In this document: in pieces, positions 1 to 32,215 of the stretch | Numbering within the stretch: the first letter of the stretch is position 1 | How the letters are laid out: each line of letters opens with the position of its first letter | Source of the DNA: Candidatus Moraniibacteriota bacterium | Lineage (GTDB): Bacteria > Patescibacteriota > Minisyncoccia > Moranbacterales > GCA-2747515 | Direction of reading: 5' to 3' | DNA: 32,215 bases | NCBI GenBank assembly: GCA_020428995.1 | Contig: JAGQLW010000011.1 | Location: forward strand, 1 to 32,215 | Translations under genes and position numbers: made by a program | Notes under the pieces: generated by a model | Seen by the model: only the letters and a program-made list of their open reading frames with translations | Told to the model about the DNA's origin: nothing | The model's database searches: none

Positions 1-126
1 GTTGTAGGGGTTTTTATATTTGGGGGAAAAGAAGGAATAAGTTGAATTACTGAAAGAAAGCTGGTACCATGAAGGTACTAGGAAATGCCTGAATGAGGTT
101 ATGTTAAATTTTTAAGAAAAACCGTT
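1..126. other. Leader region without a gene
   Basis: I see no open reading frame with family features here. A short hairpin is visible (GTACC at 64-68, GGTAC at 74-78, extendable to 62-80), with no T-tract on either strand. No convincing -35/-10 pair was found. The 5' end of the first gene has no Shine-Dalgarno motif, only an A-rich leader. Confidence 0.4.
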
Positions 127-381
127 ATGGCAAATGTAATCGTGTATTCAACACCAACATGTGGATACTGTGTAATGGCAAAGGATTTTTTGAAGGAACA
201 CAATGTTGATTTTAAAGAGATTGATGTGTCCCAAGATCAACAAGCGGCACAAGAGATGATGAACAAGACGGGGCAGATGGGGGTGCCAGTGGTTGCAATC
301 ACAAAGGACGATGGAGAAGAAAAAGTGATGGTGGGATATAACCCAGATGAAATGGCAAAAGCACTTAACCTTCAAGCCTAA
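127..381 (+). CDS. Glutaredoxin-family thiol-disulfide oxidoreductase
   Basis: This is a small (84 aa) cytoplasmic thiol-redox protein that reduces disulfides through a CxxC active site. The sequence shows a first beta strand leading into Cys12-Gly-Tyr-Cys15, the dithiol motif of glutaredoxins, and a TGQMGVPVV segment near residues 48-56 that holds the cis-proline loop of the thioredoxin fold. Length is normal for a bacterial glutaredoxin or NrdH-like protein. The ATG at 127 is the only sensible start. It stands directly before thioredoxin reductase and the NADPH-generating pentose phosphate genes, so it probably belongs to the same redox circuit. Whether glutathione, another thiol or thioredoxin reductase itself recharges it cannot be read from the sequence. 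A hairpin at 395-426 separates it from the next gene. Confidence 0.9.
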   Translation: MANVIVYSTPTCGYCVMAKDFLKEHNVDFKEIDVSQDQQAAQEMMNKTGQMGVPVVAITKDDGEEKVMVGYNPDEMAKALNLQA

Positions 382-394
382 ACAAAAACAGTAT

Positions 395-426
395 AGTGCC
401 CGATAGTAGATAGGCTGTCGGGCACT
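395..426 (+). terminator. Intercistronic hairpin, possible weak terminator
   Basis: There is a perfect 9-bp inverted repeat, AGTGCCCGA (395-403) and TCGGGCACT (418-426), with a 14-base loop. Only a short, interrupted T stretch follows, and the thioredoxin reductase ATG begins 10 bases later. It may attenuate, stabilise or process the transcript rather than fully terminate it. Confidence 0.55.
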
Positions 427-435
427 GTTAGTTTT

Positions 436-1392
436 ATGAAAAATATGGAAGAGATTTACGATGTGGCAGTAATTGGTGGTGGACCCGCAGGAGTTGCTGC
501 AGCAATTTATACATCACGCAAACAACTCAAGACAATTTTTTTGACAGACACAATCGGTGGACAATCAGTCGGATCCAGTGGGATTGAAAACTGGATTGGA
601 GTAGAGTCTCTCAGTGGAATTGAGCTGGCAAAAGCATTGGAAAAACACTTGCGAGCGCAAGAAAATATTAATATACAAACAAGTCAGAGAGTGTCAAAAT
701 TGGAAAGCACACAAAACGGTGTGACAATTGAAACAGAAAAAGGTGACACAATCAAAGCGCAAACAGCAATCATCACAACTGGTGGACGTCATCGCCATTT
801 GGGCGTTCCAGGTGAAGAAGAATTTTCTGGAAAAGGTGTTGTCTTTTGTGCAACGTGCGACGCACCATTTTTTCGCGACAAAACCGTCGCTGTTGTTGGT
901 GGAGGGAACTCGGGACTGGAAGCGGTTGTTGATTTGTTTCCATTTGCAAAAAAAATATATTTGATTGTTTTGGGAGATACTCTCAAGGGTGACCCAATCA
1001 CGCAAGAGGAAGTGAAAGCCTCAGAAAAAGTAGAAATTATTTACGGCGCAAACACAACAAAAATTCTTGGAGAAAAGATGGTGACAGGACTGGAATATGA
1101 AGAGATTCCAAGTGATGAAAAGATCAAAAAAACATTGGATGTGGATGGGGTGTTTGTGCAAATCGGATCCGTCCCAAACACGGAGTTTGCAAAAAATTTG
1201 GTGGAGACAAACGATTTTGGAGAAATTGTGATCAATCACAAATCAGGAGAAACATCACAACCCGGTGTTTTTGCCGCAGGCGACGCAACAGACACACCCT
1301 ACAAACAAAACAATATTGCCGCAGGCGACGCTGTCAAAGCAGCTCTTTCGGCATATGACTATGTGCTCAAAAAACGACGAGAACAAAAATAG
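436..1392 (+). CDS. trxB: Thioredoxin reductase / TrxB-type FAD oxidoreductase
   Basis: This flavoenzyme transfers electrons from a reduced nicotinamide cofactor to thioredoxin-like or glutaredoxin-like partners. The 318-aa product has the low-molecular-weight TrxB layout. An FAD dinucleotide fold comes first (GGGPAG at 14-19). The redox pair Cys138-Ala-Thr-Cys141 lies in the second nucleotide domain, followed by the cofactor motif GGGNSG around 155-160. A C-terminal FAD segment carries GVFAAGD and then a helix beginning near QNNIAAGDA. Length and order fit the family. An in-frame ATG at 445 is an equally plausible start, and neither start has a Shine-Dalgarno motif. It lies between glutaredoxin and rpiB at the head of the pentose phosphate block, suggesting direct use of the reducing power made downstream. 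Confidence 0.9.
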   Translation: MKNMEEIYDVAVIGGGPAGVAAAIYTSRKQLKTIFLTDTIGGQSVGSSGIENWIGVESLSGIELAKALEKHLRAQENINIQTSQRVSKLESTQNGVTIETEKGDTIKAQTAIITTGGRHRHLGVPGEEEFSGKGVVFCATCDAPFFRDKTVAVVGGGNSGLEAVVDLFPFAKKIYLIVLGDTLKGDPITQEEVKASEKVEIIYGANTTKILGEKMVTGLEYEEIPSDEKIKKTLDVDGVFVQIGSVPNTEFAKNLVETNDFGEIVINHKSGETSQPGVFAAGDATDTPYKQNNIAAGDAVKAALSAYDYVLKKRREQK

Positions 1393-1445
1393 TAGCAACT
1401 CGTTTGATGCGCTTCACCAAAAAAAGAAAAATAGTAATTACGACA

Positions 1446-1925
1446 ATGACACAACACAAAGAGACAATTTATATTGGCGCTGACCACAGAGGATTTGAAG
1501 TAAAGAAAGAAATAATAGAAATGCTCAGAGAGATGGAAGAAAGTGTTATTGATTGCGGAAACACGGTTCAAGATCTAGATGATGATTATCCCGACTTCGC
1601 CGAAGTTGTTGCACAAAATGTTTCACAAAACTCTGGGAAAGGAATATTAATCTGTGGAAGTGGTATCGGGATGTCAATCGCCGCAAATAAAGTTCCAGGA
1701 GCATATGCATCTTTGGTGACAAGTCCCGAATCGGCAGAAAAGACAATCGTTCATAACGAGGGAGGAAACATCCTGTGTTTAGGTGTAGATACAACACCCA
1801 AAGAAACAATAAAAGAGATTGTAAAGAGATGGTCTCAGGCAAAAAAAACAGACCAAACCCCTCAACGGTACAAAAGACGACAAGAAAAGATCAAAATGAT
1901 CGAAAAGAAATTTTGTGAACAATAA
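1446..1925 (+). CDS. rpiB: Ribose-5-phosphate isomerase B
   Basis: RpiB interconverts ribulose 5-phosphate and ribose 5-phosphate in the non-oxidative pentose phosphate pathway. The N-terminus IYIGADHRGFEVK carries the family phosphate and base residues (Asp-His). The catalytic cysteine lies in GILICGSGIGMSIAANK, the hallmark of RpiB, and the HNEGGNILCLG segment is also conserved. I chose ATG 1446 (159 aa): upstream in-frame codons at 1404-1407 would add a lysine/arginine-rich extension not found in the family. A C-terminal basic tail (about 25 residues after KRWSQ) extends beyond the usual end. The 3' end overlaps the next gene by 11 bases, implying translational coupling. Confidence 0.93.
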   Translation: MTQHKETIYIGADHRGFEVKKEIIEMLREMEESVIDCGNTVQDLDDDYPDFAEVVAQNVSQNSGKGILICGSGIGMSIAANKVPGAYASLVTSPESAEKTIVHNEGGNILCLGVDTTPKETIKEIVKRWSQAKKTDQTPQRYKRRQEKIKMIEKKFCEQ

Positions 1926-2625
1926 AAAAGAAAGTATTAAAATTGTCGCAAGCGTATTATGGCTCGGCGCCCTTGTTGTCTTAGGTGCTTGGTTCTGGTT
2001 CTCAAATGTACCAGTGGCACAAGTTAACAAAGACATTGGACGGTTAGTGGCACATGCAGGTTTGTGGGGGCCTTTGGTATACATCTTGATCTACACAGTG
2101 CGAGGATTCACTTTCTTTTCTGCAACCGTCTTTACGTTTATTGGTGGATTGCTCTTTGGTCCCGTGTGGGGCGGAGTGTGGGCGACAGTTGCTGCAAACA
2201 TTAGTGCAAATGTGGCCTTCATGACGGGAAAATATATTGGTACCGACGCATTTCATTTTGTGCGCAAGAACATTAAAATTTTCCCGACTGACGAGAAGAT
2301 TCGCCAAAACGGATTTATTACCATACTCGTGATGCGGTTATTATATTTTCCATACGATCCATTGGGGTATATCAGTGGGGCATCCGGCATGCGACAAAGA
2401 GATTTTGCTTTTGCAACATTTTTGGGAATTCTGCCAGGGACAGTGGCTTTTGTTTATCTCGGTGCGTCATTCACAGACCCAAGAAACCTCGGTATTGTCT
2501 TGATATTTATCATGCTAGGAATTGCAATCTCACGCGTACTAAAAAAGCGCACGAAGGTAGGAGCAGAGCTTGCGCAGAAGAAAGAAAATAATAAAAACAG
2601 TAACACACAAGAAAAAGTTACATGA
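1915..2625 (+). CDS. TVP38/TMEM64 (DedA-superfamily) integral membrane protein
   Basis: This is a 236-aa polytopic inner-membrane protein. A hydrophobic segment covers roughly residues 8-28, followed by several more. The diagnostic TVP38/TMEM64 (SNARE-associated) signature is present: a GLLFGPVWGGVWAT loop near 78-92 and the downstream RLLYFPYDPLGYISGA and FLGILPGTVAFVYLG segments. The start is GTG at 1915, inside the rpiB reading frame, and the end overlaps the following flavoprotein by ATGA. The C-terminal tail is lysine-rich and probably cytoplasmic. DedA-superfamily members act in membrane homeostasis and some as lipid scramblases. The direct role here is unknown. From memory, TVP38-like and MerA-like genes are often paired or fused in other bacteria, so this is likely a functional pair with its neighbour. 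Confidence 0.87.
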   Translation: MNNKKESIKIVASVLWLGALVVLGAWFWFSNVPVAQVNKDIGRLVAHAGLWGPLVYILIYTVRGFTFFSATVFTFIGGLLFGPVWGGVWATVAANISANVAFMTGKYIGTDAFHFVRKNIKIFPTDEKIRQNGFITILVMRLLYFPYDPLGYISGASGMRQRDFAFATFLGILPGTVAFVYLGASFTDPRNLGIVLIFIMLGIAISRVLKKRTKVGAELAQKKENNKNSNTQEKVT

Positions 2626-4049
2626 ACAAATATGATTACGACATTATTGTAATCGGAGCAGGTTCTGGCGGACTCACTTCTGCGGTAGGGGCTGCGGGCA
2701 TTGGTGCAAAAGTGCTTTTGGTGGAGAAAGAAAAAATCGGCGGAGACTGCACGCATTATGGATGCGTGCCAAGCAAGACATTGATTGCCACGGCACGTCT
2801 TGCCAAAAAATGGAGTCAAAGGAAGCAGTATGGCCTGATACAAACACATGACGAAAAATCTGACATCATGTCCGTACTCAAGAAAGTAGGAGAAACAGTT
2901 GAAACAGTCGAGAATCGTTTTGAGTCTGAAGAATTACTGCGCCAAAAAGGTGTGGACATTGCACGTGGACGCGCAACATTTCTCGACAAACACACAATTA
3001 AGTGTGGTGACACTCAGTACACAGCAAAAAAATTTATCATCGCAACCGGAGCATTCGCACGCGTTCCAAGCATTACTGGTCTGGATGAGGCAGGATATGC
3101 AACAAACAAAACTATATTCACTCCACGCGCTCTAAAATCCATTGTCGTTCTCGGTGGCGGTGCAATTGGGTGTGAGTTGTCCCAAGCGTTCAAGAATCTT
3201 GGTGTGGAAGTAACGTTGGTGCACAAAGGAAAAAGGTTGTTGGAAAAAGAAGATGAGGAAGCATCAGCACTCATTTGCAAGCAGTTGAAAGACGATGGGG
3301 TGAACGTTCTTCTTGAATCAGAAATTGTGAAGACAGAAAAAGTCGGCCAGTCAAAAAAAATATGGATAGAAACCAACAAAGAAAAGAAAGAGGTTGCAAC
3401 TGATGAACTCCTTATTGCGATTGGGCGCACGCCAAACACGAAAGGAATAGGTCTGGAAAAAATCAGCGTGGCATATGACAAGTTTGGTATTGTTGTGAAT
3501 GATCATATGCAAACGTCGGCAAAAAATATTTTTGCAGTTGGGGACGTTGTGGCTGGTCCACAGTTCACGCACATGGCTGACAGTGAGGCAAAAGTCGCAC
3601 TGGCACGAGCAATTTTTCACGCACCCGCGGGGCGCGAAAAAAGAGTGGTGCCACGTGTCACGTTCACAACGCCAGAAATTGCATCAGTCGGAGAAGTGGT
3701 GGCAGAAAAAAAAGAAGAAACAATCACATTGAAAAAAGAATATTCGCACAATGACCGTGCAATCACAGAGCATGAAGAAAACGGATTCATAAAAATCATC
3801 ACAAACAAACGTGGCATGATCCTCGGCGTAACAATTGTGGGTGCACAAGCAGGTGAGTTGATTGGTCTGGTTGCAATGGCAATGAAAAACAATCTGCCAA
3901 TCACGGCACTGTCAAAAACAATCATGCCATATCCAACACATATGTATGCTCTGAGAACATGTGCGGATCTGTTTCGAAAAGCATCCTATACCGACACAAA
4001 AAAGAAAATGGTAAAATGGTTATTCGGGCTACGTGGCAACAAAAAATAA
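2622..4049 (+). CDS. MerA/dihydrolipoamide-dehydrogenase-like FAD-NAD(P) oxidoreductase
   Basis: This is a 475-aa pyridine nucleotide-disulfide oxidoreductase (class I). Visible features are the FAD motif GAGSGG (12-17), the redox-active pair Cys43/Cys48 in GGDCTHYGCVPSK (the spelling typical of mercuric-reductase-like proteins), a nucleotide-binding GGGAIGCE segment, IAIGRTPNT, FAVGDV and the C-terminal dimerisation domain. The usual catalytic His-Pro-Thr-x-x-Glu near the C-terminus is replaced by a YPTHMY-type segment, so true lipoamide dehydrogenase activity is unlikely. There is no heavy-metal-binding N-terminal domain. It overlaps the TVP38 gene by 4 bases and is followed 15 bases later by rpe. 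It may deliver electrons to, or protect, a membrane-associated thiol or quinone system. Substrate is unknown. Confidence 0.85.
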   Translation: MNKYDYDIIVIGAGSGGLTSAVGAAGIGAKVLLVEKEKIGGDCTHYGCVPSKTLIATARLAKKWSQRKQYGLIQTHDEKSDIMSVLKKVGETVETVENRFESEELLRQKGVDIARGRATFLDKHTIKCGDTQYTAKKFIIATGAFARVPSITGLDEAGYATNKTIFTPRALKSIVVLGGGAIGCELSQAFKNLGVEVTLVHKGKRLLEKEDEEASALICKQLKDDGVNVLLESEIVKTEKVGQSKKIWIETNKEKKEVATDELLIAIGRTPNTKGIGLEKISVAYDKFGIVVNDHMQTSAKNIFAVGDVVAGPQFTHMADSEAKVALARAIFHAPAGREKRVVPRVTFTTPEIASVGEVVAEKKEETITLKKEYSHNDRAITEHEENGFIKIITNKRGMILGVTIVGAQAGELIGLVAMAMKNNLPITALSKTIMPYPTHMYALRTCADLFRKASYTDTKKKMVKWLFGLRGNKK

Positions 4050-4064
4050 TACAAAAATGGCATT

Positions 4065-4694
4065 ATGGAAATCATTCCGGCAATTTTGACAGACAATGAA
4101 CAAGAAGCGATCAGTGACATAAAATCATTTGAAGGCGTTTTTAACTGGGTGCAAATCGATGTCTTGGACGATACGTGGATTGCAGGCAAAACAGTTCATC
4201 CAGAGGTCTTTGTTGACGAGGTAGAATCACTCAACATCGAAGTGCATTTGATGGTGGAAAAGCCAGAAGAATATTTTGACGCATGCAAATATCTCAGTGC
4301 ACAAAGAGTGTATGTTCACGCCGAAGCAGTCGAAAGTATTTCACAGACATTAGACGAAATGAAAAACTACCCATTCCAAAAAGGAATTGCAATCAATCCG
4401 TACACACCAGTAGAAGCAATCACACTATACACCGCCGACATTGATGCTGTTTTGGTAATGACCGTTGTGCCAGGAAAGCAAGGGCAAGAATTTATGTCCG
4501 AAGCAGTAAAAAAAATTCAAGAAATTAAAAAGATAAACAGCAATCTCCATGTGGGCGTTGATGGTGGCGTGAATGAAAAAACACTTAAACAAGTGGTGGT
4601 GGCTGGAGCAGATATGGCAGCCGTGGGAAGTGCGATTGCAAAATTAGGAGGACCTCAAAAAGCAAAAAAAATACTAGAAAACGCGTGTAGATAA
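4065..4694 (+). CDS. rpe: Ribulose-phosphate 3-epimerase (divergent)
   Basis: The enzyme interconverts ribulose 5-phosphate and xylulose 5-phosphate. The 209-aa TIM barrel keeps the family landmarks in order: IPAILTD at the N-terminus, VQIDVLDD (about 29-36), VHLMVEKPEE (60-69), MTVVPGKQGQEF (132-143, phosphate loop) and GVDGGVN (164-170). Three of the four usual metal ligands are recognisable (Asp32, His61, Asp166). The first histidine, normally in the HxD pair, is Gln30. That makes the protein a divergent member, either with altered metal binding or a related hexulose-phosphate epimerase. It sits 15 bases after the flavoprotein and 4 bases before zwf, inside a complete pentose phosphate gene set, which supports the Rpe role. 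Confidence 0.85.
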   Translation: MEIIPAILTDNEQEAISDIKSFEGVFNWVQIDVLDDTWIAGKTVHPEVFVDEVESLNIEVHLMVEKPEEYFDACKYLSAQRVYVHAEAVESISQTLDEMKNYPFQKGIAINPYTPVEAITLYTADIDAVLVMTVVPGKQGQEFMSEAVKKIQEIKKINSNLHVGVDGGVNEKTLKQVVVAGADMAAVGSAIAKLGGPQKAKKILENACR

Positions 4695-4698
4695 TACT

Positions 4699-6114
4699 AT
4701 GCAAAAAGAAAATATAACAACACAGCAAAATGGTAGTTTGGCCCCAACAATTTTTGTTGTCTTGGGGATGACGGGAGACCTTGGACAGAAGAAACTTTTG
4801 CCAGCACTATATGACCTGTATACGATAGGGATGATGCCAAAAGAATTTCGCGTCGTAGGTTTTGCCTTCACGGAAATGACAAGTAATGACGTTGTGCGGT
4901 TTGTGCAAAAATCCTTGAAGGAAGACGGGCGAAAAGAGTCGGTGGTTATGGATGCATTTTGCAACAGAGTATCTTTTTGCCAGGGAAGATTCGAAAACAC
5001 ACAAGATTATGAATGTCTCGCCCTGCACCTGGAAAATATTGACAAAAGCATTGGGCAGTGCACCAACAAATTGTTCCATTTAGCCGTGCCCCCAACACAT
5101 TATCAAACAATTCTCAAAAATTTGGCAAAATCCAAACTCACGACGCCGTGTAGTGATGAGTCAGGTTGGACGCGAGTAATTGTAGAAAAACCTTTTGGAA
5201 AAGATGATACAACAGCACAAGAGTTGGATGAGTTATTGGGAAAATTGTTCAAAGAAGAACAGATCTTCCGCATTGATCATTATCTGGCAAAGGAGACATT
5301 GCAAAATATTTTGTTGTTTCGTTTTGCAAACACAATATTTGAACCCGTATGGAATAATGAATACATCGAAAAAATCATCGTAAGACTACATGAAACAAAT
5401 GATGTCAGCATACGTGGAAAAACATATGACAATGTTGGTGCTCTCAGAGATGTTGGGCAAAACCACATGTTACAAATGCTGGCGTCTGTGACAATGGAGC
5501 ATCCGGGAGAAATTGAGGTGACAAAGATGAGAAAGGAGCGAGCAAATGTGATCAAAAAACTAGAGGTTGCAAAAGGGAAAAATGTCTGTTTACGTGCCCA
5601 ATACAAAGGCTATGAGAAGGTAAAAGGTGTGGAGGAAGGGTCACAAACAGAAACTTTTTTTCGCATCAGAGCAAACATAAAAACATCACGATGGAAGGGG
5701 GTGGAATGTATCTTGGAAGGAGGGAAAGCACTGCCAAAAAAACATACCGAAATTGAAGTAGTATTCAAACCAGCAGCACCGTGTTTTTGTCCAGGACTCT
5801 CAACACACTTTAACACTGTAAGATTTTCCATACAACCAGAGGAAAAAATTATGGTGCGATTTTTGGCAAAAAGAAAAGGTTTCAATGTGGAAGTGGAACC
5901 GAAAGATCTGACATTCTCATACGATCAACAAGACGGTGTCCGCCGCGTGAACGACTATGAGAAATTGATTCATGACTGTGTTAAAGGAGACCAAACATTG
6001 TTTACAAGCACCGAAGAAATATACGCGCAATGGGAGTTTGTGACACCAATCTTAAATGCATGGAAGGAAGAAGATCTTCATGTATATGAAAAAGGAAATT
6101 GGCCTAATTTATAA
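4699..6114 (+). CDS. zwf: Glucose-6-phosphate 1-dehydrogenase
   Basis: This is the first enzyme of the oxidative pentose phosphate pathway, oxidising glucose 6-phosphate to 6-phosphogluconolactone with reduction of NAD(P)+. The 471-aa protein shows the N-terminal nucleotide loop GMTGDLGQKKLLPALYDL, the EKPFG motif, the substrate/catalytic motif RIDHYLAKE (the family norm is RIDHYLGKE), FRFANTIFEPVWN, and a GALRDVGQNHMLQ segment with the conserved QNH. Length is typical. In many NADP-specific enzymes the second beta strand ends in an arginine that contacts the 2'-phosphate. Here the equivalent VVGFAF segment has phenylalanine, so cofactor preference may be altered (inference). The gene begins 4 bases after rpe and is followed 10 bases later by gnd. 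Pgl is encoded further down, at 9718. Confidence 0.93.
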   Translation: MQKENITTQQNGSLAPTIFVVLGMTGDLGQKKLLPALYDLYTIGMMPKEFRVVGFAFTEMTSNDVVRFVQKSLKEDGRKESVVMDAFCNRVSFCQGRFENTQDYECLALHLENIDKSIGQCTNKLFHLAVPPTHYQTILKNLAKSKLTTPCSDESGWTRVIVEKPFGKDDTTAQELDELLGKLFKEEQIFRIDHYLAKETLQNILLFRFANTIFEPVWNNEYIEKIIVRLHETNDVSIRGKTYDNVGALRDVGQNHMLQMLASVTMEHPGEIEVTKMRKERANVIKKLEVAKGKNVCLRAQYKGYEKVKGVEEGSQTETFFRIRANIKTSRWKGVECILEGGKALPKKHTEIEVVFKPAAPCFCPGLSTHFNTVRFSIQPEEKIMVRFLAKRKGFNVEVEPKDLTFSYDQQDGVRRVNDYEKLIHDCVKGDQTLFTSTEEIYAQWEFVTPILNAWKEEDLHVYEKGNWPNL

Positions 6115-6124
6115 ATAAAAATAT

Positions 6125-7024
6125 ATGAAAATCGGTTACATAGGATTAGGAAAGATGGGGAGCAACATGGTTGAAAGATTGTTGGAAAAAGGGCATGAAA
6201 TAGTTGTATACGATCCAAAAGAAGAAGCGCTCAGTCGTGCAAAAGAGGCTGGTGCTATTGTTGCAAAAGGGATTGTTGAAATGAAAGAGCTCATCACAGC
6301 ACCTCGATTGATTTGGGTTATGGTACCACACAATATTGTGGACAACGTTCTTGGTGAATTGGAAGAAGTTCTCGAAAAAGGGGATGTTGTTGTTGATGGA
6401 GGAAATTCTCCATATACACAAAGTATGGAAAGAGCAAAGAAATTTAAAAATAGAGAAATACACTTTCTTGATGCGGGGGTGTCAGGTGGTCCAAACGGAG
6501 CAAGGAACGGAGCCTGCGTCATGGTTGGTGGAGAAGAAGAGGTGTATAAAAAAAATGAAAAACTTTTCAAAGATATTTCCGCACGAGATGCTTATGCATA
6601 CATGGGAAAAAGCGGTGCGGGACATTTTGTGAAAATGGTGCACAACGGTATTGAATATGGCATGATGCAGGCAATTGCTGAAGGGTTCGATGTGTTGAAA
6701 TGTTCTGGTTTTGGACTGAATTTGAAAGACGTTGCTCATATTTATAATCAACAAAGTGTCATCACTTCACGGCTTGTTGGGTGGATGGAAAAAGGTTTTG
6801 AAAAACATGGTAACGATTTAGAAGGAATAACAGGGTCAGCTGTTGGGACTGGAGAAGCATTGTGGACATTGGAGGCTGCGCAGAAATATGGTGTGCAAGC
6901 CCAAGTAATCCAAGACGCCGTGAATGCACGTACAGCCAGTCAAAAAAAACCAAGTTTTCAAGGGCAGATAATTTCAGTCCTGCGCAATCAATTCGGAGGG
7001 CATGAGGCAAAAGAAAAAGAATAG
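6125..7024 (+). CDS. gnd: 6-phosphogluconate dehydrogenase, decarboxylating, short form
   Basis: This enzyme converts 6-phosphogluconate to ribulose 5-phosphate, CO2 and reduced nicotinamide cofactor. The Rossmann fingerprint GLGKMGSNM lies at residues 7-15. The substrate motif DAGVSGGPNGARNG and the catalytic-lysine helix GAGHFVKMVHNGIEYGMMQAIAE are clear. At 299 aa it belongs to the short (about 300 aa) class, not the 470-aa class, so it lacks the long helical C-terminal repeat. The second beta strand ends in Asp30, a residue that in Rossmann enzymes usually favours NAD+ over NADP+. NAD+ dependence is therefore likely but not proven. It is flanked by zwf and tkt, and no Shine-Dalgarno motif precedes the ATG. 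Confidence 0.93.
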   Translation: MKIGYIGLGKMGSNMVERLLEKGHEIVVYDPKEEALSRAKEAGAIVAKGIVEMKELITAPRLIWVMVPHNIVDNVLGELEEVLEKGDVVVDGGNSPYTQSMERAKKFKNREIHFLDAGVSGGPNGARNGACVMVGGEEEVYKKNEKLFKDISARDAYAYMGKSGAGHFVKMVHNGIEYGMMQAIAEGFDVLKCSGFGLNLKDVAHIYNQQSVITSRLVGWMEKGFEKHGNDLEGITGSAVGTGEALWTLEAAQKYGVQAQVIQDAVNARTASQKKPSFQGQIISVLRNQFGGHEAKEKE

Positions 7025-7075
7025 TTGGGACAGGGTCAGACAAAAATTAAGAAAAACAATAAAGTCAAAAACCAG

Positions 7076-8929
7076 ATGAACAGCAAAGATCAAAACACAC
7101 AGGAAATTGCGAGACTGATGAGACGGTGGATTGTTAAAATGACAACAAAAGCCGGGTCAGGTCATCCAACATCTTCACTCTCCGCGACTGATTTGATGGC
7201 CGTGTTATTCTTCAAAAACTTTTTTCTTTTTGATACGGATAACCCAGAAAACAAAAATAATGACAGATTAATTTTTTCAAAAGGACACGCCTCTCCATTA
7301 TTCTATGCGTTGTGGACGGCTGCAGGGCAGATCGAGGTCGAAGATTTGGAAGAGTATCGAGTGTTCAATAGTTTTTTGGAAGGTCATCCAACAAGACGGT
7401 TTTCTCTAACAGAAGCGCCAACTGGTTCATTGGGACAAGGGTTGTCAATTGGTCTAGGGATGGCACTGGCGGCAAAGAATTTGGACAAGTCCAACAGTCT
7501 AACATATGTCCTGTTGGGAGACAGTGAAATGGCAGAAGGATCAGTGTGGGAGGCAATGCAATTGGCGTCATACTATAAATTAGACAATCTAGTGGGGATT
7601 ATTGATGTGAATCGTTTGGGTCAAAGAGGAGAAACAATGTTAGGGGATGACACAGACACATACCAAGAACGATGTGAAGCATTTGGGTGGAACGTTATTG
7701 TGATAAACGGGCATGATCATGAAGAAATCACAAATGCCTATGCAAAAATAAAAGACGAAAACAAAACATCCAACAAGCCAACAATGATCATTGCAAAAAC
7801 GATCAAAGGAAAAGGGGTGTCTTTTCTGGAGGATAAAGATGATTGGCATGGCAAGGTGTTGTCAGAACAAGAGTGTGCGCAAGCACTGGAAGAGATTGGT
7901 GGTGTTGATGAAAAAATACGAGACGCACTCAAAAAACCAGGAATGTTAAGTCAGGAAAAAAGAAAAGAAGTTAAGCGAACACAAGACAGCATCTATTCAA
8001 CGGGTGAAAAAGTTTCAACAAGAGATTCATATGGAAACACACTCAGGCAGATAATAGAAGACGAAAGAGTGGTTGTCTTAGATGCCGAGGTAGGCAATTC
8101 AACGCGTTCAGAGAAGGCAAAAGAAGTGTGTCCAGAGCGATTTTTTGAAATGTTTATTGCGGAGCAAAACATGGTAGGGGTGGCAATAGGTTTGGCTCGT
8201 CGAGGATGGAAACCGTTTGTCTCAACATTTGCTGCGTTCTTTACGCGCGCTGCCGATCAGATTCGCATGGCACAATATGCACAGGTTCCGATAGTTTTTG
8301 TTGGGTCGCATGCTGGTGTGTCAATTGGGCAAGATGGTGCATCACAAATGGGGCTTGAAGATATCGCATTATTTCGTACAAAAATAGGTGCAACAGTATT
8401 GTGTCCAGCAGATGCTGTGGCGACACAGTCGCTAGCAAATCTTGCGTTGGAACAAGAATTAGTGACCTACATTCGTACTGCGCGGGAAAAGACATTAGTA
8501 ATCTACAATCCAGAAGAAGAATTTGTTGTTGGGGGGAGCAAGACTCTAAGAAATGGAGAAAATGACCAGGCAACAATTATTGCGACAGGCGTTGCGGTTT
8601 TTGAAGCACTGAAAGCACATGATATGCTCAAAGAAGGAGATGTTGACGTGCGTGTCATTGACGCATATAGCATCAAGCCGTTGGACAAAGAAACAATAAT
8701 CACCGCAGCGAAACAAACAAAAAATCTGATCGTTGTGGAAGATCATTATGAGGCTGGTGGGCTTGGTGAGGTGGTAATGAAAACAGTCACAGGAACAGGT
8801 GCGACATGTGAACATCTTTGTGTAAGAAAAACACCATGCAGTGGCGCACCAGAAGAACTTCGTGCTTACGAAGAAATTGACGCAAACGCAATTGTCAAAA
8901 AAGTAAAAGAATTTATAAATAAGGAATAA
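7076..8929 (+). CDS. tkt: Transketolase
   Basis: Thiamine-diphosphate enzyme moving two-carbon units between pentose, triose, tetrose and hexose phosphates. The product is 617 aa from ATG 7076. A TTG at 7025 would add an unlikely lysine-rich leader directly abutting the gnd stop. Visible features are SGHPTSSLSATDL near the N-terminus, the FSKGHASPLFYA histidine region, the ThDP-binding motif starting GDSEMAEGSVWEA and ending in IDVN, a pyrimidine domain with EMFIAEQNMVGVAIGLA, and a C-terminal domain with VEDHYEAGGLG. The enzyme is a single chain, although many small genomes split N and C halves. It lies between gnd and the LOG gene. Confidence 0.93.
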   Translation: MNSKDQNTQEIARLMRRWIVKMTTKAGSGHPTSSLSATDLMAVLFFKNFFLFDTDNPENKNNDRLIFSKGHASPLFYALWTAAGQIEVEDLEEYRVFNSFLEGHPTRRFSLTEAPTGSLGQGLSIGLGMALAAKNLDKSNSLTYVLLGDSEMAEGSVWEAMQLASYYKLDNLVGIIDVNRLGQRGETMLGDDTDTYQERCEAFGWNVIVINGHDHEEITNAYAKIKDENKTSNKPTMIIAKTIKGKGVSFLEDKDDWHGKVLSEQECAQALEEIGGVDEKIRDALKKPGMLSQEKRKEVKRTQDSIYSTGEKVSTRDSYGNTLRQIIEDERVVVLDAEVGNSTRSEKAKEVCPERFFEMFIAEQNMVGVAIGLARRGWKPFVSTFAAFFTRAADQIRMAQYAQVPIVFVGSHAGVSIGQDGASQMGLEDIALFRTKIGATVLCPADAVATQSLANLALEQELVTYIRTAREKTLVIYNPEEEFVVGGSKTLRNGENDQATIIATGVAVFEALKAHDMLKEGDVDVRVIDAYSIKPLDKETIITAAKQTKNLIVVEDHYEAGGLGEVVMKTVTGTGATCEHLCVRKTPCSGAPEELRAYEEIDANAIVKKVKEFINKE

Positions 8930-8952
8930 AGATTAAGAATAAAAAAAGAATT

Positions 8953-9699
8953 ATGAACGAAGAATCAAAAAAAGAATTAACCATCTCAATTGATGGAAAA
9001 GAAACACATGTATCTCTCGATCGTCAAAAAGAAATCCTCAATGCCCACAGTCATGGAGAGACATCGTGGAGAGTGTTTAAGATTATTGGTGAGTTCGTTA
9101 ATGGGTTTGAATTTTTGGAAAAGTATGGAAAGTCAGTCAGTTTTTTTGGAAGTGCGCGACAAGGGTTTGACTCATACATTTACAGAGAAGCATATGAACT
9201 GGCGCGTGACATGGCAAAGCTTGGATATGTTGTGTTTACGGGTGGTGGTCCTGGCGTGATGGAGGCAGCCAACAAAGGAGCTGCTGAACTGGGGGAAGGC
9301 AAGTCAGTTGGAATCAATATCAATCTCGGAGATGGAACAGGTCCAACCGAACGAAAGAATCAATATGTGGAAGAGTCAGCGGGTTTTGACTTTTTCTTTG
9401 TGCGAAAAGTTATCCTATCTTTCTCTTCACAAATTTATATTTTTTTCCCAGGTGGTTTTGGAACAATGGATGAATTGTTTGAGATGCTAACATTGATTCA
9501 AACAAAAAAAACAGCACCAATCCCAGTGATTCTGGTGGGAAAGGAATATTGGGAGCCACTTCTAGAATGGATCAGAACAACAATGTATGAGAAAAACAGC
9601 GCAATTAACAAAGAAGACATGGACATGTTTACGCTTGTGGACTCATCAGAAGAAGCATTAGAGTTTATCAAAACATGTGTGCTGAATGGAAAAGAATAA
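8953..9699 (+). CDS. LOG-family nucleotide 5'-monophosphate phosphoribohydrolase
   Basis: This 248-aa protein has the two LOG-family signatures: GGGPGVMEAANKGA (about residues 97-110) and PGGFGTMDELFE (about 171-182). Together they build the nucleotide-binding and catalytic site. Characterised LOG proteins cleave (cytokinin) nucleoside 5'-monophosphates to a base and ribose 5-phosphate. Older annotations call them lysine decarboxylase-like, which is not supported. An N-terminal extension of roughly 55 residues precedes the SVSFFGSAR strand. The gene sits between transketolase and 6-phosphogluconolactonase, so a plausible role is feeding ribose 5-phosphate from nucleotide breakdown into the pathway, or pathway-linked nucleotide housekeeping. 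The physiological substrate is unknown. Confidence 0.87.
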   Translation: MNEESKKELTISIDGKETHVSLDRQKEILNAHSHGETSWRVFKIIGEFVNGFEFLEKYGKSVSFFGSARQGFDSYIYREAYELARDMAKLGYVVFTGGGPGVMEAANKGAAELGEGKSVGININLGDGTGPTERKNQYVEESAGFDFFFVRKVILSFSSQIYIFFPGGFGTMDELFEMLTLIQTKKTAPIPVILVGKEYWEPLLEWIRTTMYEKNSAINKEDMDMFTLVDSSEEALEFIKTCVLNGKE

Positions 9700-9717
9700 T
9701 CCGTCTGCCTTATATCT

Positions 9718-10482
9718 ATGAAAATAGAAGAATGTAACAGCAAGGATGTAACAATACAAAAGGCTGCGCAAGACGTGACAAAAATTATCAACGAAGAAAC
9801 ACAAAGACCAATGCTTTTGTTGTGTGCTGGCGGGTCAGTGTTGGAAATGCTGGAAAGTGTTGTTGTTGGTGAAAACATGGAACATGTAACAGTCACAATT
9901 TTGGATGAGCGTTTCGAGAAGGGAAATCCGGAAATAAATAATTTTGCTCAACTCTCAAAGACAGGATTCTACAAAAAATTACAACAATCTCGAGGAAAGA
10001 CAATCGATTTGCAAATCAAAGAACATGAATCGATGCAGGAATACACAGATCGATTTGAAAAATCCCTTCATCAGTGGGGTGAACAGTATTCATATGGGTT
10101 AATAGCTGCAGTGGTTGGTATTGGGCATGACGGGCATATTGCAGGGATTTTTTCACAACCATATGAAGCAAGAGATCCACAATGGTTTCATGCGATGTTT
10201 GATAATCCCGAGAAGTGGGTGGTGGGATACCGTGTACCACACACAGAAAATCAGTTTACCAAGCGTGTAAGTGTTACGTTGTCATTTTTGCGAGTGCACG
10301 TGAAACAGGTGGTGGCATATGCTGTTGGAGCTCATAAGGAAGATGCAATAAAAAAATTACTAATAGAGCCATCGGTGTTGTGTGACGCACCAGCGCGTAT
10401 CTTGAATGAAATGACAGATGTGACGCTGTACACAGACGCCACAATAGATCAGACAGTAGCGCAGGATTCAAACATTATTTAG
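9718..10482 (+). CDS. pgl: 6-phosphogluconolactonase (SugarP isomerase-like, DevB type)
   Basis: Hydrolyses 6-phosphogluconolactone made by Zwf. The 254-aa protein has the NagB/Pgl fold signature: a LLCAGGSVLEML phosphate loop, TILDERF (the DER of the lactonase family), and VVGIGHDGHIAGIFS, which corresponds to the classic GMGxDGHTASLFP active-site segment. It is similar in length to DevB proteins (about 230-250 aa). The position between the LOG gene and transaldolase completes the oxidative branch. The ATG follows an 18-base gap with no ribosome-binding motif. Glucosamine-6-phosphate deaminase is the main alternative, but the DER motif and the context favour lactonase. Confidence 0.88.
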   Translation: MKIEECNSKDVTIQKAAQDVTKIINEETQRPMLLLCAGGSVLEMLESVVVGENMEHVTVTILDERFEKGNPEINNFAQLSKTGFYKKLQQSRGKTIDLQIKEHESMQEYTDRFEKSLHQWGEQYSYGLIAAVVGIGHDGHIAGIFSQPYEARDPQWFHAMFDNPEKWVVGYRVPHTENQFTKRVSVTLSFLRVHVKQVVAYAVGAHKEDAIKKLLIEPSVLCDAPARILNEMTDVTLYTDATIDQTVAQDSNII

Positions 10483-10491
10483 ACAAAGACC

Positions 10492-11328
10492 ATGAGAACA
10501 AAAATCTTTCTCGACTCAGGCGATCCACAAGAGACACAAAAAATCATGAAGGTGTTGGAGCGCCTTGATGGACAGACAACAAATCCATCACTGGTGGCAA
10601 AAAATCCACAAGCAAAGAAGTTGACGGCACAAGGAAAGAAAATGACACAAGAAGAAGTAATGAATCTTTACAAGTCAATTATCCAAGAGATTTCGACAAT
10701 CATGCCAAACAAATCCATATCCATTGAAGTGCCGGCAGATACGGAGACGCCAGCAAAAGAAATGATTGAAACAGCACGAGAGATGAATATGTGGACGACG
10801 AACGCACACATAAAACTGCCCATCACAAGTGCAGGATTGGAGACTGCATACGGACTTGTCAAAGAGGGAATAAATGTAAATATGACACTGTGCTTCTCCC
10901 AGGAACAAGCTGCAGCAGTGCACGCAGCAACACAAGGGGCAAAGAAAGGGCAAGTGTTTGTGTCCTCGTTTGTTGGCGGGCTTGATGATATTGGCTTGGA
11001 CGGTGTGTCGTTACTCAAAAATATCAACACAATGTTTCAAAGCGTCAGTTCTCATGTTGAAGTTCTTGCCGCAAGTGTCAGAGACATACGGCGCATGGAA
11101 GAAATTTTGGCAACAGAGGTGGATATCATCACGGTGCCATATGAAACACTACAACAGTATAAAAAAAGAGTTAGCACGGAAGCGGTGGAAGAAGAAACGA
11201 AATTGGAGACAATCAAATATCAAGAAATCGACATGGAGAAGTCTTGGAATCAATATAATATCTCACACGAGCTAACAACAAAAGGATTGCAAAAGTTTGC
11301 TGACGATTGGAAAAAGATGATGCAGTAA
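10492..11328 (+). CDS. tal: Transaldolase (TalC/FSA-like, extended)
   Basis: Schiff-base aldolase transferring dihydroxyacetone units between sugar phosphates in the non-oxidative branch. The 278-aa barrel shows the short-form transaldolase signature: IFLDSGD with Asp8, TTNPSL with Asn31, and the Schiff-base lysine Lys108 in HIKLPIT. Also present are MTLCFSQEQAAAV, a VSSFVGGLDDIGLDG segment and VLAASVRDIRR. Short forms are typically 212-225 aa, so an extension near residues 38-62 and a C-terminal helical tail make this one longer. It starts 9 bases after pgl. With rpiB, rpe and tkt it closes the non-oxidative cycle. Confidence 0.9.
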   Translation: MRTKIFLDSGDPQETQKIMKVLERLDGQTTNPSLVAKNPQAKKLTAQGKKMTQEEVMNLYKSIIQEISTIMPNKSISIEVPADTETPAKEMIETAREMNMWTTNAHIKLPITSAGLETAYGLVKEGINVNMTLCFSQEQAAAVHAATQGAKKGQVFVSSFVGGLDDIGLDGVSLLKNINTMFQSVSSHVEVLAASVRDIRRMEEILATEVDIITVPYETLQQYKKRVSTEAVEEETKLETIKYQEIDMEKSWNQYNISHELTTKGLQKFADDWKKMMQ

Positions 11329-11365
11329 AAAACACAAAAGACAATAACAAGACCAAAAATTCAGT

Positions 11366-12211
11366 ATGCATATTATTACCAAGACAACTGGAGACAAAGA
11401 ACAATTCTCACAAAAAAAATTAGAGAGGTCACTCAGGCGTGCTGGGGCTAGCAAGAAAGTCGCAAAAGATATTGTGGAAAAAGCAATACAACAACAAGAA
11501 GATTTTCGCACAACACAGGATGTTCATCGATTTGCACTGCGCCTGCTCAAACAAAAAGAGCGTCCTGTTGCGGGGCGGTACAATCTGAAAACAGCGATTA
11601 TGGACATGGGACCTTCAGGGTACCCATTCGAAAAATTCGTGGCAGAGATTTTCCGTGCTCAGGGATATGAAACGGAGACAAATTTGATTTTGAAGGGACG
11701 GTGTGTGAATCATGAAATAGACGTCTTGGCACAAAATGACACCGAAGCACACATTATTGAATGCAAATTTCACAACAACAAAGGAGTGAAGTCAGATGTA
11801 AAAACAGCACTCTATGTAAAGGCGCGATATGATGACCTTGTGGAGGGTCGAAAGGATAATCCGTCTGCATCTGGCGAGAAGAAAACGGATATGTGGATTG
11901 TGACAAACACATTGTTTACACAAGACGCCTTAAAATATGCAAAGTGCAGTGGGGTGTCAATGATGAGTTGGGGGTATCCGGGAGAGGAAAGCCTTGCGCG
12001 GATGGTGGACAAATTAAAACTACATCCAATCACGGCATTAACACGCATTAGTCGTGGTCAAAAACAACGATTGGCTGAAAGCGGTTTGGTGCTGTGTCGT
12101 GACGTGAGAGAAAAAAGATCATTGCTCAAACAAGCAGGAATCAAGCAAAGAGATGAAGAAAAAGTAATTGGAGAAGCAGAAGCAATATGTGCGCTTGAAG
12201 TGTTAATTTAA
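11366..12211 (+). CDS. ATP-cone plus Mrr-like PD-(D/E)xK nuclease domain protein
   Basis: This 281-aa protein has two recognisable parts. Residues about 1-85 form an ATP-cone (MHIITKTTGDKEQFSQKKL and RYNLKTAIMDMGPSG), the nucleotide-sensing domain found in ribonucleotide reductase and NrdR. Residues about 88-215 form a restriction-endonuclease-like domain: FEKFVAEIFRAQGYE, then EIDVLAQ and IIECKFH, giving the D...ExK catalytic signature. The C-terminus (about 225-281) looks like a helix-hairpin-helix DNA-binding module (ITALTRISRGQKQRLAESG). Such proteins are widespread but uncharacterised. It stands in the pentose phosphate operon, away from any methyltransferase, so a housekeeping DNA repair or nucleotide-responsive role is more likely than restriction. 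It starts 37 bases after tal. Confidence 0.82.
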   Translation: MHIITKTTGDKEQFSQKKLERSLRRAGASKKVAKDIVEKAIQQQEDFRTTQDVHRFALRLLKQKERPVAGRYNLKTAIMDMGPSGYPFEKFVAEIFRAQGYETETNLILKGRCVNHEIDVLAQNDTEAHIIECKFHNNKGVKSDVKTALYVKARYDDLVEGRKDNPSASGEKKTDMWIVTNTLFTQDALKYAKCSGVSMMSWGYPGEESLARMVDKLKLHPITALTRISRGQKQRLAESGLVLCRDVREKRSLLKQAGIKQRDEEKVIGEAEAICALEVLI

Positions 12212-12225
12212 AGAGTAAGCAAGTA

Positions 12226-12906
12226 ATGCATAAGAAAAGCATGAAGAAAAAAGGATTAATTCTCTTGGATTTTGACCATACGATATTTAACACGACATTG
12301 TTTGTGCGGTTGCTCAAGGATGCACTCAAGCCATTGGGAGTAACGGAAGAAGAATTTGGACAAAAGCGAGAATATTTGAAAGACTGTTGTGCTGTTGTGG
12401 ATATTGATTCATTCACACTACAGTTATCCTCGCCATACAAAAAAGAGATGCACGATGCGATTCATCATGTGATTGAACAATATGGGCACTCGCTTGTCTT
12501 CAAAGACGCCTTGGTATTTATACGGCGACACACGGCCATGGGGTGGGATATTGTGATCGTTACTAAGGGAAATTACGAGCTCCAAACAGAAAAAATTGCT
12601 CACAGCGGACTTCCAGAAGAAGTGGGGGTCGTTATTACACAAGAAAGAAAAGACAAGGCAATTGCACATATTGTGGAGAAATATGATGTAATTCATTTTG
12701 TTGATGACAAAGCACAACATATTGATGAAGTAAAAAAAGCCTTTCCAAAAATCATTACACACTTTATTAAACGTCCAGAAGATATGCCTTACGGAAACGA
12801 AGACAGTCAATGTGGATGTGCAGATGATGTCATTCTTGATCTGGTGTGGACCATTGGAGAAGGTGTGCAAAACATGCAAGGAAATGGGCATGGACCATTC
12901 AAGTGA
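12226..12906 (+). CDS. HAD-superfamily phosphatase-like hydrolase
   Basis: This 226-aa protein carries the HAD motifs: nucleophile and acid Asp15/Asp17 in LLDFDHTIFN, motif II threonine in IVIVTKGN, a lysine-bearing QERKDKAIAH region (motif III) and the acidic HFVDDKAQHI (motif IV). The cap is helical and inserted after motif I, as in type C1 members. Substrate cannot be told. A small phosphorylated metabolite is likely, given the sugar-phosphate operon it closes. A second in-frame ATG at 12241 would trim five residues and is equally plausible. Near the C-terminus a CGCADD-like segment could bind metal. The gene ends with TGA, one of several natural UGA stops in the window. Confidence 0.82.
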   Translation: MHKKSMKKKGLILLDFDHTIFNTTLFVRLLKDALKPLGVTEEEFGQKREYLKDCCAVVDIDSFTLQLSSPYKKEMHDAIHHVIEQYGHSLVFKDALVFIRRHTAMGWDIVIVTKGNYELQTEKIAHSGLPEEVGVVITQERKDKAIAHIVEKYDVIHFVDDKAQHIDEVKKAFPKIITHFIKRPEDMPYGNEDSQCGCADDVILDLVWTIGEGVQNMQGNGHGPFK

Positions 12907-12972
12907 CAAAGAAGGTTGATTTTTTCAAAGAATTTTGTTAGCCTGAATAAGTCAAAAAAAGTAAAGAAACAT

Positions 12973-13044
12973 GGCGGCTATCGTTCAATGGTAGGACATC
13001 AGGTTGTGGTCCTGAGAATGAGGGTTCAATTCCCTCTAGTCGCC
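12973..13044 (+). tRNA. tRNA-His (anticodon GTG)
   Basis: The cloverleaf folds cleanly. Acceptor stem is 12974-12980 with 13037-13043, including one G-T pair. The D arm is GTTC/GGAC, the anticodon stem TCAGG/CCTGA with loop TTGTGGT (GTG at 34-36), and the T arm GAGGG-TTCAATT-CCCTC. The genome encodes the histidine-specific extra G(-1) at 12973, opposite discriminator C73 at 13044. CCA is not encoded. The 3' end is duplicated downstream (see the 13155 repeat). Confidence 0.95.
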
Positions 13045-13066
13045 CAAATTGAACCGGGAAATTGGT

Positions 13067-13088
13067 CGGGAAAAAAGGGGTTTTCCCG
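13067..13088 (+). terminator. Perfect hairpin after tRNA-His
   Basis: CGGGAAAA (13067-13074) pairs with TTTTCCCG (13081-13088) around the loop AAGGGG. The stem ends in TTTTCCCG rather than a free T-tract, so it may be a processing hairpin rather than an efficient terminator. Confidence 0.4.
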
Positions 13089-13129
13089 TAGCGGAAGTAT
13101 TGAAATCACCGGGTTTCAAAGAGCGCCTG

Positions 13130-13144
13130 TCCGCCTCTGGCGGG
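13130..13144. repeat. GC-rich short palindrome
   Basis: CCGCC (13131-13135) and GGCGG (13139-13143) flank TCT. This compact GC-rich palindrome stands out from the AT-rich surroundings and lies between the two copies of the tRNA-His 3' end. I saw no second copy in the window. Confidence 0.5.
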
Positions 13145-13154
13145 AAGCGAGTGA

Positions 13155-13172
13155 AATTCCCTCTAGTCGCCC
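13155..13172 (+). repeat. Perfect 18-bp copy of the tRNA-His 3' end
   Basis: The 18 bases at 13155-13172 match 13028-13045, which cover part of the T loop, the T stem 3' strand, the acceptor 3' strand and one base beyond. The two copies are direct and 127 bases apart. The segment between has no gene. Such tRNA 3'-end copies are what site-specific integrases leave behind as att sites, but a partial tRNA duplication would look the same. Confidence 0.75.
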
Positions 13173-13189
13173 TAACAGAGACTGAAAAA

Positions 13190-13218
13190 ACTGACCTTTT
13201 CACAGGTCAGTTTTTTTT
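13190..13218 (+). terminator. Rho-independent terminator
   Basis: ACTGACCT (13190-13197) pairs perfectly with AGGTCAGT (13204-13211), followed by eight T residues (13211-13218). It ends the tRNA-His transcript and probably any read-through from the pentose phosphate operon. An A-run before the stem gives weaker reverse-strand activity. Confidence 0.9.
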
Positions 13219-13494
13219 ATTTCAAACAAAATGCCCGCAAACAGATCACGGGAAGAGAGGTTATATGTTAGAAAGAGGTCAGGAAACAGATATTAGATGT
13301 AATAATATCAAGCGTTGTCACCATGCATTTAAGAATAAACTGTTACTCATTCAATTTTTATCATTTAATTGGGGTCTGTAAACTTTAACTTACCCCAAAA
13401 GTGCAAAATGGTGTGGATATCCAAAACATTTATAAGAAAATCACACCGTGATATAATATGAAAACGGTTCAGAAATATAAAAAATAAGAAAAAT
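13219..13494 (+). promoter_or_regulatory. Intergenic region with candidate -10 for the exchanger gene
   Basis: No credible gene lies in this stretch. A TATAAT hexamer is present at 13452-13457. The six bases at the correct distance upstream (13429-13434, TTTATA) are only a weak -35. The leader to ATG 13495 would be about 30 bases, A-rich and without a Shine-Dalgarno motif. Confidence 0.45.
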
Positions 13495-14460
13495 ATGACG
13501 ATATTTATTGCAATCATCCTCGTGATTGCCGGACTTGCAATTCTCATTGGAGGAGCGGAAGTGATGGTGCGTGGTTCAGCATCAATTGCCAGAAAAATGG
13601 GAATTTCACCATTGGTGGTGGGGCTCACTATTGTGGCGTTTGGAACATCGGCACCAGAACTCATTGTGAACATTTTGGCAGCAATGCAAGGAAACACTGA
13701 TCTGGCAATTGGAAATGTGATTGGGTCAAACATTTCCAACATTCTTTTAATTCTTGGTATCGCGGCACTCGTTGCGCCACTGGCAGTGCAAAAAAGCACG
13801 GTATGGAAGGAAATTCCACTGGCACTTTTGGCAGCTGTGATAGTCTTGTTTATTGGAAACGATAGTATTATTGATGGGGTGAATTTCAACGCCATCACAC
13901 GAACAGACGGATTGATGCTTGTGAGTATCTTTGCTATTTTTATCTACTACACATTTGGCATTGCAAAGAATAATAGCAAAAAAGATGATGATGATGTAAA
14001 AATTTATCCAAACTCACGCGCGATAGTATTTATCATCATAGGAATCATCGGACTATTTTTTGGTGGAAAAATCCTTGTTGACAATGCAATTACATTAGCG
14101 CAAGCAGCGGGGCTTTCTGACGCACTTATTGGACTGACGGTTGTGGCAATCGGAACATCTCTACCAGAACTAGTCACCTCAGTAATTGCTGCAATGAAAA
14201 AACAAGCGGATATTGCGGTTGGAAACATTGTTGGTTCAAACATTTTTAATGTGCTGTGGATTCTTGGGGCAAGTTCTCTGATCACAAAATTGCCATTTAA
14301 CGAGAAATTGAATCAAGATGTCATGATGAACATTGCGGCAACAATAATGTTGTTTACCTTCATGTTTATTGGCACACGACATAAGATTGATCGGTGGAAC
14401 GGAGCATTGTTTCTCGGAATGTATATTGTATACATAGGGGCAATCATCTTTCGAAACTAA
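13495..14460 (+). CDS. Na+/Ca2+ exchanger family (CaCA, YrbG-like) antiporter
   Basis: This 321-aa inner-membrane antiporter has about ten hydrophobic segments in two inverted halves. Each half carries the alpha-repeat of the family: VAFGTSAPELIVN near residues 44-56 and VAIGTSLPELVTS near 218-230, each followed by GNVIGSN or GNIVGSN. The Glu residues in SAPEL and SLPEL are the expected cation ligands. The hydrophilic linker around residues 155-172 (KNNSKKDDDD) is short, so there is no calcium-sensing domain, consistent with bacterial members. It stands alone between a terminator and the trehalose module. Sodium versus proton coupling cannot be decided from sequence. Confidence 0.92.
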   Translation: MTIFIAIILVIAGLAILIGGAEVMVRGSASIARKMGISPLVVGLTIVAFGTSAPELIVNILAAMQGNTDLAIGNVIGSNISNILLILGIAALVAPLAVQKSTVWKEIPLALLAAVIVLFIGNDSIIDGVNFNAITRTDGLMLVSIFAIFIYYTFGIAKNNSKKDDDDVKIYPNSRAIVFIIIGIIGLFFGGKILVDNAITLAQAAGLSDALIGLTVVAIGTSLPELVTSVIAAMKKQADIAVGNIVGSNIFNVLWILGASSLITKLPFNEKLNQDVMMNIAATIMLFTFMFIGTRHKIDRWNGALFLGMYIVYIGAIIFRN

Positions 14461-14485
14461 GAAGTAATTTCTGAAAAAGAAAAAT

Positions 14486-16117
14486 ATGATGGAAGAAAAA
14501 AAGGAAGGATTGCATGCTGTGGTGTGTGATTTGGACGGGGTAGTGACAGATACAGCAGTCATTCATGCAAAAGCATGGAAGATTGTTTTTGACGAGATGT
14601 TGGAAAAGGTGTCAAAAGAAAAAGGAGAGACATGCGAACCGTTCAGTGAGAAAGACTATCGTGCATATGTCGACGGAAGACCGCGACTGGATGGTATACG
14701 AAGTTTTTTGTCCGCACGTAAAATCACATTACCAGAAGGAGAACTTGGAGATGATGTGGAAAAACTTGAGACAATCATGGCAATCGGAAACAAAAAAAAT
14801 AAGATATTTCGTGAGATTCTCGATAAAGAGGGTCCAACAGTATTTACCGAAGCCGTAGATTTTATCAAGAAAATGAAAAGTATGGGAGTGCGTGTCGCAG
14901 TAGCGTCATCATCAAAAAACTGTGGCCCCATTTTGGAAGCAGCAGGATTGGGTGATTTGTTTGAAGTGATGATCGACGGTATTGTTTCACAAGAACGTGG
15001 CTTGAATAGAAAACCAGAGCCAGATATTTTTATAGAAGCTGTGAAAGAGTTAAAGACAACACCAGAACGAAGTGCTATCTTGGAAGATGCAACCGTGGGA
15101 GTTGAAGCGGGGAGGAATGGTGGTTTTGCACTGGTTGTGGGTGTGGCACGAAAAGATGACAAGGAAGAGTTGTTTGCTTCCGGTGCAGATGTTTGCGTGT
15201 CACAAGTGGATCAGTTGTCAAAAGAATGGATTGAAAAATGGATGCAGAACGTAACTCCAGCACCATTGTTTGATGCGTGGGACAACACGGGTGTGGTGCT
15301 CAAACGACTTGACGGTGCAACAGAAGAGATGATTGCAATCAACCCACATCTAAAGAAAACACCCAAAGAAATATTTTCAGAAAAAGAAAAGATTGTATTC
15401 TTCTTGGACTATGATGGGACACTCACGCCAATTGTGGACAGGCCAGAAATGGCGAAGTTATCGGAAAAAATGTATAGAACACTGCTTGAGATAAAAGAGA
15501 ACTACACCATTGCTATTGTCAGTGGACGCATGCGATCAGATGTGGAAAGTTTGGTAAACATTCAGGACATTGTGTATGCCGGCAGTCACGGGTTCGATAT
15601 TCATGGGCCACAGCTGTCGTTGATTGAACCGCATGCAGAAAAGACGATTCCAGAAGTGGAAAAGGTGATTGCGCAGATGGTAGAAAAAGTGGGAGACATT
15701 GAAGGGGTAATCATTGAACGAAAGAAGTTTAGTGTCGGTGTGCACTATCGATTGGTGAAAGATCAAGAAGATGTGAAGAAAATCAAGAGAGTTGTGGATG
15801 AGGCTGTGGAAGGTAGTGAGAATTTGCGACTACTATCCGGAAAAATGGTGTTTGAGATACTTCCAGCATTTGCGTGGAACAAAGGTTTTGCTGTGCGTTG
15901 GGTCATGAACGCTCTCAATATTTCATGGGACGATACGACGGTGGTATATGTGGGCGACGACACAACAGATGAAGACGCATTGCGTGTTGTGCGAACACGC
16001 GGAGTGGGAATACGTGTAACAGATCAAGATGGGGCATCATCCGCAGATTTTTCATTAAAAAGTCCATACGAAGCAGAGCAATTTTTGAAAAAAATGCTTG
16101 AACAAAAAAACAAATAG
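14486..16117 (+). CDS. Fusion: beta-phosphoglucomutase-like HAD domain + trehalose-6-phosphate phosphatase
   Basis: The 543-aa protein joins two HAD enzymes. Residues about 9-250 are beta-phosphoglucomutase-like: Asp15/Asp17 in CDLDGVVTDTAVIHAKAWK, the spelling typical of beta-PGM, and later VASSSKN, RKPEPDIF and EDATVGVEAG. A linker (about 255-300) leads to a trehalose-6-phosphate phosphatase (OtsB) domain, with Asp308/Asp310 in FLDYDGTLTPI, IVSGR, GSHGFDIHGP and VGDDTTDEDA. The first domain would convert beta-glucose 1-phosphate to glucose 6-phosphate. The second would dephosphorylate trehalose 6-phosphate to trehalose. The next gene is a GH65 enzyme that can produce beta-glucose 1-phosphate. 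From memory, M. tuberculosis OtsB1 (Rv2006) carries all three domains in one chain. No trehalose-6-phosphate synthase is in the window. Confidence 0.9.
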   Translation: MMEEKKEGLHAVVCDLDGVVTDTAVIHAKAWKIVFDEMLEKVSKEKGETCEPFSEKDYRAYVDGRPRLDGIRSFLSARKITLPEGELGDDVEKLETIMAIGNKKNKIFREILDKEGPTVFTEAVDFIKKMKSMGVRVAVASSSKNCGPILEAAGLGDLFEVMIDGIVSQERGLNRKPEPDIFIEAVKELKTTPERSAILEDATVGVEAGRNGGFALVVGVARKDDKEELFASGADVCVSQVDQLSKEWIEKWMQNVTPAPLFDAWDNTGVVLKRLDGATEEMIAINPHLKKTPKEIFSEKEKIVFFLDYDGTLTPIVDRPEMAKLSEKMYRTLLEIKENYTIAIVSGRMRSDVESLVNIQDIVYAGSHGFDIHGPQLSLIEPHAEKTIPEVEKVIAQMVEKVGDIEGVIIERKKFSVGVHYRLVKDQEDVKKIKRVVDEAVEGSENLRLLSGKMVFEILPAFAWNKGFAVRWVMNALNISWDDTTVVYVGDDTTDEDALRVVRTRGVGIRVTDQDGASSADFSLKSPYEAEQFLKKMLEQKNK

Positions 16118-16154
16118 TAAAAAATAAGGGGATATAATCAGGGATACAAAGACA

Positions 16155-18575
16155 ATGGATTATCAATCACCGTGGACATTTGTCTACAAAAAATTCATCG
16201 AGAAAGAGCAGAAATTACGCGAAACACTATTCACCGTTGGAAATGGATATTTTGGAACACGTGGAGCAGAATATGAAGTGAAAGACTCAGAAGCACATTA
16301 TCCCGGAACATATATTGCAGGAGTATATAACAAAGTACCAACAGAAATTTCCGGAAAAACAATCTATAACGAAGATATTGTAAACTGTCCAAACTGGCTG
16401 TTCACGACATTCAAGATTGATGACGAAGAGTGGTTCACGCCATCAAAAGAAAATCTTGTGACATACGAGAATCGCCTAGACATGCAGAAAGGAACTTTGA
16501 AAAGAATAATTATTTGCAAGGATGAGCAAGGACGACGTACGCGTATTGAAGCAGCGCGCGCGTCAGATATGAACAATCCTCACCGTGCAATTCTCTCATA
16601 TGCGGTAACACCAGAAAACTATCAAGCAAAGATAACCATGCGCACAATGCTTGATGGAGACATAAAGAATAACAATGTTGCTAGGTACAAAGATCTGACA
16701 AGTCAACATCTGCATAAACATCAGACAGCGCTGATAAACAAAAACACACTAGTGTTTGACGTGGAGACAACAGTGTCAGAAATTCAGATTTCACAGGTGC
16801 TTACGGCACGATTTTTTCATGGAACAAAAGAAAGTTCGACAGAACCAAAACAGTGTGTAGAAAACGAAGGCAAGATGGTTGGATTTGAACATGATGCACA
16901 AATCAAAGAAGGACAAACAATATCTGTGGAAAAAATTATCATCACAGCAACATCGCGGGACAAGGAGAATGGTGGGCACAGGGATTTTGCAATACGTGAA
17001 GCAAAAAAAACACTGCGCGCACGTGATTACTTCAAAAAACAAGAAAAAAAATGGCAAGAATTATGGGATAAGTTCGATGTAGAATTACACGGTGTAAGAA
17101 ATTATCAAAAAATATTACGCCTGCACATTTTTCATCTGATCCAGACAGCAAGCGAACACAACAAGAAACTCGACGTGGGTTTCCCAGCACGCGGACTCCA
17201 TGGAGAAGCCTGTCGCGGACATATATTTTGGGATGAGTTGTTTGCATTTCAGATCTATGATTTGCACATGCCAGAAGTTTCCCAAGCGTTATTGCTCTAT
17301 CGTTATCGAAGGTTGGCGAAGGCAAGAAAGTATGCGCAAGAAAATGGATATGACGGGGCAATGTTTCCATGGCAAAGTGGCTCCAGTGGTGTGGAAGAAA
17401 CACAAGTTTTGCGCTTAAACCAACTGTCAGGAAAATGGGGGCCAGACGAAAGTGCGAGACAGCGACACGTATCTTTTGCGATTGCTCTAAACACGTGGCA
17501 GTACTATAACAGGAGTGCAGATAAAAAATTTCTTATCAACCACGGGGCGGAACTATTTTTGTCTATTGCCGACTTTGTTGCAAGTCTTGGTGAATGGTCT
17601 GAAGAAGATGAGCGATATCACACCCATGGTCTGATGGGGCCAGATGAATTTCATGAGCGTATCCCGGGGTCTGATCAGGATGGTTTTACAGATAATGCCT
17701 ACAGTAATATTATGATTGCCTGGATTCTGAGGCGAGCAAAAGACGTTTTGGAGATATTGCCAGAAAAAGAGCGCCGACGAATTTTGCGTTCGTTGAAAAT
17801 CAGTAAAAGTGATTGTGACATGTGGGATGACATTGCTACAGGCCTAACTCTCAACATGAACAAAGAAGGTGTCATTGAACAGTTCCAAGGATATTTTTCT
17901 CTCAAAGAACTGGACTGGAAGGCATACAAGAAAAAGTATGGGAACATTGAACGACTGGATCGTATTTTGAAGGCAGAGAAGAAGTTCCCGAATGAGTACA
18001 AGGTTGCCAAACAGGCAGATGTTTTGATGGCATTTTACGCACTGTCACAAGACGCAATCCAAGAAACCATTGAAGGAATGGGGTATTCATATTCAGAGGA
18101 GCTTCTGGAGAAGAACTATGATTATTACGTTCAAAGGACATCGCACGGGTCGACGTTGAGCAAAGTTGTGCATTGTTACCTCGCACAGAAGCTTAAGCGT
18201 GAGAAAGAGGTATGGCAATGGTATGGAGCGGTAATTAAATCAGACATTGAAGACACTCAAGGGGGGACAACGCCAGAAGGAATCCACACGGGAGTGATGG
18301 GTGGATCAGTGGATATCATTGTGCGTGGGTTTGCAGGAATCGGGATTTACAACGACTATGTCGAGGTAGAGCCACACTTACCAAAAGCAATTGATCGTCT
18401 GCGATTCAAGTTACTCATTCGAAAAACATGGATCACGTTTGAGATTACCAAGAAAAGCATTGCCATAGAACCACAGGGAAAGAAGGGGCAAAAATTTCCA
18501 ATGCACGTAAAGATTAATGGAAATTATCACGCAATTGAATGTGGGACGAAGAAACGCTTTATGGTGAAAAAATAG
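16155..18575 (+). CDS. Glycoside hydrolase family 65 phosphorylase (trehalose/kojibiose/maltose type)
   Basis: This is an 806-aa GH65 protein, typical in length. It has the N-terminal beta-sandwich (LRETLFTVGNGYFGTRGA is the hallmark opening) and an (alpha/alpha)6 barrel with HGEACRGHIFWDELFA. The catalytic acid is Glu498 in GPDEFHE, followed by NAYSNIM. HGSTLSKVVH matches the phosphate-binding strip of GH65 phosphorylases and argues against a plain hydrolase. The product of such inverting phosphorolysis is beta-glucose 1-phosphate plus glucose. The neighbouring fusion supplies a beta-phosphoglucomutase domain to use it. Which disaccharide is cleaved is not readable, but the linked OtsB domain makes trehalose the leading candidate. 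A TATAAT at 16133-16138 lacks a proper -35. A bidirectional terminator follows. Confidence 0.92.
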   Translation: MDYQSPWTFVYKKFIEKEQKLRETLFTVGNGYFGTRGAEYEVKDSEAHYPGTYIAGVYNKVPTEISGKTIYNEDIVNCPNWLFTTFKIDDEEWFTPSKENLVTYENRLDMQKGTLKRIIICKDEQGRRTRIEAARASDMNNPHRAILSYAVTPENYQAKITMRTMLDGDIKNNNVARYKDLTSQHLHKHQTALINKNTLVFDVETTVSEIQISQVLTARFFHGTKESSTEPKQCVENEGKMVGFEHDAQIKEGQTISVEKIIITATSRDKENGGHRDFAIREAKKTLRARDYFKKQEKKWQELWDKFDVELHGVRNYQKILRLHIFHLIQTASEHNKKLDVGFPARGLHGEACRGHIFWDELFAFQIYDLHMPEVSQALLLYRYRRLAKARKYAQENGYDGAMFPWQSGSSGVEETQVLRLNQLSGKWGPDESARQRHVSFAIALNTWQYYNRSADKKFLINHGAELFLSIADFVASLGEWSEEDERYHTHGLMGPDEFHERIPGSDQDGFTDNAYSNIMIAWILRRAKDVLEILPEKERRRILRSLKISKSDCDMWDDIATGLTLNMNKEGVIEQFQGYFSLKELDWKAYKKKYGNIERLDRILKAEKKFPNEYKVAKQADVLMAFYALSQDAIQETIEGMGYSYSEELLEKNYDYYVQRTSHGSTLSKVVHCYLAQKLKREKEVWQWYGAVIKSDIEDTQGGTTPEGIHTGVMGGSVDIIVRGFAGIGIYNDYVEVEPHLPKAIDRLRFKLLIRKTWITFEITKKSIAIEPQGKKGQKFPMHVKINGNYHAIECGTKKRFMVKK

Positions 18576-18711
18576 AAATGACAAGGACTTATGCCTTTGG
18601 CACATTTCTATGTTAAAATCTCGAAAAATCGACGTCATGTTGTGCATACGTCTTATGATTTTTCTTGATTTTGTCTTGAACTGCGCTCAAACGCAAAAAT
18701 CCTAAAAAAAC

Positions 18712-18746
18712 AAAAAAAGCGGGTCAGAAAAATGACTCGCTTTTTT
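18712..18746. terminator. Bidirectional terminator between convergent genes
   Basis: AGCGGGTCA (18718-18726) pairs with TGACTCGCT (18733-18741) with one G-T wobble. A-run 18712-18718 and T-run 18741-18746 give a U-tract on both strands. It separates the GH65 gene (+) from hisS (-). Confidence 0.9.
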
Positions 18747-18777
18747 CATTCGTGCAGATTCTGTAAGAAAAAAAAGA

Positions 18778-20058
18778 TCAGAAAGGAATGTTATGCTCAA
18801 GAGACGAGCCATCCTCGAGTTTCTTTTCAACATAAATCTTTTTTGCAATTTCATTCTCGCCAAAAAGAATAACAAATCTGGCATCGCGCTTGTCTGCCCA
18901 TGAAAGAGCTTTGGACAATGATTGTTCCTGGAAGCCAATAACAATATTCATGTTCTGTTCCTTGCGAAGAAAGGAAACAAGTTTTTGGAGAGTCTCAGCA
19001 TGCTTCCAAGACAAAAGTGGTGCGTAATAAAGTGGTGGAACGTTGGAAGTGACCTGATCAAGCAGTCCCCATGATTCCAAAAACAAACGAAGCGTTTCGT
19101 CTCCAGGAGCTGCGCCAACAGCAGGAAAGTCAACACCAAACAGACCGCCAAGACCATTGTACCGCCCGCCACCAAAAAGGGATCTGTTGTTGTCAGGGCG
19201 CAGGTCAAACACTTCAAAAACAACACCATCGTAATAATCAAAACCACGGATCACATCCGGCGCAAAAACAATTTCCTTGCCATATCCCAACGTGCGCAAC
19301 TGTTCCAACAAAGAAGATATTTCCAAAAAGGCAGGATCTTGAGAAAGAGTCGGAAAAGCATTAACAAAATCTTTCTCATCTGTGAGCGAGAGAAATTTTT
19401 GAAGCATACCAGCTTGTTCTTGAGAAAGACCAATTTCTGAGAGTTGTTGTACAAAAGATTCTTCAGATAATTTTGCAAACTTATCCAAGACACGAACAAC
19501 AGCCTGTGTGTGTTCGGGCAAGATGCCAACATGAGACAAAACTGCATCAATCAATCGACGGTTGTTAATTTTTACAACAAAAGAATTTTCCGGTGGAGAA
19601 AACGCACGCATGATTTCCAAAGACACAAGAACAACTTCCAAATCAGCTTCTGCAGCATCAGAGCCAAAGAGGTCATAATTCAACTGCCAAAATTCACGGT
19701 TGCGACCGCGCTGTGGGCGTTGGTTGCGGAAAAAGTTTGCAATGGAAAAGAGTCGGATTGGTTTTTGTTCAGTCGCATATGAAGACGACACCATGCGCGA
19801 AACACTCGGTGTCATTTCGGGACGGATGGCAAGTTCACGCCCACCACGATCAACAAATGTGGTCAGTTCCAACCCACCAATTTCGTCCCCAGATTTTGCG
19901 CGATAAAGATCCGCTGACTCAACAATTGGTGTAAGATATTCTTGATAACCAAACGATGTGCACACTTGTCGCCATGTATCAAAGATATATTTGCGGATTG
20001 CGAACTCCTCAGGCGTCCAGTCACGTGTTCCTTTGGGAGGTATTTGAGAAAGAGACAT
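18778..20058 (-). CDS. hisS: Histidyl-tRNA synthetase
   Basis: Class II synthetase charging tRNA-His, 426 aa. It begins with the family opening IPPKGTRDWTPEEFAIR. Motif 1 proline lies in YLTPIVESADLY. Motif 2 is the FRNQRPQRGRNREFWQ arginine loop. The histidine-specific signature I is in RGFDYYDGVVFEVF, followed by GGGRYNGLGGLFG (motif 3 region supplied by DETLRLFLE). The C-terminal anticodon-binding domain is present (VIGFQEQSLSKALSWADKRDARF). Its tRNA, tRNA-His, is 6 kb away. In this subclass of HisRS, recognition relies on G(-1):C73, which that tRNA encodes. The gene has its own weak promoter upstream and ends at the shared terminator. Confidence 0.95.
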   Translation of the reverse strand: MSLSQIPPKGTRDWTPEEFAIRKYIFDTWRQVCTSFGYQEYLTPIVESADLYRAKSGDEIGGLELTTFVDRGGRELAIRPEMTPSVSRMVSSSYATEQKPIRLFSIANFFRNQRPQRGRNREFWQLNYDLFGSDAAEADLEVVLVSLEIMRAFSPPENSFVVKINNRRLIDAVLSHVGILPEHTQAVVRVLDKFAKLSEESFVQQLSEIGLSQEQAGMLQKFLSLTDEKDFVNAFPTLSQDPAFLEISSLLEQLRTLGYGKEIVFAPDVIRGFDYYDGVVFEVFDLRPDNNRSLFGGGRYNGLGGLFGVDFPAVGAAPGDETLRLFLESWGLLDQVTSNVPPLYYAPLLSWKHAETLQKLVSFLRKEQNMNIVIGFQEQSLSKALSWADKRDARFVILFGENEIAKKIYVEKKLEDGSSLEHNIPF

Positions 20059-20092
20059 AAGAATTCAATTTATAGAGTAAGTTTCTATAAAA

Positions 20093-20122
20093 ATCATAGC
20101 AGGAAAGCGGAAAGAAGAGCAA
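20093..20122 (-). promoter_or_regulatory. Candidate hisS promoter
   Basis: On the minus strand there is TTGCTC (20122-20117), an 18-base spacer and TATGAT (20098-20093). The predicted transcript start is about 28 bases before the hisS ATG. The -35 matches consensus at only three positions, so this is tentative. Confidence 0.4.
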
Positions 20123-20409
20123 ACAAATGCTAAAATGTAAGAAATATGGAGTATTGTTGTGATGGTTGCAGAAATAAATAGTAAGGCAGTCATAGAGTAA
20201 AGAATGATTAAACAAAACCGGGGAATAAGATGCTAAATTTAACGAAAAACCTCAAAATAATTTTGAGTGGTTTTGTTATGACTTAGTTCTCAGAATCTAA
20301 CGCAACAACGCTGGAGATGCTTAAATTTTGTAAAAGGCAACCCTCTTGCTGTGACTATGTTGTGTCTGTTGTACTTTTTTTTGTTGATGAAAAAGTGATT
20401 TGCGAAATC
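20123..20409. other. Non-coding stretch with one hairpin
   Basis: No gene is supported. An AT-rich hairpin is visible at about 20245-20274: AAAACC plus TCAAAA pair with TTTTGA and GGTTTT, with a two-base bulge, and flanking TTTTG. It could act as a terminator for + strand noise or as an RNA element. The rest shows no recognisable RNA gene. Confidence 0.35.
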
Positions 20410-20439
20410 AAAAAAAGACCTCTTTTAATAAGAAGAGGT
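20410..20439 (-). terminator. Terminator for the 20503-20973 gene
   Basis: ACCTCTT (20418-20424) and AAGAGGT (20433-20439) form a perfect 7-bp stem. On the minus strand the stem is followed by C and seven T residues (20416-20410). It lies about 65 bases after the stop of the small hypothetical gene and supports that gene being transcribed. Confidence 0.8.
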
Positions 20440-20502
20440 ATTTTGATACTGTTACCACAGGAGGGGGTCACGTCTCCGTCAAAGATTTTGGAAAAAAATA
20501 AG

Positions 20503-20973
20503 CTAATATCCTTTCGGTAGGGAAATTTTTTTACCAAGAACATGAAATGGGCGGGAAGTGATTCTGTCAACAACAGAACGCACAAAGGCATCGAAACTGT
20601 CCATGTCAACATTATCACGAATCATTCGAGTGCGGACATGGTCCAAAGTGCGCGTAAAATCATTGTGATATTTTTGGTTGAGATCTTTCCAGTGAATGTC
20701 GTTCAAGCATTGTGAATAGATAGTAGAAAAAGGAAGCTCATTCACGAGCATGAGAAAAGAAATCGCTGGGTACCCAAGGTATCCAACATAATACGAAGCA
20801 TTATCATTGCACATGATTGCGTGAGATTTTTTATCCCACACAACAGTATAAAATTTTTTTCGACTAGAAGAATATACTTTTCATAAAGATTTCGAAACAA
20901 CATCAACACGACCATCAGCAACAGATCCTAATGCTTCATACACCTTTATGGTTGGAGGTGTTTGCCAGACCAT
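20503..20973 (-). pseudogene. Hypothetical protein gene interrupted by an in-frame TGA
   Basis: Reading from ATG 20973 gives 30 codons (MVWQTPPTIKVYEALGSVAD... ending SKSL), a TGA at 20883-20881, and then 125 more open codons in the same frame (KVYSSSRKKFYTVVWDKKSH...) to TAG at 20503. Without the TGA the protein would be 156 aa. The segment after the TGA looks compositionally like real protein and contains ASYYVGYLGYPAISFLML and a helical C-terminal half. The gene lies just after tRNA-Arg and has a terminator downstream. TGA is a normal stop elsewhere here, so a nonsense mutation (for example of TGG) is the simplest explanation. Restart at GTG 20841 would give a 112-aa remnant. Function unknown. 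Confidence 0.65.
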
Positions 20974-20997
20974 AAAAAGTTACGATAAAAAATATTG

Positions 20998-21069
20998 TGC
21001 CCCCGGAGAGAATTGAACTCCCATTAAAGGCTTAGAAGTCCCTTGTTCTATCCATTGAACTACGGGGGC
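20998..21069 (-). tRNA. tRNA-Arg (anticodon TCT)
   Basis: On the minus strand the acceptor stem is GCCCCCG/CGGGGGC, the D arm GTTC/GAAC, the anticodon loop CTTCTAA (TCT at 34-36) and the T arm GGGAG-TTCAATT-CTCTC. Discriminator is A and CCA is not encoded. The anticodon stem has an unusual A31/G39 mismatch next to the loop. It reads AGA and AGG codons. Confidence 0.93.
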
Positions 21070-21094
21070 AGAGTGTTGTTGGTGACTGAATCTT

Positions 21095-21123
21095 AACCAA
21101 AGATCAAGAAAACCAAAGATCAA
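21095..21123. repeat. 13-bp direct repeat between two tRNA genes
   Basis: AACCAAAGATCAA occurs at 21095-21107 and again at 21111-21123, in the spacer between tRNA-Lys and tRNA-Arg. It is probably a local slippage duplication. No function is evident. Confidence 0.6.
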
Positions 21124-21143
21124 AAGAGTCAGAAAAATCACTG

Positions 21144-21216
21144 TGCGCGCGGAGGGAATCGAACCCCCAACCGTTAGCTTAAGAGGCTACTGCTCTGCCG
21201 ATTGAGCTACGCGCGC
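21144..21216 (-). tRNA. tRNA-Lys (anticodon CTT)
   Basis: On the minus strand the acceptor stem is GCGCGCG/CGCGCGC, the D arm GCTC/GAGC, the anticodon loop CTCTTAA (CTT at 34-36) and the T arm GGGGG-TTCGATT-CCCTC with one G-T pair. Discriminator is A and CCA is not encoded. Positions 27 and 43 (G and A) do not pair. Confidence 0.93.
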
Positions 21217-21288
21217 AAAAAAAACGAAACACAAGTATCCTATCAAATAATCATGATGTCGTCAAAGGAAAAAATAACAGGTGAAAAA

Positions 21289-22587
21289 TTATAGACCGTT
21301 TCCTCGCTTATATTCTTGCCACTCACGATCAGACCAACCTTTTGGTTTCTCAGTAAGCTTGGCGACATCCTCAGGCTTGGGATATAAATCTGGTGAACGA
21401 TAGTAACTACGAAAAATATCTTCACGAACAGTTCCGTCAGCAGAAGTGACTGTCTGAGTAAATGTTGTCTTGAGAGACCCATCATCACCACGATCGGTGA
21501 TGTGTGGACCATCCATAGCAACAGAACGCCCATCGCTAGTCCCATAGAAACGAACAATCAATTCTGTTCCTTCAACAGCAAGCTGAATCAAGATGTGTCC
21601 AGGAGTGTTGTTCACGAAACGCAAGTCAGGACGAGGAACATAAATCGTAGCATCAAAACCAACAGGCGCATAATATTTTACAGGATAAGAATGGTTGCGA
21701 CGAGCAGTGATTTCCAGACCACTAAAAATTGCAGCACGAAACAATGTTGTGGAAACCTGACATATACCACCACCAAATTCTGGCTCAGTGCGATTGTTGC
21801 GAATGACAAGCTCTTCTTTGTATCCGTGGTCGCCATCAACCGGCCCAAGAAGATCGACAAAGGATAGTTCTTCACCAGGTGCAAGGAGTTGTCCATGAAA
21901 ACGACTTGCAGCTGTTTTGATATTGTAAATACGATCAGAAGAAGATCCAGAAAAATTAGAACGACCTTCGCCAACAACATCTGTGATACCAAGAGTTGAA
22001 ATGTTGTGAGAGTCGACAGTGGGGGCAACGATTTCGATGGCCATAGAGACAGCTCCGGGAGAAGCAAGAAAATTGGCAGAAGAACTCTCAGAAAGAAACG
22101 TAACAATGCGGTCAGCTGTTTCTGAAATATTCAAATTGACACCATCCTTACTTGAAGAAAGAACAGAGAGTTGCCCGTCACGCATTTCAAAAGTGGCATT
22201 GACAGGTTCTTTGTGGACAAATCGAGCAGTGTCTTGGAGGTATTCTGAAACGCGAGAACGATCAACAGTTAAATGTGTCTCAACCATGGTGTGTTCACGC
22301 AATCGGGAAGTCAGAAGGAATTGACACAAATCATCACCAGGAAAGGTGCATGCATGATAATTCTCAATCTCAGAATAGTATGATGGTTCACCAAGGAAAA
22401 GACGTGAGGAAAAAGTGAGCCAAGTGGAAGCTTCTTGCCGAACGACAGGTTCAGAGTAGTCTGAACCACCTTCCAACACAAACAATACATCCTCTGATGA
22501 GGATCTATCAGATGCAAAAACAATGGCAGGAGACAAAACAAAGGTCAAGAAAATGGGTAGTATAAAAGATGGGAAAAAGCGAGGCAT
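21289..22587 (-). CDS. VanW-family secreted protein
   Basis: The chosen start (ATG 22587) gives 432 aa, beginning with a Sec-type signal peptide: MPRFF, a hydrophobic core, and a VFA-SD cleavage-like site near residue 25. A longer start (ATG 22614) is possible. The TTG at 22662 is rejected because it lies inside a terminator hairpin. The middle of the protein is a repeat-like extracellular region resembling the peptidoglycan-binding-like domains that usually precede VanW. The C-terminal half holds the VanW domain: RFHGQLLAPGEELSF, GGGICQVSTTLFRAA and HSYPVKYY. VanW proteins are linked to cell envelope processes, but the biochemical role is unknown. It stands alone, before two tRNA genes. Confidence 0.88.
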   Translation of the reverse strand: MPRFFPSFILPIFLTFVLSPAIVFASDRSSSEDVLFVLEGGSDYSEPVVRQEASTWLTFSSRLFLGEPSYYSEIENYHACTFPGDDLCQFLLTSRLREHTMVETHLTVDRSRVSEYLQDTARFVHKEPVNATFEMRDGQLSVLSSSKDGVNLNISETADRIVTFLSESSSANFLASPGAVSMAIEIVAPTVDSHNISTLGITDVVGEGRSNFSGSSSDRIYNIKTAASRFHGQLLAPGEELSFVDLLGPVDGDHGYKEELVIRNNRTEPEFGGGICQVSTTLFRAAIFSGLEITARRNHSYPVKYYAPVGFDATIYVPRPDLRFVNNTPGHILIQLAVEGTELIVRFYGTSDGRSVAMDGPHITDRGDDGSLKTTFTQTVTSADGTVREDIFRSYYRSPDLYPKPEDVAKLTEKPKGWSDREWQEYKRGNGL

Positions 22588-22620
22588 AAGAAATCTGATC
22601 GCAAAAGAGATCATTAAATA

Positions 22621-22650
22621 AGAAAAGAAAGCCGTTGCTCCAGCAACGGC
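22621..22650 (-). terminator. Terminator after hsp20
   Basis: GCCGTTGCT (22631-22639) and AGCAACGGC (22642-22650) are perfect inverted repeats. On the minus strand they are followed by TTTCTTTTCT. The position 39 bases after the Hsp20 stop fits. It also shows that VanW translation must start below 22621. Confidence 0.85.
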
Positions 22651-22688
22651 CAACAGACACAAAAAGATTTGCTGAAAAAAAACAATAC

Positions 22689-23252
22689 TTAAAAACCACG
22701 AACCTGAATTTTGCGCATCTTGTGCACATCAGCTTTTGGAAGACGAATAGTAAGAATCCCATTCTTCAAAGAAGCCTCCGCTTTTTCCGCAACAACGTCA
22801 ACAGGCAGTACAACAGATCGCGAAAAAGAACCCCAGTAACACTCCTGGTAGTAATAATCTTCACTGGTAACCTCCTCTTCAAGTCGGCGTTCACCTTTGA
22901 TCGTGATCATGTCGTTGTTAATGGCAACATCAAGATCCTCAGGTTTCACGCCAGCAATCGTTGATTTGATGACAATCTCTGACTCAGTTTGGAAAACATC
23001 AATCGTGAGTTGCCCTTCACCATCATTGTTTTGTGTCTCGGGAACCCAGCGATTTTCCTCGTGCATTGGTTGAGAAATGTGTTGTTGCTGTTGTTGGCGA
23101 GGAGCATAATCTTGCTGATCAGACACACCCATTTCAATATTTTCGGACTGATCATCGTCAGAATAAATCGGCATGGACATGTCTTGTTGAAGCTCGTCAC
23201 CAGACTGGGAACCTGTTAGGCGGGAAAAAAATGAACGTTTTTCTTGTGGCAT
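22689..23252 (-). CDS. Hsp20/alpha-crystallin small heat-shock protein
   Basis: ATP-independent holdase chaperone, 187 aa. Residues about 1-85 form a flexible, glutamine/aspartate-rich N-terminal arm with runs such as QQQQQ. The alpha-crystallin domain spans about 88-185: TIDVFQTESEIVIKSTIAGV, DLDVAINNDMITIKGER, an insert with YYYQECYWGSFSRSVVLP (the usual FxRxxxLP segment), and NGILTIRLPK. The C-terminus ends in RKIQVRGF, containing an I-x-V anchor. A TATAAT promoter and an inverted repeat lie upstream and a terminator downstream, so it is a single-gene transcript. Confidence 0.93.
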   Translation of the reverse strand: MPQEKRSFFSRLTGSQSGDELQQDMSMPIYSDDDQSENIEMGVSDQQDYAPRQQQQQHISQPMHEENRWVPETQNNDGEGQLTIDVFQTESEIVIKSTIAGVKPEDLDVAINNDMITIKGERRLEEEVTSEDYYYQECYWGSFSRSVVLPVDVVAEKAEASLKNGILTIRLPKADVHKMRKIQVRGF

Positions 23253-23289
23253 AGTAATAAGTGCAATTAAGGTCAGTTTATTTGAATCA

Positions 23290-23318
23290 ATTATAACAGT
23301 ATTAACAAAACATGTGCA
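23290..23318 (-). promoter_or_regulatory. hsp20 promoter
   Basis: On the minus strand TATAAT lies at 23295-23290 and TGCACA at 23318-23313, separated by 17 bases. The -10 is perfect and the -35 matches at four of six positions. The leader would be about 30 bases. Confidence 0.6.
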
Positions 23319-23325
23319 AGTAGTG

Positions 23326-23349
23326 TGCTGTAAAAGATGTTGTACAGCA
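23326..23349. promoter_or_regulatory. Inverted repeat upstream of the hsp20 promoter
   Basis: TGCTGTA (23326-23332) and TACAGCA (23343-23349) are perfect 7-bp inverted arms around 10 bases, directly upstream of the -35. There is no T-tract. This could be an operator for a dimeric regulator or a weak hairpin after the PrsW-like gene. It is not a CIRCE element. Confidence 0.45.
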
Positions 23350-23375
23350 AAGTCAATATCAAAAAAAGATAAAAA

Positions 23376-23945
23376 TCAAGAAGAACGTGATCCGTAAGAA
23401 GAGATGCGATATGACAGAAAAAGCAAGAAGAGAGAGATGATTACACCAGAGACAGTAGAGAGGAGTAAGGATTGTGCAAGTGTGTTATATCCCCAATGTA
23501 CAAGAAATGCGACCAAAAGAGAAAAGATGGGGAATATAGCGTGGTCTGACAAACGACGAAGACCAGAAAGCAAAAGGACTGTTGTAGAAAAGTGCAAGAG
23601 AAAAATAACGCCAGCAAGAAGGATGGACGCAGAAGACATTACAAGAAAGAGTTCGTACAAAGAGAAGCCAACACCAAAGAAGAGCGCTGCAAGGAAGTTA
23701 TTCAAAGGAAGATTTTTCCCGCGCAAACTTGAAATGGCAGCAAACAACGCAAGGAGTTTTGCAAACTCTTCGATGGCAACACTCACAGGCATGGAAAACG
23801 TCGAAGCAGAGTTAGAAAGGTCTTGAAGGGAAAGTGTAGAGACGGAAAAAAACAAAGAGAAGTTTAAAAAAAGGACCTGTGTGACCAGTGCAAGGAAGCT
23901 GGCAAAAATGCCAAAAAACAAAAAGACAAAAAAAGCATGCCGCAT
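23376..23945 (-). CDS. PrsW-like intramembrane protease / integral membrane protein
   Basis: This is a 189-aa, almost wholly hydrophobic protein with about six membrane segments. I chose ATG 23945 over the TTG at 23951. The conserved polar residues fit the PrsW glutamic protease family: a Glu-Glu pair in IEEFAK (about 59-60), a second glutamate in GVGFSLYE (about 98), His118 in LLHFSTT, and His150 in VHWGYN. PrsW in Bacillus cleaves an anti-sigma factor. Here an ECF-type sigma factor lies about 4 kb away with no obvious anti-sigma gene beside it, so a link is only a possibility. The arrangement with hsp20 downstream hints at envelope or protein stress. A CPBP-type protease is the alternative. 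Confidence 0.78.
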   Translation of the reverse strand: MRHAFFVFLFFGIFASFLALVTQVLFLNFSLFFSVSTLSLQDLSNSASTFSMPVSVAIEEFAKLLALFAAISSLRGKNLPLNNFLAALFFGVGFSLYELFLVMSSASILLAGVIFLLHFSTTVLLLSGLRRLSDHAIFPIFSLLVAFLVHWGYNTLAQSLLLSTVSGVIISLFLLFLSYRISSYGSRSS

Positions 23946-24211
23946 ACACAATTAGTGTAAAAAAATAATCACAAGACTTCTGCATCTGACACTGTCCTGA
24001 CAGCTTAAAAAATGCTTCTCATCCAGTGCCAAGACTCTCTCCAACATCAATGGCAATTGCACGGGACAAATCAGAGAACAGGCTGAAAAAAAGTATATTA
24101 ATACAGATTAGTACGAATTATACTCAAACGCATAAATCTTAAATCCAACCATGAATACGAGGAAAAAATGTGACACGAAAAGTCTGTGCGCGTAGAAAAG
24201 CAAAGAGAAAA

Positions 24212-26860
24212 CTATACAGGAAGGGAGTCGTGTTCAGAAACAAGTTGAGATAATCGTGACTGAGCGTCAGACAAGCTCTCGCGTTCTTTGGCAACAACAT
24301 GAGCGGGAGCTTTTTGCGCAAACGGACCAGAAAGTCGAGAGGAAAGACCGGAAATATATTTCTCCACAGAGGCAATTTCTTTGTCTAGTCGAGACCGTTC
24401 AGCATCAAAGTCAACGACTCCAGAAAGATGGACATGCATTTTAAGATCTCCAGACAAGAAAGAAGCACTATTTTCTGGAGCAGAATCGTTAAGGCCAATT
24501 CGTTCAACGGAGGCAATGCGACCCAGTCGGCAAATGATGTCGTTGTGAATAACAGTATTAGGATTAGTGGCAATGGTAACCGTCAGTAGTTCAGAAGGTG
24601 CAATGCGATAAGTGGAACGAATATTTCGAATTGCACTAACAAGAGCTACGGTGTTTTCAAAAGAAAAAGTTTCGAAAGAGCCGAAAGAAGAATGAAATTT
24701 TTTTGCATTAGGATATTGTTCTGTCATGAGCATGTGTTCGGTTCCAAGGAGTGACTGCCACAAAGTCTCTGTGACAAAAGGCATGAAAGGGTGCCACAGA
24801 CGAAGTAGTGTCTGAAACACAAACGTCAAAACGTAATCATTCTTTTCAATTTTATGCACTTCCACGTACCAATCCGCAAACGTATTCCATGTGAAATCAC
24901 GCAAGACTTCACCAGCTTGAGAAAAACGAAATGCGTCAATGTGCAAAGAAACATCTGAAACAGTGCGAGATAATTTGTGTAAAATCCATCGATCAGCATC
25001 AGAAAGATCATCTGTCACAGAACCAATTTCATCAACACTAATCTTTTGTGAAAAAGTCTCAGAGTCAACGGCGTGCATAACATAGCGACCAATGTTCCAC
25101 AACTTATTTGTAAAGTTTCGAAAGCTCGCAATCTTTTCCTCACCCAAGCGAAGATCGCTGCCAGGAGTTGAACCAATCACCAAAGAAAGACGAACAGCAT
25201 CAGTGCCATAAAGTGCATTCATGTCCAGAGGGTTAATCACATTGCCAAGAGACTTGGACATTTTGCGCCCTTGTTCGTCACGCACAAGACCATGGAGATA
25301 TGTCGCACGAAAGGGAATCTCGTCCAAAAGATACATGCTCATCAAAATCATGCGCGCCACCCAAAAAAACAAAATGTCATAACCCGTCTCCAAAACACTG
25401 GTAGGGTGATACGTTTGCAAGTCAGGTGTGTCCGATGGCCAGCCAAGCGTGGAAAATGTCCATAGCCCAGAAGAAAACCATGTGTCCAATGTGTCAGGAT
25501 CTTGCACCCAACCATCATTCTCAGGAGGGTGGACATCGCAATAAACCTCACCGTTACGATACCAAACGGGAACACGATGCCCAAACCAGATTTGACGAGA
25601 AATGCACCAGTCGCGAAGATTATCAATCCAATGAAAATAAATTTTTTCAAAACGAGACGGAATCACAGAAACGTCGCCAGAACGAACAGCATTTTGCATC
25701 AATGTCTTCAAAGTTGTTTTCGTGCCATTGCGCTCAAACTCTTTGTTCACGTCGACAAACCACTGCTCTTTGATCTGTGGTTCAATCACACCTTCACCAC
25801 GACTGTTCACCGCAATATTGTGAACATAATTTTCGTCAACACGCGCAACCAAACCTTTCGAACGAAGTTTTGCAACAATTTTGTCACGCGCATCAGAAAT
25901 ATTCATCCCAGAAAATTCACCAGCAATTGGCAAAAGTTTTCCATCATAATCAATCACTTGTTCCTTGTCCAAGTTGTGTCTTTGGGCAATGTCAAAGTCT
26001 GTGGCATCATGCCATGGAGTAATAGTCATTACACCAGTACCAAAATTCATGTCGACAACCTCGTCCTTAATAACCATCGCACTAATCACGCCATTGATCC
26101 ATTCAATATTTTCAATAACTTGTCCGTGAGTGTAGTCCGCATAACGCTCGTCATCTGGATGCATTACAATATATTTGTCGCCAAATTTTGTCTCTGGTCG
26201 TGCCGTCCCAATTTCAAAAGGGCCATATTTCAAATAATAAAACGATGCACGTTCTTCTTTGCGTTCCAACTCATCGTCAGAAACAGTTGTCTGAAAGCGC
26301 GGGTCCCAGTTCACAATGCGAGCACCACGATAAATAATTCCATCACTAAACATTTTTTTAAACGCTGTATATACCGCTTCGTGACGCTTGTTGTCAAGAG
26401 TGTATGCCTCGCGACTCCAATCCAACGACGCCCCCATTTTTTTGCACTGGTTCACAATCGTGTCGTGTGAGTTTTGTGCAAATTGCTCAACACGTTTCAA
26501 AAAAGCATCTCGACCAAGGTCGTGACGTGTTTTTTTCTCATCATGCCACAAAAGACGCTCTACTTTTTCTTGTGTAGCGAGGGCAGCATGGTCTGTGCCA
26601 GGAATCCAGAGTGTGCGATACCCACGCATACGGTGATAACGAACCATAATGTCTTCAACAGCAAGCATGGAAGCATGACCAAGATGAAGTGTGCCAGTAA
26701 CGTTTGGCGGTGGCAAAACAAGAGAAAAATAAGGCGCGTCAGGTTGTGTGACACCCTTGTCAATGCAGGTGTCAGGATTAAAAAAACCACTGGACTCCCA
26801 TTGTTGATAAACAGTGTCTTCGTGTTCTTGCGGATTGTATGCTTTAGATAGTTCTTTCAT
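24212..26860 (-). CDS. valS: Valyl-tRNA synthetase
   Basis: Class I synthetase, 882 aa from ATG 26860. A TTG at 26896 would add 12 unlikely residues. The N-terminus contains YNPQEHEDTVYQQWESSGFF. The HIGH box appears as NVTGTLHLGHA. The editing domain (CP1) lies in the following 250 residues with TARPETKFGDK. The WCISRQIWFGHRVPVW segment and the KMSKS loop (GRKMSKSLGN) are intact. The anticodon-binding region follows, and a C-terminal coiled-coil arm (AERSRLDKEIASVEKY...) completes the family layout. It is followed by a 260-base gap containing nothing I can assign. Confidence 0.96.
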   Translation of the reverse strand: MKELSKAYNPQEHEDTVYQQWESSGFFNPDTCIDKGVTQPDAPYFSLVLPPPNVTGTLHLGHASMLAVEDIMVRYHRMRGYRTLWIPGTDHAALATQEKVERLLWHDEKKTRHDLGRDAFLKRVEQFAQNSHDTIVNQCKKMGASLDWSREAYTLDNKRHEAVYTAFKKMFSDGIIYRGARIVNWDPRFQTTVSDDELERKEERASFYYLKYGPFEIGTARPETKFGDKYIVMHPDDERYADYTHGQVIENIEWINGVISAMVIKDEVVDMNFGTGVMTITPWHDATDFDIAQRHNLDKEQVIDYDGKLLPIAGEFSGMNISDARDKIVAKLRSKGLVARVDENYVHNIAVNSRGEGVIEPQIKEQWFVDVNKEFERNGTKTTLKTLMQNAVRSGDVSVIPSRFEKIYFHWIDNLRDWCISRQIWFGHRVPVWYRNGEVYCDVHPPENDGWVQDPDTLDTWFSSGLWTFSTLGWPSDTPDLQTYHPTSVLETGYDILFFWVARMILMSMYLLDEIPFRATYLHGLVRDEQGRKMSKSLGNVINPLDMNALYGTDAVRLSLVIGSTPGSDLRLGEEKIASFRNFTNKLWNIGRYVMHAVDSETFSQKISVDEIGSVTDDLSDADRWILHKLSRTVSDVSLHIDAFRFSQAGEVLRDFTWNTFADWYVEVHKIEKNDYVLTFVFQTLLRLWHPFMPFVTETLWQSLLGTEHMLMTEQYPNAKKFHSSFGSFETFSFENTVALVSAIRNIRSTYRIAPSELLTVTIATNPNTVIHNDIICRLGRIASVERIGLNDSAPENSASFLSGDLKMHVHLSGVVDFDAERSRLDKEIASVEKYISGLSSRLSGPFAQKAPAHVVAKERESLSDAQSRLSQLVSEHDSLPV

Positions 26861-27016
26861 ATTGTCCAATCTATCACGCAAAAATGGTTTTTTCAAGAAT
26901 TAAAGAGGGTTTCCATGAAGACCGTAATATAGAAGTAGAATAAATGATGTATTCACAAGCTGGAAGAGAAGAGGGGGGCAATTTGGAACAACGAGAAACA
27001 ACAATGGTGTACAAAT

Positions 27017-28105
27017 TTAAATAACATCAAGCGACATATTTGCGTGTGCGTTAACATGTTGCCAAGCTTTGTCTTTGGCGAATTTTTTTTGCTCAGAATT
27101 CATCTCTTGCCATTGATACGCTGCCACAGCACCAATCATTGCAGCATTATCAATGGAGTGCGCCATTTGTGGGACAACGTAATGAGCAATCGGAAATTTC
27201 TGAGAAATATTTTCACCCAATCGTTCACGCAACGAGCGATTAGCAGAGACACCGCCAGCAAGCACAACAGTTTTGGGATTATGCGCCAAAGCAGCAGCAC
27301 ACGTTTTGGAGACCAACAAGTCAACGCAAGCATTTTGAAACTCATGGCACACAGCGCCAACAAACGAATCGTCGGACAAAATATCTGGATTTTCTTCACA
27401 TTTTTTTTGCACCAAATAGAGCGCGGCAGTCTTGAGTCCAGAAAAAGAAAAATCAAGATCTTTAGAATCAATCATAGGTCGAGGTAAACAAAAATCATAC
27501 GAGCCAGAAAATGCATCAGCACGTTGTGAAACAACTGGACCACCAGGATATCCCAACCCCAAAACACGTGATGTCTTGTCAAACGCCTCACCAACGGCAT
27601 CATCTTGTGTCTGCCCAATGATTTCATATGTGCAGTGACTGCGCATCAAAACAAGTTGTGTGTGACCACCAGAGACAACAAGAGCAAGAAGAGGAAAGAC
27701 GTTCTCCTGCGAAATCGTGAACAAATCATGGTCGAAAAAATTTGCATAAATATGTCCAGCAATATGGTGAACGGGGATAAGGGGTTTATTGTGAACAAAT
27801 GAAAGTGTTTTTGCAGCGGACACACCAACAAGAAGGGCAGGAATCAACCCGGGAGCATGGGTGACGGCAATAGCATCAATCTCATGCCATGACACACCAG
27901 CATCAAAAAGAGCTTGCTGACAAACAGGAAGAATATTTTTTGTGTGCTCGCGCGCGGCAAGGTTGGGAACAACACCACCCCACGAAGCATGAATCTCGAC
28001 TTGAGACGAGACAACAGACGAAAGAGGGGAAAGGCCGGAATCATCAACAGAAACAACTGAAGCCGCTGTTTCATCACACGATGTTTCAATGGCAAAAATG
28101 CGCAT
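27017..28105 (-). CDS. tsaD: tRNA N6-adenosine threonylcarbamoyltransferase
   Basis: TsaD transfers the threonylcarbamoyl group to A37 of tRNAs reading ANN codons, working with TsaB and TsaE. The 362-aa protein is a full-length Kae1/TsaD: an ETSCDETAASVV phosphate loop at the N-terminus, the metal pair His114/His118 in HHIAGH, LVVSGGHTQLVLM, GEAFDKTSRVLGLGYPGGP and the C-terminal VLAGGVSANRSLRE with the metal aspartate in MAHSIDNAAMIG. It is divergent from the sigma factor gene. The predicted promoter leaves almost no leader. Confidence 0.96.
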   Translation of the reverse strand: MRIFAIETSCDETAASVVSVDDSGLSPLSSVVSSQVEIHASWGGVVPNLAAREHTKNILPVCQQALFDAGVSWHEIDAIAVTHAPGLIPALLVGVSAAKTLSFVHNKPLIPVHHIAGHIYANFFDHDLFTISQENVFPLLALVVSGGHTQLVLMRSHCTYEIIGQTQDDAVGEAFDKTSRVLGLGYPGGPVVSQRADAFSGSYDFCLPRPMIDSKDLDFSFSGLKTAALYLVQKKCEENPDILSDDSFVGAVCHEFQNACVDLLVSKTCAAALAHNPKTVVLAGGVSANRSLRERLGENISQKFPIAHYVVPQMAHSIDNAAMIGAVAAYQWQEMNSEQKKFAKDKAWQHVNAHANMSLDVI

Positions 28106-28111
28106 AAGGAA

Positions 28112-28141
28112 AATAAAGAGAAAGGCTTGAAATTATGTCAA
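28112..28141 (-). promoter_or_regulatory. Candidate tsaD promoter
   Basis: On the minus strand there is a perfect TTGACA (28141-28136) with TTTATT at 18 bases (28117-28112). The -10 matches at four of six positions. Transcription would start only a few bases from, or at, the tsaD ATG (28105), giving a nearly leaderless mRNA. Confidence 0.5.
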
Positions 28142-28155
28142 AAGTGAAATATAAT
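28127..28155 (+). promoter_or_regulatory. Near-consensus promoter of the sigma factor gene
   Basis: TTGAAA (28127-28132), 17 bases, TATAAT (28150-28155). This is the best promoter match in the window. The start would fall near 28162, leaving roughly 14 bases before ATG 28176. It physically overlaps the divergent tsaD promoter. Confidence 0.8.
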
Positions 28156-28175
28156 AATATCACTATATAAAAAAT

Positions 28176-28820
28176 ATGAAAAGAGAAACCACAACAAAGC
28201 AAAAGAAAGTACCAAAGCTGATTAATCCATGCGACAGCAAAGCAATGAATGATCTGGACGACAATGAAGTAATTGTTCTGACACGTCAAAAAAATCAGGA
28301 ATGTTATCAAGAGATTGTAAAACGCTATCAAAAGCGCCTCAGTGCATATCTCTATCACCTAGTTGGGAACAAAGAAGAGGTAGAAGATGTGCTCCAAGAA
28401 GTGTTTGTGAAAGTGTATAAAAACATCAAGAAATTTGACGTTAACCAGAAGTTTTCCTCGTGGATCTATCGCATTGCACACAACGAAGCAGTGAACTTCC
28501 TTAAGAAAAAAACACGAAGACGATTGGTGTCGTGGGAGGATATCATCTCGTACAAAGATCAAATGGCACTCCAAGAAGAGCAGGGACAGGAGTCATCAAT
28601 GGATGTGTGGATGCGCAAAGAAAGACGACAAGAGGTGAAAGACGCAATTGCGAAGCTTCCAAAAAAATATCGTGCAGTTCTGGCATTGCGTTACGAGTGC
28701 GTTCATTCATATCAGGAAATGGCAGAAATTTTAGGAAAGCCAACAAACACTGTTGGCACATTGTTGCGCCGTGCAAAAAAAAGATTGGTCACAGTTTTAA
28801 ATGAACAAGATGTGTTGTGA
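28176..28820 (+). CDS. ECF-type RNA polymerase sigma-70 factor
   Basis: This 214-aa sigma factor has only regions 2 and 4. Region 2 (about residues 38-112) includes YQEIVKRYQKRLSAYLYHLVG, VEDVLQEVFVKVYKN (core-binding 2.1/2.2) and KFDVNQKFSSWIYRIAHNEAVNFLKK (promoter melting and -10 recognition). Region 4 (about 148-208) includes IAKLPKKYRAVLALRYE and the helix-turn-helix SYQEMAEILGKPTNTVGTLLRRAKKRL. An unusual lysine-rich N-terminal extension of about 35 residues precedes region 2. No anti-sigma gene is adjacent. The gene has a near-consensus promoter, so it is likely transcribed by the housekeeping sigma. Its 3' end nearly touches the convergent gene at 28824. Confidence 0.92.
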   Translation: MKRETTTKQKKVPKLINPCDSKAMNDLDDNEVIVLTRQKNQECYQEIVKRYQKRLSAYLYHLVGNKEEVEDVLQEVFVKVYKNIKKFDVNQKFSSWIYRIAHNEAVNFLKKKTRRRLVSWEDIISYKDQMALQEEQGQESSMDVWMRKERRQEVKDAIAKLPKKYRAVLALRYECVHSYQEMAEILGKPTNTVGTLLRRAKKRLVTVLNEQDVL

Positions 28821-28823
28821 GAA

Positions 28824-29156
28824 TCAAGCTACTTGACGATCCTTATCGGTGGAAGAAGAAACAGCAGTGCACATGACGTCATAAAGAGATTGAGCAAGCG
28901 GAGAAAGAACGTCAACAGTAAGAGAAGAACCGGACAGAGATTGTTTAAGTTCTGAAAAATCAAGATCAGAAACAGATTCGTCTGGATGTTCATGGAGGAA
29001 TTTTTCAAAAGCAGTGCTGATTGTGGAGCCGTGTGTACCAATCAATGAAAGAACTCCCATGTCCACAGCATTTTTGGGCGCCAAACCACCTCTTTTCTCG
29101 CGCCATGAACGATATAGAGGAAATCGAATCAATATTAATTCGCTAAACTCACTCAA
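28824..29156 (-). CDS. Hypothetical protein, possibly 5'-truncated
   Basis: I do not recognise this family. The open frame encodes 110 aa with a plausible mixed helical composition (GGLAPKNAVDMGVLSLIGTHG, then a Ser/Asp-rich second half). No ATG exists near the 5' end. The frame opens after TAA and the only early start is TTG at 29156. The next ATG is 29060 and would give 78 aa. The gene ends four bases from the convergent sigma factor stop and begins 31 bases from the decayed vsr gene, so the neighbouring island may have replaced its original 5' end. It overlaps no other gene, which is the main reason to keep it. Confidence 0.45.
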   Translation of the reverse strand: MSEFSELILIRFPLYRSWREKRGGLAPKNAVDMGVLSLIGTHGSTISTAFEKFLHEHPDESVSDLDFSELKQSLSGSSLTVDVLSPLAQSLYDVMCTAVSSSTDKDRQVA

Positions 29157-29186
29157 AGTGTCACTCCGCCTTGTATTTTAAGCCAT

Positions 29187-29642
29187 TCAGAGAATTTTTA
29201 CAATATTAGAAATACTTTTTTCGGGTTCTTTTTTGATATTATGTTCCCATAATCTAATTACTGGCTAACCTTGCGAACGGAGTTGGCGAGTAACTTTTTT
29301 GTCACGTTTTCGATTTCTTTCAATTTTTTCTCTTCAAAAATCATTTTTTAATAAATGTTTCCACCTTGGATATTGCCAGCCGTGCCAAAAGTCACTATAC
29401 AAGAAAAACGCAAACTTTTTGCTTCCTAAAAACAATGTCAGGTTTTCCGAAAACTAAACGAACATTTAGTTCAAATTTCTTTCTCGTGACTTTTTTGATT
29501 TCCAAAATAAAATCTTTTTCAAATTGAGTACCCGTCGAACGAATTTTTGACATTCTTTCTGAACGATCTGCTTGCGAAAGTTTATCATTGAATCGTTTTT
29601 TCTTGAAATTTCTTTTTGCGTAATTTGTGGTTTTTTCCTCAT
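29187..29642 (-). pseudogene. vsr: Decayed Vsr (very short patch repair) endonuclease
   Basis: Vsr nicks T:G mismatches left by deamination of 5-methylcytosine and is a usual companion of cytosine-5 methyltransferases. The family signature is easy to read across frames: ADRSERMSKIRSTGTQFEKD, FGKPDIVF (active-site Asp), SDFWHGWQYPRWKHLLKNDF, then REKIERNRKRDKK and PVIRLWEHNIKKEP. Four lesions interrupt it: a base missing in the A-run complementary to 29596-29601, an extra base near 29397-29400, a TGA at 29336-29334 and a TAG at 29267-29265. Both stops fall where the family has Trp (NDFW, GW). The total length (456 bases) equals 151 codons plus stop, so the indels cancel. The start overlaps the upstream gene by ATGA. 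Confidence 0.88.
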
Positions 29643-30069
29643 AGCCCTGCCTCGAACACGTCAGAAGCAGAACTTTCAAGATTATTTGTGGATTTTTCGT
29701 CGAGTAGTTTTTTCCATTGTTTGATTCTGTCACCTTCAATCTCATCAATGCGCCAATAATTTAAAAGGGTGTCTTCATTGATGTTTTTAATTTGATTTTG
29801 TATTGCCTTCGCCCGAGAAAATAAATGAAAAAAGATTTTAGGAACAGTAACGCTCTTTCCTTTCATGTTTATTTTTTCTTGCCCGCCAGCCGTAAAAGTA
29901 TCTCGTAAATTTGCGGACACGGCGTTGTACTCCGTTATCAAATAAGCTGCGGCTCTTTCGAATTTTGTCGTGCTTGATCCAAACATTTCAGGAAATAGAA
30001 TCATGCAGTCAGCGCAAAAATCCCAAGCGTAAGCTCGAGAATAGCTTCATCAAAATTACACTCTAACAT
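29639..30069 (-). pseudogene. Unknown protein of the restriction operon, frameshifted
   Basis: I do not recognise this family. The intact part (ATG 30004 to TGA 29639) is 121 aa and begins MILFPEMFGSSTTKFERAAA. The frame extends upstream as SYSRAYAWDFCADC, and a start at ATG 30069 reads MLECNFDEA in another frame, so one base is missing near 30043. Restored, the protein would be about 143 aa. It starts three bases after the Mrr-like gene's stop and its TGA overlaps the vsr ATG, so all three were co-translated. Two cysteines (CADC) and a helical, charged C-terminal half are visible. An accessory or specificity role in the restriction system is a guess from context. Confidence 0.65.
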
Positions 30070-30072
30070 TTT

Positions 30073-31067
30073 TCAATGAATTGGAAATTTTTCGTCTACG
30101 ATAACCTTAGATAAACGAAAGCCGTCAATTAGAGCTATAGGATTTTTACCTTCTTCGTTTGCTTCATTTAACGCTGCTTTCGAAAAATGACTTGTTGTAA
30201 TAACGACTCCTTTAGAAAACGGCTGTAAACTGCCACGTAATTCTGCTACTTCTTTTCTTCCGACGGAGTGCAGCCAGCGCTTTGCCTGCACCTGCACAAA
30301 AGTATTTTCAAAAATCCACATACGCCCGCTTGTCTTAGCATTTACGTCAACACCGCCATCAGCGCTGTATTTGGTAACGCAAACTTCCATAAAGTCAGTA
30401 TGAACTAATAAATCCTTAATAAAAAACTCAAACTTCTTTGGATCCATGATAAGCAATTTCCCCCGAACTTGCTCAATTTGCTCAAGATTTTCAACCAGCT
30501 CTTGTTCGCTTTCATTGACAATTTCATCGTCGCTTACAATATTATGCTTTCTTGATTCGGCGAGTATTTGATTAGAAATGTTAGTGTCTAACGATAGTGG
30601 GATAATTTGTGGGTCTTGATGAATTTTGAATTCAAAAATCCAAACTTTTCTAACCTTACCACCCGAGTCAAGTTGAGTGTCAGGATAATAACGCAGATAT
30701 TCAAGCAATCCGATATACTTCCAACGTCTTGGTCCGACAGTTTTATCTCGACGACTAGCAACTAAGACAAAACCGTGAATTGGAAAGTTTAAATCTTTTT
30801 GATCAATTACGCGCTTGTTTACGCCTGCAAGCGTCTGCTCTCCAATCTTACCAGCCGCTGTGTAAGTTAAAATATCGTTTTCAAGTCTATCGTAATATGG
30901 GTTTTCGCCAGTAATATGAAAATCTTGAATTGAGGTCATTATTGCTACTCTCGCAACCACTCTTTATCTTGAATTGAAAGACGAATACCGCCAGCATTCG
31001 CCACCTTAAGCGTTTTGAAAATTTCCTCGTTTGAATATAATTTTCCTATTTCAAATTCCTTAATCAT
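30073..31067 (-). pseudogene. SRA-like + Mrr-type restriction endonuclease, frameshifted
   Basis: The larger open part (295 aa to the TGA at 30073) has two domains. The N-terminal one (ENDILTYTAAGKIGEQ, GVNKR, NFPIHGF, WKYIGLLEY) resembles the SRA/YDG-type modified-base reader fold. The C-terminal one is an Mrr-like nuclease: FEFFIKDLL, GGVDVNAKTSG with Asp205, VQVQAKRW with Gln225 and Lys227, then ELRGSLQPFSKGVVITTSHFS. The start at 30960 is not natural. A preceding frame from ATG 31067 reads MIKEFEIGKLYSNEEIFKTL and VANAGGIRLS, then shifts near 30961-30965 by one missing base. Restored length is about 331 aa. Such proteins cut modified DNA, or serve as the nuclease of a type II system with the adjacent methyltransferase. 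Confidence 0.78.
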
Positions 31068-31224
31068 ATGTTTTCATGATGTTGATTGCTTCTTGTAACT
31101 TCTTCGTTGCTTCATCATATTTTTGTTGCAATTCCTCATCATCAAGCGTTTCGTATTCTTGCGTAAGCAACGCCAAAGCCGTTTTCATAGCATAAATTAT
31201 AATTTGTGCTTCTTCCTTTTTCAT
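31060..31224 (-). CDS. Small 54-aa helical protein in the restriction operon
   Basis: This is an intact reading frame: ATG 31224, overlapping the methyltransferase stop by ATGA, to TAA 31060, overlapping the ATG of the Mrr-like gene. The product (MKKEEAQIIIYAMKTALALL, then TQEYETLDDEELQQKYDEAT...) is almost entirely alpha-helical and amphipathic, suggesting a coiled-coil or dimerising small protein. No family was recognised. Overlaps on both sides show it is translated with its neighbours. It is the only undamaged gene of the operon. Confidence 0.65.
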   Translation of the reverse strand: MKKEEAQIIIYAMKTALALLTQEYETLDDEELQQKYDEATKKLQEAINIMKTYD

Positions 31225-31684
31225 ATTGTTTGTATTGCTTTATTATTGTTAATCGTAAGAAGACCTTTCACGTTTTCCGCCACGAATAACACGGGCCTAG
31301 TCCTACGAATAACTTCCGCCATACTCTGGTATAGAAGTCCTTTTTCGCTATTAAAGCCTCTACGTTTTCCAGCGTGACTGAACTCTTGGCATGGAAAACC
31401 ACCGAGAACAATGTCAGCTTTTTTTGGAAGTGGTACATCAAACATCGCATTGTGCTTGTCGTCTAAAATATCGACAATACTACCGCAAACAATATCGTGT
31501 TTAAAATAGTTTTTGAACGTTTTGCACGCTGGTTCGTCTATATCGTTTACCCAATTTATTGCGAACGGATTTTTGTGGTATTTTTTACCATTTGATTCAA
31601 ACCCGCCAATAAAACCGAGATCTAAACCACCACAACCAGCAAAAAGGGAAACAATCGAGAATTTGTCTTTAGTATTTTTTTCAT
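31221..31684 (-). pseudogene. Cytosine-5 DNA methyltransferase, N-terminal half, damaged
   Basis: C5 methyltransferase motifs are clear: motif I SIVSLFAGCGGLDLGF, motif IV GGFPCQEFSHAGKRRGF with the catalytic Cys of PCQ, and motif VI FVAENVKGLL. Restoring one A in the A7 run after ATG 31684 gives MKKNTKDKFSIVSLF in frame, 154 aa, with Cys99 and Glu137. As it stands the ATG frame stops after 20 codons and the motif frame has no start codon. The protein also ends right after motif VI: target recognition domain and motifs VIII-X are absent. It cannot be an active methyltransferase alone. The stop overlaps the 54-aa gene. Confidence 0.85.
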
Positions 31685-31686
31685 AA

Positions 31687-32199
31687 AAATTATTTCAAAA
31701 GTTCGCCACTATTCACTCCCAACGCGCTGATTGTCATAAAGTCGCGCAAACACTGACTTCTTTTGGAAAAAATCATCAAGGGCGGCACTATGGTTTTAAG
31801 CTTCACGCAACAACAAACAGTTATGGACACTTGTGTTCATTGTGGTTTTCTGGTGCACATTTCTACGATGCACAAGCACTACCGTTTCTTGTGAACGAGA
31901 GTATTGACATGCTTGTCGGAGACACACTCTACGGTGCTTCCGTGATGAGAAAAAAGACGCATAATCTCTTTGGAATAAAAATTATCTCTCCACCATGGCC
32001 GAAGCAGAACAAAAAAGTCGCTACGCCATTTCAGAATTTTCTTCTCTCTGAACGTTCACGCATTGAGAGTGTTTTTGGTATCTTGAAACAACAGCTTCAT
32101 ATTGTAACGTCCTTTCCCAGATCGATTAGAAGATGCTTTGTTCATTACATGCGTACACTTCTTGGGTATCAGGTTTGTGCGTTAATGCGCGGAAAGTAG
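31687..32199 (+). mobile_element. IS982-like transposase, 5'-truncated
   Basis: The open frame from 31687 to TAG 32197-32199 (170 codons) lacks a proper start. It reads HSQRADCHKVAQTL, GRHYGFKLHATTNSYG, DAQALPFLVNES, DMLVGDTLYGASV (second DDE aspartate), ISPPWPKQNKK and ERSRIESVFGILKQQ (catalytic Glu), ending SFPRSIRRCFVHYMRTLLGY. This pattern fits the C-terminal two-thirds of a DDE transposase of the IS982 group. The N-terminal region with the first aspartate is missing. The left boundary lies next to the methyltransferase ATG (31684), so the element was either cut by a rearrangement or inserted as a partial copy. The IS family assignment is moderate. The DDE transposase call is firm. Confidence 0.75.
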
Positions 32200-32215
32200 G
32201 TTTTCAGACTGGGGG
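32200..32215 (+). repeat. Probable right terminal inverted repeat of the IS
   Basis: Immediately after the transposase stop the window ends in GTTTTCAGACTGGGGG. Location and the G-rich end fit the right end of an IS982-like element. No matching left end (CCCCCAGTCTGAAAAC) was seen, consistent with left-side truncation. Confidence 0.5.

What the first reader, a model, noticed from the sequence alone, without database searches (positions are those of the whole stretch)
29639..30069. Unrecognised ~143-aa family between the nuclease and Vsr
Tight coupling on both sides shows this gene belongs to the restriction system, yet it matches no family I know. With the 54-aa gene it points to a five-gene C5 methyltransferase - small protein - SRA/Mrr nuclease - unknown - Vsr cassette that may be an undescribed restriction system type.
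Basis: partly seen in the sequence, partly recalled or inferred. Interest (0 to 1): 0.6.

Follow-up and report, generated by a model that had tools for sequence, protein, structure and literature searches.

The report
Tail of a broken restriction enzyme
The supposed new small protein is the leftover C-terminal third of an ordinary Type II restriction enzyme whose methyltransferase and repair partner are also broken, so it is a gene fossil and not part of a new defence system.

Summary
The ORF at 29639–30004 (−) is real, but the "~143-aa family" is not. The 121-aa ORF aligns at about 60% identity to residues ~218–345 of ~346-aa Type II restriction endonucleases (PADLOC REase_II). The first 22 residues are a different reading frame belonging to foreign DNA.

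In intact relatives the order is C5 methyltransferase – REase – (often) Vsr, with the PD-(D/E)XK catalytic half present. Of 91 relatives fetched, 89 have an adjacent C5 methyltransferase, 33 have Vsr, and none has the window's Mrr-type nuclease or 54-aa gene.

In the window, ~1.2 kb carrying the 54-aa gene, the nuclease and a 22-codon scrap replaces the last 170 codons of the methyltransferase and the first 217 of the REase. The genome holds neither missing part elsewhere. Vsr carries two frameshifts and two nonsense codons. The predicted fold of an intact relative is EcoRV/SwaI-like in its N-half; the window keeps only the C-terminal helical domain.

What the spliced-in nuclease does, and whether it still works, was not established.

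The parts
31218..31670 (-). C5 DNA-cytosine methyltransferase, N-terminal part only (residues 2-153 of 323), with a frame break at the A-run of the start codon
   Evidence: 73% identity to L044 methyltransferase residues 2-153, homology stops at 31218; Pfam DNA_methylase E=3e-21 for the 74-aa ORF; rest of the gene absent from the genome
30023..31217 (-). foreign ~1.2 kb segment in the hole left by the methyltransferase C-terminus and REase N-terminus
   Evidence: bounded by the ends of methyltransferase and REase homology; none of its genes in 91 related loci
31060..31224 (-). 54-aa ORF, part of the foreign segment; overlaps the nuclease start (31067)
   Evidence: no family hit above chance; no convincing relatives in 57 related genomes (best E=0.005)
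30073..31067 (-). Mrr_cat nuclease with an N-terminal domain that may be SRA-like, one frameshift near codon 40; part of the foreign segment
   Evidence: Pfam Mrr_cat E=1e-21; PADLOC PDC-S02 / mREase_IV; relatives G185 C2 (43%, full length) and own paralogue on contig C77
30004..30069 (-). 22-codon ORF MLECNFDEAILELTLGIFALTA*, probably the start of the next gene of the foreign segment, cut at the junction; its stop lies in REase DNA read out of frame
   Evidence: no relative in any locus
29642..30022 (-). C-terminal domain (about residues 218-345 of 346) of a Type II restriction endonuclease; catalytic PD-(D/E)XK half missing
   Evidence: full-length relatives match PADLOC REase_II at 2e-44 and 1e-48
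29190..29637 (-). [quoted passage not shown]
   Evidence: Pfam Vsr E=1e-8; two-frame tblastn alignment to intact L044 Vsr; sequences

Best explanation
The ORF is the C-terminal third of a Type II restriction endonuclease left behind in a dead restriction-modification locus of ordinary make-up: C5 methyltransferase, REase, Vsr. Shown: homology, gene order in intact relatives, the missing N-terminal parts, and the lesions. Inferred from the enzyme family and fold: in intact relatives the methyltransferase protects one recognition sequence with 5-methylcytosine, the REase (N-terminal EcoRV-type PD-(D/E)XK core plus C-terminal helical domain) cuts unmethylated copies in incoming DNA, and Vsr repairs T:G mismatches left by 5mC deamination. 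In this genome a ~1.2 kb piece of another defence operon (54-aa gene, possibly SRA-like/Mrr nuclease, start of a third gene) replaced the methyltransferase C-terminus and the REase catalytic half. Vsr then, or beforehand, decayed. The fragment therefore has no catalytic function. It may or may not still be translated.
For: (1) tblastn of the fragment finds 62% identity over residues 22-144 of the query in G183 and 44% in G068, each inside a ~350-aa open frame. Those frames lie in the order methyltransferase-REase-Vsr. (2) The full-length relatives match PADLOC REase_II (2e-44, 1e-48) and carry an invariant FPD...G(V/I)E(V/L)K motif upstream of the fragment region. (3) 91 related loci: C5 methyltransferase in 89, Vsr in 33, window nuclease 0, 54-aa gene 0; PD..(x)ExK pattern in 90. 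(4) The own genome has methyltransferase homology only to the N-part and REase homology only to residues 218-345. (5) Junctions at 31218 and ~30022 are colinear with the intact locus. (6) Vsr has two frameshifts and TGG-to-TGA/TAG, while valS (894 aa), tsaD (362 aa) and most of the window are open. (7) Model of an intact relative: pLDDT 86, residues 12-183 match EcoRV at Z 11.1, 3.5 A over 151 residues, and SwaI at Z 10.8, 5.9 A over 184 residues. (8) Searches with the C-terminal part alone found it only in frames of ~350 aa, apart from one at a contig end (226 aa open).
Against: The 121-aa fragment keeps an open frame and all six invariant residues of its domain, which could mean retention. 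However, at the observed ~6 point lesions in ~630 flanking codons, about 1.2 would be expected in 127 codons, so none at all is unremarkable (~0.3; my arithmetic). The assembly is a 91-contig draft, so single frameshifts at A-runs could be sequencing errors. The two junctions and the nonsense codons could not be checked on reads.
Confidence: 0.94

Rival explanations
1. One reading: a genuine five-gene restriction system in which the 143-aa protein is an accessory or specificity factor of the SRA/Mrr nuclease.
For: Gene order and tight spacing in the window; the fragment has no Pfam family.
Against: 0 of 91 related loci carry the nuclease or 54-aa gene; the fragment is the tail of a 346-aa REase; the methyltransferase ends at residue 153 of 323 and Vsr has stops; the nuclease's full-length relative stands without a methyltransferase.
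Confidence: 0.01
2. In-place replacement of one defence by another: a modification-dependent (MspJI/AspBHI-like, 5mC-sensing) nuclease cassette landed in the methyltransferase and REase. Loss of the 5mC methyltransferase was favoured because such a nuclease would cut the host's own methylated DNA. The nuclease is, or was, functional, and the flanking fragments are bystanders. (An extension of the best explanation rather than its opposite.)
For: Mrr_cat domain with its core motif in the window copy (alignment); weak AspBHI hits (Pfam RE_AspBHI_N E=0.005 for the G185 relative; PDB 4oc8 E=0.015 with a profile); the MspJI family is an N-terminal SRA-like plus C-terminal Mrr-cat design that needs m5C (PMC3874153), and incompatible methyltransferases provoke Mrr-dependent DNA damage (same paper).
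Against: The nuclease copy itself has a frameshift near codon 40, so it may be dead; 5mC dependence is not shown; order of events unknown.
Confidence: 0.12
3. Assembly artefact: two loci joined wrongly, with the intact methyltransferase-REase-Vsr operon present in the cell.
For: Draft genome of 91 contigs, contig end at 32215 beside a transposase.
Against: Both junctions keep the order and strand of the intact locus, which a random chimera would not give; missing parts are found nowhere else in the genome; Vsr is broken by point lesions independent of any junction.
Confidence: 0.05

Closest known systems
Type II restriction endonucleases matching PADLOC profile PDLC03508 (REase_II), beside C5 methyltransferases
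   Same: The fragment is ~60% identical to the C-terminal third of members such as L043/L044; full-length relatives match this profile; same gene neighbourhood.
   Different: Catalytic N-terminal two thirds missing here; therefore a remnant, not a working member.
C5 methyltransferase, REase and Vsr loci (e.g. Klebsiella plasmid pINF177.2; E. coli chromosomes)
   Same: REase, cytosine methyltransferase and very short patch repair endonuclease together.
   Different: Those are intact; in the window methyltransferase, REase and Vsr are all broken and a foreign piece sits inside.
NgoAXIII remnant of Neisseria gonorrhoeae (PMC6789123)
   Same: VSR gene next to a truncated methyltransferase described as a remnant of an incomplete restriction-modification system.
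   Different: There the VSR may still work; here Vsr is also broken and part of the REase survives.
MspJI/AspBHI family modification-dependent nucleases (for the inserted nuclease, not the finding)
   Same: Mrr_cat C-terminal domain and possibly an SRA-like N-terminal domain.
   Different: Similarity to AspBHI is weak; no test of 5mC dependence; the window copy is frameshifted.

Membership tests
Type II REase family PDLC03508 (C5 methyltransferase partner) | sequence homology over the shared region | tested here: met
   60-62% identity over ~125 residues, E=5e-46
Type II REase family PDLC03508 (C5 methyltransferase partner) | PD-(D/E)XK catalytic core in the N-terminal half | tested here: not met
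   Residues 1-217 absent from the locus and the genome; so it is a remnant, not a functional member
Type II REase family PDLC03508 (C5 methyltransferase partner) | adjacent C5 methyltransferase | tested here: met
   Only an N-terminal fragment (2-153 of 323) remains; adjacent in 89 of 91 relatives
Type II REase family PDLC03508 (C5 methyltransferase partner) | EcoRV-like fold of the catalytic half | tested here: inconclusive
   Predicted for an intact relative (Z 11.1 to EcoRV, 10.8 to SwaI); the region is not present in the window
Type II REase family PDLC03508 (C5 methyltransferase partner) | cleavage of a specific sequence blocked by 5mC | not testable with these tools
   recognition sequence unknown
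Vsr endonuclease | intact Vsr domain next to a C5 methyltransferase | tested here: not met
   domain recognisable (E=1e-8) but two frameshifts and two nonsense codons
undescribed five-gene restriction system | same gene order in independent genomes | tested here: not met
   0 of 91 related loci have the nuclease or 54-aa gene
MspJI/AspBHI-like modification-dependent nuclease (inserted gene) | Mrr_cat domain plus N-terminal SRA-like domain | tested here: inconclusive
   Mrr_cat clear; SRA-like part only a sub-threshold RE_AspBHI_N hit in the G185 relative

The most novel reading that the evidence does not exclude
A modification-dependent nuclease cassette replaced the heart of a 5mC restriction-modification operon in place, its arrival and the loss of the 5mC methyltransferase being linked because the two are incompatible, so that the locus records a switch from one mode of restriction to the opposite one.
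Probability: 0.12. Interest if true: 0.35.

Novelty: new member of a known kind. Interest (0 to 1): 0.1.

Why it matters
It removes a false lead: a frame-restored fusion of a foreign scrap and the tail of a decayed REase can pass for a new protein family and a new system type. It also shows that short orphan ORFs between defence genes should first be tested as fragments of longer enzymes. One small positive: the C-terminal domain of this REase family (confident model, no Pfam family, no convincing match among solved structures) is a candidate for a first structure, using an intact relative.

Tried and rejected
A new 143-aa family: rejected, because relatives carry it as the C-terminal part of ~350-aa frames.

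A five-gene system: rejected by gene order in 91 loci.

The 22-residue start as part of the protein: rejected, no relative shares it and it is in another frame.

Missing parts on another contig: rejected.

Target-site duplications or inverted repeats at the junctions: only 6-7 base direct matches, none informative.

The 54-aa gene: only one weak, partial match in 57 related genomes. The nuclease: no relatives in viral contigs.

Known fold for the C-terminal domain: predicted alone (pLDDT 94); no Foldseek match with E below 0.67, best VIA-align Z 2.5.

DraIII: weak Pfam hits only (0.0034; best 0.00022, in 2 of 29 members); not followed.

Recognition sequence: no named relative with known specificity was found. 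The first genome-contig query alignment (A1) had no usable conserved stretch. Two literature searches for Vsr/R-M combinations gave nothing or little.

Full report
What is in the sequence. On the − strand the window holds, from 31.7 kb downwards, a C5 methyltransferase piece, a 54-aa ORF, an Mrr-type nuclease, the ORF in question and Vsr. The reported "143 aa" comes from joining two frames: a 22-codon ORF (30069–30004, MLECNFDEAILELTLGIFALTA, then TGA) and a 121-aa ORF (30004–29639).

What the 121-aa ORF is. A tblastn search of 287 genomes of the same phylum found two relatives, E = 5e-46 and 1e-28, and both lie at the C-terminus of open frames of about 350 aa. In both genomes that frame stands directly between a C5 methyltransferase and Vsr. 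The full-length proteins match the PADLOC profile REase_II at 2e-44 and 1e-48. Aligned with plasmid-borne relatives they show an invariant FPD...G(V/I)E(V/L)K motif in the N-terminal part, the signature of PD-(D/E)XK nucleases. The window ORF covers residues ~218–345 of 346 at 60% identity and so lacks the whole catalytic part.

How general the arrangement is. A scan of one genome per species for ~85,000 species, plus viral contigs, gave 91 loci with a relative (the genome list was cut at the best 80). A C5 methyltransferase lies next to it in 89, Vsr is nearby in 33, and the window's nuclease or 54-aa gene in none; 90 of 91 show the PD-(D/E)XK pattern and 83 of the 89 methyltransferases are on the same strand. 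This scan was seeded with N-terminal motifs, so it cannot show whether the C-terminal part ever stands alone. Searches with the C-terminal part itself found it only in ~350-aa frames or, once, at a contig end. Annotated records with the same trio exist, e.g. a Klebsiella plasmid and E. coli chromosomes (15 genomes with a match).

What happened in this genome. Methyltransferase homology runs from residue 2 to 153 of 323 and stops at 31218. REase homology resumes at residue 218 at ~30022. Thus about 1,165 nt (170 + 217 codons) are missing and 1,195 nt of other DNA lie in the gap. The missing parts are nowhere else in the genome. Vsr is recognisable but has a frame break at its start, a frameshift at ~29402 and two Trp codons turned into TGA and TAG. 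The methyltransferase start is out of frame at an A-run, and the nuclease has one frameshift. The rest of the window carries long uninterrupted genes, among them valS and tsaD (named from my own reading of the sequence), so the damage is local. With about six point lesions in ~630 codons around it, the absence of a lesion in the 127-codon fragment is no sign of retention.

Structure. The model of an intact relative (pLDDT 86) has an N-terminal half that matches EcoRV (Z 11.1, 3.5 A, 151 residues) and SwaI (Z 10.8, 5.9 A, 184 residues), with HincII further down. Sequence identity is ~10%, so this supports a shared nuclease fold, not close kinship. The C-terminal domain, predicted from the window sequence with 28 relatives, is confident (pLDDT 94) and has no convincing match among solved structures. 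Its role in intact enzymes (DNA recognition or dimerisation) is inference only.

The inserted piece. Mrr_cat is clear. The N-terminal domain may be SRA-like: the full-length relative in G185 gives a sub-threshold RE_AspBHI_N hit and a profile gives AspBHI at E = 0.015. Known MspJI-family enzymes have this architecture and need 5mC (PMC3874153). The relative in G185 is not beside a methyltransferase, and this genome has a second, contig-end copy on C77. A link between gaining such a nuclease and losing the 5mC methyltransferase is possible but unproven.

Precedent. A VSR gene next to a truncated methyltransferase, described as a remnant, is known from Neisseria gonorrhoeae (NgoAXIII; PMC6789123).

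Verdict. The best explanation is a pseudogene fragment of a Type II REase in a dead methyltransferase–REase–Vsr locus interrupted by another defence gene. Low interest.

Noticed in passing
window 30073-31067: Mrr_cat nuclease with a possibly SRA-like N-terminal domain (PADLOC candidate PDC-S02); one frameshift near codon 40. A paralogue (43% identical) sits at the end of contig C77 of the same genome (L026:3901-4614) and an unbroken relative in G185 (L023:4906-5919).
   Followed up: partly
window 31831-32199 (+): C-terminal part of a DDE transposase (Pfam DDE_Tnp_1_3, below cut-off) at the contig end, next to the dead restriction locus; probably why the contig breaks there.
   Followed up: no
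L043:4664-5038 and relatives (alignment A4): The C-terminal ~125-aa domain of this REase family gives a confident model (pLDDT 94) but has no Pfam family and no convincing match among solved structures.
   Followed up: yes
window 29260-29345: Both Vsr nonsense codons are TGG to TGA or TAG, i.e. G-to-A on the coding strand.
   Followed up: no
L051:4001-4813: A second broken REase copy (frame ends at 271 aa) in the MAG CG10_46_32, where methyltransferase and Vsr homology are present; decay of this locus may be recurrent.
   Followed up: no
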